NCBI RefSeq assembly: GCF_030866805.1 | Contig: NZ_CP133019.1 | Coordinates: forward strand, 1,612,001 to 1,676,000 | From: Microbacterium terrisoli | Lineage (GTDB): Bacteria; Actinomycetota; Actinomycetes; Actinomycetales; Microbacteriaceae | DNA length: 64,000 bases | Direction of reading: 5' to 3' | Part shown: piece by piece, positions 1-64,000 of the stretch | Numbering within the stretch: the first letter of the stretch is position 1 | How the letters are laid out: each line of letters starts with the position of its first letter | Notes under the pieces: model-generated | Database searches by the model: none | The model's input: the letters and a program-made list of their open reading frames with translations, nothing else | What the model was told of the DNA's origin: nothing | Position numbers and translations under genes: made by a program

Positions 1-1
1 C

Positions 2-247
2 CTGCACTACGGCATCGCGTTCATCCTCGCTTTCATCGGCGTCAAACTGTTCGCCCACGCCCTGCACGTGAACGAGATCCCGTTCATCAACGGCGGCAAA
101 TCCGTCGAGTGGGCGCCCGAGATCTCGACAGTCGCGTCGCTGATCGTCATCATCGTCGCCATGGCGGTGGCCACCGGAGCAAGCCTCATCGCCGCGCGCC
201 GCGAGCGGGCACGGTCCGCGATGAGCGGGCCGCGCGACCCGGAGTGA
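2..247 (+). CDS. TerC/Alx-family integral membrane protein, C-terminal part only
   Basis: The reading frame is open from the left edge and ends at TGA 245-247; the start lies outside the window. The visible 81 residues carry the family-typical run LHYGIAFILAFIGVKLFAHAL, then INGGK and a second hydrophobic helix around SLIVIIVAMAVATGASL, ending in a short arginine-rich cytoplasmic tail. This matches the C-terminus of TerC/Alx membrane proteins, a family linked to metal export (manganese) and tellurium resistance. The substrate cannot be read from this fragment. It runs in the same direction as leuC but is separated by a 164-nt gap holding its own promoter. Confidence 0.8.
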   Translation: MHYGIAFILAFIGVKLFAHALHVNEIPFINGGKSVEWAPEISTVASLIVIIVAMAVATGASLIAARRERARSAMSGPRDPE

Positions 248-285
248 GCGCTGTCATGCACGGCCGGGGGCGTTGCCGGCGGTGT

Positions 286-291
286 TATTCT
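286..291 (+). promoter_or_regulatory. -10 box of the leu leader (leaderless start)
   Basis: TATTCT lies 6 nt before the GTG of a 14-codon open frame at 298. This is the spacing of leaderless actinobacterial transcripts, so transcription probably starts on the GTG itself. No convincing -35 was found. Confidence 0.5.
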
Positions 292-297
292 GAGCGG

Positions 298-342
298 GTG
301 CAAAGCGCGCGGCTCCTTCTTATGTGCCGCGGCGAGTTCTGA
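298..342 (+). CDS. Putative leu leader peptide (14 aa, three consecutive Leu codons)
   Basis: A 14-residue frame, MQSARLLLMCRGEF, starts at GTG 298 right behind a -10 box and ends 69 nt before leuC. Codons 6-8 are CTC CTT CTT, all leucine; CTT is an uncommon Leu codon in this G+C-rich sequence. The following RNA can form two mutually exclusive stems (see 327-380). The layout is that of a ribosome-mediated transcription attenuator in which stalling at Leu codons when leucyl-tRNA is scarce chooses the downstream fold. The peptide needs no function of its own. The call rests on codon content, position and pairing only. Confidence 0.55.
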   Translation: MQSARLLLMCRGEF

Positions 343-380
343 CCTACCGCCCAGGCTCGTCGCGGAGTTCGTCGTGGGCG
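327..380 (+). promoter_or_regulatory. Candidate leucine attenuator: two competing stems upstream of leuC
   Basis: Segment 327-336 (CCGCGGCGAG, inside the leader peptide frame) pairs with 356-365 (CTCGTCGCGG) over 10 bp with one G-U. Segment 348-353 (CGCCCA) pairs with 375-380 (TGGGCG) over 6 bp and encloses 356-365, so the two stems exclude each other as ordinary hairpins. There is no clean U-run after the second stem, so the output could be Rho-dependent or translational. The leuC ribosome site (AAGGAG, 395-400) is not inside either stem. Confidence 0.4.
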
Positions 381-411
381 TGACCCTCTCTCCCAAGGAG
401 CACGAACAGCA

Positions 412-1902
412 ATGAGCACATCCGCATCCGCATCCGCATCGGTCATCCCGGAGCACCCGCGCACCCTCGCCGAGAAGGTGTGGGACGACCACCTGGTAGT
501 CAAAGGCGAAGACGGTCAGCCCGACCTCATCTACATCGACCTGCACCTGCTGCACGAGGTCACCAGCCCCCAGGCGTTCGATGGCCTGCGCACCGAGGGC
601 CGTGGTGTGCGACGGCTGGATCTGACGATCGCCACCGAAGACCACAACACCCCGACGCTGAACATCGACAAGCCCATCGCCGATCTCACCAGCCGCACGC
701 AGATCGAGACGCTGCGCCGCAACTGCGCGGAATTCGGTGTGCGGCTGCACTCGCTCGGCGACAAAGAGCAGGGCATCGTCCACGTCGTGGGCCCCCAGCT
801 GGGCCTGACGATGCCCGGCATCACGGTGGTCTGCGGCGACAGCCACACCTCGACGCACGGGGCGTTCGGAGCGATGGCCTTCGGCATCGGCACGAGCGAG
901 GTCGAGCACGTGCTGGCCACGCAGACGCTGCCGTTGAAACCGTTCAAGACGATGGCCATCACCGTGGAGGGCGAGCTGCGTCACGGCGTGACCGCGAAGG
1001 ACATCATCCTGGCGGTGATCGCCGAGATCGGCACGAACGGCGGGCAGGGCTATGTGCTCGAGTATCGCGGCAGCGCGATCCGGTCCCTGTCGATGGAGGG
1101 CCGGATGACGATCTGCAACATGTCGATCGAAGCCGGCGCCCGCGCGGGCATGGTCGCCCCTGACGAGACGACCTTCGCCTACCTGAAGGGGCGTCCGCAC
1201 GCACCCCAGGGGCAGGACTGGGACGACGCGGTCGCCTACTGGCGCACGCTGCCCACCGACGAGGGCGCGGTCTATGACGCCGAGGTCTTCGTCGATGCCA
1301 CGAAGCTCGAACCGTTCGTGACGTGGGGGACGAACCCCGGGCAGGGCGTGTCGCTGTCGGGCAGCATCCCCTCGCCCGACGACTTCGCCGACCCCAACCT
1401 GAAGGCCGCCGCCGAGCGCGCGCTGACCTACATGGATCTGCAGCCGGGCACGCCGATGAAGGAGATCCCCGTGGATGCCGTGTTCATGGGGTCCTGCACG
1501 AACAGTCGCATCGAGGATCTGCGCCAATTCGCGTCGATCATCAAGGGACGTACGAAGGCCGAGGGCGTGCGTGTCATGGTCGTGCCCGGTTCTGCCCGCG
1601 TGCGCCTGGAGGCGGAGGCGGAGGGCCTGAACAAGGTCTTCGAGGAGTTCGGGGCCGAATGGCGCTTCGCCGGCTGCTCGATGTGTCTGGGCATGAATCC
1701 CGACCAGCTCGCACCGGGCGAGCGGTGCGCCTCCACGAGCAACCGCAACTTCGAGGGGCGGCAGGGCAAGGGCGGACGCACGCATCTGGTCTCTCCGCTG
1801 GTCGCCGCGGCCACCGCGGTGCGGGGAACACTGTCGAGTCCGAGCGACCTGGCGGAGCTGCCTGAGCGCACGGCGGCGGCGAACGAGAGGAAGGGCGCCT
1901 GA
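412..1902 (+). CDS. leuC: 3-isopropylmalate dehydratase large subunit LeuC
   Basis: Cytoplasmic [4Fe-4S] hydro-lyase subunit that, with LeuD, isomerises 2-isopropylmalate to 3-isopropylmalate in leucine synthesis. The 496-residue protein has the aconitase-superfamily motifs: [13 protein letters not shown] near residue 143, SCTNSR with Cys362, and CSMCLG with Cys422 and Cys425, the three cluster ligands. The start ATG at 412 follows AAGGAG at 395-400. Residues 2-10 are a Ser-Ala stretch coded by three copies of the hexamer TCCGCA (421-438), so the true conserved part begins near residue 14. leuD follows after one base, so the two are co-translated. Regulation is probably by the leader just upstream. 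Confidence 0.97.
421..438 (+). repeat. Hexanucleotide repeat (TCCGCA)x3 in the leuC N-terminus
   Basis: Three perfect in-frame copies of TCCGCA code alternating Ser-Ala residues directly after the leuC start. Slippage here would add or remove two residues without changing frame. Confidence 0.8.
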
Positions 1903-1903
1903 C

Positions 1904-2515
1904 ATGGACAAGTTCTCGACCCACACGGGGATCGCCGCGCCGCTGACCCGCTCCGCCGTCGACACCGACCAGATCATCCCCGCCGTGTACCTCAAGCGCG
2001 TCACCAAGACGGGCTTCGACGACGCGCTGTTCGCCAGCTGGAGGCAGGACCCCGAGTTCGTGCTGAACCAGAAGCCCTACCAGTCGGCATCCATTCTCGT
2101 CGCCGGCCCCGACTTCGGCACAGGCTCCAGCCGAGAGCATGCCGTCTGGGCGCTGCGCGACTACGGCTTCAAGGTGGTGCTGAGCCCGCGGTTCGCCGAC
2201 ATCTTCCGCGGCAACGCGGGTAAGCAGGGCCTGGTCACAGGGGTGATCTCGGAGGCCGATGTGGAGCGCCTGTGGGCGGCGATCGAGGCTGACCCGGGCG
2301 TGGAGATGACAGTGGACCTCGCGGCGCGTACCGCGGTCCTGGGCGACATCCAGGTCGATTTCGAGATCGACGATTACACTAGGTGGCGGCTTCTGGAAGG
2401 TCTCGACGACATCGGGCTGACCCTTCGCAACAAGGACCGGATTGCCGAATTCGAGGCACGTCGCGCAAACTGGCGACCACGCACTCTGCCGGTGCAGCCC
2501 CGTACCGCCGATTGA
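1904..2515 (+). CDS. leuD: 3-isopropylmalate dehydratase small subunit LeuD
   Basis: Swivel-domain subunit that completes the LeuC active site in leucine biosynthesis. The 203-residue length fits the family. Diagnostic stretches are DTDQIIPA near residue 22, [17 protein letters not shown] near 69 and the NKDRIAEFE segment close to the C-terminus. The ATG lies 1 nt after the leuC stop, and GAGGAAGGG at the end of leuC serves as the ribosome site. The two genes must be one transcript. A 26-nt gap leads to murA on the same strand, which may be part of the same operon, although the AT-richer TGACAATGTGAGG there could hold a weak promoter. Confidence 0.96.
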
Positions 2516-2541
2516 ATCACTGACAATGTGAGGCACACTGA

Positions 2542-3906
2542 ATGACACTCCTGAACGGCTTGGCATCCACGGACGGTCGCATAGGGGGGTCCGGTGAAAC
2601 GCTGACCATCCGCGGCGGGCACCCGCTGCGCGGCCGGGTCGATGTGAAGGGCGCGAAGAACCTCGTCACCAAGGCGATGGTGGCAGCCCTGCTCGGCGAC
2701 ACGCCCAGCGTGCTGCACGACGTGCCCGACATCAGCGACGTCGCCGTGGTGCGCTCGTTGCTGGAAGTGCACGGTGTTCGGGTCACCGACGGCGATGAGG
2801 AGGGCACGTTCCACCTCGACCCGTCGGATGTCGCATCGGCCCACATGGAGGAGATCGACGCCCACGCCGGCGCGTCGCGGATTCCGATCCTGTTCTGCGG
2901 TCCGCTGCTGCATCAGCTGGGTCAGGCATTCATCCCCGACCTGGGCGGCTGCCGCATCGGCGACCGTCCGATCGACTTCCACCTGGATGCGCTGCGCAAG
3001 TTCGGCGCCGTCGTCGAGAAGCTGCCCAGCGGCATCCGGCTCTCGGCGCCGGCGGGGCTGCACGGGGCCAGCATCCATCTGCCGTATCCGAGCGTGGGTG
3101 CCACCGAGCAGGTGCTGTTGACCGCCGTCCGCGCCGAGGGCGTCACCGAGCTGCGCAACGCGGCGATCGAGCCCGAGATCATGGACCTGATCGCGGTCCT
3201 GCAGAAGATGGGCGCGCTCATCTCCTACGAGCCCAACCGCACGATCCTCATCGAGGGCGTCGATCGGCTCTCGGGCTACGAGCACCGCGCGATCTTCGAT
3301 CGGAACGAGGCGGCGAGCTGGGCCAGCGCAGCGCTGGCGACCGACGGCGAGATCTTCGTGGGTGGGGCACGTCAGCCCGAGATGCTCACATTCCTCAACG
3401 TCGTGCGCAAGGTCGGCGGCGACTTCGACATCCGCGAGGACGGCATCCTGTTCCGTCGTGGCGGCGAGTTGCGCCCGGTCACTGTGGAGACGGACGTGCA
3501 TCCCGGGTTCATGACCGATTGGCAGCAGCCCCTGATCGTCGCGCTCACACAGGCGCACGGCGAATCGGTGGTGCACGAGACCGTCTACGAGAACCGGTTC
3601 GGCTTCACCGACGCGCTGGTCAAGATGGGCGCGCGCATCGTCGTTCACCCGCACGGCCTACAGCGGGGCCCGCGTCGAGTGCCTCGTCGCAACCTCGAGC
3701 AGGCGGCAGTGATCACCGGTCCCACCGCCCTGACCGGCGCCGACATCACGGTGCCCGATCTGCGCGGCGGCTACAGCCACGTGATCGCCGCGCTGACGGC
3801 GACGGGGGAGTCGACCGTGCACAACGTGGGCATCATCAGCCGCGGGTACGAGAAGTTCTTCAGCAAGCTCGCGGCCCTCGGCGCAGATTTCGACGTCCTC
3901 GGGTGA
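2542..3906 (+). CDS. murA: UDP-N-acetylglucosamine 1-carboxyvinyltransferase (MurA)
   Basis: EPSP-synthase-fold enzyme that adds the enolpyruvyl group of PEP to UDP-GlcNAc, the first committed step of peptidoglycan synthesis in the cytoplasm. The 454-residue protein shows GAKN near residue 36 and the active-site loop GGCRIGDRP. That loop carries Cys137, equivalent to the E. coli Cys115 targeted by fosfomycin; mycobacterial enzymes have Asp there. The C-terminal half is unusual. The usual DLRASAS region reads DLRGGYSHVIAAL and is preceded by a basic stretch (about residues 373-386) rich in Arg. This may be an actinobacterial subfamily variant. The downstream acyltransferase begins within or just after the stop. 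Confidence 0.88.
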   Translation: MTLLNGLASTDGRIGGSGETLTIRGGHPLRGRVDVKGAKNLVTKAMVAALLGDTPSVLHDVPDISDVAVVRSLLEVHGVRVTDGDEEGTFHLDPSDVASAHMEEIDAHAGASRIPILFCGPLLHQLGQAFIPDLGGCRIGDRPIDFHLDALRKFGAVVEKLPSGIRLSAPAGLHGASIHLPYPSVGATEQVLLTAVRAEGVTELRNAAIEPEIMDLIAVLQKMGALISYEPNRTILIEGVDRLSGYEHRAIFDRNEAASWASAALATDGEIFVGGARQPEMLTFLNVVRKVGGDFDIREDGILFRRGGELRPVTVETDVHPGFMTDWQQPLIVALTQAHGESVVHETVYENRFGFTDALVKMGARIVVHPHGLQRGPRRVPRRNLEQAAVITGPTALTGADITVPDLRGGYSHVIAALTATGESTVHNVGIISRGYEKFFSKLAALGADFDVLG

Positions 3907-3911
3907 CGGTG

Positions 3912-4697
3912 ATGGGCGGTGACCAGACGCAGCCGACTTCTGCGGGCACGTCTGACGAGAAACGCAAGCCCAGCGTCTTCTGGGTGCTGGCCGCCATCGT
4001 GCTCCCGATCTTCGGACTGTTCGCGCGCGTCGAGATCCGTGGCGCCGAGAAGCTGCCGCGGACGGGACCGTTCGTGCTCGCCGTGAATCACCACAGTGAG
4101 ATCGACCCGCTCGTGGTCGCGCTCGCGGTCTGGCGCATAGGGCGGGCGCCCCGTTTCATGGCAAAAGAGAGTCTGTTCCGTGTTCCCGTCCTGGGCTGGG
4201 CGCTGCGAGCCACCGGCATGATCCCGGTCGCACGCGCCACGACCGTCGCGGCGGCACGCGAGACCATCACGCAGTCGCGCCTGCTCGTCGAGCACGGCCG
4301 GGGAGTGATCGTCTACCCCGAAGGCACGCTGACGCGTGACCCCGACCTGTGGCCCATGCGCGGCAAGTCCGGTGCCGTGCGCCTGGCGATGTCGGGGAAG
4401 ATCCCGCTCATCCCGATGGCGCAGTGGGGGGCGCAGGAGCTCCTGCCCCGCTACGGCAAGCTGCGGCTGTGGCCTCTGCGCAAGCGGATGACGGTTCTGC
4501 TGGGCGACCCGGTGGACGTGTCGGAGTTCGTGCGCACGCGCAGCCAGCCTGCGACCATCGCCCAAGCGACCACGAAGACGATGAATGCCATTGCCGAGCT
4601 TCTGGCGCAGCTGCGCGGCATCCCCGCTCCACCCGAGCGCTGGGATCCGGTCGCGCACGGGCAGAGAGAGACGGGGCGCCTTGACTCCGAGACATGA
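3912..4697 (+). CDS. 1-acyl-sn-glycerol-3-phosphate acyltransferase family protein (PlsC-like)
   Basis: Membrane-associated acyltransferase of phospholipid synthesis, expected to acylate lysophosphatidate. A hydrophobic helix at about residues 17-36 precedes the catalytic HX4D motif in NHHSEIDP, the FMAKESLF block, the EGT motif in YPEGTLT and a PLIPMAQWG block, all in family order. Length is about 261 residues. I chose ATG 3912, but GTG 3903, which overlaps the murA stop as GTGA, and GTG 3909 are possible; none has a good ribosome site, which suggests coupling to murA. The 3' end overlaps the proposed gpsA start by 17 nt. A phospholipid role fits its neighbour gpsA, which makes glycerol-3-phosphate. 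Confidence 0.88.
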   Translation: MGGDQTQPTSAGTSDEKRKPSVFWVLAAIVLPIFGLFARVEIRGAEKLPRTGPFVLAVNHHSEIDPLVVALAVWRIGRAPRFMAKESLFRVPVLGWALRATGMIPVARATTVAAARETITQSRLLVEHGRGVIVYPEGTLTRDPDLWPMRGKSGAVRLAMSGKIPLIPMAQWGAQELLPRYGKLRLWPLRKRMTVLLGDPVDVSEFVRTRSQPATIAQATTKTMNAIAELLAQLRGIPAPPERWDPVAHGQRETGRLDSET

Positions 4698-5808
4698 CGC
4701 ACCGGGCAGGATCGCGGTCCTCGGCGCCGGCAGCTGGGGGACCACGTTCGGAAAGATTCTCGCCGACGGCGGTGCGCACGTCACGATGTGGGCCCGACGG
4801 CCCGAACTGGCCCACGAGATCGACGAAGCCAAGCGCAACAGCCGCTACCTGCCCGGCATCAACCTGCCGCGTTCGGTGTCGGCGACTGTGGATCTGCGCG
4901 CGGCTCTGAACGGCGCGGAGCAGATCTACGTGTGCGTGCCGAGCCAGTCGGCCCGTGACATCCTCACCGAGGTACGGCCGCTGGTTGCCGATTCGACGGC
5001 TCCGATCGTGTCGCTCATGAAGGGCATGGAGCGGCGCACCGGACTGCGGATGAGCCAGGTGCTCGAGCAGGTGCTGACCTGCGACCCCGACCGCATCGCG
5101 GTCGCATCCGGGCCGAACCTCGCGCTGGAGATCGCCCGGGAGCAGCCGACCGCCGCGGTGGTGGCCTCCAGCAGCCGTGAGACGGCGGATGCGGTGGCCC
5201 GGCGTGCTCGCAACAAGTACTTCCGCACGTTCGTGAACACCGATGTGGTCGGCACCGAGTTCGGCGGCGTGCTCAAGAACCTGATCGCCGTCGCGATCGG
5301 CATTGTGGACGGCGTCGGCTACGGCGAGAACACGAAGGCGTCGATCATCACCCGGGGTCTCGTGGAGATGACCGATTTCGCCGTCGCGCACGGTGCGCAG
5401 CCCGAGACGCTGCAGGGGCTGGCGGGCCTGGGAGATCTGATCGCGACGTGCCAGTCGCCGCTCAGTCGCAACAACACCGCCGGGCGCCTGCTGGGCCAGG
5501 GATACAAGTTCCAGGATGTCGTCAAGCAGATGCAGCAGACCGCCGAGGGACTGGCCTCCGTCGCACCGGTGCTGCATCTCGCGCGCGCCGCCCACGTCGA
5601 GATGCCGATCGTGGAGCAGGTCAAGCGCGTGCTGGACGGCGCGATGGACCCGCGGCACATCGCGCCGCACCTGACGACCGATGACGACACACCGAAGGGT
5701 GAGAGGACGCAGCATGGACAAGCCGGTGGTGGCGGTGCTCTTTGGCGGTCGATCCAGCGAGCATTCGATCAGCTCCGCAACGGCGGGGGGAGTGCTCCAC
5801 GCCATTGA
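4681..5808 (+). CDS. gpsA: NAD(P)H-dependent glycerol-3-phosphate dehydrogenase GpsA
   Basis: Cytoplasmic enzyme that reduces dihydroxyacetone phosphate to sn-glycerol-3-phosphate, the backbone for phospholipids. The Rossmann motif VLGAGSWGTTF sits at the N-terminus. PSQSARDIL, SGPNLALE, the catalytic-lysine block GVLKNLIAVAIGI and GLAGLGDLIATC follow in order. No ATG lies near the motif start; TTG 4681 is the only plausible initiation codon and overlaps the plsC-like 3' end. The conserved protein ends around residue 340, but the frame runs on to 5808, giving 375 residues and a 95-nt overlap with ddl. The last ~40 residues are low-complexity and probably a by-product of reading the ddl sequence out of frame. 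Confidence 0.88.
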   Translation: MTPRHDAPGRIAVLGAGSWGTTFGKILADGGAHVTMWARRPELAHEIDEAKRNSRYLPGINLPRSVSATVDLRAALNGAEQIYVCVPSQSARDILTEVRPLVADSTAPIVSLMKGMERRTGLRMSQVLEQVLTCDPDRIAVASGPNLALEIAREQPTAAVVASSSRETADAVARRARNKYFRTFVNTDVVGTEFGGVLKNLIAVAIGIVDGVGYGENTKASIITRGLVEMTDFAVAHGAQPETLQGLAGLGDLIATCQSPLSRNNTAGRLLGQGYKFQDVVKQMQQTAEGLASVAPVLHLARAAHVEMPIVEQVKRVLDGAMDPRHIAPHLTTDDDTPKGERTQHGQAGGGGALWRSIQRAFDQLRNGGGSAPRH

Positions 5809-6811
5809 CCGCGACCGTTTTCACGTGATCCCGGTCGGGATCACCCGCGACGGCGCGTTCGTGCTCGAAGACGACGACCCCGACAAATTCGCGCTGGACC
5901 CGGCGCACCTGCCCGAAGTCGTCGACAACGGCACCAGGATCGTGTGGCCCGACTCTGCGCGCAGCCGCGAGCTGCGCGTGATCGATGCCACCGGCACGCG
6001 CTCACTGGGCGACATCGACCTGGTGCTGCCGATCCTGCATGGCCGGTGGGGCGAGGACGGCACGATCCAGGGGTTTCTCGAGCTGCTCGACATCCCCTAT
6101 GCCGGCGCAGGTCTGCTGATGTCGGCGCTCGGCATGGACAAGAACGCCACCAAGAATGTGCTCACGGCCGCCGGCGTGCCGGTCGTGCCCTGGGTGTCGG
6201 TCACGCGCGCAGATCTCGCGCGCGACCGTCGGATGTGGGAGCAGCGGATGCGGAGGCTCGGGCTGCCCGTGTTCGTCAAGCCCGCCCGCGCCGGCTCGAG
6301 CGTCGGCGTGTCGAAGGTCGACGAGTGGGGCGCGCTGGACGAGGCACTGGATGTCGCGTTCGCCGAAGACGGCACGGTGCTCGTCGAGCAGGCCGTCGTC
6401 GGCCGCGAGCTGGAGTGCGGAGTGCTCGAAGCGCGCGGCGACGGTCTGCCGCGGGTGAGCGTGGCCGGGGAGGTCGTCATCAGCGGCCGGGACTTCTACG
6501 ATTTCGCAGCGAAGTACCTCAACGCCCCCGGCATCGATCTGATCTGTCCGGCCCCGCTGCAGGAGGGCGAGCTGCGGGAGATGCAGCGCATCGCGGCGCG
6601 GGCGTTCGACGCGCTGGGCGGTCAGGGCCTGTCGCGTGTCGACTTCTTCTTCACGGGCACCGAGTTCTTCGTCAACGAGGTCAACACGATGCCGGGGTTC
6701 ACACCGATCTCGATGTTCCCCACGTGCTGGATCGCCAGCGGCATGACCTACACCGAGCTGATCTCCGACCTCATCGACACGGCGCTGAATCGGGCCCGAG
6801 TCACGGCCTGA
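5714..6811 (+). CDS. ddl: D-alanine--D-alanine ligase
   Basis: ATP-grasp ligase that joins two D-alanines for the peptidoglycan stem peptide. At 365 residues it is the normal size. The N-terminus VAVLFGGRSSEHSIS, LHGRWGEDG, VKPARAGSSVGVSKV, DFYDFAAKY and the metal-binding FVNEVNTMPGFT near the C-terminus are all diagnostic. The Tyr of DFYDF sits where D-Ala-D-Ala enzymes have Tyr rather than the Phe of D-lactate enzymes. ATG 5714 follows GAGAGGACG. The start lies within the gpsA frame, so the genes are cotranscribed. The protein acts in the cytoplasm just before MurF. Confidence 0.95.
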   Translation: MDKPVVAVLFGGRSSEHSISSATAGGVLHAIDRDRFHVIPVGITRDGAFVLEDDDPDKFALDPAHLPEVVDNGTRIVWPDSARSRELRVIDATGTRSLGDIDLVLPILHGRWGEDGTIQGFLELLDIPYAGAGLLMSALGMDKNATKNVLTAAGVPVVPWVSVTRADLARDRRMWEQRMRRLGLPVFVKPARAGSSVGVSKVDEWGALDEALDVAFAEDGTVLVEQAVVGRELECGVLEARGDGLPRVSVAGEVVISGRDFYDFAAKYLNAPGIDLICPAPLQEGELREMQRIAARAFDALGGQGLSRVDFFFTGTEFFVNEVNTMPGFTPISMFPTCWIASGMTYTELISDLIDTALNRARVTA

Positions 6812-6830
6812 CAGCGTTGCGCGGCGGCCG

Positions 6831-7403
6831 TCACTGGGCGACGGTGCCGGGATCCGTGCAGCCGGCGGTCTTGTGCGTGTGGGCGGCCACCAGGCGCCCG
6901 AGCTGGGTCAGCACGGCATTCGGATCGACGCCGCTGTCACCGCCGTCCAGAAACACCTGGACGGCGGGAGTGCGCCCGTACGACGTGATGCGGAAGTTCG
7001 GCTGCGTGGATTCGTCGACGATCCAGTCCACGCCGCCCAGCGACACGCATTTGAGGGTCGTGGGACCCGGCGGGGTCACGCCGCACGCCATGATGATGCG
7101 TGTGGGCGTGCCCCAGGCGGCCGTGGCCTGTGCGTCCGTCCACACGCGGGCCTGATCGCTGATGGTGCCCGGCAGCCGCACCATGATCTCGGCGCACTTC
7201 GGGTTGTTCGCGTCCGGCGCAGGGTCTACCGAGACGGTGGCGGAGCATCCTGCCAGCGCGACAGTGGCCGCGAGGGTGAGGGCGGCCGCAGCGGCGAGCA
7301 CCGTGCCGCGCCGCGAGTGTGCTGTGCCGCGTCGCGAGTGTGCTGTGCGGCGGCGCGCGTGCGCTGTGCGGCGGGATGCGCCGACGCGGAGGGTACGGGT
7401 CAC
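6831..7403 (-). CDS. DUF3515-type secreted lipoprotein
   Basis: A 190-residue exported protein of unknown function with the features of the actinobacterial DUF3515 family: Cys pairs, a CVSLGGVDW core, and regular placement between ddl and thiL. A hydrophobic h-region (LAAAAALTLAATVALAGC) ends in a lipobox, so the mature protein should be lipid-anchored outside the membrane. The n-region is abnormally long (about 35 residues) and built of four Arg-rich repeats of about 7 residues, coded by a 21-bp tandem repeat. The GTG start is leaderless: TAGCCT lies 6 nt upstream on this strand. It is divergent from thiL and convergent with ddl. Confidence 0.8.
   Translation of the reverse strand: MTRTLRVGASRRTAHARRRTAHSRRGTAHSRRGTVLAAAAALTLAATVALAGCSATVSVDPAPDANNPKCAEIMVRLPGTISDQARVWTDAQATAAWGTPTRIIMACGVTPPGPTTLKCVSLGGVDWIVDESTQPNFRITSYGRTPAVQVFLDGGDSGVDPNAVLTQLGRLVAAHTHKTAGCTDPGTVAQ
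7314..7376. repeat. 21-bp tandem repeat (3 copies) inside the DUF3515 signal sequence
   Basis: Three adjacent 21-bp units, at 7314-7334, 7335-7355 and 7356-7376, share the core GTGTGCTGTGC or a close variant. On the minus strand they code the heptapeptide pattern R-R-x-T-A-H-S/A. The first two copies differ at very few positions, which suggests recent duplication. Confidence 0.85.
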
Positions 7404-7409
7404 CCCTCC

Positions 7410-7440
7410 AGGCTAACCCGGCTGTGAGACCCGATAGCGT
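7410..7440. promoter_or_regulatory. Divergent leaderless promoters for DUF3515 (-) and thiL (+)
   Basis: On the minus strand TAGCCT (7410-7415) is 6 nt before the GTG at 7403. On the plus strand TAGCGT (7435-7440) is 6 nt before the thiL ATG at 7447. Both match TAnnnT-N6-start, so neither mRNA would have a 5' leader. A leaderless thiL leaves no room for a TPP riboswitch. Confidence 0.6.
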
Positions 7441-7446
7441 GGAGCG

Positions 7447-8430
7447 ATGACCGATCCGACCGTGGGCGAGCTCAGCGAAGGCACCGTGCTGCGGGCGATC
7501 CTGGACCGATTCCCCCCGTCGACGTCGCCGCTCGGCCCCGGGGATGACGCGGCCGTGCTGGACGCTCCCGACGGACGCGTCGTCGCGACGGTCGACACCC
7601 TCGTGCACGGTCCGGACTTCCGCCTGGCATGGACCGGCGGATACGACCTCGGCTGGAAGGCCGCGGCGGTGAACCTCGCCGATGTGGCGGCGATGGGCGC
7701 ACGCCCCACGGCGCTGCTGGTCGCCCTCGCGATGCCGGATGCCACACGCCTGTCGTTCGTGACGGCGATGGCCGACGGGCTGCGCGATGCGTGTGACGCG
7801 CTCGCACCCGGCTGCGCGATCGAAGGCGGCGACCTGACCGTCTCCGACACGCTCACGGTGGCGGTGACGGCGCTGGGCGTGCTCGGCGGGCGCGCGCCCG
7901 TGACCCGCTCCGGGGCGCGCGTCGGCGACATCGTAGCGATTGCCGGTGACGTCGGCCGCGCGGCGGCAGGACTTCGGCTGCTGTTCGACCGCTTTCGCGA
8001 CGACGACGGACACCCGCTCGCTGTGCGGCCCGACGAGCTCACCCCGCCTGAGGCATCCCTCGTCGAAGCGCAGCTCCGCCCGCGGCCGCCGGTGGCCGGC
8101 GGCACGGCAGCGGCGGATGCCGGGGCCTCGGCGATGATGGACGTCTCAGACGGCCTCGCCCTCGACGCCTCGCGGATGGCTGCTGCCTCGGACGTGGCGC
8201 TGGAACTGGACTCGTCGCAGTTGGGACCGGATGTGCACGGCGCGCTGTCGGGCGGCGAGGACCACGCGCTGCTGGCGACCTTTCCGGCGCGATCCGTTCT
8301 GCCCGACGGGTTCCGCGCGATAGGGCGGGTGCGTGCGCGGGGTGCTCATGCGGTCACCGTCGACGGTGAGCCGTACACGGGGCGCGGAGGATGGGACCCG
8401 TACCGGGACTGGGACGCCGTACGGGGCTGA
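7447..8430 (+). CDS. thiL: Thiamine-monophosphate kinase ThiL
   Basis: Cytoplasmic ATP-dependent kinase that makes thiamine pyrophosphate from thiamine monophosphate. The 327-residue protein has the metal-binding GPGDDAAVL near residue 32, DTLVHG, the WKAAAVNLADVAAMGA block, GGDLT, and MMDVSDGLALDASRMA in the C-terminal half. These are the ordered motifs of the PurM-like ThiL family. The ATG at 7447 is leaderless, with TAGCGT at 7435-7440. The gene ends exactly where the convergent rsmD ends (stops adjacent, no gap), with no terminator hairpin visible between them. Confidence 0.95.
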   Translation: MTDPTVGELSEGTVLRAILDRFPPSTSPLGPGDDAAVLDAPDGRVVATVDTLVHGPDFRLAWTGGYDLGWKAAAVNLADVAAMGARPTALLVALAMPDATRLSFVTAMADGLRDACDALAPGCAIEGGDLTVSDTLTVAVTALGVLGGRAPVTRSGARVGDIVAIAGDVGRAAAGLRLLFDRFRDDDGHPLAVRPDELTPPEASLVEAQLRPRPPVAGGTAAADAGASAMMDVSDGLALDASRMAAASDVALELDSSQLGPDVHGALSGGEDHALLATFPARSVLPDGFRAIGRVRARGAHAVTVDGEPYTGRGGWDPYRDWDAVRG

Positions 8431-9021
8431 TCAGCCGCCCGGTCGGTCTGTGCGGCGGCGCAGCCACCACAGCGCCGTGTCGCCGTAGCGCTTGTGCCGA
8501 TCCAGCGCGAGCTCGGGCGGCAGCACGGGCCCGGCGGACCGGGCGCTGCGCTCGAGCACCACGAGCCCGCCCGGGGCCATGAGGCCCGCCAGAGCGGCCA
8601 GCATCGCCTCGATCTCGTCGTCGGCGACGTCGTACGGCGGATCGGCGAAGACCAGATCGTAGGGCCCGGCTGCGGTGGACAGGAACGCCGTCACCGCCGC
8701 CTTGTGCACGCGCGCCGGCATGGCGGCGGTCGTGGGCTCGCCGGTGGCCGCGACGACCTTGGCGGTGTTCGCGCGTGCCACCTGGACTGCCTGCGGCGAG
8801 CGCTCGACGAGGTCGACCGCCGCCGCCCCGCGGCTGAGCGCCTCGAGCCCCAGTGCGCCCGACCCGGTGTACAGGTCCAGAACGCGGCTGCCGGCGATCG
8901 CGTCTGCGGCGTCGAGGGCACCGAACAGCGACTCGCGCACGCGGTCGCTGGTGGGCCGTGTGCCTGCCGAGGGAACGGCGATGACCGTGCCGCGGGCCGT
9001 CCCGGCGATGATGCGCGTCAT
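8431..9021 (-). CDS. rsmD: 16S rRNA (guanine(966)-N2)-methyltransferase RsmD
   Basis: SAM-dependent methyltransferase acting on 16S rRNA in the small subunit. The 196-residue protein begins MTRIIAGTARGT, followed by RPTSDRVRESLF, the SAM site VLDLYTGSGALGLEALSRGA and the catalytic (D/N)PPY motif in FADPPYDV. Length and motif order are those of RsmD. The start is leaderless: TAGGCT (plus-strand positions 9028-9033) lies 6 nt before the ATG. It is divergent from recG and convergent with thiL. In many bacteria rsmD neighbours coaD; here recG sits between them. Confidence 0.95.
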   Translation of the reverse strand: MTRIIAGTARGTVIAVPSAGTRPTSDRVRESLFGALDAADAIAGSRVLDLYTGSGALGLEALSRGAAAVDLVERSPQAVQVARANTAKVVAATGEPTTAAMPARVHKAAVTAFLSTAAGPYDLVFADPPYDVADDEIEAMLAALAGLMAPGGLVVLERSARSAGPVLPPELALDRHKRYGDTALWWLRRRTDRPGG

Positions 9022-9027
9022 GTTCTC

Positions 9028-9062
9028 AGCCTACAAACCGTGTCGCACGGCATGCCTAGACT
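9028..9062. promoter_or_regulatory. Divergent leaderless promoters for rsmD (-) and recG (+)
   Basis: Minus strand: TAGGCT at 9028-9033, 6 nt before the rsmD ATG (9021). Plus strand: TAGACT at 9057-9062, 7 nt before the recG ATG (9070). Confidence 0.6.
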
Positions 9063-9069
9063 CGAAGGC

Positions 9070-11235
9070 ATGACGGTCTACTCGCTGTCCATGCGGCTGG
9101 ACGGAGCCCTGGGCGGCAAGACCGCGGGTCCGCTCGCCCGCGCGTTCGGCATGCATACCGTGGCCGATCTGCTTGCGCACTACCCGCGGCGCTATGCGTA
9201 CCGCGGGCAGCTCACCCCGATCGAGTCGCTGCAGGAGGGCGAACAGGTCACCATCGTCGCGCAGGTCAAGAGCGCCACCGACCGGCGGATGCGGCAGCGC
9301 AAGGGCAGCATCCTCGAAGTCGTCATCACCGACGGCTACGGCGACCTCAAGCTCACGTTCTTCAATCAGAGCTGGCGACAGAACGAGTTGAAGGTCGGTC
9401 GGCAGGGCATCTTCTCGGGCAAAGTGGGCCGCTACCAGCGGGGGCTGCAGTTCGCCCATCCCGACTACGAGCTTTTCGACGACGTCGACACCGCGCGCAT
9501 GACCGCCGAGGCCAAGGCGAACGAGCCGATTCCGATCTACCCGGCCACGGCGGCGCTGGCGAGCTGGCGCATCGCGAAGATGATCGGCATGATCCTCGAC
9601 GGACTGGGCGAGGTCGAAGACCCGGTGCCCGACGACATACGCGCACGGCACGACCTGCTCACCGCGCGCACGGCGCTCGAGCGCATCCACCGCCCCGACG
9701 TCGAAGATCAGATCGGGCCGGCGAAGAAGACGTTGCGCTGGCACGAAGCGCTGGTGCTGCAGACCGCACTGCTGCAGCAGCGGCAGTCCGTTCGGGCGAT
9801 GTCGGCGACGGGTCGCCCCGCAGGCGATCTGCTGGCCGAGTTCGATGCCGCCCTGCCGTTCGCGCGCACCCCGGACCAGATCGCCGTGGGGGAGCGGATC
9901 GCCGGTGACCTCGTCGCCGACTGGCCGATGAACCGGCTCGTGCAGGGTGAGGTCGGGTCGGGCAAGACGCTCGTGGCGCTGCGCGCGATGCTGCAGGTCG
10001 CCCAGTCCGGTGGACAGTCGGCGCTGATCGCCCCGACCGAGGTGCTGGCAGGCCAGCATCTGCGCTCGATCGCGCGCATGCTGGGCCCACGGCTTGCCCC
10101 TCGGGTCATGCCGACGCTGTTGACGGGCCAGATGCCCGCGGCCGAGCGCCGTCGTGCGGCCTTGCGTGTCGCCGCCGGGCAGGCGCTGGTCGTGGTGGGC
10201 ACGCATGCGCTGCTGAGTGAGAGCACGACGTTCGCCGATCTGGGGCTCGTGGTCGTCGATGAGCAGCACCGGTTCGGTGTCGAGCAGCGTGAGTCGCTGC
10301 GGGCGAAGGGGTCGAGTCCGCACGCGCTCGTGCTCACCGCCACCCCGATCCCGCGCACCGTCGCCATGACGGTGTTCGGGGACCTCGACGTGTCCACGAT
10401 CCGCACGATGCCGCCGGGGCGGGCCGGCATCCAGACCTTCGTGACGCCGCTCGCCGAGAAGCCCGGGTGGTTCGGGCGGGTCTGGGAGCGGGTCGCCGAA
10501 GAGGTCGCACAGGGGCGGCAGGCATTCGTCGTGTGCCCGGCGATCGACGCCGAGGCGACCACGGCCAAGGGTCTCGAAGACTCCGGGGCACTCGTGCCCG
10601 ATGAGGCAGCGGCCACGCCGATCACGTGGGGCGTGGTGCAGGCCGAGCGTCTGCTCGCCGGACATCCTGCCTTCGCGGACCTGCGCGTGCAGACCCTGCA
10701 CGGTCGCATGCCGGGGGAGACGAAGGATGCCGTCATGCGGGCGTTCGCGGACGGTGAGATCGACGTGCTGGTGGCAACGACCGTCGTCGAGGTCGGCGTC
10801 GACGTCGCCAACGCGTCGACCATGGTCATCCTCGACGCGGACCGCTTCGGCGTTTCGCAGCTGCACCAGCTGCGCGGCCGCGTCGGGCGGGGCACGATCC
10901 CCGGTCTGTGCCTGCTGGTCACCGGCGCGCCGGCCGACACCCCCACTCGCGAGCGCATCGACGCCGTCGCGCAGACCACCGACGGTTTCGAACTGGCCGA
11001 GAAGGACCTCGAGCTGCGCGGCGAGGGGGACGTGCTCGGCGATGCGCAGTCGGGGGTCCGCACGTCTCTGCGGATGCTGCGCGTGGTCAAGGACGCCGAC
11101 CTCATCGCGCTCGCCCGCGAAGAGGCCGAAGCGATCCTCGATCTCGACCCGGCACTGTCGCAGCATGCCGGTCTTGCCCAGGCGATCGAACGGCGGCTGG
11201 ACAGTGCGGAGCGTGCGGCGCTGGCCAAGAGCTGA
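9070..11235 (+). CDS. recG: ATP-dependent DNA helicase RecG
   Basis: Superfamily 2 helicase that remodels stalled replication forks and branch-migrates Holliday junctions. The ~721-residue protein has an N-terminal OB-fold wedge domain (about 55-150, with HYPRRYAYR just before it), Walker A in EVGSGKT near 294, the DEQH box with HRFG near 395, TATPIPRT, and motif [12 protein letters not shown] chose ATG 9070 because a TAGACT -10 box lies 7 nt upstream; an in-frame ATG at 9052 would place that box inside the gene. Downstream coaD has its own promoter. Confidence 0.95.
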
Positions 11236-11268
11236 TGACGACGTTCAGGAAGCGCGAGGCCGGACCGG

Positions 11269-11274
11269 TAGGCT
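11269..11274 (+). promoter_or_regulatory. -10 box of coaD (leaderless)
   Basis: TAGGCT is followed by 7 nt and the GTG start of coaD at 11282. Confidence 0.55.
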
Positions 11275-11281
11275 GGGGGAC

Positions 11282-11779
11282 GTGAGCAACCGGATCGCCG
11301 TCGTCCCGGGGTCGTTCGACCCGCCCACCCTCGGCCACCTCGATGTGATCAGCCGAGCCGCCGCACTGTACGACACGGTGCATGTGCTGGTGGTGCACAA
11401 CCCCGACAAGCAGGCCATGCTGCCCATCGCGCAGCGGCTCTCGCTGCTCGAGCAGTCGATCGCCGAGCTCGGGGTCGAAGGGGACATCGTCGTCGCGTCG
11501 TGGAGCATGGGGCTCCTGGTCGACTACGCGACCGATGTCAATGCCAGTGTGCTGGTCAAGGGCATCCGCTCTCAGGTCGACGTGGCCTATGAGACGCCGA
11601 TGGCGATCGTGAACCGCCACCTTGCCGACATCGAGACCGTGTTCCTGCTGACCGATCCCGCGCACGCGCTCGTCTCCAGCTCGCTGGTGCGCCAGGTCGC
11701 CGGCCTCGGCGGGGACGTGGCGCCCTACGTCCCGGGGCCGGTTGCGCGCTTTCTGGACACCGGCGCGCGGGGCATCTGA
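11282..11779 (+). CDS. coaD: Phosphopantetheine adenylyltransferase CoaD
   Basis: Cytoplasmic nucleotidyltransferase making dephospho-CoA from 4'-phosphopantetheine and ATP. At 165 residues it has the family length. [11 protein letters not shown] (residues 9-19) contains the T/HxGH ATP site, [13 protein letters not shown] the pantetheine-binding region, and [15 protein letters not shown] the ISSTxVR-like motif. The GTG start is leaderless. A short gap with its own promoter separates it from the DUF177 gene downstream. Confidence 0.96.
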
Positions 11780-11807
11780 GCCCGGCGGCCGCACAGGGAC
11801 GGCACGA

Positions 11808-11813
11808 TAGACT
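11808..11813 (+). promoter_or_regulatory. -10 box of the DUF177-rpmF-rnc-mutM cluster (leaderless)
   Basis: TAGACT followed by CTCGGG and GTG 11820. This probably drives the four-gene run that follows, as the downstream gaps are short. Confidence 0.55.
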
Positions 11814-11819
11814 CTCGGG

Positions 11820-12374
11820 GTGAGACACCCCCGACCAGGAGCATTCAGTGTGCTCGTGCGCGACCTGATCCGGCGCCCCGGAGAGATGCGCGAGGTCTCG
11901 TTCGACGTGACCCTGCCCGAGCACTGGGGCGAAGGGCTGGTCTCGATCGCGCGGAGCGAGACGGTGCAGATCGACGGGCGGCTCGAGTCCGTGCACGAGG
12001 GCGTCCTCGCCTCGGGAACGGCGCGCACCCGGTACACGGGGGAGTGCGGACGGTGTCTCACCGACATCGACGGGCCCGTCGAAGTCGAGTTCCAGGAGCT
12101 TTTCGCGTATCCTGGTCAAGAAGCGAATGACTTCGAGGTTCAAGACGACCACGTGGATCTTGAAACTCTGGTCAGGGACGCCATCGTCCTCTCGCTTCCG
12201 TTTCAGCCGGTGTGCCGGCCGGACTGCCCGGGGTTGGACCCGACCACGGGCACACGTCTGGTTGAGTCCGCGGAGGCCGGAACCCGTCAGGCCATCGACC
12301 CGCGTTGGGCCGCCCTGACGGACCTGGCATCTGACCCGGCAGAGGGCTCAGATGGTTCTGCGCCCACAACCTAG
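11820..12374 (+). CDS. DUF177 (YceD-family) protein
   Basis: A 184-residue protein of the DUF177/YceD family, which lies next to rpmF across bacteria and has been linked to 23S rRNA metabolism and ribosome assembly; the biochemical role here is unknown. It has the family features: [14 protein letters not shown] near the N-terminus, two zinc-ligand-like Cys in CGRCL, an acidic central part, and a CRPDCPGL Cys motif near residue 131. The start is GTG 11820 behind a leaderless -10 box. The stop is 26 nt before rpmF, so the two are likely cotranscribed. Confidence 0.88.
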
Positions 12375-12400
12375 ACCTCACACACGAAGGAAGAACAGCC

Positions 12401-12610
12401 ATGGCAGGTAACCCCCCGAAGCGGAAGGTCTCCCGTTCGAACACCCGCTCGCGTCGCGCGCAGTGGAAGGCGGAGGCGCCCACGCTGGTCAAGACGGTGG
12501 AGAACGGCAAGGTCGTCTACAGCCGGCCGCACCAGGCGAAGGTCGTCACCGACTCGCAGGGCACCGAGCTGTTCCTGGAGTACAAGGGCCGCAAGGTCGC
12601 CGACGTCTGA
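12401..12610 (+). CDS. rpmF: 50S ribosomal protein L32
   Basis: The 69-residue basic protein starts [20 protein letters not shown], the typical L32 N-terminus. It lacks both CxxC pairs of the zinc-ribbon form, so it is the zinc-independent (C-minus) type. A strong ribosome site, AAGGAAG, sits 7 nt before the ATG. It lies between the DUF177 gene and rnc, a conserved order. It has no partner paralogue in the window. Confidence 0.95.
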
Positions 12611-12620
12611 TCCGCATCCG

Positions 12621-13313
12621 ATGACGTCTGCAGCGGGAGAAGCCTCCCAGCTGAACGAAAAGCTCGGGGTCGACATCGACCCCGAGCTTCTTTCGCTCGC
12701 CCTGACGCATCGGTCCTACGCCTACGAGCACGGACACCTGCCGCACAACGAGCGGCTCGAATTCCTCGGCGATTCGGTGCTCGGGCAGGCGGTGACAGTG
12801 CTGCTGTACACGCGTCATCCCGACCTCGATGAGGGGGCGCTGGCCAAGCGCCGCGCCAGCGTCGTGTCCACGGTCGCCCTGGCCGAAGTGGCCCGAGGCA
12901 TCGGCCTGGGGATCTATCTGCACCTCGGTCGCGGCGAAGACCAGACCGGTGGACGCGACAAGGACTCGATCCTGGCCGACACCATGGAGGCAGTGATCGG
13001 TGCGACGTACCTGTCGGCGGGGCAGGATGCCGCCACCGGCCTCGTGCGCAGGCTCGTCGAGCCTCTGCTGGCCGACCCGGACCGTTACGGAGCCGCCGTC
13101 GATCCGAAGACGAGCCTGCAGGAGCTTGCAGCCCACCTCGGCCACACGCCGCCGGTGTACATGGTCGAAGCCGATGGTCCCGATCACGATCGCACGTTCA
13201 CGGCGACCGTCATCGTCGGCGAGAACTCGGAGACCGGCATCGGCACGAGCAAGAAGCACGCCGAGATGGCGGCGGCGCTGCGCCTGTGGCGTGCCCTCTC
13301 GAACGCCGGCTGA
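12621..13313 (+). CDS. rnc: Ribonuclease III
   Basis: Double-strand-specific endoribonuclease for rRNA and mRNA processing. The 230-residue protein has the catalytic signature NERLEFLGDSVLG around residues 42-54, the second acidic site DTMEAVIGATYL, and a C-terminal dsRNA-binding domain beginning DPKTSLQELAAH and ending KKHAEMAAALRLW. The ATG is 10 nt after rpmF without an obvious ribosome site, so translation is probably coupled. mutM starts 1 nt after its stop. Confidence 0.96.
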   Translation: MTSAAGEASQLNEKLGVDIDPELLSLALTHRSYAYEHGHLPHNERLEFLGDSVLGQAVTVLLYTRHPDLDEGALAKRRASVVSTVALAEVARGIGLGIYLHLGRGEDQTGGRDKDSILADTMEAVIGATYLSAGQDAATGLVRRLVEPLLADPDRYGAAVDPKTSLQELAAHLGHTPPVYMVEADGPDHDRTFTATVIVGENSETGIGTSKKHAEMAAALRLWRALSNAG

Positions 13314-13314
13314 C

Positions 13315-14205
13315 GTGCCGGAGCTTCCCGAAGTCGAGGTCGTGCGCCTGGGCCTCGCGCCCGCGGTGACCGGTGCCGTCGTGGCTGCGGTCACCGTGCG
13401 CGACGAGCGCGCCCTGACCCGTCATGCCGGCGGTGCGGCCGACTTCGAGGCATCCCTCACGGGAATGCGGTTGGCAACTGCCGCACGACGCGGCAAGTTC
13501 CTCTGGATCCCGTTCGGCAGCGACCGCGCACTGGTGGGGCACCTCGGCATGAGCGGGCAGCTGCTGCTGCGCCCGGCGGGGGCGCCCGTCGAGCGATTCG
13601 AACGGGTGCGCATCGACCTCGAGCACCCCGTGCATGGGGAGGTGGCTGTCGTCTTCGCCGATCAGCGCACGTTCGGCTCGCTCGCCGTCGACACTCTGGT
13701 GGCAACCGGCGACGGTGCGGCCGGCGGCCGGGGAACCGAAGCGGCCCTCGTCCCGACGCAGGTCGCCCACATCGCGCGCGACCCGCTGGACCCGGCCTTC
13801 GACGACTCCGGGTTCCGCCGTGCGCTCGGACGCAAGCGATCGGGCGTCAAACGTGTGCTGCTGGACCAGACCGTCATCAGCGGGGTGGGCAACATCTATG
13901 CGGACGAGTCCCTGTGGGCCGCCCGCATCCACCCCGAGACGCCGGCCGACACCCTGTCGACGCGCGCGGTGAACCGTCTGCTCAGCGAGATCCGTGCCGT
14001 GCTGGAGAAGGCGCTGGCCGAAGGCGGTACGAGCTTCGACGCGCAGTACGTGAACGTGAACGGCCAGGCAGGTTACTTCGCCCGCGAACTGCACGTCTAC
14101 GGTCGGGAGGGCCGGCCGTGCCACCGGTGCGGTGGCCCGATCATGCGGGCAGCCTTCATGAATCGGTCCTCGCACTTGTGCCCGAGGTGCCAGCGACGAC
14201 GCTGA
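13315..14205 (+). CDS. mutM: Formamidopyrimidine-DNA glycosylase MutM (Fpg)
   Basis: Base-excision repair glycosylase/AP lyase removing 8-oxoguanine. The protein starts PELPEVE after the initiator, so Pro2 and Glu3 of the catalytic N-terminus are in place. GHLGMSGQ, GVGNIYADE and the C-terminal zinc finger (Cys269, Cys272, Cys289, Cys292) follow. The 296-residue length is normal. GTG 13315 begins 1 nt after the rnc stop, so the gene is translationally coupled to rnc. The convergent GNAT gene ends 16 nt downstream with no clear terminator. Confidence 0.96.
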   Translation: MPELPEVEVVRLGLAPAVTGAVVAAVTVRDERALTRHAGGAADFEASLTGMRLATAARRGKFLWIPFGSDRALVGHLGMSGQLLLRPAGAPVERFERVRIDLEHPVHGEVAVVFADQRTFGSLAVDTLVATGDGAAGGRGTEAALVPTQVAHIARDPLDPAFDDSGFRRALGRKRSGVKRVLLDQTVISGVGNIYADESLWAARIHPETPADTLSTRAVNRLLSEIRAVLEKALAEGGTSFDAQYVNVNGQAGYFARELHVYGREGRPCHRCGGPIMRAAFMNRSSHLCPRCQRRR

Positions 14206-14221
14206 CCTCGCCCGCCGCGCC

Positions 14222-15346
14222 TCACTGAGCCAGGGTCCGCTTCCACGCCCCGTTGTACATGATCGGGACGAATCCGATCGTCTCGTTGATGTCGAGCATG
14301 GGGCGGTTCTCCTCGGCGTTGTAGGTGAGCACCCGTGGCGAGTCGGGGGCGACCGATCGCCACGACAGCAGTGCCGCGCACTTGACGAGCATGCCCAGGC
14401 GGTGGCCGCGGTGCGAGGCGAGCACCAGAGTGTCTTCCTGATGGGTGGCCTCGGTGCGGTCGTTGCCGACGACGAGTTCATTGAAAGCCACCAGCTCGCC
14501 GGTCTCGACATGCTGTGCCGCAGTGACCTGCACGGTCATTCCGGCATCCATGTACTTCGCATCATGCTCGGCGACCCGTGCAGCATCCCACACCTCCTCG
14601 TCGAACTCGATGCCCGCAGCGGGCGCGTCCGTGATCATGCGGGATTTCATCCAGCCGTACCCGGCGACGAACTCAGTGGGCGTGGGCATCATCCACTGCA
14701 GGATGCGGTAGCCCGCGGATGCGGCCTGAGCATCGGCGAGGAGCCGCTCCAGATGCGCGAATGTGTCGTCGTTCAGGTCGAGGGCGCTGTTGCGCTCGAT
14801 CTGCTCGAGCGCGTACTCGTGCGACTGCAGAAAGCGTGCGGCGTGGTCGTTCGGCACGGAGCCGAAACCCGTCGGTGCGGACAGACGGTCGCCGGGGGCG
14901 TCGGGGTGCGACGCCCAGCCCTGCAGCACCGTGCGGCCGTGGGCGCGAGCCGTGGCGACGAGCAGGTCGTGCGCAGCCGACCCGATTCCCCGCCCCCACG
15001 CGCGACGCAGCAATTCGATGTTCAGGAACGCGACGTGCGAGCCCTGTTCGAGGGGGAGGTTCACCTGCGCGCGGCCGACGATCTCGTCGTCCGCGACGAC
15101 GAGCCACATCAGCGTCCGCTCGTACTTCTCGCTCACGTAGTGGGGAAGAAGCTCGGCGGGGCTGATGCGCTCGTCGTCGTGGCCGTTGATCTCACGGTAG
15201 ATCGCGTTGCGGACATCGGTCATGGCGACGAAATCCGCGGCGTCGGGGCCGACCACCGAGGTCGGGACGACCAGGCGGCGCAGCCCGACTCCGGTGGGAA
15301 GGTTCGGCATCCCCACCTCGTCGGCAGGCGTGGTGATGTTCTTCAT
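14222..15346 (-). CDS. Tandem GNAT-family N-acetyltransferase
   Basis: A 374-residue protein with two GNAT-like halves. The first holds MWLVVADDEIVGRAQV and an acetyl-CoA loop in RRAWGRGIGSAAHDLLV (about residues 115-132). The second holds a loop in VLASHRGHRLGMLVKCAAL (about 307-325) and the end-of-fold NAEENRPMLDINETIGF. The architecture resembles mycothiol synthase-type double GNATs, but the acceptor cannot be inferred. AGGAGA precedes the ATG at a good distance. It stands alone between the convergent mutM and a small minus-strand gene, 24 nt upstream, that may share its transcript. Confidence 0.8.
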   Translation of the reverse strand: MKNITTPADEVGMPNLPTGVGLRRLVVPTSVVGPDAADFVAMTDVRNAIYREINGHDDERISPAELLPHYVSEKYERTLMWLVVADDEIVGRAQVNLPLEQGSHVAFLNIELLRRAWGRGIGSAAHDLLVATARAHGRTVLQGWASHPDAPGDRLSAPTGFGSVPNDHAARFLQSHEYALEQIERNSALDLNDDTFAHLERLLADAQAASAGYRILQWMMPTPTEFVAGYGWMKSRMITDAPAAGIEFDEEVWDAARVAEHDAKYMDAGMTVQVTAAQHVETGELVAFNELVVGNDRTEATHQEDTLVLASHRGHRLGMLVKCAALLSWRSVAPDSPRVLTYNAEENRPMLDINETIGFVPIMYNGAWKRTLAQ

Positions 15347-15370
15347 GTGTGTCTCCTGTCGGAACGCAGG

Positions 15371-15637
15371 TCAGCGATAGTGAGAGATCCGCGCGGCCCG
15401 CGTGAGAGCGGCCTCTCGCTCGCGACGCGCGTACGTGTCGCGGGCGAGGGCGAGCTGCTCGCGGGCGTCGCGACTGATGCGGTGGTCAGCGCGGCGAGCG
15501 CTGGACAGCAGCAGCCACAGCCCGAGCCGCAGGGTGATGCGATCGGTGTAGCTGATGCGGGTGTCTTGGGTGAGTCGTGCGTAGTCCTGGAGCTGTTGGT
15601 GCTCGTCGGAGCGCACATCGGACAGCAGCGTATGCAT
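15371..15637 (-). CDS. Small hypothetical protein, about 88 aa, charged C-terminus
   Basis: I do not recognise this protein. Starting at the ATG at 15637 it is 88 residues. It has an acidic N-terminus (MHTLLSDVRSDEHQQLQDYA), a middle that is helical and weakly amphipathic (LRLGLWLLLSS) and a basic tail rich in Arg. It has no signal peptide. Codon use in this stretch keeps the G/C third-position bias of real genes, and the frame stops 24 nt before the GNAT start, which suggests one transcript. The start is uncertain: the frame is open far upstream and no strong ribosome site precedes the ATG. Confidence 0.5.
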   Translation of the reverse strand: MHTLLSDVRSDEHQQLQDYARLTQDTRISYTDRITLRLGLWLLLSSARRADHRISRDAREQLALARDTYARREREAALTRAARISHYR

Positions 15638-15797
15638 GATGGTGCTTTCGAAATCGAGAGGAACGGGGCGCGGGGCACCGGGGCCGCGTGATGCGACCGA
15701 AGAGGCACGAACGGAGCGTCGTGCGGAAGCCGTCAGAACGACGGGGCGGCGTCGGCGATGGCCGAACGCGCAGAGCGCACAGGGGTGGCCGGCAGCG

Positions 15798-15899
15798 CTA
15801 GCCGGCGACCGGCGTGGACGCCGCGGAACGGGTGGCCGCAGACAGCGCGACACAGCGCGCGACGCCGGCGAACGCGATTGGTTCGGTGATCATCATCAT
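15798..15899 (-). CDS. Small ORF, 33 aa, with a strong ribosome-binding site
   Basis: A short frame, MMMITEPIAFAGVARCVALSAATRSAASTPVAG, begins at the ATG at 15899 with AAGGAGG 5 nt upstream, the best ribosome site in this intergenic stretch. The product has a short hydrophobic segment (residues 8-20) with one Cys and an Ala/Ser/Thr-rich tail. Its function is unknown; it might be a membrane-active micropeptide or the leader of the downstream 88-aa gene. The remainder of the 460-bp space between the 88-aa gene and smc shows nothing else that I can support. Confidence 0.45.
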   Translation of the reverse strand: MMMITEPIAFAGVARCVALSAATRSAASTPVAG

Positions 15900-16055
15900 G
15901 GCGGCCTCCTTCCGTCTCAAGTGCGAGAACCGACACTAGCGCGCTCGGCGAAGCGGCGTCAAGCGATTCTTCAGAAATCGCTGATCTTCGGGCGTGTCGC
16001 GCGGCGAGATGGGCGATGCGCGGCCTGCCGTCGAGGGGTTGGCTCCGGCATCCGA

Positions 16056-16106
16056 TAGCGTGTTCCGGTGATCGATCGGTGCGGAGGGGCGCGGGTATGC
16101 ACCTGA
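16056..16106 (+). promoter_or_regulatory. smc promoter with a leaderless 12-codon upstream ORF
   Basis: TAGCGT (16056-16061) lies 6 nt before a GTG (16068) that opens a 12-codon frame, MIDRCGGARVCT, ending at TGA 16104-16106. That is 10 nt inside smc, in another frame. If transcription starts on the GTG as at its neighbours, ribosomes finishing the mini-ORF would terminate right over the smc start at 16097. Confidence 0.4.
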
Positions 16107-19100
16107 GGAGCGTGACGCTCAAGGGCTTCAAGTCCTTCGCTCAGCCGACCACGTTTGCGCTGGAACCCGGCGTCACCGCCATCGTCGGTCCGAACGGCTC
16201 GGGCAAGTCCAACGTCGTCGACGCGCTCGCGTGGGTGATGGGGGAGCAGGGGGCCAAGACACTGCGCGGCGGCAAGATGGAGGACGTCATCTTCGCCGGC
16301 ACCTCCACGCGCGGCCCGCTGGGGCGCGCCGAAGTGCAGCTGACGATCGACAACAGCGACGGCGCACTGCCCATCGAGTACGCCGAGGTCACGATCAGCC
16401 GCATCCTGTTCCGCAACGGCGCGAGCGAATATGCGATCAACGGCGAGCAGTGTCGATTGCTGGATGTGCAGGAGCTGCTCAGCGACTCCGGCCTCGGCCG
16501 CGAGATGCATGTCATCGTCGGACAGGGGCGCCTGGATGCCGTGCTGCAGGCGACCCCCGAAGAACGCCGGGGTTTCATCGAAGAGGCCGCGGGAATCCTC
16601 AAGCATCGGCGGCGCAAAGAGAAGACCGTCCGCAAGCTGCAGGCCATGGAGGCCAACCTCACCCGGCTGAGTGACCTTGCCGGCGAGCTGCGCAGGCAGC
16701 TGAAGCCGCTGGGTCGGCAGGCAGAGATCGCCCGTGAGGCGGCGACGATCGCCGCCGTGGTCCGCGATGCGAAAGCACGGCTGTTCGCCGATGAGCTGGT
16801 GGGCCTGCGGCGAGAGCTCGCCGCCGCCGCACACAGCGAGCAGGAGCGCCACGCGGAGCGGCTCGTGCTGCAAGATCGCATCGAGAGCCTGCACGCACGC
16901 ATCGAAGAACTCGAATCCGATCAGCGCTCCGAAGCGGTCGACCGTGCTCGCGGCATCGCGTTCGGACTGGAGCAGGTGCAGGAGCGGCTGCGCGGCCTGT
17001 ACACCCTGGCGGGCCAGCGTCTCGCGCTGCTCGGCGACGACGACGGCGCGCTCGCCCCTCAGCAGACAGTGACGCAGGCGTCGATCGACGACGTGCGCCA
17101 CGGCATCGACGAGATCGCATCGGGCTTGGGGACGGCGCAGGATGCCGCAGCCGCCGCCACCAGAAGCGTCAGCCGTGCACGGGCCGAGCTGGACGCCCTG
17201 GACGCCGACATCGCGGCGCAGAGCGCGCTTGTCTCGGAGCACGACATGCGGATCACGACGCTGCGAGGGACGGCGGAAGCGGCCGCATCCGCCCTCGCAG
17301 CGGTGGAGACCGCGGTGGCGCGGCAGCAGGCGGCGCTGGATGCCGCGCTCGCCCGCCGGGCCGAAGCTGCCACCGCTTATGCGGCACTCGAGCCGCAGGA
17401 GTCATCCGATGCCGCATCGGCCGAGCACTCGGCGCGCTACGAACGCAGTCAGCGAGACGTGTCCGACGCCGAGGCGGCTCTCGGCGAGCTGCGCGAGAAG
17501 CTGCACGCGGCCGAACGCGAGAAGGACGCCCTCACGGCGCAGACTGCGGCGCTGTCGCGTGCGCTGGATGTGCGCAACGGCGCTGCACAGCTGCTCGCCG
17601 ACGGCGCCCACGGCCTGCGCGGTCTGGTCGCCGACGCCGTGCAGGTCGAACCCGGGTTCGAAGCGGCGATCGCGGGCGTGCTCGGGCCGTTGGCCGAAGG
17701 CGTGCTCGTGGGTGTGCCGGGCGACGCCCTGGCGGCGGCTGCCGCGGCTCGGTCGGGCGACTACGGCGTCGTTGACATGGCGATCGCGCAGGCACCGGCA
17801 TCCGGATCGACCTCGCCGCTGCCGGGACTGCGGGCCGCGCGCGATGTCGTCACCGCCCCGGATGGCGTGCTCGGCCTGCTGCACGACGTGTACATCGCCG
17901 AAGACCTCGCCGCCGCGCTGGACGCCGTGGCTGCTGCGGGCCGCACGATCACGGTGGCCACGCGCACCGGCGAGCTGGTGACGCCGTTCTCGGTGCGCGC
18001 CGGCTCAGGGCAGAGCCGCTCACGACTGGAGCTGTCGGCAGAGCGGGATGCCGCGGCCGAGAAGCGGGCAGAGCTCGACGTCGTCGTGGACTCGCTGCGC
18101 GAAGCCCTCGCCGAGCGGGTGACGGCCCACGATGCGGCACGTGCGCAGGCCAAGGCGGCGCTCGAGGCGCTGCGCGCCCACGACGCCGCGCTGGCGTCGC
18201 AGGCCGAAGCGGCCAACCGTGTGACGGTACGGTATGAAGCGGCCGTCGCGGAGTGCGAGAGACTCGAGGCGACGCTGCGGCAGGCCCAGGCCGCGGTCGA
18301 TGACGCCGAGGACTCGGCGCGTGTGGCACAAGATCAACTGGACACCGCGCTGGAGGCGCCCCGACCGATTCTGGACGCGTCGGCGCGCGACGGCCTGTTG
18401 CAGGAGCTCGACGGGGCCCGGGATGCCGAGATGCGCGCACGCCTGGAGGTGGAGACGCTCAAAGAGCGGATCCGCGCCGAGGAGGCGCGCGCGACGAGCC
18501 TCGAGCGGCAGCGCGAGCGCGAGCGGTCCGCAGCCGAGGAGGCCGCGCGGCGTGCGGTGATTCGCCGTGCGCAGCGGGATCTCGCAGCAGGCGTCGCCGA
18601 CCGGCTGCCGCCGCTGCTGGACTCGGTCGACCGATCGGTCAGCCAAGCACGGGTCGAACTTGCCGCGGCAGAGACGGCGCGGACGGCGTTGACGGCCGAG
18701 TTGGCCGGACTGCGCGAACAGGAAGCCGCCGTGCGCGAGCGCCTGGCCGGGCTCACCGAGAACGTGCACTCGTTGGAGTTGCAGATCCATGAGAAGCGGC
18801 TGCACGTGACCAGCCTGTTGGAACGGGTGCAGTCCGAACTCGGCCTCGACGAAGATATTCTCATTTCGGAATATGGTCCGGACCAGCCGCTTCCCAGAGA
18901 GGATGACCACGAGGCCGAGTCTGTCGCCGGTTCCGACGTCGAGCCGTCGACCTTCGACCGTGCCGCGCAGCGCAAGCGACTTGCCGATGCCGAGCGCAAG
19001 CTCGCACAGCTCGGACGGGTCAATCCGCTCGCACTGGAGGAGTTCGAGGCTCTCGAGCAGCGGCACAAGTTCTTGACCGAGCAGCTGGCAGACCTCACCC

Positions 19101-19639
19101 AGACCCGCAAGGACCTGCTCACCATCATCGCCGAGCTCGACGAGCGGATGCAGACGATCTTCCTCGCCGCGTTCGAAGACACCCGCGCCGCCTTCACCGA
19201 GGTGTTCCCGATCCTGTTCCCGGGAGGCACCGGCAGCATCACGCTGAACGACCCCGAGAACCCGCTCACGACCGGCATCGAGGTGGCGGTGCGGCCGGTC
19301 GGCAAGAAGATCGAGCGGCTCTCGCTGCTGTCGGGCGGAGAGCGGTCACTGGCGGCCGTCGCCCTGCTGACGGCGATCTTCAAGGCGCGGCCGAGCCCCT
19401 TCTACATCCTCGACGAGGTCGAGGCCGCTCTGGACGATGCCAACCTCGGGCGGCTGCTCGGCGTCTTCGAGCAGCTGCGCGCATCGAGCCAGCTGATCGT
19501 GATCACCCACCAGAAGCGCACGATGGAGATCGCCGACGCGCTGTACGGCGTGTCGATGCGCCAGGACGGCGTCTCGGCGGTCGTGGGCCAGCGGGTCGGC
19601 GACCGCAAGGCGCGCGAGTCCGAGCCGGCCACGGCCTGA
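16097..19639 (+). CDS. smc: Chromosome segregation ATPase SMC
   Basis: Condensin subunit that organises and segregates the chromosome with ScpA/ScpB. The 1180-residue protein has the head Walker A GPNGSGKSN near residue 33, two long coiled coils (about 170-500 and 650-930) rich in Ala/Glu/Arg, a hinge around 515-640, the ABC signature LSGGERS near 1078 and Walker B FYILDEVEAALDD near 1101-1113. ATG 16097 follows GGAGGGG. An upstream mini-ORF overlaps the start. ftsY follows 45 nt downstream under its own promoter, the usual smc-ftsY order. Confidence 0.97.
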   Translation: MHLRSVTLKGFKSFAQPTTFALEPGVTAIVGPNGSGKSNVVDALAWVMGEQGAKTLRGGKMEDVIFAGTSTRGPLGRAEVQLTIDNSDGALPIEYAEVTISRILFRNGASEYAINGEQCRLLDVQELLSDSGLGREMHVIVGQGRLDAVLQATPEERRGFIEEAAGILKHRRRKEKTVRKLQAMEANLTRLSDLAGELRRQLKPLGRQAEIAREAATIAAVVRDAKARLFADELVGLRRELAAAAHSEQERHAERLVLQDRIESLHARIEELESDQRSEAVDRARGIAFGLEQVQERLRGLYTLAGQRLALLGDDDGALAPQQTVTQASIDDVRHGIDEIASGLGTAQDAAAAATRSVSRARAELDALDADIAAQSALVSEHDMRITTLRGTAEAAASALAAVETAVARQQAALDAALARRAEAATAYAALEPQESSDAASAEHSARYERSQRDVSDAEAALGELREKLHAAEREKDALTAQTAALSRALDVRNGAAQLLADGAHGLRGLVADAVQVEPGFEAAIAGVLGPLAEGVLVGVPGDALAAAAAARSGDYGVVDMAIAQAPASGSTSPLPGLRAARDVVTAPDGVLGLLHDVYIAEDLAAALDAVAAAGRTITVATRTGELVTPFSVRAGSGQSRSRLELSAERDAAAEKRAELDVVVDSLREALAERVTAHDAARAQAKAALEALRAHDAALASQAEAANRVTVRYEAAVAECERLEATLRQAQAAVDDAEDSARVAQDQLDTALEAPRPILDASARDGLLQELDGARDAEMRARLEVETLKERIRAEEARATSLERQRERERSAAEEAARRAVIRRAQRDLAAGVADRLPPLLDSVDRSVSQARVELAAAETARTALTAELAGLREQEAAVRERLAGLTENVHSLELQIHEKRLHVTSLLERVQSELGLDEDILISEYGPDQPLPREDDHEAESVAGSDVEPSTFDRAAQRKRLADAERKLAQLGRVNPLALEEFEALEQRHKFLTEQLADLTQTRKDLLTIIAELDERMQTIFLAAFEDTRAAFTEVFPILFPGGTGSITLNDPENPLTTGIEVAVRPVGKKIERLSLLSGGERSLAAVALLTAIFKARPSPFYILDEVEAALDDANLGRLLGVFEQLRASSQLIVITHQKRTMEIADALYGVSMRQDGVSAVVGQRVGDRKARESEPATA

Positions 19640-19672
19640 GCGGCGGCCACCGTCCGGGCGCTGTGCGCCCCG

Positions 19673-19678
19673 TAGGCT
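19673..19678 (+). promoter_or_regulatory. -10 box of ftsY (leaderless)
   Basis: TAGGCT, then GGAGAC, then the ftsY ATG at 19685. Confidence 0.55.
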
Positions 19679-19684
19679 GGAGAC

Positions 19685-20554
<870 letters not shown>

Positions 20555-20599
20555 GTATGCGCTCTACCGGAACCGCGACGAGTCTGCTTGCATAAGACC

Positions 20600-21100
20600 A
20601 TGGCGATCGAACACGACTATTTCGGACTATTGGAATCCGGCCCAGACGGTTCGATCTTCTGGTCGGAGACGGTGGAGCTGGGCGACCAGGCGGTGACCGT
20701 CGATCTGACCGCCCCGGACGAGGACGACGTGTCGCAGGCGGCGCTGGATGTCGCGGCCGGCATGATCGCCTCCCTCGAGGCGATCGATCGCACCTCGCGC
20801 AACGCCATGGTCTCCGAGCTCGACGACCGCACGAGCGAAGTGATCGAGTTCATCCTGCAGCAGCAGGAGTCGCTCGGCGACGACCTCGAGGACTACCTCG
20901 TCGACATCTCCGGTGACACGCACATCGACATCATCCGGTCGCTGAGACTGATCAGCCTCACGATCCTTGCCGACGAGCACGGCGGAACCGAGCCGTTCGC
21001 CGTGCTCGAATACGGGCTGGACCCCGACGAGACCGACGACGTGCTGCTGGTCAACCTCAACACCGACGGCGACGTGCAGTCGGTCACCAGCGCCGACTGA
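20600..21100 (+). CDS. Acidic hypothetical protein, DUF2004-type
   Basis: A 166-residue, strongly acidic cytoplasmic protein without signal or membrane segment, beginning MAIEHDYFGLLESGPDGSIFW. The first half alternates strand-like, Asp/Glu-rich segments with a helix around residues 45-75. The second half ends in a short strand pattern (VLLVNLNTDGDVQSV). The start and fold pattern recall DUF2004-annotated proteins, but I cannot confirm this. No function can be assigned. It follows ftsY by 45 nt and is convergent with lipA. Confidence 0.6.
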   Translation: MAIEHDYFGLLESGPDGSIFWSETVELGDQAVTVDLTAPDEDDVSQAALDVAAGMIASLEAIDRTSRNAMVSELDDRTSEVIEFILQQQESLGDDLEDYLVDISGDTHIDIIRSLRLISLTILADEHGGTEPFAVLEYGLDPDETDDVLLVNLNTDGDVQSVTSAD

Positions 21101-21118
21101 CCCGGTCGCTCGGCGCCG

Positions 21119-22114
21119 TCACACGGCTTGCCTGAAGCCGCGCTCGACGTGCATGTCGGCGGCGATGTGCGCGAGATGAGCGGGGATGTCGCGTCCCTTC
21201 GAGATCATCGACTGAGCCCACAGCCGCCCGGCGCGGTACGAGGAGCGCACCAGGGGCCCGGCCAGAACGCCGAGGAATCCGATGCGCTCGGCCTCCTGCT
21301 TGAACGCGATGAACTCGTCGGGCTTGACCCATCGGTCGATGGGGTGGTGCAGGGGCGTGGGGCGCAGGTACTGCGTGATCGTGATGATGTCGCATCCCGC
21401 ATCGTGCAGGTCGTGCAATGCCTGGACCACCTCGTCGGGCTCTTCGCCCATGCCGAGGATCAGGTTCGACTTGGTGATCAGGCCCGCCCCACGCGCCTGG
21501 GTCAGCACGCCCAGTGAGCGCTCATAGCGGAAGGCGGGACGGATGGTCTTGAACAGCCGGGGCACCGTCTCGAGATTGTGGGCGAACACCTCGGGGCGCG
21601 CGTCGAAGATCTGCCCGAGAAAGCGCGGGTCGCCGTTGTGCTCGTTGGCCAGGATCTCCACGCCGGTGCGGGGGTTCTTCTTGTGGATCTGGCGCACCGT
21701 CTCTGCGTTCAGCCACGCGCCGGTGTCGGGCAGGTCGTCACGGGCGACGCTGGTGACAGTCGCGTAGCGCAACCCCATGCGCTGCACGCTCTCGGCCACC
21801 CGCCGCGGCTCGTCGACGTCGTAGGAGGCGGGCTTGCCGGTGCCGATCTGGCAGAACGCGCACCGACGCGTGCACTGCGAGCCGCCGATGAGGAAGGTCG
21901 CCTCGCGGTCCTCCCAGCACTCGTAGATGTTGGGGCAGCCGGCCTCCTGACAGACGGTGTGCAGGTCCTCAGCCTTCACGAGCTGCTGCAGCTCGGTGTA
22001 CTGCGGGCCCATCTTCGCCTTGGTCTTGATCCACTCCGGCTTGCGCTCGATGGGGACCTGCGCGTTGCGTGCTTCCAGCCGCAGCAGCTTGCGCCCCTCG
22101 GGTGTCGCACTCAT
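21119..22114 (-). CDS. lipA: Lipoyl synthase LipA
   Basis: Radical-SAM enzyme that inserts two sulfurs into protein-bound octanoyl groups. The 331-residue protein has the auxiliary-cluster motif CX4CX5C in [12 protein letters not shown], the radical-SAM motif CX3CX2C in CTRRCAFC, the ANEHNGD and LGMGE blocks, and the C-terminal RSSYRAG whose Ser ligates the auxiliary cluster. The ATG overlaps the lipB stop as ATGA, so LipB is made first and LipA is coupled to it. This is the standard octanoyl-transfer/sulfur-insertion pair for pyruvate and 2-oxoglutarate dehydrogenases. Confidence 0.97.
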
Positions 22115-22749
22115 GCCGTGACCCCCGCGTACTCGGCCTGGAACGTGCGCACGACGCTGTCGAGGATGTCGGCGGGGGAGACGTCCCGCCCCACGACCTC
22201 GCTGACCGTCGTGACCCCGGCATCGGTGATCCCGCACGGGATGATGCCTCCGAATCCGGTGAGACTGTTGTCGCAGTTGATCGCGAACCCGTGCATCGTC
22301 ACTCCCTTCTCGACACGTACGCCGATGGCTGCCACCTTGTCTTCGGACAGTGGCCGGCGCACCCAGACACCGCTGCGCCCGGCGACCTGGTAGCCGTCCA
22401 CCCCGTGCTCGGCGAGCGCGGCGATGAGCAGTCGCTCGATGCGACGCACGTGCTCGACGACATCCATCGGCTCGGGCAGTCGCACGATCGGGTAGCCGAC
22501 CAGTTGGCCGGGGCCGTGCCACGTGATCTTTCCGCCGCGGTCGACGTCGATGACCGGTGTGCCGTCCTGCGGCCGCTCGTGCGGCTGCGTGCGCTTGCCG
22601 GCTGTGTAGACCGGCTCATGCTCGAGCACGATCATCGTGTCGCCGCGGGTGCCGGCCACGACGTCGGCGTGGATGCGCCGCTGCAGCGCCCATCCGTCGA
22701 CATAAGGCACGTACGCGGGTGCGAGCCCGGCGTCCAAGATCTCGAGCAT
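22111..22749 (-). CDS. lipB: Octanoyl-ACP:protein transferase LipB
   Basis: Transfers octanoate from acyl carrier protein to lipoyl domains. The 212-residue protein shows [30 protein letters not shown] and the active-site part [13 protein letters not shown], which holds a free Cys in the expected place. I chose ATG 22749 because AAGGA sits 5 nt upstream; a GTG five codons earlier is less likely. lipA overlaps its stop by 4 nt. A divergent TetR gene begins about 110 nt upstream. Confidence 0.95.
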
Positions 22750-22845
22750 GCTGTTCCTTTGCACCGAAGGTATTGATGTACAGCGTCCAACAATACGCGC
22801 TGCGCACCGCAGACAGTGATCGGCGCGCGTATGGCGGCAAGCCCA

Positions 22846-22851
22846 TAGGGT
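22846..22851 (+). promoter_or_regulatory. -10 box of the TetR gene (leaderless)
   Basis: TAGGGT, then GGGGTC, then ATG 22858. Confidence 0.55.
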
Positions 22852-22857
22852 GGGGTC

Positions 22858-23430
22858 ATGGGTGAGATGCGGGCCGGCCGACCGAGGGCGTCGTCGCGCA
22901 GCACCCTTGCCGAAGCAGCCTGCGAGCTGTTCCTCGAGCGCGGCTACGCCGCCACATCGGTGAACGACATCGCCGTGCGTGCGGGTGTGAGCCGGTCCAG
23001 CTTCTTCAACTACTTCTCATCCAAGGCCGACATCCTCTGGAGCGGTCTGGACGGGCGACTCGAGGATGCCGTGGCGCGATTGGACGGCGCGCGTGCGGTT
23101 CCCGAGGCCCTGGCCGAGGCCCTGGCCGGATTCGCCCCCGACAGTCTGGCGCTGGCGATCGTCAACGCCGAGGCCATGGGCATCGAGGATGAGCTCGCAC
23201 GAGAGGGGTCTGTGCGCCGCGCGCGGATCGCGCAGGCGGTGGCCCGGCGTCTCGAGCGGGACGGCATGCAGGCGATGCGCGCCGAGATTGCCGCGGCGGC
23301 GTACGCGGCTGCGGTGCTGTCGGCGGTGCGGTCCTGGGCGCACGACGGCGCCGGGCGTGCACCGTTGGCACCGGTCATGCAACGGGCGCTCGCGCTCGTG
23401 CACAGCGTCGTACCCGACGCCCCGGCGTGA
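22858..23430 (+). CDS. TetR-family transcriptional regulator
   Basis: A 190-residue repressor with an N-terminal TetR helix-turn-helix: ACELFLERGYAATSVNDIAVRAGVSR, then SSFFNYFSSKADILW at about residues 20-62. The Ala-rich C-terminal ligand domain is not diagnostic. It is divergent from lipB with about 110 nt between starts. Its target may be the shared intergenic region or elsewhere; I see no clear palindrome there. ffh follows 140 nt downstream with its own promoter. Confidence 0.85.
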   Translation: MGEMRAGRPRASSRSTLAEAACELFLERGYAATSVNDIAVRAGVSRSSFFNYFSSKADILWSGLDGRLEDAVARLDGARAVPEALAEALAGFAPDSLALAIVNAEAMGIEDELAREGSVRRARIAQAVARRLERDGMQAMRAEIAAAAYAAAVLSAVRSWAHDGAGRAPLAPVMQRALALVHSVVPDAPA

Positions 23431-23555
23431 CCGGCCTGAGATCCGGTGGGCGCGTCTTGCCGCTGCAGCCGCGAAATGACGTCAATCGCGACGGCTGACG
23501 GCCGGGGGCGATTCTCCGGCGGCGGACGCGGCCCGGGTCGCGGCATCCACTCACG

Positions 23556-23561
23556 TAGAAT
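23556..23561 (+). promoter_or_regulatory. -10 box of ffh
   Basis: TAGAAT lies 9 nt before the ffh ATG at 23571. The mRNA would be leaderless or have a leader of only 2-3 nt. Confidence 0.5.
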
Positions 23562-23570
23562 CGGGGAATC

Positions 23571-25118
23571 ATGGCTACTTTCGGCACGCTCTCGGACCGG
23601 CTCACCGAGACCTTTCGCAATCTGCGCACCAAGGGCAAGCTCTCGCCCGCCGACGTCGACGGCACCGTCCGCGAGATCCGGCGCGCGCTGCTGGACGCCG
23701 ACGTGGCGCTGGTCGTCGTCAAGGACTTCACGGCGAAGGTGCGCGAGCGCGCCCTCTCGGACGAGGTCAGCCGTGCGCTGAACCCCGCCCAGCAGGTCGT
23801 GCAGATCGTCAACGAAGAGCTCGTCGCGATCCTCGGGGGCCAGCAGCGCCGGCTGCAGTTCGCGAAGAACCCGCCGACGGTCATCATGCTCGCGGGCCTG
23901 CAGGGCTCGGGCAAGACGACCTTCGCGGGCAAGCTCGCCAAGATGCTCGAGAAGGACGGTCACACGCCCCTGCTGGTGGCCGCCGACCTGCAGCGCCCCA
24001 ATGCGGTGAATCAGCTGCAGGTGGTCGCCGAGCGCGCCGGGGCCGCGATCTATGCTCCGCAGCCGGGCAACGGCGTGGGCGACCCCGTGAAGGTCTCGCG
24101 AGACGGCGTCGAGCACGCTCGGCACGCGCAGCACGACGTGGTCATCATCGACACCGCCGGTCGGCTCGGCGTGGACGCCGAGCTCATGAAGCAGGCCGCC
24201 GACATCCGCAAGGCCACCGATCCCGATGAGGTGCTGTTCGTCATCGACGCGATGATCGGGCAGGATGCCGTGAACACGGCCAAGGCGTTCCAAGAGGGTG
24301 TCGACTTCACCGGAGTGGTGCTCTCCAAGCTCGACGGCGATGCGCGCGGCGGCGCGGCACTGTCTGTCGCGCAGGTCACTGGCCGGCCGATCATCTTCGC
24401 CTCCACGGGCGAGGGACTGGAAGACGTCGAGCCCTTCCACCCCGACCGCATGGCCAGCCGCATCCTCGACCTCGGCGACATCCTGACTCTCATCGAGCAG
24501 GCGCAGCAGGCATTCGACGAAGACGAGGCGCGCAAGGTCGCCGAGAAGCTGGCGACCGAGCAGTTCACGCTCGAGGACTTCCTCGAGCAGATGCAGCAGA
24601 TGCGCAAGATGGGCTCGATGAAGAAGATGCTCGGCATGCTGCCGGGCATGGGCCAGATGAAGCAGCAGCTCGATGACTTCGACGAGCACGAGATCGACCG
24701 CACCGAGGCCATCATCCGTTCGATGACTCCGGGTGAGCGGCGCAACACCAAGATTCTGAACGGCTCCCGCCGACTGCGCATCGCGCGCGGTGCGGGCATG
24801 ACCGTCACCGACGTCAACCAGCTCGTGCAGCGCTTCGAGCAGGCCGCGAAGATGATGAAGACGGTCGCACGCGGGGGAGTGCCCAACATTCCCGGCATGG
24901 GGGCGATGGGGAAGCCCGGTGCATCCAGCAAGCGCGGCAAGCAGCCGAAGAGGAAGGGTTCGCGCTCGGGCAACCCGGCCAAGCGTGCGGCGGAGAACTC
25001 CGGTCTGGCAGCGTCATCCGAGACCGCGCCGAACGGGTCCGGATTCGGTCTGGGGGGCGCGAAGCCGCCGAGCGAGACCGACATGGCCGACATCCAGAAG
25101 CTGCTCGGTCGTCACTGA
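23571..25118 (+). CDS. ffh: Signal recognition particle protein Ffh
   Basis: SRP54-type GTPase that binds signal peptides of nascent chains with the 4.5S RNA. The 515-residue protein has an N domain, G1 GLQGSGKTTFAGK near residue 107, DTAGRLGVD, SKLDGDARGGAALS and the Met-rich M domain. That domain includes QMQQMRKMGSMKKMLGMLPG around residues 341-360 and the RNA-binding RRLRIARGAG. A basic tail (KRGKQPKRKGSRSG) precedes a final conserved-looking SETDMADIQKLLGRH. No 4.5S RNA gene is visible nearby. rpsP, its frequent neighbour, is displaced 14 kb by the hydroxyproline island. Confidence 0.97.
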   Translation: MATFGTLSDRLTETFRNLRTKGKLSPADVDGTVREIRRALLDADVALVVVKDFTAKVRERALSDEVSRALNPAQQVVQIVNEELVAILGGQQRRLQFAKNPPTVIMLAGLQGSGKTTFAGKLAKMLEKDGHTPLLVAADLQRPNAVNQLQVVAERAGAAIYAPQPGNGVGDPVKVSRDGVEHARHAQHDVVIIDTAGRLGVDAELMKQAADIRKATDPDEVLFVIDAMIGQDAVNTAKAFQEGVDFTGVVLSKLDGDARGGAALSVAQVTGRPIIFASTGEGLEDVEPFHPDRMASRILDLGDILTLIEQAQQAFDEDEARKVAEKLATEQFTLEDFLEQMQQMRKMGSMKKMLGMLPGMGQMKQQLDDFDEHEIDRTEAIIRSMTPGERRNTKILNGSRRLRIARGAGMTVTDVNQLVQRFEQAAKMMKTVARGGVPNIPGMGAMGKPGASSKRGKQPKRKGSRSGNPAKRAAENSGLAASSETAPNGSGFGLGGAKPPSETDMADIQKLLGRH

Positions 25119-25120
25119 AC

Positions 25121-25168
25121 CTGACCGTGTGCGGCCCGCACCATAAGATGTCACATACCACGTGGTAT
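25121..25168 (+). promoter_or_regulatory. gntR promoter with overlapping operator (site 1)
   Basis: CTGACC (25121-25126) and TAAGAT (25144-25149) are 17 nt apart. The operator-like sequence at 25143-25161, ATAAGATGT-C-ACATACCAC, covers the -10; its right half fits the island consensus GTRRTATGT-N-ACATAYYAC fully and its left half in part. A perfect 14-bp palindrome, ATACCACGTGGTAT (25155-25168), overlaps the right half. The arrangement fits self-repression by the GntR protein. Confidence 0.55.
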
Positions 25169-25185
25169 CCGAGGAGGCGATGGTC

Positions 25186-25845
25186 GTGAACTCGAGCAGT
25201 GTCTTCGAGGTGGTGAGCCTGCGCGAGCAGGTCGAGCGCACGCTGTCGTCGCGGATCGTGACCGGCGAATTCGCAGCCGGCACCGTGCTGACGGTGCCGA
25301 CGCTGGCAGGCGAGTTCGGCGTGAGCGCGACCCCCGTGCGCGAGGCGATGCTCAATCTCGCCCGTCGCGGCTTCCTCACCCCGATCCGCAATCGCGGATT
25401 CCGCGTCACCGAGGTCTCACCAGACGAACTGGCAGCACTCGGCGAGGTGCGCGTGCTGCTGGAGGCGCCGCCCATGCGATGGTTGGCGGGGCACTTGTCC
25501 GAACCGGTTGTCGAGCAGCTGATGGTGTTCGCGGATCGCATCGTCGATGCCGCCGAACAGGCGCGCTTCGAGGACTATCTGGCCGCCGACACCGACTTCC
25601 ACCTGACGCTGCTGGAGCAGACCGGCAACACGCACCTGGTGCGGCTGGTGCGGGAGCTGCGACAGCAGACGCGACTGGTGGGGCTGGTCAGTCTCGCCGA
25701 GTCCGACGCGCTGGTGTCCACGTCGCTGGAGCATGCGGAGCTGATCGCGCTGCTGGTCGCCGGTCGCGGCGAAGACGCCGAGCAGCTCATGCATCGGCAC
25801 ATCGGCCACATCACGGGCCTGTGGAGCGGACGCCCAGAAGCGTGA
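25186..25845 (+). CDS. GntR-family (FCD-type) regulator of the hydroxyproline island
   Basis: DNA-binding regulator with an N-terminal winged helix (LREQVERTLSSRIVTGEF, VPTLAGEFGVSATPVREAMLNLARRGFL) and an all-helical FCD ligand domain. The FCD metal/effector pattern includes Asp in DTDFHLTLLEQTGN and His residues in HRHIGHITG near the C-terminus. It is 219 residues from GTG 25186, which has AGGAGG 8 nt upstream; ATG 25180 is only 2 nt from that site and is less likely. It opens the hydroxyproline island, and a palindromic site overlaps its own -10. I infer that it represses the island and is released by hydroxyproline or a pathway intermediate. Confidence 0.85.
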   Translation: MNSSSVFEVVSLREQVERTLSSRIVTGEFAAGTVLTVPTLAGEFGVSATPVREAMLNLARRGFLTPIRNRGFRVTEVSPDELAALGEVRVLLEAPPMRWLAGHLSEPVVEQLMVFADRIVDAAEQARFEDYLAADTDFHLTLLEQTGNTHLVRLVRELRQQTRLVGLVSLAESDALVSTSLEHAELIALLVAGRGEDAEQLMHRHIGHITGLWSGRPEA

Positions 25846-25915
25846 TCGTGTCCCGATCGTGATGCCGGCGACTTGTGGCGGTCGCTCAGTCGGGTAACAT
25901 TGCTCCGGTTGGTGC

Positions 25916-25934
25916 GTGATATGTCACGTACTAC
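25916..25934 (+). promoter_or_regulatory. Operator site 2, upstream of the transporter operon
   Basis: GTGATATGT-C-ACGTACTAC is nearly a perfect inverted repeat and matches the island consensus in all but one position. A -10-like TAACAT (25895-25900) lies 15 nt before it, so a bound repressor would block the start of elongation. A second small palindrome, ACTGCGCAGT, follows at 25933-25942. Confidence 0.6.
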
Positions 25935-25972
25935 TGCGCAGTCATGCAATGTCGCTGACAAGGAGTGTTCTC

Positions 25973-27157
25973 ATGCCACACGGTTCCGGACGCAGGATGC
26001 GTCTTCTGCAGATCGCTGCCGCGGCAGCGCTTGTGCTCGCCACGGCGGGCTGCTCGGGAGGTCTGGCAGGCGGGGGAGACAAGGCCTCGTCTGACGCCGG
26101 CCCGATCAAACTCGGTATGATCGCGCCGTTCTCGGGGAGTGAATCCGCATTCGGCGACTACATGAAGAACGGTGCGCAGCTCGCCGTCGACGAGCTCAAC
26201 GCCGACGGGGGGATCGACGGGCGCAAGCTCGAACTGGTCGTTGAAGACGGCGCGTGTGACGCGACCACCGCAGTCGCTGCCGCGAACAAGCTCGTCACCG
26301 AGGGGATCTCGGTTTCGGTCGGCGGATACTGCTCGGGGTCGACGCTGCCGACGCTGCCGATCTTCGATTCCGCGAAGATCCCGATGGTCATCCCTGCCGC
26401 CAACTCGAACAAGCTCGTCGACGCGGGCCTGCCGGGTGTGTTCCTCATCAACGGAACAGGCACCCAGCAGGCGCAGGCAGCCGTCAAGTACGCGCAGAAG
26501 ACGGGCATCAAGAGCGTGGCCACGGTCGATGACTCGACCGCCTACTCGGTGGACCTCGCCAAGTCGTTCGCAGAGCAGGCCAAGGCCGCAGGGCTGACTG
26601 TGCCGTTCACCTCGACGGTGACCCCCGGTGAGAGCGACTACTCGGCGGTGGCCACGCAGTTGGCCAAGCAGCAGCCCGAGATGGTCTATTGGACCGGCTA
26701 CTACCAAGAGGGCGGGCTGATCGTGCGTCAGGCCACCGACGCCGGGTTCAAGGGCGAGTTCCTCGTCGGCGACGGATCGGTCGACGCGAAGTTCGCACAG
26801 ATCGCCGGCAAGGGGTACACCGACAAGGTGCTGGGCACGTTCACGCAGACGCCTGACATGCTCACCGGTGCCGACACCTGGATCGCCGACTACAAGAAGC
26901 TCGCCGGTGCAGAGCCGGGCCCGTATTCGACGCAGTCCTATGACGCTGTGCGTGTCGCCGCGCAGGCGATCAAGGACGCCGGCGGCACCGACTTCGACAA
27001 GGTCGTGGCGGGGCTGAAGGGGCTGAAGGACTTCAAGACGTTCGCGGGGCCGCTGACGTTCACCGATCAGGGCACGCGCACCAGTGGCGGGTTCGTGATC
27101 GTGAAGATCGACCCGGCAACGGGCAACTTCGTCCTGGCGGACGACCTGCAGGGCTGA
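25973..27157 (+). CDS. ABC transporter substrate-binding lipoprotein (branched-chain amino acid type), probably for hydroxyproline
   Basis: Periplasmic-binding-type I lipoprotein, 394 residues. The signal peptide (MRLLQIAAAAALVLATAGC) ends in a lipobox with Cys27, followed by a Gly-rich linker. The mature part begins IKLGMIAPFSG and includes LAVDELNADGGIDGRKLEL, SGSTLPTLPIF and PGESDYSAVATQL, the LivJ/LivK fold. ATG 25973 has AAGGAG 7 nt upstream. It is the first gene of a run that continues through two permeases, two ATPases and a dehydrogenase. Substrate assignment to hydroxyproline is inferred from that context; a broad branched-chain or proline specificity cannot be excluded. Confidence 0.88.
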   Translation: MPHGSGRRMRLLQIAAAAALVLATAGCSGGLAGGGDKASSDAGPIKLGMIAPFSGSESAFGDYMKNGAQLAVDELNADGGIDGRKLELVVEDGACDATTAVAAANKLVTEGISVSVGGYCSGSTLPTLPIFDSAKIPMVIPAANSNKLVDAGLPGVFLINGTGTQQAQAAVKYAQKTGIKSVATVDDSTAYSVDLAKSFAEQAKAAGLTVPFTSTVTPGESDYSAVATQLAKQQPEMVYWTGYYQEGGLIVRQATDAGFKGEFLVGDGSVDAKFAQIAGKGYTDKVLGTFTQTPDMLTGADTWIADYKKLAGAEPGPYSTQSYDAVRVAAQAIKDAGGTDFDKVVAGLKGLKDFKTFAGPLTFTDQGTRTSGGFVIVKIDPATGNFVLADDLQG

Positions 27158-27237
27158 TCCGACCCGACGAGGCGACCGGCGCGTGTGCGCCCGGTCGCCC
27201 TGTCGAGACGGAGCGCCGTGGAACGGAGCCACCGCCC

Positions 27238-28128
27238 ATGATGCAACTTCTGTGGAACGGCCTGATCGTCGGCTCGTTCTATGCCCTCGTCGCGCTCGGC
27301 TACAGCATGGTGTACGGCATCATCAAGCTGCTGAACTTCGCACACGGCGACATCTACATGCTGGGCGCGTTCGTCGCGTTCTTCACCCTGAACTCGTTCG
27401 GGATCGAAGGATCCAGCTCCATTCCGCTGCTGCTGGTAATGCTGCTGCTGGCCATGGTCACCACGGGCCTGATCGGGGTCGGCATCGAGCGGGTGGCGTA
27501 TCGCCCGCTGCGCAAGAGCCCGCGCCTGGCGGTGCTGATCACGGCCATCGGCGTGTCATTCACGCTCGAGTACGGAGTGCGCTCTCTGTTCGGGGCGAAC
27601 CCGGAGGCCTTCCCGATCCGCTTCGCCTCGCACGGCTTCGAGCTGGCCGGCATGCGCATCACGGGGGCGCAGGTCACGCTGGTGATCATCGCGGCGGTTC
27701 TCATGCTCGTGCTCGCGCACGTCGTCGAGCGCACCCGCGCCGGCCGCGCCATGCGCGCGATCGCCCTCGACACGCAGGGGTCTCAGCTGATGGGGATCAA
27801 CGTCAACCGGACGATCGCGGTCGTCTTCTTCATCGGCTCGGCCCTGGCAGGTGCTGCCGGCGTGATGGCCGGCGCGTACTACGGCTCGATCGACTTCCTG
27901 ATGGGGTTCATCATCGGTCTGAAGGCCTTCACCGCCGCCGTGATCGGCGGAATCGGCAACCTGTACGGAGCAATGCTGGGCGGACTCGTGCTCGGCATGC
28001 TCGAATCGTTCGGCTCGGCATGGTTCGGCGGTGAATGGCGCGACGTGTTCTCGTTCGCCTTCCTCATCCTGTTCCTGACCTTCAAGCCCACCGGCCTGCT
28101 CGGTGCGCGGGTCGTTGAGAGGATGTGA
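27238..28128 (+). CDS. Branched-chain-type ABC transporter permease LivH
   Basis: Inner-membrane permease of the LivH family, 296 residues, with about eight hydrophobic segments. GLIVGSFYALVALGYSMVYGIIKLLNFAHGDIYM at the N-terminus and ALDTQGSQLMGINVNRTIAVVF plus KAFTAAVIGGIGNLYGAMLGG in the C-terminal half are the family hallmarks. It pairs with the next gene to form the channel. An 80-nt gap without features follows the binding-protein gene. It is probably on the same transcript. Confidence 0.92.
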   Translation: MMQLLWNGLIVGSFYALVALGYSMVYGIIKLLNFAHGDIYMLGAFVAFFTLNSFGIEGSSSIPLLLVMLLLAMVTTGLIGVGIERVAYRPLRKSPRLAVLITAIGVSFTLEYGVRSLFGANPEAFPIRFASHGFELAGMRITGAQVTLVIIAAVLMLVLAHVVERTRAGRAMRAIALDTQGSQLMGINVNRTIAVVFFIGSALAGAAGVMAGAYYGSIDFLMGFIIGLKAFTAAVIGGIGNLYGAMLGGLVLGMLESFGSAWFGGEWRDVFSFAFLILFLTFKPTGLLGARVVERM

Positions 28129-28130
28129 CC

Positions 28131-29339
28131 ATGTCGGCAACGCTGGACGCCGCGCTCAAGCACGTCACCCTTCGGGCACCGGCACCCGAATTCGAACGTC
28201 CTCGGCCGCCGCGCGGCATCCTGTCGTCGCAGACCGGATTCCTGCGCGCACTGGGAACGCTGTCCATCATCCTGGTTGCGGTGCTGCCGTTCCTGGACTC
28301 GTCGCGGTACCTGATCTCGATCGCCACGAGCGCGCTGATCTACATCATGCTCGCGATGGGGCTGAACGTCGTGGTCGGCTTCGCCGGCCTTCTCGATCTC
28401 GGCTACATCGCGTTCTTCGCCGTCGGCGCGTATGTCTCAGGCATCTTCACGACCACGTTCGGATGGCCGATGTGGGCGGCGCTGCCGGCGACGGTCCTGG
28501 CCTGCATCGTGGCCGGCATCATCATCGGGGCTCCGACCCTGCGCCTGCGCAGCGACTATCTCGCGATCGTGACGCTCGGCTTCGGTGAGATCATCCGCAT
28601 CACCGCGAACAATCTGGAGGTCACCGGCGGGCCCAGCGGCATCCACGGCATCCCGACGTGGACCTTCGGCGGCTGGAGTTTCGCCGACGGATTCACGGTG
28701 GGGAGCATCTTCTTCCCTCCGTACGTCGTCTTCTACTACTTCGTGGCGCTGGTGGTCATCGTCGTGGGCGTCGTCGGTGCCGGTCGACTCGGCAAAGGCA
28801 AGCTCGGTCGGGCATGGAAGGCGGTTCGCGACGACGAGGACGCGGCCGAGGCGATGGGGATCAACACCTACATCGCCAAGATCTCCGCCTACATCATCGG
28901 CGCGGTATGGGCGGGACTGGCCGGTCAGCTCATGGCGACGCAGCTGTCGGCGATCAGTCCGAACAGCTTCCAGTTCCTGTATTCGGTGCTGATCCTGATG
29001 GCCGTGGTCCTCGGCGGCATGGGATCCACCCCGGGCGTGATCATCGGTGCACTGTTCGTCTCGCTCGCGCCCGAGGTGCTGCGTGACTTCTCGGAGTGGC
29101 GCTACCTCATCTTCGGTCTGCTGCTGGTGGTCACGATGCTGTTCCGGCCCGCGGGGCTGTGGCCCGCCACCGCCGTGCTGCCGTGGCTCAAGCGCGGCAA
29201 GCCCGCGCCCCCGCCGCCGACAGACACCATCCGGGTGGTCGAGACGGATGCCGCCGCCGATCGGTTCGCGCACGATGATCCCGAGCTGATCGAGGATGAC
29301 GCCCCCGACCGCCCCGACCAGGACGGAGACCGCTCGTGA
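28131..29339 (+). CDS. Branched-chain-type ABC transporter permease LivM
   Basis: Second permease subunit, 402 residues. About nine hydrophobic segments include AMGLNVVVGFAGLLDLGYIAFFAVGAY and the cytoplasmic coupling region RAWKAVRDDEDAAEAMGIN. A polar tail of about 55 residues, Pro then Asp-rich, ends the protein. ATG 28131 has GAGAGGA 7 nt upstream; GTG 28125, overlapping the previous stop, is an alternative. The next gene overlaps by 4 nt. Confidence 0.92.
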   Translation: MSATLDAALKHVTLRAPAPEFERPRPPRGILSSQTGFLRALGTLSIILVAVLPFLDSSRYLISIATSALIYIMLAMGLNVVVGFAGLLDLGYIAFFAVGAYVSGIFTTTFGWPMWAALPATVLACIVAGIIIGAPTLRLRSDYLAIVTLGFGEIIRITANNLEVTGGPSGIHGIPTWTFGGWSFADGFTVGSIFFPPYVVFYYFVALVVIVVGVVGAGRLGKGKLGRAWKAVRDDEDAAEAMGINTYIAKISAYIIGAVWAGLAGQLMATQLSAISPNSFQFLYSVLILMAVVLGGMGSTPGVIIGALFVSLAPEVLRDFSEWRYLIFGLLLVVTMLFRPAGLWPATAVLPWLKRGKPAPPPPTDTIRVVETDAAADRFAHDDPELIEDDAPDRPDQDGDRS

Positions 29340-30184
29340 GCAGCCTGCTGGAAGTGTCCGATCTGCGACTGCAGTTCGGTGGTGTGAAGGCCGTCGACGG
29401 GCTGAGCTTCGAGGTGCGCGAAGGCGAGATCCTCGCTGTGATCGGACCGAACGGCGCGGGAAAGACCAGCGCCTTCAACTGCATCTCGGGCTTCTATCTG
29501 CCGACGTCGGGATCTGTCGTGTTCGACGGGAAGCGCATCGTTCGACCGGTTCCCGATGCGCTGCGTGCGATGAGGCTGGCGCCGCTGCTGCAGAGCTTCG
29601 GCTTCTATCGCGTGCTGCCCTCGCGGGTCACCAAGTGGGGAATGGCCCGCACGTTCCAGAACCTGCGCCTGTTCCGCGAACTCAGCGTGCTGGAGAACGT
29701 GAAGACCGCGATGCACGCGAATCTGCGTGAGGGCTTCTGGTCGACCCTGCTGCATCTGCCCCGATACCGTCGGGCAGAGGCCGCGTGCACACGCGAGGCG
29801 CAGGGCTGGCTCGATTTCGTCGGATACGAGAACGACGAGAACCTGTATGTCACGCAGCTGCCGTACGGCGAGCAGCGTCGGGTCGAGATCGCCCGAGCTC
29901 TGGCGACCAGCCCTCGACTGCTGCTGCTGGACGAACCGGCGGCGGGGCTGAACTACAGCGAGAAGCAGGCTCTCATGGCTCTGATCCGCCGCATCCAGCA
30001 GATGGGGGTGGCGGTCGTGCTCATCGAGCACGACATGGGCCTGATCATGGAGTTGGCCGAGCGCATCGTCGTGCTCAACTACGGCAAGGAGATCGCCGAC
30101 GGCACGCCCGACCAGATCAAGAACGATCCGGTGGTGATCGAGGCCTATCTGGGCGTCGACGACGACGAGGAGGAGGCGCGATGA
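29336..30184 (+). CDS. Branched-chain-type ABC transporter ATPase LivG
   Basis: Nucleotide-binding subunit, 282 residues, of the high-affinity amino-acid ABC transporter. Walker A is GPNGAGKTS near residue 42, the signature region reads QLPYGEQRRVEIARAL, Walker B is LLLLDEPAAGLN and the switch His lies in IEHDMGLIM. An insertion between Walker A and the Q-loop, rich in Arg (residues about 70-100), makes it slightly longer than average for LivG. GTG 29336 overlaps the livM stop as GTGA, and its own stop overlaps the livF start as ATGA. Confidence 0.94.
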   Translation: MSSLLEVSDLRLQFGGVKAVDGLSFEVREGEILAVIGPNGAGKTSAFNCISGFYLPTSGSVVFDGKRIVRPVPDALRAMRLAPLLQSFGFYRVLPSRVTKWGMARTFQNLRLFRELSVLENVKTAMHANLREGFWSTLLHLPRYRRAEAACTREAQGWLDFVGYENDENLYVTQLPYGEQRRVEIARALATSPRLLLLDEPAAGLNYSEKQALMALIRRIQQMGVAVVLIEHDMGLIMELAERIVVLNYGKEIADGTPDQIKNDPVVIEAYLGVDDDEEEAR

Positions 30185-30891
30185 GCCGGCTGGAGGTGGC
30201 GGGCGTCGACGTCTATTACGGACGTGTGCACGCGCTGCGCGAACTGAGCTTCGTCGTCGACGAGGGCGAGATCGTCTGCCTGCTCGGCAACAACGGTGCC
30301 GGCAAGTCGACGACGATGAACATGCTCTCGGGCCTGGTGCGGCCCAAAGCCGGGACGGTGAGCTGGGACGGACTGGACCTTGCCACGGCCAAGCCCTGGA
30401 CGATCGTGTCGGCCGGTCTTGTGCAGGTGCCGGAGGGGCGTCGCATCTTCTCGACGATGACCGTGCACGAGAACCTGCTTCTGGGCAGCCACACGGTGAA
30501 GGACCAGAAGGCGATCGCCGGTCGTATCGACGACGTCTATCAGCTGATGCCGCGGCTGGCCGAGCGCCGCAAGCAGCAGGGTGGCACGCTGTCCGGCGGC
30601 GAGCAGCAGATGCTCGCGATCGGACGTGCGCTGGTCACCGGGCCCAGGCTGCTGCTGCTGGACGAGCCGTCGATGGGCCTTGCCCCGCTCGTGGTCAAAC
30701 AGGTGATGCAGATCATCTCGACCGTCAACGAGCGGGGGACCACCGTGCTCCTGGTCGAGCAGAATGCGCGTGCGGCGTTGAAGATCGCCGACCGAGCGTA
30801 TGTGGTGGACACGGGACGGACCACGGCGGAGGGCCCGGCGGTGGAGCTCGCGCGCGACCCGCGCATCATCGAGGCGTATCTCGGCGGCTGA
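30181..30891 (+). CDS. Branched-chain-type ABC transporter ATPase LivF
   Basis: Second nucleotide-binding subunit, 236 residues. Walker A LGNNGAGKST, the signature LSGGEQQMLAIGRAL, Walker B LLLLDEPSMGLAP and the switch VEQNARAAL are all intact. Together with the preceding four genes it completes a five-component importer. The dehydrogenase genes start 33 nt downstream on the same strand, so uptake and first oxidation are likely cotranscribed. Confidence 0.94.
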   Translation: MSRLEVAGVDVYYGRVHALRELSFVVDEGEIVCLLGNNGAGKSTTMNMLSGLVRPKAGTVSWDGLDLATAKPWTIVSAGLVQVPEGRRIFSTMTVHENLLLGSHTVKDQKAIAGRIDDVYQLMPRLAERRKQQGGTLSGGEQQMLAIGRALVTGPRLLLLDEPSMGLAPLVVKQVMQIISTVNERGTTVLLVEQNARAALKIADRAYVVDTGRTTAEGPAVELARDPRIIEAYLGG

Positions 30892-30923
30892 TCGGCGGGA
30901 TAACGGGGGAGAGAGGAGCGCAG

Positions 30924-32081
30924 ATGCGGATCGTCGTGGTCGGAGCCGGTGCCGTGGGCGCCGCCAGCGCACTGGCCCTGACCGAAGCCGGTGCCGACGT
31001 CGTGGTCGTGGACCGGACAGGTGTGGCAGGCGAGACCTCGAGTCGCTGCGAGGGCAACATCCTCGTCTCCGACAAGGGGCCGGGCCCCGAAGCGCAGCTG
31101 GCGATCGTGGCCAACCGCGTCTGGCGCGAGTGGGCACAGCGGCTGGACGCCGAGCGGCGCCCCGGGCAGCCGACGACGGAGTTCGATGCCAAAGGCGGTG
31201 TCGTCGCGACCTTCCCCGGTGGGGAAGACGGACTGCTGTCGTTCGCCGCCGGGCAGCGCGGCATCGGCGTGCACGCAGAGGTCGTCGACGCGCAGCGCCT
31301 GCGCGAGTTCGAGCCGTCGCTCTCGCCGGAGGTGGCCTGCGGCGTGTGGTACCCCGATGATGCGCAGGTGCAGCCGAGTCTGGCCACGCAGGCGATGATG
31401 TCGCGCGCGGTGGCGCTGGGCGCGGGCCTGCGTCGCGAAGAGGTGGTCGGCGTGCGCATCGCGCGCGGTCGCATCCGGGCGGTGCGCACCGACCGCGGCG
31501 AGATCGAGGCGGACGCCGTGGTCAACTGCGCGGGTCCCTGGGCGGGCGAGGCGGCGCAGCGACTCGGCGCGCACCTGCCGATCCTGCCGCGACGGGGGAC
31601 GATCATCGTGACCACGCCCATGCCCCAGCGCATCTTCCACAAGGTCTACGACGCCGATTATGTCGGAGCGGTCGCCTCCGGTGACGCCGATCTGCAGACC
31701 TCGACCGTGGTCGAGTCGACGCCCGCCGGCACGGTGCTGATCGGCTCGAGCCGCGAGCGCGTGGGCTTCTCGACCGACAACACGCTGCCGGCGCTGGCCG
31801 AGATCGCAGCCAAGGCCGTGCGGCTCTTCCCGTTCTTGAGCCAGACGATGGTGCTGCGCACCTATGCCGGCTTCCGTCCGTATGCGCCCGATCATCTGCC
31901 GGTGATCGGGGAGGATGCCGCGGTCCCGGGACTGTTCCATGCGGCCGGTCACGAAGGAGCCGGCATCGGGTTGGCGCCGGCCACCGGCCTGCTCATCGCG
32001 CACGCGGTGCTGGGCACCGTCGCCCCCGTCGATCCCACGCCGTTCCTGCCGAGCAGGTCGACGCTCGCGGTGGCGGCATGA
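30924..32081 (+). CDS. FAD-dependent oxidoreductase (DAO family), probable beta subunit of D-hydroxyproline dehydrogenase
   Basis: DAO-fold flavoprotein, 385 residues, with the dinucleotide motif VVGAGAVGAASALALTEAGADVVVVD at the N-terminus, SRCEGNIL next to the flavin, and the C-terminal flavin motif YAGFRPYAPDHLPVIGE then AAGHEGAGIGLAPATG. It is followed with 4-nt overlaps by an 80-residue [2Fe-2S] protein and a second flavoprotein. This trio is the layout of the heteromeric D-hydroxyproline dehydrogenases of pseudomonads, which oxidise cis-4-hydroxy-D-proline to pyrroline-4-hydroxy-2-carboxylate. GGAG precedes the ATG. Sarcosine or D-proline are possible alternative substrates. Confidence 0.85.
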   Translation: MRIVVVGAGAVGAASALALTEAGADVVVVDRTGVAGETSSRCEGNILVSDKGPGPEAQLAIVANRVWREWAQRLDAERRPGQPTTEFDAKGGVVATFPGGEDGLLSFAAGQRGIGVHAEVVDAQRLREFEPSLSPEVACGVWYPDDAQVQPSLATQAMMSRAVALGAGLRREEVVGVRIARGRIRAVRTDRGEIEADAVVNCAGPWAGEAAQRLGAHLPILPRRGTIIVTTPMPQRIFHKVYDADYVGAVASGDADLQTSTVVESTPAGTVLIGSSRERVGFSTDNTLPALAEIAAKAVRLFPFLSQTMVLRTYAGFRPYAPDHLPVIGEDAAVPGLFHAAGHEGAGIGLAPATGLLIAHAVLGTVAPVDPTPFLPSRSTLAVAA

Positions 32082-32320
32082 GTGTCATGATCCGGGTCGA
32101 CGGCGAAGAACTGCACGGACGGGACGGGCAGACGATCGCCGGCGTGCTGCTGGCGTCGGGGCAGCGCAGCTGGCGTACGGCTGCCGGCGCGCCGCGGGGA
32201 GTGTTCTGCGGCATCGGGGTGTGTCAGGACTGCCTGGTCACCGTCAACGGCGTCGCGGGCGTGCGCGCCTGCCAGCGCACCGCCGTCGACGGCGACGTCG
32301 TCGAGAAGGAGTCGCGATGA
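32078..32320 (+). CDS. [2Fe-2S] ferredoxin-like small subunit of the hydroxyproline dehydrogenase
   Basis: An 80-residue protein of the sarcosine-oxidase-alpha/HcnA-like N-terminal type. Four Cys in the order CGIGVCQDC then ACQ form a plant-type [2Fe-2S] site. It has no membrane segment. Its ATG overlaps the stop of the DAO subunit and its stop overlaps the next start (both ATGA), which suggests stoichiometric production. It should carry electrons between the two flavoprotein subunits. Confidence 0.88.
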   Translation: MSVMIRVDGEELHGRDGQTIAGVLLASGQRSWRTAAGAPRGVFCGIGVCQDCLVTVNGVAGVRACQRTAVDGDVVEKESR

Positions 32321-33705
32321 CGACTGTGGCGATCCTGGGCGCGGGCCCGGCCGGACTGGCCGCGGCGCAGTCTGCGCTGGCCGCCGGCGCAGACGTGGTC
32401 GTCGTGGACGAAGCAGAGCGGATCGGCGGGCAGTTCTGGCGCCACCACGACACGCTCACCGACCGGCGCATGCAGCACCAGTGGGCGCGGTTCGAACGGC
32501 TGCGCGCACTGCTGGACCCGGCAGGGACGGCCGCATCGGCGGGGCGGGTCGTCGTGCATTCGTCGGCCAGCGTGTGGCGCATCGAAACCGGCGCCGGCAT
32601 CCGCGTGCACGCACTGGTGGGACCCGCCGACGCAGCTGCGCGGCAGGGGCTGACGATCCAGGCCGACGCGCTCGTGATCGCCACCGGCGCGCATGACCGT
32701 GCGCTGCCGGTGCCCGGGTGGACGCTGCCCGGTGTCGTCACCGCGGGGGCTGCGCAGGCGATCGCCAAGCGCGACGGCGTGGCGATCGGGCGGCGCACCG
32801 TCGTGGCAGGAGCCGGGCCGTTCCTGCTCCCGGTGGCCTCGAGTCTCGCTCTGGCAGGTGGCAGCGTCGTCGAGGTCGTCGAGGCGACACGTGCGGCGGC
32901 TCTGGTGGCCGGCTGGGCGCGCGCACCGTGGCGGCTGGCCGGCAGCGCGCCGGCGAAGGCACCGGAGCTGTGGGACTACGTGTCCGGCCTCGTGCGCCGT
33001 CGCACGCCGTACCGCACCGGCAGTGCGGTCACCCGCATCCACGGCCGCGGTCGGGTCGAGGCCGCCACGATCCAACGCATCGACGGTGACTGGCGCCCCA
33101 TTGTGGGCACCGAGCGCCTCGTGGAGTGCGACGCCGTCGCCCTCGGGCACGGGTTCACCCCGCGGTTGGAAGCGGCTATCCAGGCGGGCTGTGACATCCG
33201 TCCCGACCGATTCGTGGCCGTCGACCAGCAGCAGGCCACCAGCGTTGCAGGTGTGTATGCCGCGGGGGAGGTCACCGGTATCGCCGGGGCCGACGCGGCG
33301 CTGGCCGAGGGGGCGGTCGCCGGCTTCGCGGCGGCGGGCGGCGACCCGACAGATGCCCGCATCCGACCCGCGCGGCTCGTGCGGCGCCGTATGCACGCCT
33401 TCGCCGAGCGACTGAAGACCCACGACATCCGACCCGGCTGGAAGGCATGGCTCGACGACGACACCGTCATCTGCCGCTGCGAGACCGTGACCCGCGCTCA
33501 GATCGCCGAGTACGCAGGCGCATCGAGCCGCGGACTGCGGTTGGCCACGCGCGCGGGCCTCGGGGCGTGCCAAGGGCGGACGTGCGGACGCACCGTCGAG
33601 GAGCTCACGGGAGTGCGGATCGGCTACGACGCGCGGCCGGTGCTCGGATCGGTGCGCGTCGGTGAACTCGCAGCCGTCCACGCCGAACGCGTCGACGCAG
33701 GCTGA
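32317..33705 (+). CDS. FAD/NAD(P)-binding subunit with C-terminal BFD-like iron-sulfur domain, hydroxyproline dehydrogenase alpha
   Basis: A 462-residue two-dinucleotide-binding flavoprotein. GAGPAGLAAAQSALAAGADVVVVDE lies at the N-terminus, GGQFWRHHD follows, IATGAHDRALPVPGW occurs near residue 125, and a second Rossmann region (VAGAGPFLLPVASSLALAGG) near 165. The C-terminal 80 residues have Cys in VICRCETV and GACQGRTCG, a BFD-like [2Fe-2S] site. This is the HcnB/SoxA-like large subunit of amine/imino-acid dehydrogenases. It closes the transporter-dehydrogenase transcript; a new promoter with an operator follows in the 148-nt gap. Confidence 0.87.
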   Translation: MTTVAILGAGPAGLAAAQSALAAGADVVVVDEAERIGGQFWRHHDTLTDRRMQHQWARFERLRALLDPAGTAASAGRVVVHSSASVWRIETGAGIRVHALVGPADAAARQGLTIQADALVIATGAHDRALPVPGWTLPGVVTAGAAQAIAKRDGVAIGRRTVVAGAGPFLLPVASSLALAGGSVVEVVEATRAAALVAGWARAPWRLAGSAPAKAPELWDYVSGLVRRRTPYRTGSAVTRIHGRGRVEAATIQRIDGDWRPIVGTERLVECDAVALGHGFTPRLEAAIQAGCDIRPDRFVAVDQQQATSVAGVYAAGEVTGIAGADAALAEGAVAGFAAAGGDPTDARIRPARLVRRRMHAFAERLKTHDIRPGWKAWLDDDTVICRCETVTRAQIAEYAGASSRGLRLATRAGLGACQGRTCGRTVEELTGVRIGYDARPVLGSVRVGELAAVHAERVDAG

Positions 33706-33722
33706 CCCCGACGATCGACCAC

Positions 33723-33763
33723 TTGTGAGCACGCGCACCGAGGGGTAATATGTTACATATTAC
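33723..33763 (+). promoter_or_regulatory. Promoter of the deaminase-epimerase-dehydrogenase block with operator site 3
   Basis: TTGTGA (33723-33728) and TAATAT (33746-33751) are exactly 17 nt apart. A perfect 19-nt palindrome, GTAATATGT-T-ACATATTAC (33745-33763), covers the -10 box. It is the best copy of the island operator and defines the consensus. Confidence 0.72.
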
Positions 33764-33853
33764 TTGGGCCGGGCCGGCGTCACTGCTGACCCGAGACCGC
33801 ACTGAGGACCACGGCCGCTCGCTGCCGGCGAAGACAACCAGAATGGAAGCACC

Positions 33854-34786
33854 ATGACCACTCGCACGATGGATCTGGGCGGCGTCGTCGTCGCCACCGC
33901 CCTCGCATTCAAAGAAGACGCCGCCGCGCCGGCGGGCCTCGCCGTGGACTATGACAAGTTCGGAGAGCACGTCGACTTCCTGATGTCGAACGGATGCCGC
34001 GGAGTCGGCCCCAACGGCTCTCTGGGCGAGTACTCGTCACTGACCGACGACGAGCGCCGCAGGGTCATCCAGGTCGCCGTCGACGCGGTGGACGGACGGG
34101 GCATCGTGATCGCCGGCGCACACGGGATCGGCAGCCATCAGGCTCGGCAGTGGGCCGAGTACGCGGCCGAGGACGGCGCCGACGGGGTGCTGCTGCTGCC
34201 CCCGATCGTCTACCGTGCGAACGAGCGCGAAGTGCTCGCACACTATGAAGAGGTCGCGAAAGTCGGCATGCCGATCATGGCCTACAACAACCCGTTCGAC
34301 ACGAAGGTCGACCTGACGCCTGCGCTGGTCGCCCAGATCGCGCAGATTCCCGAGGTCGTGGCGATCAAGGAGTTCTCGGGCGACGTGCGCCGCGTGTATG
34401 AGATCAAAGAGCTGTGCGACATCGACATCATCGCCGGTGCCGACGACGTGCTGCTCGAGCTGATGATCAACGGTGCGGTCGGCTGGTTCGCCGGCTACCC
34501 GAACGCTTTCCCGCGCGAGGCGGTCGAGCTGTACACCCTGCTCGCCGACGGCCGCTGGCAGGAGGCGAAGTCGCTCTACGAGCAGCTGGTCACCGTCTTC
34601 CGGTGGGATTCGCGCACCGAGTTCGTCCAGGCGATCAAGCTGTCGATGGACATCTGCGGCAACTCGTACGGCGGGCCGACCCGTCCGCCGCGCGGCCCGC
34701 TGACCGCCGAACAGCGCGCACAGGTCACCGCCGACACCGAGCGGGCTCTGGCGGCCCTCGCGGCACGATCCGCGGCGGTCGCCTGA
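33854..34786 (+). CDS. DapA-family enzyme, probable 1-pyrroline-4-hydroxy-2-carboxylate deaminase
   Basis: Class I aldolase of the dihydrodipicolinate synthase family, 310 residues, forming a TIM barrel. The Schiff-base lysine is Lys172 in AIKEFSGD, and the catalytic Tyr144 lies in MAYNNPFD. The substrate-binding loop reads GPNGSLGEYSSL instead of the GTTGE of true DapA, and no lysine-biosynthesis genes are near. Placed between the dehydrogenase and the epimerase, it fits the deaminase that converts pyrroline-4-hydroxy-2-carboxylate to 2-oxoglutarate semialdehyde and ammonia. It has its own promoter with the strongest operator. GGAAG precedes the ATG. Confidence 0.85.
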   Translation: MTTRTMDLGGVVVATALAFKEDAAAPAGLAVDYDKFGEHVDFLMSNGCRGVGPNGSLGEYSSLTDDERRRVIQVAVDAVDGRGIVIAGAHGIGSHQARQWAEYAAEDGADGVLLLPPIVYRANEREVLAHYEEVAKVGMPIMAYNNPFDTKVDLTPALVAQIAQIPEVVAIKEFSGDVRRVYEIKELCDIDIIAGADDVLLELMINGAVGWFAGYPNAFPREAVELYTLLADGRWQEAKSLYEQLVTVFRWDSRTEFVQAIKLSMDICGNSYGGPTRPPRGPLTAEQRAQVTADTERALAALAARSAAVA

Positions 34787-35787
34787 TGCGTGCGCGCCGG
34801 GTGATCTCGGCCGTCGACTCGCACACCGAGGGCATGCCGACGCGCGTGGTCACCGGCGGGGTCGGCCCGATCCCCGGCGCGACCATGAACGACCGCCGGC
34901 TGTACGCGATGGAGCACCTCGACGGGTTGCGCGGTCTGCTCATGAACGAGCCTCGCGGACACGCGTCGATGTCGGGCGCCCTGCTGCAGCCGCCCGCGCG
35001 CGAGGACGCCGACTGGGGCGTGGTCTTCATCGAGGCCAGCGGCTTTCTGCCCATGTGCGGTCACGGCACGATCGGGGTCGCGACGGTGCTCGTGGAGACA
35101 GGCATGGTGGCCGTCACCGAGCCGGTGACCGAGATCCGACTGGACGTCCCGGCGGGGCTGGTCATCGCGCGCGTCGAGGTCGAGGACGGCCGGGCACGGC
35201 GCGTGACGATCGAGAACGTGCCCAGTTTCGTCGAGCGGCTGGATGCCACGATCGAAGTCCCCGGTCACGGCACCGTGCCGTACTCGATCGCGTTCGGAGG
35301 CAACTTCTACGCGCTCGTCGACCTGGACGACGTCGGGCTGCCGTTCGATCGCGCCCGGCAAGACGACATCCTGCGCTGCGGCCTGGCGATCATGGACGCC
35401 ATCAACACGCAGCGACCTCCGCACCACCCGGTGGTGGGCGGCACCGACCACGTGCACCACGTCGAGTTCATCGCGCCGGGGTCCAACGCTGTGCGTTCGC
35501 GGCACGCGATGGCGATCCACCCCGGGTGGTTCGACCGCTCGCCCTGCGGCACGGGAACCAGCGCCCGCATGGCGGAGCTGCACGCACGCGGGCAGCTCGC
35601 CCTGCACACCGACTTCGTGAACGAATCATTCATCGGCACGGAGTTCACCGGGCGGCTGGTGGGCGAGACCGCCGTGGCGGGCATTCCGGCCGTCATCCCC
35701 ACCCTCACCGGGCGTGCGTGGGTGACCGGGCTCGGACAATACTTCCTGGACGACACGGATCCCTTCCCCGAAGGCTTCGTGTTCTGA
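34786..35787 (+). CDS. 4-hydroxyproline 2-epimerase (proline racemase family)
   Basis: Cofactor-independent epimerase, 333 residues, expected to convert trans-4-hydroxy-L-proline to cis-4-hydroxy-D-proline, the first catabolic step. Both catalytic cysteines are present: Cys91 in MCGHGTIG and Cys254 in RSPCGTGTSAR. The N-terminus has the DSHTEGMPTRVV block, and GTDHVHHVEF lies before the second Cys. Start and previous stop overlap by 1 nt (TGATG). Proline racemase activity is possible, but the neighbouring D-hydroxyproline dehydrogenase, deaminase and semialdehyde dehydrogenase favour the hydroxyproline assignment. Confidence 0.86.
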   Translation: MRARRVISAVDSHTEGMPTRVVTGGVGPIPGATMNDRRLYAMEHLDGLRGLLMNEPRGHASMSGALLQPPAREDADWGVVFIEASGFLPMCGHGTIGVATVLVETGMVAVTEPVTEIRLDVPAGLVIARVEVEDGRARRVTIENVPSFVERLDATIEVPGHGTVPYSIAFGGNFYALVDLDDVGLPFDRARQDDILRCGLAIMDAINTQRPPHHPVVGGTDHVHHVEFIAPGSNAVRSRHAMAIHPGWFDRSPCGTGTSARMAELHARGQLALHTDFVNESFIGTEFTGRLVGETAVAGIPAVIPTLTGRAWVTGLGQYFLDDTDPFPEGFVF

Positions 35788-35810
35788 CCCGCACCGATGC
35801 AAGGAGCAGC

Positions 35811-37286
35811 ATGACCGACATCGACCCGATAGCACAGCGAGCCGCCGAGGCTGCAGCACCGTACGCGGCGGTCGCGCCCGCCCGCCGAGCGGCTGCGCTG
35901 GTCTCGGTCGCCGACGCGCTGGATGCCGCAGCCTCGGACCTGATCTGCGTCGCGATGGGCGAGACCGGGCTGTCTGAAGCGCGATTGACCGGCGAAGTGC
36001 GGCGCACCTCGGGGCAGCTGCGGCTGTTCGCCGAGGTCGTCGTCGACGGCGGCTACCTCGACGCGCGCATCGACGAGGCCGACCCCGACTACGCGATCGG
36101 GGCCCGGCCCGACGTTCGCCGCGTGCTCGAACCGGTCGGGCCGGTCCTGAACTTCGCGGCCTCGAACTTTCCGTTCGCATTCTCGGTTGCAGGCGGCGAC
36201 TCGGCTGCGGCGCTGGCGGCCGGGTGTCCGTTGATCGTCAAGGCTCACTCGGGGCACCCCGAGCTTTCGCGCCGCACCGCAGCGGTGGTGGCTGCCGCCC
36301 TCGCCGACGCCGGCATGCCCGACGGAGTGTTCCAGCTCGTGGAGGGCCAGCAGGCAGGCGTGGATCTGCTCGAGGACGACCGCATCCGCGCCGGGGCGTT
36401 CACCGGATCGACACACGTGGGACGGATGCTGGCCGACATCGCCGCCGCCCGCCCGCGCCCGATCCCGTTCTTCGGCGAGCTGGGCAGCGTCAACCCGGTG
36501 TATGTGACGGCAGCTGCCGCGGCATCCGAAGCCGACCTGGTCAGCGGGTTCGTCGCCTCGGTCTCCGGCTCTGCCGGACAGCTGTGCACCAAGCCCGGAT
36601 TCCTGTTCGTGCCGCAGGGGGCAGACCTCGGAGATGTGAGGGCGGCGGTCGCCGACATCGAGGCCCACCGGCTGCTGAACCCCGGAATCGGCCGGGGCTA
36701 TGCGCAGCGACGCGATGCGGTGCTGGGAGCCCCCGGAGTGCGCGTACTCGCAGAAGGAACGGTGCGCGAGGAGAACGGGCAGCGCTTCGCGACGCCCACC
36801 GTCGTCGAAGTCGATCTCGAGACGCTGCGTGCGCACCGCGACGAGCTGCTGGACGAGACGTTCGGTCCGCTGTCGATCATCGTGCGGTACCCGGATGCTG
36901 CGGCTCTGCCGGACGTGCACCGCGACCTGTTCCCGGGAAACCTCACCGCGACCCTGCACGCCACCGACGCCGACGCCGGCGACGTCCGCGATCTGGTGGA
37001 CGCGCTGGCGGCCACGAGCGGACGGGTGCTGTTCGGCGGATGGCCGACCGGTGTGTCGGTGACTTCGGCGATGCAGCACGGCGGGCCGTTCCCGGCCACC
37101 ACAACCGATGCGACCAGTGTGGGCACCGCGGCCATCACGCGCTTTCTGCGCGGGGTGTCGTACCAGAACGCCCCGCAGTCGCTGCTGCCGCCGGCGCTGC
37201 GCGACGACAATCCCTGGGATGTGCCTCAGCATCGACGTGCGGCGGGTGCATCCCAGCGTTGGGGGAGCCTGACCGGCGCCATCTGA
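35811..37286 (+). CDS. Aldehyde dehydrogenase, probable 2-oxoglutarate semialdehyde dehydrogenase
   Basis: NAD(P)-dependent aldehyde dehydrogenase, 491 residues. LNFAASNFPFAFS lies in the cofactor site, KAHSGHPELSRR holds the conserved Lys, FTGSTHVGRML forms the Rossmann turn, and GELGS holds the general-base Glu. The catalytic Cys259 is in GQLCTKPG. This divergent pattern is that of the 2-oxoglutarate semialdehyde dehydrogenases that end hydroxyproline and pentose pathways in 2-oxoglutarate. AAGGAG lies 4 nt before ATG 35811. It is the last plus-strand gene of the island and is convergent with the second racemase-family gene, 18 nt away, without a visible terminator. Confidence 0.87.
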   Translation: MTDIDPIAQRAAEAAAPYAAVAPARRAAALVSVADALDAAASDLICVAMGETGLSEARLTGEVRRTSGQLRLFAEVVVDGGYLDARIDEADPDYAIGARPDVRRVLEPVGPVLNFAASNFPFAFSVAGGDSAAALAAGCPLIVKAHSGHPELSRRTAAVVAAALADAGMPDGVFQLVEGQQAGVDLLEDDRIRAGAFTGSTHVGRMLADIAAARPRPIPFFGELGSVNPVYVTAAAAASEADLVSGFVASVSGSAGQLCTKPGFLFVPQGADLGDVRAAVADIEAHRLLNPGIGRGYAQRRDAVLGAPGVRVLAEGTVREENGQRFATPTVVEVDLETLRAHRDELLDETFGPLSIIVRYPDAAALPDVHRDLFPGNLTATLHATDADAGDVRDLVDALAATSGRVLFGGWPTGVSVTSAMQHGGPFPATTTDATSVGTAAITRFLRGVSYQNAPQSLLPPALRDDNPWDVPQHRRAAGASQRWGSLTGAI

Positions 37287-37304
37287 TCGCAACGGGAACG
37301 TCGC

Positions 37305-38288
37305 TCAGCGCAGGCTGAATCCCTGCGGCAGAGGATCGCCCTCGTCCAGTTCGAAAGTGCTGGCACCCACCCGATGCGCCATCCCGGTGACCTCGGGAAT
37401 CACTCCGTGCGCGGTGTGGGCGGCCACGCGCGCCGTGAAGCGCGTGCCGATGAGGGAGTCGTGGGTGAGCTGCTCGTGGTCGGCGAGCTGTCCCGACGCC
37501 GACAGCAGCGCGACCCGCGCGGCCGTGCCCGACCCGCACGGACTGCGATCGACCTCGCCGTCGGCGAACACCGTGACGTTGCGCTGCCAGGGTCCGGTCT
37601 CGGTGCGTCCGAGATCGTCCACGAGGATCGTGCCGTACACGCCCGACAGTCGGTCATCGTCCAGTCGGGCAGCCGGGTGCTCGTCCAGCGCCCACTTGAT
37701 CTCCCGCCCGATGCGGATCAGCTCCGCCGTGTCGTCGGGGCGCACGGTCAGGCCGACCGACGCTGCCGGCAGCGTCGCGTACACCGCGCCGCCGAAGATG
37801 AGATCCACCGACACGGTGCCGCGGCTGGTGGGCAGCAGGATGCCGCGGGCCAGCACGCGCGATTCGACATTGCGGAACACGACCGACCTCGTGCGTCCAC
37901 CCGATCGTTGCACCCGGGCCTGCACACGGCCGCTGGGCACGTCGATCGTCACGATCGCCTCGCCGTCATCGACCCGTGAGACTCGACCCGTGCGCACGGC
38001 CCACGCGCCCAGCGCGATGGTGCCGTGCCCGCACGCGGTCGAGAAGCCGTCCTTGTGCCAGAACAGCACTCCGAAGTCGGCGCCGTCGTCATCGGGCGGA
38101 GTGATGAATCCGCCGTACATGTCGTCGTGGCCCCGTGGCTCGAGGCACAGGAATCTTCGCACGTCGTCGGCGGGACCCGTCAGGGCGTTCACGCGCCGCG
38201 AGGCCACATCGACACCCTCTGTGGGAACGCCCTCCACGATGCGGAACGGCTCGCCGGCGGTGTGCCAGTCCTCGGTGCTCCACCGCAT
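37305..38288 (-). CDS. Second proline racemase-family protein (candidate trans-3-hydroxyproline dehydratase or epimerase)
   Basis: A 327-residue paralogue of the epimerase, clearly diverged from it. It has Cys86 in [11 protein letters not shown] and Cys251 in [11 protein letters not shown], so both catalytic cysteines of racemases and epimerases are kept. Known trans-3-hydroxy-L-proline dehydratases usually carry Thr at the second position, so the residues alone do not support a dehydratase. The adjacent upstream gene, however, encodes an ornithine-cyclodeaminase-family reductase, the usual partner of that dehydratase. AAGGAGG lies 5 nt before the ATG. The pair probably forms one transcript from the promoter at 39.29 kb. 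Confidence 0.8.
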
Positions 38289-38319
38289 CGCGGCCTCCTT
38301 CAGACGTGATGATCGTGTT

Positions 38320-38343
38320 GGTCGTGCGGTCGTGCGGTCGTGC
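38320..38343. repeat. Three tandem copies of GGTCGTGC between the two minus-strand island genes
   Basis: Three perfect 8-bp units fill part of the 59-nt spacer between the reductase stop and the racemase-family ribosome site. There is no obvious role; slippage could change the spacing. Confidence 0.75.
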
Positions 38344-38347
38344 GAAC

Positions 38348-39286
38348 TCAGAGCCGGTCCATGACCAGCCGGGCGACGGCGAGGTCCTGCCAGCCCATGC
38401 CGCAGGTCTTGATCACGCGCGGCCGATCTCTGGCCGCGACGAAGCCCTCGGCGAACACCTCGCGGAACTCGACCACCTCATCGGTCGCGAGCGCTCCGTC
38501 GGCGACGGCGAGGATGACGTCGCCGGCCTCGGTGCGGGCGACGTGCGCGGTCTCCACGACCACCTGGGCCCGCCCCAGCAGTGCCGCGGGCAGTTCGCGG
38601 CGTGCCGGGTCGTGCGAGCCGACCGCGATCACCGTGGCCTGGTCGCCGACGGAGGCCGCTTCGAACAGCGGCTCACCGGCGGTCGTGGCGCACACGATCA
38701 GGTCGCTGCCGGCGAGGTCGTCGATGGTGCCGGGGACGATTTCGGCATCGGGTGCCAGTTCGCGCGCGGCAGCACAGGCGCGCCGGGTGCGTACGGGGTC
38801 GCGGCCGATCATGCGCACGTGCTGGATTGGGCGGATGGCGGCGAGGGCGCCCACGTGGGCCACCCCCTGCGGCCCGGTTCCGAAGATGACCGCGGTCGCG
38901 GCATCCGGGTCCGCCAGCACGTCGGCTGCGGCGGCGCTGACCGCCGGCGTGCGCAGGGTCGTCAGTGTCGTGCCGTCCAGCACCGCGACAGGGGTGAGCG
39001 TCGCCGCGTCGATGACCACGTAGAGCGCCTGGATGCGTGGCACCGTGCGACCCGGCACGTCGGGGGAGACCGTTGCCAGCTTCTGACCCACGACGCCTCG
39101 CAGCGCCGATGGCATCAGCAGGAGCTGGCCCGTGGGCACGTCGACGATGGAGCGCGCGGGGTCGTCGGAGGGGTCGAAGCCGCCGCGCACGACCGATGCG
39201 ATGGCATCGATGGCCTCGCGCAGGGACACGAGGCGCAGCAGTTGATCGCCGTCGATCAGCCGAAGGGAGGAGACGAGTCCGGGCAT
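38348..39286 (-). CDS. Ornithine cyclodeaminase-family protein, candidate pyrroline-2-carboxylate reductase
   Basis: NAD(P)-binding protein of the OCD/mu-crystallin family, 312 residues. The Rossmann motif is [19 protein letters not shown] near residue 125, preceded by [22 protein letters not shown]; the Arg-rich N-terminal barrel contains GQLLLMPS. In hydroxyproline clusters this family reduces 1-pyrroline-2-carboxylate to L-proline. ATG 39286 is leaderless, with TAGGAT 6 nt upstream on this strand; a GTG two codons earlier would overlap the expected transcription start. The upstream operator (site 4) covers the -35 and spacer. True ornithine cyclodeaminase activity cannot be excluded. Confidence 0.82.
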
Positions 39287-39292
39287 GTCCAC

Positions 39293-39321
39293 ATCCTACG
39301 AGGTAATGCATCACGTAGCAC
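39293..39321 (-). promoter_or_regulatory. Promoter of the minus-strand island genes with operator site 4
   Basis: On the minus strand TAGGAT (39293-39298) is 6 nt before the reductase ATG. The plus-strand sequence 39303-39321, GTAATGCAT-C-ACGTAGCAC, is a weaker version of the island palindrome (about 6 of 9 and 7 of 9 half-site matches). It lies over the -35 and spacer. Confidence 0.5.
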
Positions 39322-39541
39322 CGCGGCAGGCCGCCGAGGCCATGACACCGCGAAGTCGACCGCGGATGTCGCCTCCGGACCGCTCGGTTCGCGGCATCCC
39401 TTCGGATCTGGCAGAATTGAGGTTTGGAACGCCGCTCGACCCTCTATCCGGCGTGCGCTTCCACCTCAGAGCTTCCCGCCGGGTGTGCACCCCACGCTCC
39501 AGGCGACCGGTTCATCGCTTCCATACACATTCAGGAGAATC

Positions 39542-39955
39542 GTGGCTGTCAAGATCCGTCTCAAGCGGCTCGGCAAGATCCGTGCCCCGTACTACCGCAT
39601 CGTCGTCGCCGACTCGCGCACCAAGCGCGACGGCCGCGTGATCGAAGAGATCGGAAAGTACCACCCCACCGAGGAGCCCTCGTTCATCGAGGTCGACTCC
39701 GAGCGCGCGCAGTACTGGCTGGGTGTCGGTGCGCAGCCGACCGAGCAGGTGCGTGCCATCCTCAAGCTCACGGGTGACTGGGGCAGGTTCAAGGGCGACG
39801 CGAACGCCGTGTCGACCGTGAAGGTCAAGGAGCCCAAGGCCGCGTTCGAGGTCGACTCGTCGAAGAAGTCGGTCATCAAGCCCAAGGCGGACAAGAAGGC
39901 AGAAGCCCCCGCCGCAGCTGACGCCGAGGCCGCTGCCGCGGCCGACGCCGAGTAA
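39542..39955 (+). CDS. rpsP: 30S ribosomal protein S16
   Basis: Small-subunit protein, 137 residues. The conserved core is [31 protein letters not shown] and IEEIGKYHP. After about residue 80 it has an actinobacterial-type tail ending in an Ala/Glu-rich run ([18 protein letters not shown]). GTG 39542 is preceded by CAGGAG. It opens the khpA-rimM-trmD operon. The 220 nt upstream contain no gene; a possible -10, CAGAAT, lies about 130 nt before the start. Confidence 0.96.
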
Positions 39956-39960
39956 CCCTC

Positions 39961-40191
39961 GTGCTGGCCGCCGCGCTCGAGCACGTCGTCAAGGCGATCG
40001 TGGATCACCCCGACGAAGTGCGCATCGATGAGTCGACGTCGCCTCGCGGCGACGTGCTCGAAGTGCACGTGCACCCGGAGGACCGGGGTCGTGTGATCGG
40101 GCGCGGCGGTCGCACCGCCAAAGCCCTGCGTACTGTCATCTCCGCTCTCGCAGACGGACGACGCGTTCGCGTCGATGTCGCGGACGACTGA
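39961..40191 (+). CDS. khpA: KH-domain RNA-binding protein KhpA
   Basis: Small RNA-binding protein, 76 residues, of the KhpA/YlqC family. The single KH domain includes the GxxG loop in VIGRGGRTAKALRTVI. It usually sits between rpsP and rimM, as here. The GTG start lies 5 nt after the rpsP stop and the next start is 1 nt after its own stop, so it belongs to the ribosome-maturation operon. Family members partner with KhpB in RNA metabolism linked to cell division. Confidence 0.93.
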   Translation: MLAAALEHVVKAIVDHPDEVRIDESTSPRGDVLEVHVHPEDRGRVIGRGGRTAKALRTVISALADGRRVRVDVADD

Positions 40192-40192
40192 G

Positions 40193-40873
40193 ATGACGAC
40201 GCAGGATCAGCCGGACGAGGGCGCAGCCGTCGCGCCGGCGAAGAAGCGCACGCCCAAACCCGTCGGCACCCAGCTGCGGGTGGGACGCCTTCTGAAGGCG
40301 CACGGGCTGAAGGGGGCATTGAAGCTCGAGCTGTACACCGACGACCCGGACGGGCGCTTCGTCGCCGGTGCGACGTTCACTCTGCAGGTGCCGGAGTCCT
40401 CGCCCTGGCACGGCAGGTCGGTGACCGTGCGCGAGTTCCGGTGGATGAACTCGCACCCCGTGGTCTTCCTCGAGGGCGTGAACGACCGCACCGCAGCCGA
40501 GGAGCTGGTCAAGGCGATCCTGTGGATCGAATCCGACCCGTCGCAGCCCGCAGAAGACGACGCCTGGTACGACCACCAGCTCGTGGGTCTGGAGGTCGTG
40601 CGCGACGGAGAGGTCGTCGGACGTGTCGCCCGCGTCGACCACCTGCCCGCCCAGGACCTGCTGATCGTCACGCACGGCGATCGCGAAGTGCTGGTTCCGT
40701 TCGTGAAGGCCATCGTGCCGGTGGTGGATGTCGCGGCCCGACGCGTGATCGTCACCCCTCCGACGGGACTGTTCGAGGAGGTGCCTGCGGACGACGATGA
40801 GGATGCCGCGGCCGGTGCGCCGTCGCGGGCTGAGAAGGACCCGCCGCGCGGGGCCGGCGCGCAGGACGACTGA
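40193..40873 (+). CDS. rimM: Ribosome maturation factor RimM
   Basis: 30S assembly factor that binds S19, 226 residues. The RimM domain starts [29 protein letters not shown] near residue 29 and contains the PRC-barrel part [13 protein letters not shown] then [17 protein letters not shown]. There is a basic/Pro N-terminal extension of about 25 residues and an acidic then Arg-rich C-terminal tail. Start ATG 40193 is 1 nt after khpA, and its stop overlaps trmD (TGATG), so translation is coupled. Confidence 0.95.
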
Positions 40874-41598
40874 TGCGCATCGACGTCGTCACGATCTTTC
40901 CGGCGTTCTTCGACGTGCTGGAGGTCTCGCTGCTCGGCAGGGCCCGGGCCAGCGGTCTGCTCGACGTACGCGTGCACGATCTGCGCGACTGGACGCACGA
41001 CCGGCATCGCACGGTCGACGACACGCCCTACGGCGGCGGCGCCGGCATGGTCATGAAGCCCGAACCCTGGGGCGAGGCGCTGGATGCCGTGATCCCGGCC
41101 GATCCGGCCGCTGAGCGAGCCGAAGGCGAGACGCAGCGCCCCACCATCGTCTTCCCTTCACCGGCAGGCGAGCTGTTCACGCAGGCGATGGCGCGCGACT
41201 TCAGCACCCGCGACCATCTCGTGTTCGGATGCGGCCGCTACGAGGGCATCGACGAGCGCGTGTTCGACGACGCCCACACCCGCGGCGAGGTGCGGCTGGT
41301 GAGCCTCGGCGACTATGTGCTCAACGGGGGAGAAGTCGCCGTCATGGCGATGATCGAGGCGGTCGGACGGCTGATCCCCGGCGTCGTCGGCAACCCCGAG
41401 AGCCTGATCGAGGAGTCGCACGAGGACGGCCTGCTCGAATACCCGAGCTACACGAAGCCGGCGCTGTGGCGAGGCCGTGAGGTGCCGCCGATCCTGCTCA
41501 GCGGCAATCACGGTGCGATCGCGCAGTGGCGCCGCGAGCAGCAGATCGTCCGGACGCGCGAGCGGCGCCCGGACCTGCTTGCGGGCGACGACGCCTGA
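40873..41598 (+). CDS. trmD: tRNA (guanine(37)-N1)-methyltransferase TrmD
   Basis: SPOUT-family methyltransferase, 241 residues, modifying G37 next to the anticodon. [41 protein letters not shown] (the knot) and [13 protein letters not shown] are diagnostic. The C-terminal block [23 protein letters not shown] is complete. It ends the rpsP operon here; rplS, which often follows directly, is 1.7 kb further on after map and a membrane-protein gene. Confidence 0.97.
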
Positions 41599-41628
41599 CC
41601 CGCGCGCGGTCGACGGAAGGACTTTCAG

Positions 41629-41669
41629 CCGAGACGAGGGCTTTCGGGCGCCGAGAGTCCTCATCTCGG
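41629..41669. terminator. Long hairpin between convergent trmD and map
   Basis: Arms 41629-41647 and 41651-41669 pair over 19 bp with one C-A mismatch and two G-U pairs around a 3-nt loop (GCG). It lies 31 nt after trmD and 39 nt after map, suiting a bidirectional terminator or a REP-like element. There is no U-run on the plus strand. Confidence 0.6.
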
Positions 41670-41707
41670 CGGATTGCCCTCGCGCCGGCAGGCCGGTCCG
41701 AGCCGGA

Positions 41708-42487
41708 TCAAGCGCCGATGTGCGAGCGGTCGGTCAGGACGATCGGGCCGTCTGCGGTGATCGCGATCGTGTGCTCGGAGTGGGCGCCGCGAGAACCGTC
41801 GGCGCTGCGCAGGGTCCAGCCGTCGGCGTCGGTGATCAGCTCGTCGGTGGTCGCCAGGAACCAGGGCTCGATCGCGATGACCAGTCCCTCGCGCAGTGGG
41901 TAACCGCGCCCGGCGCGGCCGTCGTTGGGCACGTGCGGGTCGCCGTGCATGATGTGGCCGACGCCGTGTCCGCCGAAGTCGGTGTTGATCTCATAGCCGT
42001 CGCCGTGGGCGACCGCGGCGATCGCCGCCGACAGGTCGCCGATGCGGTTGCCGACGGTCGCCGCCGCGATCGCAGCATCCAGTGCCTTCTCGGTGGTCTC
42101 GATCAGCGCGAGATCCTCGTCGCGCGGGGTGCCGACCACGAACGACACCGCTGAGTCGGCGACCCAACCGTCGATCGAGACCGCGAAGTCCAGCGAGACC
42201 AGGTCGCCGTCGCGCAGCGCGTAGTCGTGGGGCAGCCCGTGCAGCACGGCGTCGTTGACCGACGTGCAGATGACCTTGCCGAACGGGCCGGAGCCGAACG
42301 AGGGAGCGTAGTCGATGTAGCACGATTCGGCGCCGGCTTTGCGGATCAACTCGTGAGCGCGCTTGTCGATCGTCAGCAGGTTCGTGCCGACCTTCGTGTC
42401 GTCGCGAAGCGTGGCCAGGGCTTCTGCCACGAATCGGCCTGCCGGTCGCATCTGCTCGATCTCGGCAGGGGTGCGCAACTCGATCAT
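41708..42487 (-). CDS. map: Type I methionine aminopeptidase
   Basis: Removes the initiator Met from nascent proteins in the cytoplasm. At 259 residues, the five metal ligands can be recognised: two Asp in SLDFAVSIDGWVADSAVSF, His in GGHGVGHIMH, Glu in IAIEPW and Glu in AHSEHTI. GAGAGGAAC precedes ATG 42487. It is divergent from a small membrane-protein gene and convergent with trmD. In many actinobacteria map lies next to secY and adk; this copy is alone and may be one of two in the genome. Confidence 0.94.
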   Translation of the reverse strand: MIELRTPAEIEQMRPAGRFVAEALATLRDDTKVGTNLLTIDKRAHELIRKAGAESCYIDYAPSFGSGPFGKVICTSVNDAVLHGLPHDYALRDGDLVSLDFAVSIDGWVADSAVSFVVGTPRDEDLALIETTEKALDAAIAAATVGNRIGDLSAAIAAVAHGDGYEINTDFGGHGVGHIMHGDPHVPNDGRAGRGYPLREGLVIAIEPWFLATTDELITDADGWTLRSADGSRGAHSEHTIAITADGPIVLTDRSHIGA

Positions 42488-42589
42488 CGTGTTCCTCTCG
42501 TCGTGTCCATTCTCGCGGATGCCGGGGGCGCCCGCTGTGAATCGCCCGCGGCTCGCCCACCGGCCGGCCTGCCGTACATCCCGCGAAGG

Positions 42590-42595
42590 TACGAT
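42590..42595 (+). promoter_or_regulatory. -10 box of the 170-aa membrane protein gene (leaderless)
   Basis: TACGAT, then CTGAGC, then ATG 42602. Confidence 0.5.
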
Positions 42596-42601
42596 CTGAG
42601 C

Positions 42602-43114
42602 ATGTGGATGCGACGCGGCTTGTTCGCCTGGCTGCTGCCGGCGGCGATCGTCCTGCCGGTGTGGTTGGTGGTGGGCTGGGCGATCTTCAACGCGGGTGGA
42701 TGGGCGTTTCTGGGGGTGATCTTCTTCGCAGCCCCGGCGGTGCTGGTGGGCGAGGTGATCATCGCGCTGCTCATTCGCGCACGGCCGACGGTGCGATCCT
42801 TCCGTGCGGTGTCGTGGTGGGATGCGCTCTGGATCACGGTCTGGCACCTGCTGGTGATCGCGTACGGGCTGTTCCTGCAGGCGGCGTTCGCTCCGATTCT
42901 GGTCGGCGCGATCATCGCCTTCCTCGCGCTGTTCTGGTCGTCGCTCGCCCAGCTGTGGAACGAGGCACGCGGGTCGTTCTCTCGGCTGTCACCGGGCAGC
43001 GGGCCTGCGGATGTGCCGCATGAGGAGACGCTCCGGCAGCGCGGCAGCGCGCACGCCGACGTCATCGTCGTCAACGAGGTCGGCCGACCCGGCGACGGGC
43101 GCTCCGCGCACTGA
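42602..43114 (+). CDS. Hypothetical membrane protein, 170 aa, three to four TM segments
   Basis: I do not recognise a named family. The protein begins MWMRRGLFAWLLPAAIVLPV. It has hydrophobic segments at about residues 8-27, 33-60 and 80-115, the last containing ITVWHLLVIAYGLFLQAAFAPILVG, and a soluble C-terminal tail of about 50 residues. Trp is frequent near segment borders. A Trp-rich, permease-like small protein with no visible catalytic motif, it could be an accessory membrane subunit. The leaderless start argues that it is a real gene. It is divergent from map. Confidence 0.65.
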   Translation: MWMRRGLFAWLLPAAIVLPVWLVVGWAIFNAGGWAFLGVIFFAAPAVLVGEVIIALLIRARPTVRSFRAVSWWDALWITVWHLLVIAYGLFLQAAFAPILVGAIIAFLALFWSSLAQLWNEARGSFSRLSPGSGPADVPHEETLRQRGSAHADVIVVNEVGRPGDGRSAH

Positions 43115-43151
43115 CATCGGGCGCCGTGCGCGCGGAGACCGCCGTGACGTT

Positions 43152-43180
43152 TTGGTGCGGGGTGCTGTCCATGGCAGAAT
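43152..43180 (+). promoter_or_regulatory. Probable rplS promoter
   Basis: TTGGTG (43152-43157) and CAGAAT (43175-43180) are separated by 17 nt, leaving a leader of about 125 nt before rplS. The local string GGCAGAAT also occurs upstream of rpsP (near 39410). No conserved leader structure was recognised. Confidence 0.4.
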
Positions 43181-43311
43181 GATTGTTTGTGCCCGCGCAC
43201 CGGTTCTGCCTCAGGGGAGCCCGCGCATCGTCCTGATCGCGCAGCGAGCACCGAATCTCTTATCCCATTCACTTCGCGGTCGACCTGTGGCGGCCGCAGA
43301 GAGACATGATC

Positions 43312-43659
43312 ATGCAGATCCTCGACGCCGTCGACGCGGCATCCCTCCGCTCCGACATCCCCGACTTCTTCCCCGGTGACACCGTCAAGGTGCACGTGAA
43401 CATCACCGAGGGCAGCCGCTCCCGTATCCAGGTCTTCCAGGGCGTGGTGCTGGGTCGCTCCGGCGATGGTGTGCGTGAGACGTTCACGGTGCGCAAGATC
43501 AGCTTCCAGGTGGGCGTGGAGCGCACCTTCCCGGTGCACAGCCCGGTGATCGACCGCATCGAGGTCGTCACCCGCGGCGACGTCCGCCGCGCGAAGCTGT
43601 ACTACCTGCGCAACCTGCGCGGCAAGAAGGCCAAGATCAAGGAGAAGCGCGACCGCTGA
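43312..43659 (+). CDS. rplS: 50S ribosomal protein L19
   Basis: Large-subunit protein at the 30S interface, 115 residues. [31 protein letters not shown], then the [10 protein letters not shown] block and [17 protein letters not shown] at the C-terminus, are typical. I chose ATG 43312 because MQILD is the family start and GAGAG lies upstream at a fitting distance; ATG 43306 is in frame two codons earlier. A terminator hairpin follows. Confidence 0.96.
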
Positions 43660-43671
43660 TCCGGTTCGACC

Positions 43672-43698
43672 ACGCCCCGAGGCTTTGGCCCGGGGCGT
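43672..43698 (+). terminator. Intrinsic terminator after rplS
   Basis: ACGCCCCG (43672-43679) pairs with CGGGGCGT (43691-43698), with an inner GGC/GCC extension. The T-rich TGTCGTTTG follows. Confidence 0.7.
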
Positions 43699-43755
43699 TG
43701 TCGTTTGCCGGGGTGAGAATGTGCGACGCTGTATGGGCAACGACGAGGGGCACGG

Positions 43756-44511
43756 ATGATCGAGAAAGCCGCGACGGCGCTTCCGACGAGGGGCGCCTCG
43801 AAGCGTCGCGGCACGTGGGCGTTCGTGCGCGACATCATCGTGATCGTCGTCATCGCGCTTCTGGTCTCCTTCCTGGTCAAGACCTTCCTGGTCCGCTCGT
43901 TCTACATCCCCTCCGGGTCGATGGAGAACACGCTGCAGATCAACGACCGCATCCTCGTGGACGAGATCACCCCGCGGTTCGCGGGCTACCAGCGCGGCGA
44001 CGTGATCGTCTTCCGCGATCCGGGCGGTTGGCTGCCGCCGGCGACAGAGCACCCGTCCCGCTCCTGGATTGTCGAAGCCGTCGACTGGACGCTGTCGTTG
44101 GTCGGTCTGTCGGCCCCCGACAGCGACGACCATCTCATCAAGCGCGTGATCGGGCTGCCCGGCGATCACATCACATGCTGTGATGCGATCGGCCACATCA
44201 CGGTCAACGGCGTGCCCATCGACGAGTCCGCCTACCTCGACCTGCAGGCGGGTGAGACGGTCCCCGAGGTCGTTCCGTTCGACGTGACCGTGCCGGCGGG
44301 CTCGCTGTGGGTGCTCGGTGACAATCGTGACCATTCGCGCGATTCCCGCTACAACCAGGATCAGCCGGGCAAGGGCTTCGTGCCGGAGGCCAATGTGGTC
44401 GGCCGTGCCTTCTTGATCACATGGCCGTTCTCACGCTTCGGCCTCATCGACTTCCATCATGAGGTGTTCGCGGGAGTGCCCGCTGCCAAGGCGTCGAGCT
44501 CGTCGCCATGA
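43756..44511 (+). CDS. lepB: Signal peptidase I LepB
   Basis: Membrane-bound serine protease that cleaves Sec and Tat signal peptides outside the membrane, 251 residues. A single N-terminal membrane helix (IIVIVVIALLVSFLVKTFLV, about residues 27-46) is followed by the catalytic Ser55 in PSGSMENTL, Lys129 in LIKRVIGLPGD and the GDNRDHSRDSR box. All catalytic elements are present. Its stop overlaps the rnhB start as ATGA. rplS lies upstream, the usual rplS-lepB-rnhB order. Confidence 0.97.
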   Translation: MIEKAATALPTRGASKRRGTWAFVRDIIVIVVIALLVSFLVKTFLVRSFYIPSGSMENTLQINDRILVDEITPRFAGYQRGDVIVFRDPGGWLPPATEHPSRSWIVEAVDWTLSLVGLSAPDSDDHLIKRVIGLPGDHITCCDAIGHITVNGVPIDESAYLDLQAGETVPEVVPFDVTVPAGSLWVLGDNRDHSRDSRYNQDQPGKGFVPEANVVGRAFLITWPFSRFGLIDFHHEVFAGVPAAKASSSSP

Positions 44512-45161
44512 CCGTCGTCGAGCCCCGGCTGACCCTCGAGCGGCGTCTGCTGCGCGAGCATACGGTCATCATCGCCTGCGACGAGGTCGGGCGGGGGGCG
44601 CTGGCGGGTCCGGTGGCAGTGGGGGCCGCGGTGGTCGGGCCGCGCACGTCGCGCAGGCGGGTGCCGCAGGGACTGCGCGACTCGAAGCTCGTTTCCGAGA
44701 TGCGGCGCGCTGAGGTCGCCGCGCGCGCGGCGGACTGGGTGGATGCCACGGCGGTGGGCTGGTCCACGGCTGCCGAGATCGACGAGGTCGGCATCATGCG
44801 CGCCCTGGGCCGGGCCGCACTGCGGGCGATCGAGCAGCTGCGGGGGGTTGTCGCCTTCGACGGAGCGCTGGTGCTGCTGGACGGCAACTACGACTACATC
44901 TCCGCCTGCGGGGGAACGCTGCCGGTGCGCACCCAGATCAAAGCCGACCGGGACTGTGCGAGTGCGGCGGCCGCCTCGGTCGTGGCCAAGGTCGCACGCG
45001 ACGCACTGATGGTGGGGCTGCACACCGAGCACCCCGCCTACGAGTGGTCGCACAACAAGGGCTACGCGAGCCCCGCGCACCGGGCCGCGATCCGTGCTGT
45101 CGGGCTGAGTCCGTACCACCGCGCGTCGTGGGCCATCTCGGACGCACCGACGCTGTTCTGA
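44508..45161 (+). CDS. rnhB: Ribonuclease HII
   Basis: Removes ribonucleotides from DNA:RNA hybrids, 217 residues. Asp25-Glu26 start the motif DEVGRGALAGPVAVG. RDSKLVSEMRR, LLDGNYDY with the third acidic residue, KADRDCASAAAASVVAKVARD with the fourth, and HNKGYASPAHRAAI complete the type 2 pattern. Start coupling to lepB suggests joint transcription. Confidence 0.96.
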   Translation: MTVVEPRLTLERRLLREHTVIIACDEVGRGALAGPVAVGAAVVGPRTSRRRVPQGLRDSKLVSEMRRAEVAARAADWVDATAVGWSTAAEIDEVGIMRALGRAALRAIEQLRGVVAFDGALVLLDGNYDYISACGGTLPVRTQIKADRDCASAAAASVVAKVARDALMVGLHTEHPAYEWSHNKGYASPAHRAAIRAVGLSPYHRASWAISDAPTLF

Positions 45162-45199
45162 GTGGATGTCGCGGTGGCGGGATCGGCGTGCCTGCGACC

Positions 45200-45205
45200 T
45201 AGGAT
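45200..45205 (+). promoter_or_regulatory. -10 box of the DUF2469 gene
   Basis: TAGGAT ends 9 nt before ATG 45215, giving a leaderless or nearly leaderless mRNA. Confidence 0.45.
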
Positions 45206-45214
45206 GGACTCACC

Positions 45215-45535
45215 ATGGATGACGACTTCGACGACTATGACCGCGAGCTCGAGCTGGCGCTGTACAAGGAGTACCGTGACGTCGTCTCGCAGTTTCAATA
45301 TGTGATCGAGACCGAGCGCCGGTTCTACCTGGCCAATGAGGTCAATGTCGTCCGCCGCGACACCGAGCACGATTTCTACTTCGAACTGTCGATGAAGGAT
45401 GTCTGGGTGTGGGACATCTATCGGGCCGACCGATTCGTGAAATCGGTGCGGGTGCTCACGTTCAAGGACGTCAACGTCGAAGAGCTGCAGCGGCGCGATC
45501 TGCACCTGCCCGAAGAGCTGTCGCTGGACTCCTGA
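45215..45535 (+). CDS. DUF2469 family protein
   Basis: A 106-residue acidic protein of a conserved actinobacterial family of unknown function that sits between rnhB and yraN. The highly conserved core is DRELELALYKEYRDVV, QFQYVIETERRFYLAN and SMKDVWVWDIYR, ending FVKSVRVLTFKDVNVEEL. There is no signal peptide or membrane helix. The near-invariant sequence and location suggest a core cellular role, but no biochemical function is evident. Confidence 0.9.
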   Translation: MDDDFDDYDRELELALYKEYRDVVSQFQYVIETERRFYLANEVNVVRRDTEHDFYFELSMKDVWVWDIYRADRFVKSVRVLTFKDVNVEELQRRDLHLPEELSLDS

Positions 45536-45645
45536 CGCTGCGGCGCCTCCTCCCCAGAACGGCCTGATCGGCCGATCCGCGTGATCCATCCCCCGTCGCT
45601 CGATCGTGTGCTCGGCCGACGGCCCGTGCGCGAAACGATGCCTTC

Positions 45646-46014
45646 ATGGCAGCGAAAGACGACCTGGGCAGAGCGGGGGAGAACCGTGCGGTTGCGCACC
45701 TGATCGCCCGCGGTTTCGGCGTGCTCGAGCGCAATTGGCGCTCGAGCGACGGCGAGATCGACATCGTGGCGCGCACGGGGGACTCGCTCGTGTTCGTGGA
45801 GGTGAAGACCCGGCGCAGTGACGGTTTCGGCGACCCGCTCGAGGCGGTGGATGCGCGAAAGCGCGCGCGCCTGTGGCGCCTGGCGCACGCGTGGGAGCTC
45901 GAGCATCGCGACCAGGCGCGCGGGTGCGGGCGTCGATTGGACGTGATCGGCATCACCGGGGCAGACCCCTCCCGTGGGCGCCTGGAGCACATCGAGGACG
46001 TGTCATGGTCGTGA
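45646..46014 (+). CDS. YraN / UPF0102 family endonuclease-like protein
   Basis: A 122-residue restriction-endonuclease-fold protein. The pattern LGRAGENRAVAHLIARGF, then SSDGEIDIVARTGDSLVFVEVKTR, holds the D...ExK-type active-site residues of the family. The cellular role is unsettled; the genes regularly accompany comM and dprA and may assist DNA processing. There is no clear ribosome site before ATG 45646. It overlaps comM by 10 nt. Confidence 0.92.
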   Translation: MAAKDDLGRAGENRAVAHLIARGFGVLERNWRSSDGEIDIVARTGDSLVFVEVKTRRSDGFGDPLEAVDARKRARLWRLAHAWELEHRDQARGCGRRLDVIGITGADPSRGRLEHIEDVSWS

Positions 46015-47534
46015 CGCGGACGTGGGCGGTGGCGCTGTCGGGGCTCGACGGCACGCTGGTCGAGGTCGAAGCCGATCAGAGCCGGCAGATCCCCGACTTC
46101 CAGATCATCGGGCTGCCCGACAAGGCGCTCGGCGAAGCCGTGCAGCGCGTGCGCAACGCGAGCGAGAACAGCGGCCTGACGCTGCCCAAACGGCGCCTCA
46201 CGGTCAACCTGTCACCGGCCAGCCTGCCCAAGCAGGGCTCGGGGTTCGACCTGGCCATCGCCATGGCCGCGCTGGCGACCGATGGGCTGATGGATCCTGG
46301 GTCGATAGCGACGACCGCGCACATCGGTGAGCTCGGACTGGACGGACGATTGCGACCGGTGCCGGGCGTGCTGCCCGCGGTGCGCGCCGCCGCTCGTGCC
46401 GGCGTGGAGCATGTCGTGGTGCCGTGGGCCAACCGCGCCGAAGCGGAACTGGTCGCAGGCGTCAGAGTGACCGGGGCGGTGAGCCTGACCGATGTGGCGC
46501 GGCTGCACGGAGCCGAGCTGCCCGACGGCCCCGACTGCGAACCGGTGGCGGCACCCGAGGCGGCAGCTGAAGAGTCGCGCACGTACGAACTGGCTGACGT
46601 GATCGGGCAGCCCGAGGCGGTGGAGGCGCTGATCATCGCCGCTGCCGGCGGCCATCATCTGCTGATGACGGGACCGCCGGGAGCCGGCAAGACGATGCTC
46701 GCCCAGCGGCTGCCCGGCATCCTGCCCGCGCTGGACGACGAATCGGCATTGGTGGCGGCATCCATACGCTCCCTGTCGGGGCAGCCCGTGCTGCGGCTGG
46801 ACCGCACCGCCCCCTTCGAGGCGCCGCACCACAGCGCGAGCCTTGCGGCCCTGGTCGGCGGCGGCTCGCGGGTCGTCCGCCCCGGGGCCATCGCCCGCGC
46901 CACCGAGGGCGTCCTGTTCTTGGATGAGGCAGGCGAGTATCACGCCGGCACGCTGGATGCTCTGCGCCAGCCGTTGGAGACGGGATCGATCGTGATCCAC
47001 CGGGCGGGCTTCACCGCGTCGTTCCCGGCGCGATTCCAGTTGGTGCTGGCCACCAACCCGTGTCCGTGCGGAAACTACGGCGTGCGCGGGGCGGTGTGCA
47101 CCTGCCCGCCCATCGCGATCCGGCGCTACCGCAGCCGGCTGTCAGGTCCCTTGCTGGACCGGGTCGACATCGAGGTCATGATGGCTCGGGTGCTCGTCGC
47201 CCATCACGAGGGCGCGGCGGCCGGCGTGACGACCGCTCAGGCACGCGATCGGGTCGTCGCGGCACGCGATCGCGCCGCATATCGGCTGCGCGACACACCG
47301 TGGACGCTCAACTCGGCGGTCTCCGGTTCATGGCTGCGGCTGGGCCCGCTCGCGCCGGAGCCGATCGTGCGACGGTCGTTGGATGCCGCGCTGCACCGCG
47401 GCTCGCTCACGCTGCGCAGCTACGAGCGCATTTTGCGGGTGGCGTGGAGCATCGCCGACCTGGCCGGTCGCGACCGACTGGGCGTGGACGAGATCGGTCG
47501 AGCGCTGTTTCTGAAGAAGGGAGTACGGTCATGA
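46005..47534 (+). CDS. comM: Mg-chelatase-like AAA+ ATPase ComM/YifB
   Basis: AAA+ helicase promoting branch migration during DNA recombination and transformation, 509 residues. The N-terminal domain (LPDKALGEAVQRVR, LPKRRLTVNLSPA) resembles Lon-type fold S5. Walker A is TGPPGAGKTMLA near residue 222, Walker B is VLFLDEAGEYH, and two Cys motifs appear in NPCPCGNYG and CTCPP. ATG 46005 has GAGGA 6 nt upstream; GTG 46011, overlapping the yraN stop, is an alternative. Its stop overlaps dprA as ATGA. Confidence 0.94.
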   Translation: MVVTRTWAVALSGLDGTLVEVEADQSRQIPDFQIIGLPDKALGEAVQRVRNASENSGLTLPKRRLTVNLSPASLPKQGSGFDLAIAMAALATDGLMDPGSIATTAHIGELGLDGRLRPVPGVLPAVRAAARAGVEHVVVPWANRAEAELVAGVRVTGAVSLTDVARLHGAELPDGPDCEPVAAPEAAAEESRTYELADVIGQPEAVEALIIAAAGGHHLLMTGPPGAGKTMLAQRLPGILPALDDESALVAASIRSLSGQPVLRLDRTAPFEAPHHSASLAALVGGGSRVVRPGAIARATEGVLFLDEAGEYHAGTLDALRQPLETGSIVIHRAGFTASFPARFQLVLATNPCPCGNYGVRGAVCTCPPIAIRRYRSRLSGPLLDRVDIEVMMARVLVAHHEGAAAGVTTAQARDRVVAARDRAAYRLRDTPWTLNSAVSGSWLRLGPLAPEPIVRRSLDAALHRGSLTLRSYERILRVAWSIADLAGRDRLGVDEIGRALFLKKGVRS

Positions 47535-48730
47535 GCGCCTTTCGATGGAGGGATGACGCGGCTGCGTCGGTGGGGCCGCTGCTGGTCGCGGATCGAGGCG
47601 ACGAGGTGCATCGGGTGCGCGCATATGCCCGTGCGGTGTGGAGCTGCCTGGTCGAGCCCGGAGACGGCGTCGCCGGTGCGCTGATCGCCACCCTCGGTCC
47701 GGTGCATGCGCTGCAGGTGGCCATGTCGGTCGCCGGCGGCGCTGCGGGTGCCGGAGTGTCGCGTGAGCAGCTGCAGCAGGGACGTGAACGATGGCGACCG
47801 CGACTGGTCGCCGAGGCGATCGCGTTCGCCCTCGAGACGGCGGCCGGCACCGGCATCCACCTCATCTGCCCTGAAGACGACGTGTGGCCGTCGGCGCTGG
47901 ACGACTTGGGACCGCACGCACCCGTGTGTCTCTGGGTGCGTGGGGACCCCGCACGGCTGCGGCAGCTGGATCCGGCGGTGGCGATCGTCGGCGCACGCGC
48001 GGCCAGCGGCTACGGCGAACAGATCGCGTCGGAGTTCGCCGCGGCGCTGACCGGGCGGGGGATCACCGTCGTCTCCGGTGCGGCATACGGGATCGATGGT
48101 GCCGCCCACCGCGGCGCGTTGTCAGCCGGCGGCATGACGGTCGCGCTGCTTGCCGGAGGCGTGGACCGTCCGTACCCCGCCGGCCACAGTGACCTGATCG
48201 ATCGGATCGCCCGCACGGGTGCCGTGATCGGCGAACTGCCGTGCGGCAACGCGCCCACCAAGTGGCGATTCCTGCAGCGCAATCGGCTGATCGCCGCTCT
48301 GGGGTCGGCCACTGTCGTCGTCGAAGCCGGTGCCCGGAGCGGCTCGCTGAACACCGCCGGGCACGCCGCCGACCTCGGGCGTGCGCTCGCAGCGGTGCCG
48401 GGGCCGGTCACCAGCGGGTCGTCGGCGGGCTGCCACCGGCTGCTGCGGGAGTTCGACGCACGGTGTGTGACGACGGCGGACGAAGTGGCCGAGCTGCTGG
48501 GGATGGGCAACGCCCAGGACGGGATGCTCGCGGGCCCGTGGACCGGCGATGACACCCGACTCGCAGACGCGCTCAGCGGTCGCGCATGGCGTGATGTGGA
48601 CGACCTGGCCCGCCGCAGCGGCATGGCGCCCGACGAGATCCGCAGTCGACTCGGGTTGCTGGCGTTGACCGGTGCGGTGGAGGGTGACGGGTTCCGATGG
48701 CGGCGCGCCGCGAGCCGCCGGACGCGGTGA
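47531..48730 (+). CDS. dprA: DNA-processing protein DprA
   Basis: Loads RecA on incoming single-stranded DNA, 399 residues. The Rossmann-like core has [59 protein letters not shown], the [24 protein letters not shown] block and [13 protein letters not shown]. The C-terminal winged-helix part (about 340-390) is present. The N-terminal ~100 residues are family-variable. Expression is coupled to comM by a 4-nt overlap. No competence pilus genes are in view, so transformation ability is unknown. Confidence 0.94.
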
Positions 48731-48746
48731 CGGCCATGCTGGAGGG

Positions 48747-49676
48747 ATGAGGATCAGCGCTGCAGTCGAGGCGTACGCGCGGTATCTGTCGGATGTGCGC
48801 CGACTGGCCCCCGCGACGATCAGGGCCTACCGTGCGGATCTTGCCGACCTGGCCGCCCACACGGCCGACGCGGAGCTCGCCGACGTGGACATCGAGACGC
48901 TGCGGGAGTGGCTGTGGGCGTCATCGCAGGACGGTGCCTCCCGTTCGACGCTGGCGCGACGCACCGCATCGATGCGGGGCTTCTTCGGCTGGTGCGACGA
49001 GATCGGGGAACTCGACGCCGACCCGAGCGTGCGGCTGGTGGCGCCCAAGCGCGGACGCACGCTGCCGAAGGTGGCGACCGCGCAGGCGATGTCGCAGGTC
49101 CTGGATGCCGCAGCGGAGGCATCGGCGGCCGATGCCTCGGCTGCCGCCGACCCGGTCGCCCTGCGGGATCGGGCCGTGCTGGAACTGCTCTACGGCGCCG
49201 CGCTGCGCGTGTCGGAGCTGTGCGGCCTCGACGTGGACGACGTGGACCGCGATCGCCGCACGGCACGCGTGCTGGGCAAGGGCTCCAAAGAGCGCGTGGT
49301 GCCGTTCGGCCTGCCCGCCGGGCTCGCCCTGGACGCGTACCTCTCTCACGGGCGTCCGGCTCTTGCCGCGCGAAACGCCGCCGGAGCCGGCGGCGCCGCT
49401 CTGTTCTTGGGCACGCGCGGCGCGCGCTTGGGACCGCGGTCGGTCTACAGCCTCGTCTCGCGGGTCATCGGACCGATCGTGGGGGAGCGGACCATCGGAC
49501 CGCACGCGCTGCGGCACTCGGCGGCGACGCATCTGCTCGATGGCGGGGCGGACCTGCGCAGCGTGCAGGAGATGCTCGGGCACGCGAGCCTGGGGACCAC
49601 GCAGATCTACACGCACGTCTCCAGCGAACGGCTTCTGGCGACCTATCGCATCGCGCACCCGCGCGCGCAGCGCTGA
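48747..49676 (+). CDS. xerC: Site-specific tyrosine recombinase XerC
   Basis: Chromosome-dimer-resolution recombinase, 309 residues. The N-terminal SAM-like domain ([19 protein letters not shown]) is followed by catalytic Arg in [13 protein letters not shown], Lys in [12 protein letters not shown], the HxxR pair in [12 protein letters not shown], His in [11 protein letters not shown] and the nucleophilic Tyr in IYTHV. All five or six catalytic residues are in place. Its position behind dprA is the standard actinobacterial locus, so it is housekeeping, not mobile. An Ala-rich stretch (about 114-132) is an ordinary linker. I see no dif site in the window. The start is uncertain because GGAGGG touches the ATG. 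Confidence 0.92.
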
Positions 49677-49699
49677 CGGGCAGCGCTGACGGGCTGCGC

Positions 49700-50317
49700 T
49701 TACGAGCAGCAGGGCAGCAGCACCGCCCGTGGGATGCCGCCGAGCAGAAGCATCGGGTTGATGTACTGGCCGTACCGGCGTACGCCGAAATGCACGGTGC
49801 CGGCGGCCGCATGTCCTCCGGTCGAGATCGTCCCGAGCTCTTGCCCGCGCGCGACGCGCGAGCCGACCGTCAGCTGCGAGGCCACCGGCTCGAGAGTGGT
49901 GACCAGCCCATCGCCATGATCGATGGTGATGAGCGGACGACCGGCCACCGACCCGCGGAACGCGACGACCCCGTCCGCCGGCGTGCGCACCGTGTCGGTC
50001 GACAGCGGTGCCAGGTCGATGCCGCGATGGCCAGGTCCGTACTCGTGGGCGGGAGCCACGTACGCCCGCGTGATGCGGAACGCCGTCAACGGCCACACCC
50101 AATCGTCGAGCACTGCGTCGCCCTGCCCCTGTCCGCTCGCGGGGATGCTCGGGGCGACGGGGGCTAGGACCTCATGCGGCGGCGCTGCGGACGACGCCGC
50201 GAACGCCGCCGTCGACGCGGCCGAGGGAGCTGAAGCCGCGCCCAGCAGCGGCACGCTGAGCGCCACCGTGAGGGCGATCCGAGCTCCCCGCTGCCGCAGC
50301 GGACGAAGTGCGGTCAT
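49700..50317 (-). CDS. Secreted M23-family metallopeptidase
   Basis: A 205-residue exported protein with a Sec signal (IALTVALSVPLLGAASAPSAAS), an Ala/Pro linker and a C-terminal LytM/M23 domain. The metal-site residues occur in GHRGIDLA (His and Asp) and in the VHFGVRRYG block; GVVAFRGSVAGRPLITIDHGDGLVTTLEPV forms the usual fold. It should act on peptidoglycan cross-links outside the membrane or regulate other lytic enzymes. A weak -10-like CAGGCT is 6 nt before the ATG, which would again give a leaderless start. It is divergent from rpsB. Confidence 0.86.
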   Translation of the reverse strand: MTALRPLRQRGARIALTVALSVPLLGAASAPSAASTAAFAASSAAPPHEVLAPVAPSIPASGQGQGDAVLDDWVWPLTAFRITRAYVAPAHEYGPGHRGIDLAPLSTDTVRTPADGVVAFRGSVAGRPLITIDHGDGLVTTLEPVASQLTVGSRVARGQELGTISTGGHAAAGTVHFGVRRYGQYINPMLLLGGIPRAVLLPCCS

Positions 50318-50649
50318 GTCCCGAGCCTGCACGGCCTTCCGGCCGCTGCGCGCCGGCGGAGCACGATCTGTGGACACACCGCGTGATGCCCGGATCGGCG
50401 CGGGCCGGGGGAGGAGGCGCTGATCGTGCGGACTCCGGCGCGGCATCCCTCTCCTGATACACTGAACACGCACCTCGCATGTCGAGGTGACTACGCGTGC
50501 CCACAGCGCCGGCTTCGCCAGGCGTGGCAGCATCCCCCAACGGTCCTCAGAACGAGGCGGGGAGTGCGCCGGGCACCAGGCTCGGCGGGACATCTTCCGC
50601 CGGAGAGAACCGAAAGCGGCGCACACGCGCCGAGAACAGGAGCACGGCC
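50318..50649 (+). promoter_or_regulatory. Intergenic region with rpsB promoter and long structured leader
   Basis: No gene was found in these 332 bases. TACACT at 50458-50463 is the likely rpsB -10 box, leaving a leader of about 180 nt. Near its 5' end a perfect hairpin has arms 50471-50477 (CACCTCG) and 50483-50489 (CGAGGTG) around CATGT. The length fits S2 autoregulatory leaders known in other bacteria, but I cannot match a defined motif. Confidence 0.45.
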
Positions 50650-51618
50650 ATGGCCGTCGTCACGATCCGCCAGCTGCTGGATGCCGGCGTACACTTCGGA
50701 CACCAGACCCGTCGGTGGAACCCGAAAGTGAAGCGCTTCATCCTCACCGAGCGCAGCGGCATCCACATCATCGACCTGCAGCAGTCGCTGGCCTACATCG
50801 ACCGCGCCTACGAGTTCGTCAAGGAGACCGTCGCCCACGGCGGCACGATCCTCTTCGTCGGCACCAAGAAGCAGGCGCAGGAAGTCCTGGCCGAGCAGGC
50901 CACGCGCGTGGGCCAGCCCTACGTGAACCAGCGCTGGCTCGGCGGTCTGCTGACCAACTTCAGCACCGTCAGCAAGCGCCTGCAGCGCATGAAGGAGCTC
51001 GAGGAGCTCGACTACGAGAACCCCTCCGAGAGCGGCTTCACCAAGAAGGAACTGCTGCTGAAGAAGCGCGAGCTCGACAAGCTGCACAAGTCACTGGGCG
51101 GCATCCGCAACCTGCAGAAGACGCCGTCGGCTCTGTGGGTCGTCGACGCCAAGCGCGAGCACCTCGCCATCGACGAAGCCAAGAAGCTGGGCATCCCGGT
51201 CATCGGCATCCTCGACACGAACGCCGACCCCGACGAGATCCAGTACCCGATCCCGGGCAACGACGACGCGATCCGCTCGGTGAGCCTGCTCACCCGTATC
51301 ATCGCCGACGCCGCCGCCGAGGGCCTGATCCAGCGCCACCAGCCGGCAGACGAGGCGGCCGAGCCCGCCGAGCCGCTGGCCGAGTGGGAGCGCGAGCTAC
51401 TCGAGCAGGGCGCACCGGAGCAGTCGTCTGCCTCCACCGAGAAGGTGGCCGACGTCGCCGAGGCGAAGGAAGAGGCCGCAACGGTCGAAGCCGAGGCCGC
51501 CGAGGCTGCCGAGAAGACCGCCGCCGCCGAGGCTGCCGAGACGCCTGCTGAGGTCGAGACGGCCGAGGGTGCAGACGAGGCCGCGAAGGCCGAGGAGCCT
51601 GCCGCTTCGGCAGAGTGA
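50650..51618 (+). CDS. rpsB: 30S ribosomal protein S2
   Basis: Small-subunit protein, 322 residues. The conserved body runs from [31 protein letters not shown] sequence through [25 protein letters not shown] and [13 protein letters not shown] to [15 protein letters not shown] at about residue 220. Beyond that lies a tail of about 90 residues, mostly Ala and Glu, far longer than in E. coli (241 residues in total). Acidic tails are common on actinobacterial S2. AGGAGC precedes ATG 50650. tsf follows after a large hairpin, the classic rpsB-tsf-pyrH-frr order. Confidence 0.97.
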
Positions 51619-51639
51619 CCGACCCCACACATCTTCGAA

Positions 51640-51677
51640 CGGCTCGCGGGGTCATCGGCAGATGATTCCGCGAGCCG
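51640..51677 (+). promoter_or_regulatory. Large hairpin in the rpsB-tsf spacer
   Basis: CGGCTCGCGG (51640-51649) pairs perfectly with CCGCGAGCCG (51668-51677); inside, TCATC pairs with GATGA around GGCA. No U-run follows, so it may lower read-through or protect the rpsB 3' end rather than terminate fully. tsf has its own ribosome site (AAGGAG) further on. Confidence 0.6.
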
Positions 51678-51714
51678 CATCCATGAGAACACCACACACA
51701 AGGAGCCGCCACCC

Positions 51715-52542
51715 ATGGCAAACTTCACCATCGCCGACATCAAGGCGCTGCGCGAGCAGCTCGGCACGGGCATGGTCGACACGAAGAAGGCGCTCGAAGA
51801 GGCCGACGGAAACATCGAGAAGGCCGTCGAGATCCTGCGTCTGAAGGGCGCGAAGGGCAACGCCAAGCGCGCCGACCGTTCCACGAGCGAGGGCCTGGTC
51901 GTCGCCCGTGAGGGCGACGGCAAGGTGACTCTGATCGAGCTCGCGTGCGAGACCGACTTCGTCGCCAAGAACGACCGCTTCATTGCGCTGGCCGACAAGG
52001 TCGCCGACGCCGCCGCGGCCGTTGCCGCCGACTCGGCCGAGACCGCATTGGCCGCCCCGGCCGGCGACCAGACCGTCGCGCAGCTCATCTCTGAAGAGGC
52101 CGCGATCATCGGCGAGAAGGTCGAGCTGCGCCGGGTGCGCACGCTCTCGGGCGACAAGTTCGAGGTGTACCTGCACAAGACCAGCAAGGACCTGCCTCCG
52201 CAGATCGGCGTGGTCGTCGCCTACACCGGCGACGACGCGGTCACCGCCCGCAGCATCGCCCAGCACATCTCGTTCGCCAATCCGTCGTATCTCTCGCGCG
52301 AGGACGTGCCCGAGGCCGACGTTCAGAAGGAGCGCGAGATCGTCACCGAGATCTCGCGCAACGAGGGCAAGCCCGAAGCGGCGCTGCCCAAGATCATCGA
52401 GGGCCGCGTGAACGCGTACTTCAAGCAGGTCGCGCTGCTCGAGCAGGATTACGCGAAGGACAACAAGCAGTCGGTCGCGCATGTCGCGAAGGACGCCGGT
52501 ATCACGGTGACCGACTTCGCTCGGTTCAAGGTCGGCGCGTAA
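51715..52542 (+). CDS. tsf: Elongation factor Ts
   Basis: Guanine-nucleotide exchange factor of EF-Tu, 275 residues. The N-terminal UBA-like region (IADIKALREQLGTGMVDTKKALEEADGNIEKAVEILR) and LKGAKGNAKRADRSTSEGLV are followed by the exchange motif ELACETDFVAKNDRF. The two core subdomains and the coiled-coil remnant (DYAKDNKQSVAHVAKDAG) are present. AAGGAG precedes the ATG. A strong terminator lies right after the stop, separating it from pyrH. Confidence 0.97.
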   Translation: MANFTIADIKALREQLGTGMVDTKKALEEADGNIEKAVEILRLKGAKGNAKRADRSTSEGLVVAREGDGKVTLIELACETDFVAKNDRFIALADKVADAAAAVAADSAETALAAPAGDQTVAQLISEEAAIIGEKVELRRVRTLSGDKFEVYLHKTSKDLPPQIGVVVAYTGDDAVTARSIAQHISFANPSYLSREDVPEADVQKEREIVTEISRNEGKPEAALPKIIEGRVNAYFKQVALLEQDYAKDNKQSVAHVAKDAGITVTDFARFKVGA

Positions 52543-52550
52543 GACCGCGC

Positions 52551-52584
52551 AGGGGCCCGCATCGCAGACGAGATGCGGGCCCCT
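52551..52584 (+). terminator. Intrinsic terminator after tsf
   Basis: AGGGGCCCGCATC (52551-52563) pairs perfectly with GATGCGGGCCCCT (52572-52584), a 13-bp stem with an 8-nt loop, directly after the stop. Only a short T tract follows (TTGCC). Confidence 0.8.
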
Positions 52585-52649
52585 TGCCATGCCCGTTCGC
52601 TACAGTGTGATCGCGACGAGAGAGCGTGGTCGCGACGAGAGGAAGACAC

Positions 52650-53369
52650 GTGATCAATGAGGCCACCGGACGCCGCCGCGTCCTGCTGAAACTCTCCGGT
52701 GAGGCGTTCGGGGGTGGCGCGCTGGGCGTGAACCCCGACGTCGTCGGTCAGATCGCCCGCGAGATCGCGGCGGCCGTGGACCGCGTCGAGATCTCGATCG
52801 TCGTCGGCGGCGGCAACTTCTTCCGCGGCGCCGAGCTCAGCCAACGCGGCATGGACCGCGGCCGTGCGGATTACATGGGCATGCTCGGCACGGTGATGAA
52901 CGCGCTCGCCCTGCAGGACTTCCTCGAACAGGCCGGTGCCGCCACGCGCGTGCAGTCGGCGATCCAGATGACCCAGGTCGCCGAGCCCTACATCCCGCTG
53001 CGGGCCGAGCGTCACATGGAGAAGGGCCGGGTGGTGATCTTCGGTGCCGGGGCGGGACTGCCGTACTTCTCGACCGATACCGTCGCCGCACAGCGCGCGC
53101 TCGAGATCCGCGCCGACGAGGTGCTGGTGGCCAAGAACGGCGTGGACGGCGTCTACACCGCGGATCCGAAGAAGGATGCCTCGGCCACCCGCATCGACCG
53201 CATCACGTATCTGGATGCCCTGCAGAGAGGCCTGAAGGTGGTCGACTCGACCGCGTTCAGCCTGTGCATGGACAACAGCATGGACATGCGCGTGTTCGGC
53301 ATGGAGCCGGCGGGGAACGTGACCCGGGCGCTGCTGGGCGAGCAGATCGGCACGCTCGTGACCGCGTGA
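52650..53369 (+). CDS. pyrH: UMP kinase PyrH
   Basis: Amino-acid-kinase-fold enzyme phosphorylating UMP to UDP, 239 residues. [15 protein letters not shown] at the start, [48 protein letters not shown] and [19 protein letters not shown] are all family motifs. GTG 52650 has AGAGGAAG upstream at a fitting distance. It follows the tsf terminator, so it probably has its own promoter within the 107-nt gap, where GCGACGAGAG occurs twice. Confidence 0.97.
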
Positions 53370-53443
53370 TCATCCGTGGCAGGCGGCCGAGGGCCGCGCT
53401 CTGACTAAACTAAGGCGGGAACGCCTGACCGATGGGAGAGACC

Positions 53444-53998
53444 GTGATCGCGGACGTCTTGGCCGATGCTGCCAGCCGTATGGATAAGGCCGTGGAGATG
53501 GCGAAGGACGACTTCGCCACGGTGCGCACGGGGCGTGCCAACCCCCAGCTGTTCCAGAAGGTGCTGGTCGACTACTACGGCACCCCGACACCGCTGGATC
53601 AGCTCGCTTCGCTGAACGCCCCCGAGGCGCGCACGCTCATCGTGACCCCGTACGACAAGTCGGCGCTGAAGGCCATCGAGCAGGCGATCCGCGACATCCC
53701 GAACCTCGGCGTCAACCCCACCAACGACGGCAACATCGTGCGCATCACGATGCCGGAGCTCACACAGGATCGGCGCAAGGAGTACGTCAAGCTCGTGCGC
53801 ACGAAGGGCGAAGACGCCAGGGTGCATGTGCGTGGAATCCGCCGCAAGATGAAGGACGACCTCGATGCGCTCAAGAGCGACTTCGGCGAGGATGAATTGG
53901 CGCGCGCGGAGAAGGAGCTGGATGCTCTGACCCGCTCGCACGTCGATGACATCGACGATGCTCTCAAGCGCAAAGAAGCGGAACTTCTCGAGGTCTGA
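53444..53998 (+). CDS. frr: Ribosome recycling factor Frr
   Basis: Splits post-termination ribosomes with EF-G, 184 residues. [77 protein letters not shown] and the C-terminal helix [17 protein letters not shown] are typical. I chose GTG 53444 because the family begins (M/V)IADVL; ATG 53432 is in frame four codons upstream and cannot be excluded. A TAAACT box near 53406 may be the promoter. Confidence 0.95.
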
Positions 53999-54010
53999 GG
54001 AATCGGGCCG

Positions 54011-55057
54011 ATGACCGATGCGTCCGGGCCGTCTCCGCAGGATGACGACCGACGAGAGCAGGCGGCTGACGACGTCTCTGCGAGCGGCGAAGGCACGTCG
54101 GTGCCCGATTCGACGGGAGACACGCCGTTGGCCGCGCTGCGTGCCGCCCGCACCGAGTTCGAGCATCAGGTGGCGCGTACGCGCGCCGACTTCGAAGAGG
54201 CCAATGAGCGCATCAAGCAGCGCACCGGCCGCGACCTGATCGTCGCCATCGCGATCGGCCTGGCGATCGGTGCGGTGCTCGTGCTGTCGCTGGTGATCTG
54301 GAAGCCCGTCTTCCTGCTGTTGGCCGCCGCCGCCGCCATCCTGGGCGTCTTCGAGCTCAGCCGTGCACTGTCCGGCAGCGGACGGCGCATCGATCTCGCG
54401 CCGCAGTTGGCCGGCGCTGCGGCGATGATCCTGTCCGCGTGGTTGCTCACGCTGTGGATGCACTGGGTGGCGGTGTGCGCGGCGGTCGTGCTGGTCGTCG
54501 TGTGGCGACTGTGCGCGGTTCTGATCGTGCGGGAACGACGCGGCGCGCAACAGGTGGGCAGAGACATCCTGGCCGGCACGCTCGTGCAGCTGTATGTGGC
54601 ATTCGCGGCGAGCCTGTGCGTGCTGCTGCTGCGTCAGGACGGCGGCCAGTGGTGGGTGCTGGCGTTCATCATCATCGCCGTGGCGGCCGACACCGGTGCG
54701 TATGCGACGGGGCTGTCGTTCGGTCGCCACCCGATGGCACCGCGGATCAGTCCGAAGAAGACATGGGAGGGCTTCGGCGGCGCGGTGCTGGCCGCCCTCA
54801 TCGCGGGCGTTCTCCTGGCGATCTTCATGCTGGGTCTCGTATGGTGGACGGGCCTGATCATCGGCGCTGCGATTCTGGTCACCGCCACCCTCGGCGACCT
54901 GGGCGAATCGATGATCAAGCGCGACCTCGGCATCAAGGACATGAGCTCCTGGCTGCCCGGGCACGGCGGCGTGCTCGATCGGCTGGATTCGATCCTGCCG
55001 TCGGCCGCTGCCGCACTCGCCCTGTATTACCTCCTGACCCCCCTGGTGGCTCCATGA
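54011..55057 (+). CDS. cdsA: Phosphatidate cytidylyltransferase CdsA
   Basis: Integral membrane enzyme making CDP-diacylglycerol, 348 residues. An acidic, probably disordered cytoplasmic N-terminus of about 75 residues is followed by some eight membrane helices. The signature spans SPKKTWEGFGG, GDLGESMIKRDLGIKDM and LPGHGGVLDRLDS. It follows frr by 12 nt and overlaps the DivIVA-like gene by 4 nt, so cell-envelope and ribosome genes share a transcript. Confidence 0.94.
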   Translation: MTDASGPSPQDDDRREQAADDVSASGEGTSVPDSTGDTPLAALRAARTEFEHQVARTRADFEEANERIKQRTGRDLIVAIAIGLAIGAVLVLSLVIWKPVFLLLAAAAAILGVFELSRALSGSGRRIDLAPQLAGAAAMILSAWLLTLWMHWVAVCAAVVLVVVWRLCAVLIVRERRGAQQVGRDILAGTLVQLYVAFAASLCVLLLRQDGGQWWVLAFIIIAVAADTGAYATGLSFGRHPMAPRISPKKTWEGFGGAVLAALIAGVLLAIFMLGLVWWTGLIIGAAILVTATLGDLGESMIKRDLGIKDMSSWLPGHGGVLDRLDSILPSAAAALALYYLLTPLVAP

Positions 55058-55629
55058 CGACTCACACTTCTGCTCAGGGCCGGCCTGCGGCCGCCATGTT
55101 CCCTCTGGTGACCGGCCGACGCAAGGGATACGCGGCCAAAGCGGTGGACGACTTCCTGCGCAACGCGCGCAGCGTGTTCGAGAGCGGTGGCACGACTCTG
55201 TCGGCCGCCGACGTTCGCTCGGTGGCGTTCCCGCTCGTGCGGCGCGGCTACCAGCCCGAGGCGGTGGATGCGGCACTGGCCCGCGTCGAGGACGCGTTCG
55301 CCGCGCGGGAGCGCAAGCGGGTGGTGCGCACCGGCGGCACCGGCGTATGGATCGACCGCACCCGGGCGCGGGCACAGGAGATCCTCGATCGCCTGAGCCG
55401 CCCACCTCGGCACCGTTTCGACCGGGCGCGGGGCCTCGGGTACGGCTACCGCATCGACGAGGTCGACATCGTGGCCGACCGCCTCTCGGAGTTCCTCTCC
55501 GACGGCAGACCGGTCACTGTCGAGCAGGTGCGCACCGTGGCCTTCCGCATGCAGCGGCGAGGCTACCGCGAGGCGCAGGTGGATGCCGTTCTGGACGCGG
55601 TCGTCGATGTCATGCTGGCCGTGGCATGA
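55054..55629 (+). CDS. DivIVA-like domain repeat protein
   Basis: A 191-residue basic protein built of related helical hairpin units. FPLVTGRRKGYAAKAVDDFL and VAFPLVRRGYQPEAVDAALARVEDAF in the first half are echoed by ARGLGYGYRIDEVDIVADRLSEFL and VAFRMQRRGYREAQVDAVLDAVVDV in the second. The GY...VD pattern is that of DivI1A/DivIVA N-terminal domains. It lacks the long coiled coil of true DivIVA/Wag31. A polar-growth or division-site role is plausible but unproven. Translation is coupled to cdsA (ATGA). Confidence 0.75.
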   Translation: MTTHTSAQGRPAAAMFPLVTGRRKGYAAKAVDDFLRNARSVFESGGTTLSAADVRSVAFPLVRRGYQPEAVDAALARVEDAFAARERKRVVRTGGTGVWIDRTRARAQEILDRLSRPPRHRFDRARGLGYGYRIDEVDIVADRLSEFLSDGRPVTVEQVRTVAFRMQRRGYREAQVDAVLDAVVDVMLAVA

Positions 55630-55672
55630 CGACCCGCCGGGGCAGGGCGTGGCAACCGGTGCACGAGCCCGC

Positions 55673-55678
55673 TAGACT
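55673..55678 (+). promoter_or_regulatory. -10 box of the lytic-transglycosylase-like gene
   Basis: TAGACT ends 9 nt before GTG 55688. Confidence 0.45.
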
Positions 55679-55687
55679 CGGGGAACT

Positions 55688-56416
55688 GTGACCTCCGGCA
55701 ACCCGACGACCCCTGAGCCACCCCGCGCGGTCCTGCGCCGCGATCTGAAGGCGGCGGCTCTGGCTCCGGCATCTCAGACATCCTCTCGTCGCCCCCCGCG
55801 GGCGTCGCGTCGTCGACGTGTTCTGGGCGCCCTCGCGACGTTTGCGGTCGCCGGAATGGCAGCGGCATATCTCAGCCCCCTGGGCAGCACGATCATGACG
55901 CGCGCCAATGCACAGGTCGAAGCGCCCATCACGCTGTATGCCAGCGCGCTGGGCGACGCGCAGAGTGTGCAGGTCGTATCCACTGCAGCAGGCGCCTCCG
56001 CGGACTTCAGCCGCGACAGCTACGTCGTGTACGTCAAGCCCAAGCCCAAGCCGACGCCCACAGCGCCCGTGCAGGGGAGCGCGGCATCGGTCGGGGCACC
56101 GTTCGTCGCGCCCAGTCCGGGCACGGCGCAGGCGATCGCCTACCAGATGGTCAAGGCACGCGGCTGGGGCGAGGGCGAGTTCTCGTGTCTGGTGGCGCTG
56201 TGGAAGCGCGAGTCGGGCTGGCGGGTGAACGCCTCGAACAGCAGCGGTGCCTACGGCATTCCGCAGGCTCTCCCGGGCAGCAAGATGGCCACGGCAGGCA
56301 GCGACTGGGCGACCAACCCGGCGACGCAGATCACGTGGGGCCTCGGCTACATCTCCGCACGCTACGGCACGCCGTGCGGCGCCTGGGGACACTCCCAGTC
56401 GACCGGCTGGTACTGA
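55688..56416 (+). CDS. Secreted lytic transglycosylase-like protein
   Basis: A 242-residue exported protein. A basic n-region of about 45 residues is followed by the hydrophobic segment VLGALATFAVAGMAAAYLSPLGS, a Thr/Pro/Lys linker (KPKPKPTPTAP) and a C-terminal lysozyme-like domain of about 90 residues. That domain has ALWKRESGW with the candidate catalytic Glu, NSSGAYGIPQALPGSKMA, then NPATQITWGLGYISARYG and a final GWY. This matches the actinobacterial transglycosylase-like/Rpf-related group acting on peptidoglycan. One Cys pair may form a disulfide. The GTG start may be leaderless. Confidence 0.82.
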   Translation: MTSGNPTTPEPPRAVLRRDLKAAALAPASQTSSRRPPRASRRRRVLGALATFAVAGMAAAYLSPLGSTIMTRANAQVEAPITLYASALGDAQSVQVVSTAAGASADFSRDSYVVYVKPKPKPTPTAPVQGSAASVGAPFVAPSPGTAQAIAYQMVKARGWGEGEFSCLVALWKRESGWRVNASNSSGAYGIPQALPGSKMATAGSDWATNPATQITWGLGYISARYGTPCGAWGHSQSTGWY

Positions 56417-56420
56417 GCCG

Positions 56421-56705
56421 GTGCCGCGGTCGCACCGTCGGCGCCCCGACCCGGCGCGTGACGACTCATTCGGGCGCTTCGTGAGCGGCTTCAAGCGCAC
56501 CGAGGTCAAGCACGGTGCGGAATGGGTGGTCCAGCCGGTCTCTGAGCAACGCTCTCAGAAGGAATACACGTGCCCCGGCTGCGGCCGCGTGATCGAGGTC
56601 GGCACGGCACACCTCGTCGCCTGGCGCGCCGACGGGGTACTCGGCGATGCGGCAGACCTGGCCGCGCGGCGGCATTGGCACGTGCACTGCTGGAAGGTGT
56701 TCTGA
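56421..56705 (+). CDS. Small zinc-ribbon-like protein
   Basis: A 94-residue protein with a basic N-terminus (MPRSHRRRPDPARDD). It has a Cys-x2-Cys in YTCPGCGRVI and a His-rich end (ARRHWHVHCWKVF), which together could bind one zinc. Relatives in actinobacteria are often labelled ATP/GTP-binding protein, but no P-loop or other nucleotide motif is present. It starts 4 nt after the transglycosylase stop and ends 1 nt before the next gene, so it belongs to the same run. Its function is unknown. Confidence 0.72.
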   Translation: MPRSHRRRPDPARDDSFGRFVSGFKRTEVKHGAEWVVQPVSEQRSQKEYTCPGCGRVIEVGTAHLVAWRADGVLGDAADLAARRHWHVHCWKVF

Positions 56706-56706
56706 G

Positions 56707-57426
56707 ATGGAGATCCGCGGACCGATCCTCTTGCCGGCGCAGCGGGAGGACATCACGCTGCACACGACCGACGGGCTGACTCTGGTGGGCGAACTCGCCT
56801 CGCCGGCGATGCACGCACCCGTGGCGACTCTGGTCACGCTGCATCCGCTGCCCACCGCCGGTGGCTTCATGGACTCGCACGTGCTGCGCAAGGCCGCAGG
56901 ACGGCTGCCGGCACTGGCCGACCTGGCCGTGCTGCGCTTCAACACCCGCGGGACCTCGTCACCGCGAGGGACCAGCGAGGGCGAGTTCGACGGCGGCGAT
57001 GCCGAAGGGCTCGATCTTGCCGCCGCGATGGCCTTCGTGCGCGAACGCGGTCTTCCCCGGCCCTGGCTGGTGGGGTGGTCGTTCGGCACCGAGGTGGCGC
57101 TCAAACACGGTCTCGACCAGGATGTCGAGGGCGCGATTCTGCTCTCGCCTCCGCTGCACCGCACGAGCCCGGCAGAACTGGCCGCGTGGGCGGGCGACCG
57201 TCGGCGGCTGATCGCGGTGATTCCCGAGTTCGATGACTATCTGCGCCCGGCCGAGGCCCGCGAGAAGTTCTCTGCGGTCCCCGCCGCCGAGGTGATCGCC
57301 GTCGCCGGCGGCCGGCATCTGTGGGTGGGCGAGAACCAGACGCGTCGCGTGCTCGACGAGATCGTCGCGGCCGTCAACCCGTCGGCGCTGCCGCTGCCCA
57401 CCCAGTGGGATGGCCCGCTCGGCTGA
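56707..57426 (+). CDS. Alpha/beta hydrolase
   Basis: A 239-residue cytoplasmic hydrolase-fold protein. An oxyanion-type turn HPLPTAGG (near 42), LRFNTRGTSSPRG, the nucleophile elbow GWSFGTE with Ser and a late His in GGRHLWVGE give a Ser-Asp-His triad; the Asp is probably in PEFDDYL. It resembles the KANL3/Tex30-like and dienelactone hydrolase-like groups. The substrate is unknown. It begins 1 nt after the zinc-ribbon gene, and the convergent AI-2E-family gene ends 21 nt away. Confidence 0.8.
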   Translation: MEIRGPILLPAQREDITLHTTDGLTLVGELASPAMHAPVATLVTLHPLPTAGGFMDSHVLRKAAGRLPALADLAVLRFNTRGTSSPRGTSEGEFDGGDAEGLDLAAAMAFVRERGLPRPWLVGWSFGTEVALKHGLDQDVEGAILLSPPLHRTSPAELAAWAGDRRRLIAVIPEFDDYLRPAEAREKFSAVPAAEVIAVAGGRHLWVGENQTRRVLDEIVAAVNPSALPLPTQWDGPLG

Positions 57427-57447
57427 GGGGGCGACGCACGGCCCGCG

Positions 57448-58509
57448 TCAGCGTTCGTTCTGGCGGGGGATGATCACCTGTCGGTAGATGATCAGGATGC
57501 TGGCAGCCACCGGGATCGCGATCAGCGCGCCCAAGAGCCCCAGGAGCGAGCCACCGGCGAGGGCTGCGACCACGACCACGCCGCCGGGCACCGACACCGC
57601 GCGGTTCATGATGCGCGGCGAGATGAGGTACGCCTCCAGCTGCATGTAGATCAGGTAGTAGATCGCCGCGATCAGCGCCGTGGTCGGCGAGCTCAGCCCA
57701 GGGATCAGGCAGGTCAGCACGATGAGCGTCGATCCCGTGAGCGTTCCCACCAGCGGTATCAGCGAGAAGAAGAAGGCGATCACTGCCAGCACCGCGGGGA
57801 ATGGGGCGTTGATGATCGACAGGAAGATCGAGCTGAGCACGCCGTTGATGACCGCGAGCGTCACCTGCCCCATCACGTAGTAGCCGACCGAGTCGGTGAT
57901 CTGCTCGGAGATGTCGATGAACCGCTCGCGACGCGACGCCGGCACCAGGCGGAACACGGCGCGCTTGAGCGAGGGGATGGATGCCGTGAAGTAGATCGTC
58001 AGGATCAGCACGATGAAGGCGCCGGTCAGGCCTCCGAGGAAGGCGATGCCGACTTTGAGGACCCCCTGTCCGATGGACCCGCTGATCTCGCCGAGGTTCT
58101 TGAGCACCCAGTCCTGGATGGTGTTGTAGATCGTGTCCATCTCCAGGCCCGGGAAGGTGACCTCGGCCCAATGGCGGATGTTCACGAGCGTGTGCGGGTC
58201 TTGCGCGATCTGCGTGATCGTGTCGACCAGCTGCGTGATCTGATTGACGATCACCGGCACCACGACCAGGATGATTCCCGCGAACACGGCCAGGACCAGC
58301 AGGATCGTCAGCAACACTGCTGCCCAACGGCGCAGACGGCGCCGCTCCAGGAACGCCACGATGGGCTCGAGCCCGAGCGCGAGGAACAGCGCCGTGCCGA
58401 GGTACAGCAGGATGGTCGACAGGGTCTGCACGCTGCCGATGAGCATGAGGCCGACGCCGACGCCCAGGGTCGCCACCAGGGCGACGCGGAACGGGTTCTG
58501 CACCTTCAT
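57448..58509 (-). CDS. AI-2E family transporter (PerM/YdiK-type membrane protein)
   Basis: A 353-residue membrane protein with about eight helices in the family arrangement: two N-terminal helix pairs, a large amphipathic loop (DTITQIAQDPHTLVNIRHWAEV) and a C-terminal helix bundle. Family signatures include LEPIVAFLERRRLRRWAAVL, PLVGTLTGSTLIVL and VVVAALAGGSLLGLLGALIAIPVAA. Family members export AI-2 or act as ion antiporters; the substrate here cannot be told. GAGGAG precedes the ATG. Confidence 0.88.
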   Translation of the reverse strand: MKVQNPFRVALVATLGVGVGLMLIGSVQTLSTILLYLGTALFLALGLEPIVAFLERRRLRRWAAVLLTILLVLAVFAGIILVVVPVIVNQITQLVDTITQIAQDPHTLVNIRHWAEVTFPGLEMDTIYNTIQDWVLKNLGEISGSIGQGVLKVGIAFLGGLTGAFIVLILTIYFTASIPSLKRAVFRLVPASRRERFIDISEQITDSVGYYVMGQVTLAVINGVLSSIFLSIINAPFPAVLAVIAFFFSLIPLVGTLTGSTLIVLTCLIPGLSSPTTALIAAIYYLIYMQLEAYLISPRIMNRAVSVPGGVVVVAALAGGSLLGLLGALIAIPVAASILIIYRQVIIPRQNER

Positions 58510-58720
58510 GGTGCTCCTCTCGGATTGGCCTGTCGCCGCGGGGCGTGTGTCACGGCGTGTGTCGGGGCATCCGTCCCGGAGCCGCTGTCACGTCAGACTA
58601 CTTTCCCGACGCGTCCGCGTGGGCAGCGACCCTCCCGCACGTCACATGCGCTCTCGGTTCGGCACGCTGCGCACATCGGGAAATGTGGTGCTTCTCGGGG
58701 CGCACACAGAAGCCTTTCGC

Positions 58721-58766
58721 TAGTCTGGAACGTCGAGTCACCAGTCCGGCGAACCCGTGCCGGACT
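58721..58766 (+). promoter_or_regulatory. Promoter and leader hairpin of the 597-aa membrane protein gene
   Basis: TAGTCT (58721-58726) is a -10 candidate. In the predicted leader AGTCCGG (58743-58749) pairs perfectly with CCGGACT (58760-58766), ending just before the ribosome site GAGAGGAAG. The rest of the 272-nt spacer to the divergent AI-2E-family gene shows nothing clear. Confidence 0.4.
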
Positions 58767-58781
58767 CGAGAGGAAGAATTC

Positions 58782-60575
58782 GTGCGTTTCGTGTGGGCCG
58801 TAGCAGCCTTCGTGCTGGCCGCCGTGATGATCGCCACGGGAATCGCGCAGCGGACGCTGTTCCAAGGCCCCAAGAGCGAGACGACGACGATCTCCGCGCC
58901 GTCGGAGACCTCTTACACGCTGATCGACGGTGCGGTGCTGAACCGGTTGCCCGGATCGCAGACTCTGCGCGTGGCGCACAGCGGCGACCTGTTCGCCGCG
59001 TACGGCCGCACGGTCGATGTGAAGGCGTGGCTCTCTGACACCGCCTACACCTCGGTCACCCTCGACAAGGGCAAGGTGGTCACCACGACCGTCCAACCGC
59101 AGCCCGCGGACGGAGCCGCTGCCACGCCCGCGCATCGCAACCCTGCGGGATCGGACCTGTGGTTGGACGAGTTCCACCAGGAAGACATCCTGATCCAGCA
59201 TCTGCAGCTGCCCACCACGATGAGCGTGCTGGTCGCCTCCGACGGCACGAAGCCCGCGCCGGCCGATGTCTCGGTGACCTGGCCCATCAAGGCCACGACG
59301 CCGTGGGCAGGGCCGCTCATCGTCGGCGGTGCGGTGGTCATGGCCATCGGCGTCTTCCTGTACATCCTCGGCATCCGTCGTCTGCGTCGCTCGCGAGGCC
59401 CCCGGCGCAAGGCACTCCCGCCGCTGCCCGACACGGCGCCGATCGATCTGTCCGTCGAACAGGCGGACAAGGGCGTCATCACGGCCGGGCCGGCCGCGCC
59501 CACGCGCTCAGCGCGCCGGCGCAGTTTCGCCGTGCTGCCGGTGCTGGCCCTGTCGACCGTAATGTTCGCGGGGTGCTCGGCGGACGCCTGGCCGCAGTGG
59601 GGTGCATCGCCGTCGCCCACGCCGAGCGAGACCGTCGTCGATGCCGGGGACACACAGCAGCCGGCGGTGACCGCGTCGCAGGCGGATCGCATCGTCACGC
59701 ACATCTCGCAGACGGTGGCCACCGCCGACGAGAAGAAGGACGCGAAGCTCGCCTCGACCCGTCTGGCCGGTGCCGCCCTGGCCGAGCGCACCACGAACTA
59801 CCGGCTGCGCGCCAAGCTCTCCGACGAACAGGCGCTGCCGCCGTTGCCGGCATCGGGGATGAAGGTCGTCCTGCCGCAGGCGTACGAGGGCTGGCCGCGC
59901 ACGGTGATGCTGGTCGCCGAGCAGAAGGACGCGAAGGCCACGACCTCGACGGTCATGATGATCTCGCAGCACGATGCCTGGTCGGAGTACAAGGTCGACT
60001 ACGTCGGACAGCTGGATGCCACGACCCTGCCCGACGTCGCACCGACCTACGTCGGGGCAGCGGCCGTACAGCCCGACTCGTCGTTCCTCGTGATGCCACC
60101 CGACAAGATCGCCGCGGCGTACGCCGATGTCATCGACCATGGCACCAAGAGCCCGTCGTCCGGGGCGTTCGCGATCGACGGCGATCCGTTCCTGAAGGGC
60201 GTCACCGAGACGCGCAAGAACCAGCTCGTCAAATTCCAGAAGACGGCCAAGAAGACCGGGAGCATGGCGTTCTCCGCCACGGCCGGGACTTTCCCGCCGC
60301 TGGCCCTGGCGACCTTGGAGAGCGGCGCGATCGTGGCGCTGAACGTCCACGAGGTGGAGACGGTCAAACCCACCAACAAGGACGCGGTCATCAAGCTCGA
60401 CAAGACACCGCGGGTCCAGGCGCTGACCGGCGTGAAGGAGTCTCAGTCGGGATTCGTCACGACGTACAGCGACCAGCTCTTCTTCTACGTGCCGGGAGTC
60501 GGTGCTGGGGATTCCCAGATCCGACTGCTGGGCTATTCTTCGAACATCCTCGGAGCCAAGGTGGTCAGCAAGTGA
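58782..60575 (+). CDS. Large membrane-anchored protein with an internal lipobox (DUF8094-like)
   Basis: A 597-residue protein of unknown function. An N-terminal helix (residues about 3-22) exports a first domain of about 150 residues. A second helix (LIVGGAVVMAIGVFLYILGI, about 177-197) returns to the cytoplasm, followed by a basic linker. A third hydrophobic segment, beginning after RRRSFAVLPVLALSTVMFAGC, has signal-peptide shape and a lipobox with Cys265. The remaining ~330 residues (Thr/Ala-rich, possibly the DUF8094 domain) would be outside. The layout looks like a membrane protein fused to a lipoprotein. It is coupled to the thioredoxin-TPR gene by GTGA. Confidence 0.72.
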   Translation: MRFVWAVAAFVLAAVMIATGIAQRTLFQGPKSETTTISAPSETSYTLIDGAVLNRLPGSQTLRVAHSGDLFAAYGRTVDVKAWLSDTAYTSVTLDKGKVVTTTVQPQPADGAAATPAHRNPAGSDLWLDEFHQEDILIQHLQLPTTMSVLVASDGTKPAPADVSVTWPIKATTPWAGPLIVGGAVVMAIGVFLYILGIRRLRRSRGPRRKALPPLPDTAPIDLSVEQADKGVITAGPAAPTRSARRRSFAVLPVLALSTVMFAGCSADAWPQWGASPSPTPSETVVDAGDTQQPAVTASQADRIVTHISQTVATADEKKDAKLASTRLAGAALAERTTNYRLRAKLSDEQALPPLPASGMKVVLPQAYEGWPRTVMLVAEQKDAKATTSTVMMISQHDAWSEYKVDYVGQLDATTLPDVAPTYVGAAAVQPDSSFLVMPPDKIAAAYADVIDHGTKSPSSGAFAIDGDPFLKGVTETRKNQLVKFQKTAKKTGSMAFSATAGTFPPLALATLESGAIVALNVHEVETVKPTNKDAVIKLDKTPRVQALTGVKESQSGFVTTYSDQLFFYVPGVGAGDSQIRLLGYSSNILGAKVVSK

Positions 60576-61522
60576 GCGATCAGAATCCCCACGTCAATCC
60601 CAGCACCGTGCTGCGCGGCGCCGTCGACCTGTCGTCGCTGCGCAATCGCCCCGCGCCTGCCGAGCAGGCGGCGACCCCCGCGGTCAGCGGGCTGGTCATC
60701 GAGGTGACCGATGCCACGTTCGGGGAGGTGCTGCAGCTCTCGCGCACCGTCCCGGTGGTCGTCGACCTGTGGGCCGAGTGGTGCGGACCGTGCAAGCAGC
60801 TCAGCCCCATCCTGGAGAAGGTCGTCACCGAACTGGCCGGGCGCCTGGTGCTCGCCAAGGTCGACGTCGACGCGAACCCGCAGTTGGCACAGGGATTCCG
60901 TGCCCAGTCGATCCCCATGGTCGTGGCGCTGGTGGCAGGTCAGCCGGTGCCGCTGTTCACGGGCGCCGTGCCCGAGCAGCAGGTGCGTGACGTGTTCGAT
61001 CAGCTGCTGCAGGTGGCCGCGCAGAACGGTGTGACCGGAACCGTCGACGCCGCCGGCGGCGACACTGACGCTGACGCTGACACAGCCGAGGCTCCCGCCG
61101 AGCCGGAGCTGCCGCCGCTGCACGCCGAGGCGTTCGCCGCGATCGAAGCCGGCGACTATGGCCGCGCCGCCGTCGCCTACGAGCAGGCATTGGCCGAGAA
61201 CCCGCGCGACGAGGACGCGCGCGCGGGGCTCGCACAGGTGCGGCTGCTGCAGCGGGTGCAGGGCGCAGACCTTCACGAGGCGAGGGATGCTGCAGCGGCC
61301 GCGCCGCTGCAGGTCGACGCGCAGCTCGCCGTGGCCGACCTGGACATGGCCGGCGGGCACGTCGAAGATGCCTTCGACCGCCTTCTCGAGCTGTTCGGCG
61401 CGCTGCCGTCCGACGAGCGGACCCCGGTGCGCGAGCGCCTGCTGGAGCTGTTCGGCCTGGTCGGCGACACCGACCCGCGTGTCGGCTCTGCGCGGCGCCG
61501 GCTCACGTCGTTGATGTTCTGA
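60572..61522 (+). CDS. Thioredoxin-TPR protein (YbbN/CnoX-like co-chaperone)
   Basis: A 316-residue cytoplasmic protein. An N-terminal thioredoxin domain has the intact active site WCGPC (Cys71 and Cys74). It is followed by an acidic linker (GGDTDADADTAEAPAEPE) and a C-terminal TPR-like region with AIEAGDYGRAAVAYEQALAENPRDEDARAGLA. This is the architecture of YbbN/CnoX, a chaperone-linked holdase; unlike E. coli CnoX it keeps both redox Cys. Its GTG overlaps the stop of the membrane-protein gene. It is convergent with glgB. Confidence 0.88.
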   Translation: MSDQNPHVNPSTVLRGAVDLSSLRNRPAPAEQAATPAVSGLVIEVTDATFGEVLQLSRTVPVVVDLWAEWCGPCKQLSPILEKVVTELAGRLVLAKVDVDANPQLAQGFRAQSIPMVVALVAGQPVPLFTGAVPEQQVRDVFDQLLQVAAQNGVTGTVDAAGGDTDADADTAEAPAEPELPPLHAEAFAAIEAGDYGRAAVAYEQALAENPRDEDARAGLAQVRLLQRVQGADLHEARDAAAAAPLQVDAQLAVADLDMAGGHVEDAFDRLLELFGALPSDERTPVRERLLELFGLVGDTDPRVGSARRRLTSLMF

Positions 61523-61558
61523 GCGACGCGGGGCGTCGTTTCGTCTCGCTCGGCTGGC

Positions 61559-63709
61559 TCAACGACCGGGGTGGTGCACGAGCCAGAGCACACCCAGCGG
61601 CGGGAGCTGCAGGAGTGCAAGACCTGCGGCATCCGTCTGAACGGCGCCGAGATTGCCGACGCCCGAGCCGCCGAAGGCGGAGGAGTCGCTGTTGAGGATC
61701 TCGTCCCAGCGTCCGGCCGCGGGCAGGTGCAGCGGGTGGTCGCGCAGCGGCGCACCCGAGAAGTTGCACACCACGACGACGGTCGACCCGCCGCCGTCGC
61801 GCCGGAAGGCCAGCACGTCGGGATTCCACGAGGGCGCTCCGAGCCGCTCGAACGCGGACGGGTCCCCGTCGCGCTGCCACAGCGCGGGCTGGTCGGCATA
61901 GGTCGCGTTCAGCGCCGCCACGAAGTCCTGCAGCTGCCGGTGGCTGGGCTGGTCGAGCAGCCACCAGTCCAGCGGGCGCTGCTCGGACCACTCCGAGAGC
62001 TGACCGAACTCCTGGCCCATGAACAGCAGCTGCTTGCCGGGGTGCGCCCACATGTAGGACAGGAACGCCCGCATGTTCGCGAGCTTCTGCCAGTGGTCGC
62101 CGGGCATCTTGGCCAACAGGCTTCCCTTGCCGTGCACGACCTCGTCGTGGCTGATCGGCAGCACGAAGTTCTCGCTGAACGCGTACACGAACGAGAACGA
62201 GAGCTCGCCGGCGTGGTGGGAACGGTACATCGGGTCGCGTTGGATGTAGACGAGCGAGTCGTTCATCCACCCCATGTTCCATTTGAAGCCGAAGCCGAGC
62301 CCGCCGTGGTCGGTGGGTGCGGTGACACCGGTGAAGCTGGTGGACTCCTCGGCGATCATGGCGACACCCGGGTGCAGCCGGTATGCGGTCGCGTTCACCT
62401 CCTGCAGAAACCGGATGGCCTCGAGATTCTCGCGTCCGCCGTGGATGTTCGGCTCCCACTCGCCGTCGGCGCGTGAATAGTCCAGATACAGCATCGAGGC
62501 GACGGCGTCGACACGCAGCCCGTCGACGTGGAACTGCTCGAACCAGTACAGGGCGTTGGCCACGAGGAAGTTGCGCACCTCGTTGCGGCCGTAGTCGAAG
62601 ATGTACGTGCCCCAGTCGCGATGCTCGCCACGCCGAGGATCGGGATGCTCGTACAGCGGTGTGCCGTCGAACCGACCCAGCGCGAACGCATCTTTGGGAA
62701 AGTGCCCCGGAACCCAGTCCATGATCACGCCGATCCCGGCCCCGTGCAGGCGATCGATGAGGTATCTCAGGTCGTCGGGCGACCCGTACCGGCTGGTCGG
62801 GGCGTAATAGCCGCTCACCTGGTAGCCCCACGAGCCTCCGAAAGGGTGCTCGGCAAGCGGCAGGAACTCCACGTGGGTGAAGCCGAGCGACTGCACATGC
62901 GAGATCAGAGCGTCGGCGGCTCCGCGATAGTCCATGTGCTCGCGCCACGAGCCGAGGTGCACCTCATAGACCGACATCGGCCGGGCAACCGGCTGCTGGG
63001 CTGCACGCGCGGCGATCCACTCTGCATCGGTCCAGGCATACGTCGAGGCGGCGACCACCGAGGCTGTGGCCGGCGGCACCTCGGCTGCCTGCGCCATCGG
63101 GTCCGCCTTGAGGATCCAGTCGCCGGCAGGGGTGCGGATCTCGAACTTGTACACGGCACCTGCGGCCAGGCCCGGCACGAACAGCTCCCAGACGCCGCTG
63201 GCCCCCAGTGAGCGCATCGCGTGCCCGCGACCGTCCCACGCGTTGAAGGAGCCGACCACGCGTACGGCGCGGGCATTGGGCGCCCACACTGCGAAGGCGG
63301 TGCCGACCGAGCCGTCATCTTCGCGCACATGCGCACCCAGCACGTCCCAGAGGCGCTCGTGGCGGCCTTCGCGGATGAGGTGCAGGTCCAGTTCGCCCAG
63401 GCCGGGCAGATGGCGATACGGATCGTCACAGGTGTTGCCCGACCCGTCGGGGTAGACGGTCTCCAGCACGTACGGGCGCGCGCGGCCGCTTTTCGCGCCG
63501 GCCCAGATCCCTTCGCGCACGTGCATCAGAGGGACCCGCTCACCGTCGGCGAACACGGCGGTCACAGAGCGTGCCAGGGGGCGCCGTGCCCGCACCGTCC
63601 ACACCGCGCGACCGGTGGCATCCACGTCCTGATGCAGGCCCAGCACGTCGTGCGGAGCGTGGTGCTCACCGTGGGCGACGGCATCCAGCAGGGCGTCGGA
63701 GATGGTCAT
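61559..63709 (-). CDS. glgB: 1,4-alpha-glucan branching enzyme GlgB
   Basis: GH13 enzyme that makes alpha-1,6 branches, 716 residues. The CBM48 region ([30 protein letters not shown]) lies near residue 140. The catalytic barrel has [16 protein letters not shown] with the nucleophile Asp, MIAEEST with the acid Glu and [14 protein letters not shown] with the third Asp. The C-terminal beta domain is complete. AAGGAG precedes ATG 63709. The start overlaps the upstream glgE stop by ATGA, so GlgE-made linear maltosyl chains and their branching are produced together. Confidence 0.96.
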
Positions 63710-64000
63710 CGCGGCTCCTTTGCGTGCACCACGTGCACGATGTGCACCGGTTCGGTGAACGCGTCCAGGCGCACATAGTCGTGGTCGGTCCAGGTCCACC
63801 GCGCTCCGGTGATGAGATCTTCGGCCTCGAAGGCGTCGCCGGGCCGGATGCCGAACACCGTGGTGTCCAGATGGATCATCGTCTGGCGCACCGAATGCGG
63901 GTCGACGTTGGCGACCACGATGATCGTGTCGGCAGCGCCGGTGGGCGACAGGTCCGCATCGACGTGCTTGGCGAACACGAGCACGCCGTCGTCGTCGCTC
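63706..64000 (-). CDS. glgE: Alpha-1,4-glucan--maltose-1-phosphate maltosyltransferase GlgE, C-terminal part
   Basis: Only the last 98 codons are inside the window; the gene continues past the right edge. The visible sequence begins [20 protein letters not shown], contains [21 protein letters not shown] and ends in the beta-sandwich segment [19 protein letters not shown] then PVHIVHV, as in GlgE. GlgE extends alpha-1,4-glucan from maltose-1-phosphate, a glycogen/capsular glucan route frequent in actinobacteria. The overlap with glgB supports the assignment. Confidence 0.88.

Follow-up and report, generated by a model that had tools for sequence, protein, structure and literature searches.

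A predicted HypR-type operator set across the hydroxyproline island of Microbacterium terrisoli and a probable fifth site at a distant peptidase gene

Introduction

HypR (SCO6294) of Streptomyces coelicolor is a footprinted GntR-type repressor of the FadR subfamily that controls the utilization of L-hydroxyproline (PMC6608401). That work termed the symmetry of its binding sites 'not clear'. None of the three compounds L-Hyp, D-Hyp and L-Pro released the protein in vitro, and a downstream metabolite is suspected by the authors to be the inducer. Sinorhizobium meliloti has a HypR of its own, a GntR repressor that, as in the other proteobacterial HypR regulons, governs both the uptake and the breakdown of 4-hydroxyproline; autoregulation is common among these regulons, and ornithine-cyclodeaminase genes and collagenases are included in some lineages (PMC5343134). 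The S. meliloti dehydrogenase, HypO, bears no relation to the S. coelicolor enzyme, which has three subunits, and LhpR of Pseudomonas aeruginosa controls an analogous pathway but is an AraC-family activator, a member of another protein family (PMC6608401).

In this study, a hydroxyproline gene island was analyzed in a 64,000-nucleotide stretch of the M. terrisoli chromosome, referred to as the window. An earlier note, made from the same letters, had proposed that four matching palindromes, each lying on or beside a promoter, place four units under the local GntR protein. A literature search found no binding or expression data for Microbacterium; the one paper it gave that brings together hydroxyproline, this genus and GntR apparently concerns other matters.

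Results

The gene island and its regulator

The features of the island are as follows (coordinates in the window; strand; description).

25143..25161; +; predicted operator O1, ATAAGATGTCACATACCAC, before the GntR gene, overlapping a weak -10-like TAAGAT; 23.0 bits
25180..25845; +; GntR/FCD regulator, HypR family (Pfam GntR and FCD)
25916..25934; +; predicted operator O2, GTGATATGTCACGTACTAC, before livJ; 27.9 bits
25973..27157; +; livJ-type substrate-binding protein (Peripla_BP_6)
27238-28128; +; livH, open frame named by operon layout
28125-29339; +; livM, open frame named by operon layout
29336-30184; +; livG, open frame named by operon layout
30181-30891; +; livF, open frame named by operon layout
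30924..32081; +; dao, FAD oxidoreductase, predicted D-hydroxyproline dehydrogenase beta-type subunit (DAO domain, as SCO6289; PMC6608401)
32078..32320; +; fer2, 2Fe-2S subunit (Fer2_4; as SCO6290)
32317..33705; +; nox, FAD/NAD oxidoreductase alpha-type subunit (Pyr_redox_2; as SCO6291)
33745..33763; +; predicted operator O3, perfect palindrome before the deaminase block; 33.4 bits
33854..34786; +; DHDPS family, predicted pyrroline-4-hydroxy-2-carboxylate deaminase (PF00701; as SCO6292)
34786..35787; +; proline-racemase family, predicted 4-hydroxyproline 2-epimerase (PF05544; Cys-Cys by eye; as SCO6293)
35811..37286; +; aldehyde dehydrogenase, predicted 2-oxoglutarate semialdehyde dehydrogenase (PF00171; substrate inferred from context)
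37305..38288; -; second proline-racemase-family protein (PF05544; Cys-Cys by eye)
38348..39292; -; OCD/mu-crystallin family, predicted pyrroline-2-carboxylate reductase, ocd (PF02423)
39303..39321; -; predicted operator O4, before the reductase gene; 21.5 bits

The dehydrogenase, deaminase and epimerase genes beside the regulator match SCO6289-6293 in their domains, the activities being predicted, and livH-livF (27238..30891, +) form a predicted amino-acid ABC transporter assigned by gene layout. The island enzymes fall below the NCBIfam cut-offs shown, including the predicted epimerase and the predicted reductase (top match PRK06141); the Fer2_BFD match of nox is also below cut-off. The closest solved chain to the second racemase-family protein is 6r76, named Proline racemase. 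The cluster has four additions relative to S. coelicolor: the Liv-type transporter, the aldehyde dehydrogenase, the reductase and this second racemase-family gene. The proteobacterial regulons contain other transporters (PMC5343134).

The regulator belongs to the GntR superfamily, FadR/FCD subfamily, with an N-terminal winged helix (PF00392) and a C-terminal FCD domain (PF07729) above cut-off; a GTG start at 25186, 8 nt past GAGGAGG, is possible. Residues E95, D137, H141, E184, H185 and H207 are invariant in 15 aligned sequences, the window protein included, and contain the predicted metal-binding Asp/His set of the FCD domain (D137, H141, H185, H207). S. coelicolor HypR is likewise a GntR and FCD protein, and the Glu/Asp/His positions of its pocket match those here when shifted by one (PMC6608401). 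Its identity to the window protein is put at about 45%, as measured over 209 residues on a HypR-like Streptomyces relative (L126) and not on SCO6294, which is absent from the regulator tree. In that tree the window protein lies in an 18-row clade and the HypR-like Streptomyces rows lie in a separate, well-supported 53-row clade. The pocket residues, pathway genes and half-site shared with HypR place the window protein, a predicted DNA-binding repressor, in the HypR family, which is a wider claim than one-to-one orthology with SCO6294.

Operator sites in the window and the genome

The sequences and coordinates given in the earlier note proved exact for all four palindromes. Their fit to its consensus held for three: mismatches to GTRRTATGTNACATAYYAC number 0 at 33745, 1 at 25916 and 2 at 25143, with a weak fit (5) at 39303. 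In direct reading, 9/9 arm positions pair at 33745, 6/9 at 25916 and 5/9 at both 25143 and 39303. The predicted HypR-type sites are 19-bp imperfect palindromes, which is a new point with respect to the Streptomyces work. A partial copy of O2 lies offset by 7 bp, at 25909. Among 51 sites, a possible third half-site at 7 bp (at least 5/7 matches) occurs in a minority of flanks, 12% versus 3% in background.

With up to three mismatches to the consensus, the window gave three matches, compared with a mean of 0.01 in shuffled sequence, and the only such matches in the whole 3.63 Mb genome were those at 25143, 25916 and 33745. A reversed control pattern also gave three matches somewhere in the genome, so that the clustering and not the count carries the weight. 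A relatives-only matrix was built from 14 same-genus islands with the window left out; it is not fully blind to the window because its seed was the consensus of the earlier note. Over the 64 kb this matrix placed the four sites at ranks 1-4, with 39303 fourth at 21.5 bits and the best unrelated position at 6.0 bits; an independent-base model predicts 0.17 sites at or above 21.5 bits for each genome and 0.0006 for a 14.2 kb segment. By consensus and matrix scans alike, the motif does not occur at random frequency genome-wide.

Conservation among relatives

The sites are kept across the compared islands. A site precedes gntR in 22/23 compared loci, livJ in all 14 loci having livJ and ocd in 14 of the 16 having ocd; 13 other islands carry a homologue of O4 at this gene. 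Sites were found before dao in 14/21 loci and before the deaminase (dhdps) gene in 11/21, with at least one of the two in 21/21. The placement of the predicted operator, at dao or at the deaminase gene, shifts between genomes, which is a new point.

Among genus genomes encoding a regulator at least 50% identical, 13/17 contain a site with at most two mismatches, compared with 5/181 of the others; in two of these five, island remnants are present. The four regulator-bearing genomes without such a site are G187, G042, G030 and G112. The matrix finds sites of at least 22 bits in the first three, and consensus matching found no site with up to three mismatches in a 40 kb region of G112. The sites in G029, G040 and G176, which have no island genes nearby, were taken as chance; near that of G029 there is only a livG-type ATPase (28% identical). 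G110 has two extra sites, one upstream of a gene for a peptide-type binding protein (PF00496) and one upstream of a DUF4126 gene; these are single cases for which nothing is claimed.

Control of all four units by the local GntR protein, as the earlier note proposed, is well supported by this distribution of the motif and by the conservation of the sites in orthologous islands. A different transcription factor might bind the palindromes instead, for example the second GntR/FCD paralog of the genome, which is 43% identical to the window regulator over 173 residues and almost equally close to the HypR-like Streptomyces protein (44% over 179). However, the sites track the island regulator across genomes and recur before its own gene, whereas the paralog adjoins an unrelated amino-acid ABC transporter and the 300 bases upstream of it contain no similar palindrome. 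The paralog was set aside on its gene neighbourhood and this missing palindrome, and a different binder is considered highly improbable.

In distant actinobacterial loci, altered operator forms lie upstream of island genes in 44/68, and 24/68 have no upstream site of at least 20 bits. An apparent covariation of winged-helix residues (V39/A39, R63/E63, F65/L65) with the half-sites RRTATGT and GCAATGT was dropped as evidence because it is confounded by phylogeny and 22/80 loci were left unclassified.

Placement relative to promoters

A strict promoter scan found none, and relaxed boxes are present at all four. O3 covers a -10-like TAATAT (33746-33751) with a -35-like TTGTGA at 33723-33728, and O4 is separated by 4 bp from TAGGAT (39298-39293), a -10-like box belonging to a start of the leaderless type. 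Where a -10 is placed in the left arm, TTG is found at the distance of a -35 in 5/11 deaminase-gene sites (displaced control 0.0), 5/14 livJ sites (control 0.07), 1/14 dao sites and 0/22 regulator sites. In the relatives, TANNNT-N5-7-start follows 14/14 reductase sites versus 0/61 other sites. On these counts, the promoter positions asserted in the earlier note hold well for the deaminase block and the reductase, are uncertain at the transporter and are poorly supported at the regulator.

The left arm can contain TAATAT, usable as a -10, and the fourth site departs strongly from the first consensus, as would be expected if the palindromes were chance or common A+T-rich promoter sequence and not operators. 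Against this, the site at ocd falls outside the conserved TANNNT box, and in the 68 distant loci 60 of 78 matches of at least 20 bits lie upstream of island genes, compared with 0.05 for column-permuted matrices; this explanation is practically negligible.

The same protein might also activate some units, such as the transporter, where the site possibly lies past the -10. FadR-type regulators can both activate and repress, and deletion of hypR lowered one promoter, indirectly in the view of the authors (PMC6608401). However, HypR represses its own pathway operon (PMC6608401), and the sites of the deaminase and reductase units are placed where bound protein should obstruct polymerase. Activation is therefore regarded as improbable and repression is preferred.

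A probable fifth operator

A fifth operator probably lies elsewhere on the chromosome, outside the window, before a gene for an Xaa-Pro dipeptidyl-peptidase that is probably secreted; this is a new point. Weaker S15 homologues in G000 and G136 (35-36% identical) have no site, and a literature search found no paper tying an Xaa-Pro dipeptidyl-peptidase to a hydroxyproline regulon.

Discussion

The system predicted here is of a known kind, and the prediction itself is solid. S. coelicolor HypR governs the DAO, Fer2, oxidoreductase, DHDPS and epimerase genes and itself, as is predicted here, and the half-site ATGTCAC is common to both (PMC6608401). It is weaker on its own promoter, and here the weakest site precedes the regulator gene in 20/22 loci, the exceptions being the window and G030. 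A peptide-degrading enzyme occurs in both regulons, a collagenase in S. coelicolor and a predicted X-Pro peptidase here. In contrast, the outer half-site is GTRRTATGT here but GTGCAATGT or GTACAATGT for S. coelicolor HypR (PMC6608401).

The compared sequences themselves show the sites, how far these are conserved, that they occur together with the regulator, and where they lie relative to the promoters of two units; binding, repression, the dimer, the inducer and the enzyme substrates we infer. A dimer of the HypR-family GntR/FCD protein would bind the 19-bp operator, with the consensus GTRRTATGT-N-ACATAYYAC, in four places: the promoter of its own gene, the transporter-dehydrogenase operon, the block encoding deaminase, epimerase and aldehyde dehydrogenase, and the reductase unit, which is divergent. 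Bound there, it would block RNA polymerase. When hydroxyproline is metabolized, a pathway compound would enter the metal-containing FCD pocket and release the dimer, switching on uptake and catabolism to 2-oxoglutarate; the additional operator probably subjects the distant peptidase to the same regulator. This scheme as a whole, a repressor of four units and a probable peptidase derepressed by a pathway compound, is considered highly probable.

More tentatively, and on the doubtful side, the true HypR-type inducer may be a cyclic imine of both regulon branches (pyrroline-4-hydroxy-2-carboxylate or pyrroline-2-carboxylate) on the FCD metal, and not hydroxyproline. This would account for the failure of L-Hyp, D-Hyp and L-Pro to release HypR in vitro, as well as for the conserved operator at the predicted pyrroline-2-carboxylate reductase and second racemase-family genes. 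These two genes are dispensable for 4-hydroxyproline breakdown. The one paper given by a literature search on pyrroline-4-hydroxy-2-carboxylate together with an inducer and a regulator apparently deals with another topic.

The analysis yields a testable definition of the hydroxyproline regulon for Microbacterium-type bacteria, and settles toward imperfect palindromes what the Streptomyces work left open on HypR-type operators. Furthermore, it links an X-Pro peptidase to the regulon and makes imine intermediates candidate inducers; if the imine reading is true, the regulon would span the route from peptide trimming by the Xaa-Pro dipeptidyl-peptidase to 2-oxoglutarate.

Proposed operators in the window and genome

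The earlier note had proposed that the GntR/FCD regulator of the hydroxyproline island (25180..25845) controls four units through palindromes of the form GTRRTATGT-N-ACATAYYAC, and the four sequences are present exactly where it placed them. They are listed with their scores (bits) from a matrix built on relatives only, together with a candidate outside the window.

33745, palindrome before the predicted deaminase gene (dhdps), 33.4
25916, palindrome before livJ, 27.9
25143, palindrome before gntR, 23.0
39303, palindrome before the predicted pyrroline-2-carboxylate reductase gene (ocd), 21.5
G000:C1:418999-419024 (own genome; L163:8999-9024 in the fetched locus), candidate fifth operator with an overlapping second copy offset by 7 bp, 44 bp before a peptidase gene, 22.4

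At three or fewer mismatches the consensus matches three of the four sites in the window (shuffle mean 0.01), and the same three places are its only matches in the whole 3,625,519-base genome. The reversed control pattern likewise gives three genome matches, so that the unlikely feature is the clustering of the sites within 8.6 kb. The fourth site (39303) has five mismatches and fails this test.

Regions of up to 40 kb were fetched from 20 genomes (28 kb for G128 and 20 kb for G030). The matrix, a symmetric one, started from 25 sites with three or fewer mismatches in 14 relatives and was iterated to 77 hits, which take in copies offset by 7 bp and some stray hits and include no window site. 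As the seed pattern was that of the earlier note, the test is blind to the letters of the window, not to the idea behind them. The four proposed sites are its top four in the window; below them come scores of 17.6, 12.9, 7.3 and 6.7 from positions that overlap these sites, and no unrelated position exceeds 6.0. Sites of at least 21.5 bits are expected 0.17 times per genome and 0.0006 times per 14.2 kb. The proposed regulon, with its predicted binding and repression, is very probably right in substance.

Co-occurrence in the genus

For the regulator, 198 genomes of the genus were searched, the own genome among them, and no more than 15 top candidates from a first look were scored in each. Among the candidates scored, matches at E ≤ 1e-20 occur in at least 41 of the 198 genomes, with identity of at least 67% in 15 genomes and of 50–51% in two more. 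Sites with two or fewer mismatches were found in 18/198 genomes (control pattern, 1/198), 13 of which carry a regulator at least 50% identical. Of the other five, G162 has a contig-end reductase gene with a site. In G069 (locus L154) the island and its operators persist while gntR is largely absent and livJ lacks its start, which we regard as a natural regulator loss; no island was seen in G029, G040 and G176. Four of the 17 regulator-bearing genomes lack one: G187, G042 and G030 have sites of at least 22 bits by the matrix, and G112 gave none at three or fewer mismatches in a consensus search of 40 kb. In G110 a 30-bit site (C2:150268; L159:5268) precedes the gene of a peptide-type ABC substrate-binding protein by about 64 bp and may mark a further target in this one relative.

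Four places in the own genome match a looser pattern without mismatches: G000:C1:418999-419017 and three of the island sites, the remaining one (25143) deviating from it at one position. The gene after this candidate fifth operator encodes Peptidase_S15 and PepX_C domains and a signal-peptide-like start (by eye), and we take it as an Xaa-Pro dipeptidyl-peptidase. The protein is found at E ≤ 1e-60 in only five of the 198 genomes (own, G112, G128, G136 and G162), all of which carry the regulator or an island remnant. Its promoter has sites of 21.4 (G136), 15.8 (G162) and 12.9 (G128); in G112 (protein 44% identical) no site was found there (best 8.9). Since 0.06 to 0.17 sites of such a score are expected per genome, it is the conservation that chiefly speaks for the fifth site. 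The peptidase gene is split over two frames in G136:C1 (L183/L186), and the match in G128:C39 (L185) covers the C-terminal part only.

Relation to HypR and wider kin

A single scan of named genomes, capped at its 80 best loci, left 68 distant ones once the Microbacterium and Agromyces loci and the MAG L084 (12 in all) were set aside. In these 68, 60 of 78 matches of at least 20 bits lie upstream of island genes, a space of 8.5% of bases, and 44 loci have such an upstream match; column-permuted matrices (n = 60) gave a mean of 0.05 upstream matches and a maximum of 1. The half-site in Streptomyces, Arthrobacter and others is GTGCAATGT or GTACAATGT.

PMC6608401 describes a footprinted 21-bp stretch with TACAATGTCAC before hypR of Streptomyces coelicolor and TGCAATGTCAC before SCO6289, and terms the site symmetry not clear. 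Exactly these two sequences occur at the same genes in L126 (Streptomyces) and L145 (Kitasatospora), and L126 has E96, D138, H142, E185, H186 and H208, the residues given there for HypR. In 43 HypR-type sites from 38 loci the right arm matches the left at 50.5% (0.33–0.79 by position) over seven positions outside the published 11-mer, against 22.0% for random right arms (sd 2.4, maximum 29.2, 300 draws); the sites are related, so no probability is attached. The DAO, Fer2, oxidoreductase, DHDPS and racemase-family genes of the island match SCO6289–6293 by domain. The L126 protein shares 45% identity with the window protein and 44% with the own-genome paralog, and in the tree the window protein falls within a clade of 18 rows, separate from the 53-row clade that holds the HypR-like rows. 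Judged from sequence, the window protein and HypR are of the same family and may or may not be orthologues.

Enzyme functions

The island enzymes fall below the NCBIfam cut-offs shown, and their substrates are therefore predicted from protein family and gene neighbourhood. Read by eye, both catalytic positions are Cys in the second racemase-family protein (37305-38288, minus strand), which is encoded beside the predicted reductase; its best solved match is 6r76, named Proline racemase. According to PMC4364671, Cys-Cys marks racemases/epimerases and Cys-Thr type I trans-3-hydroxyproline dehydratases; because of the Cys-Cys pair, the product is possibly a racemase/epimerase and not such a dehydratase.

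Placement of the proposed operators and promoters

A TANNNT box lies 5–7 nt upstream of the start codon, after the site, at ocd in 14/14 cases and at other genes in 0/61, which suggests a leaderless-type ocd promoter. If the left arm is taken to hold the −10, TTG at −35 spacing was found at dhdps (5/11), livJ (5/14), dao (1/14) and gntR (0/22), with displaced controls at 0.0–0.13. Either 3–5 or 11 bp separate the end of the ocd operator from its −10-like box, which looks like a shift in register of one half-site. Some operators have a third half-site offset by 7 bp (window 25909 and 25150; G128, G136, G106 and G117).

The comparison of placement covered the window, 14 relatives from the genus and eight named loci (five Agromyces, two Microbacterium and one actinomycete MAG), 23 loci in all, three named loci duplicating relatives being excluded. 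Sites above 11 bits lie upstream of gntR in 22/23, livJ in 14/14, ocd in 14/16, dao (predicted dehydrogenase subunit) in 14/21 and dhdps in 11/21. In 20 of 22 loci the gntR site scores lowest in its genome, in line with the report that HypR represses its own promoter more weakly; the exceptions are the window, where the reductase site is weaker, and G030. G036 has a weak dao site (14.3), and its dhdps site is that of a second copy, 55% identical; past its reductase gene there is a second regulator-deaminase pair that has a site of its own (G036:C1 near 1730576; L059). All 21 loci have a site upstream of dao, dhdps or both. The window has a dhdps site and no dao site, whereas its closest relative, G191, shows the reverse; the wiring thus changes and control is kept.
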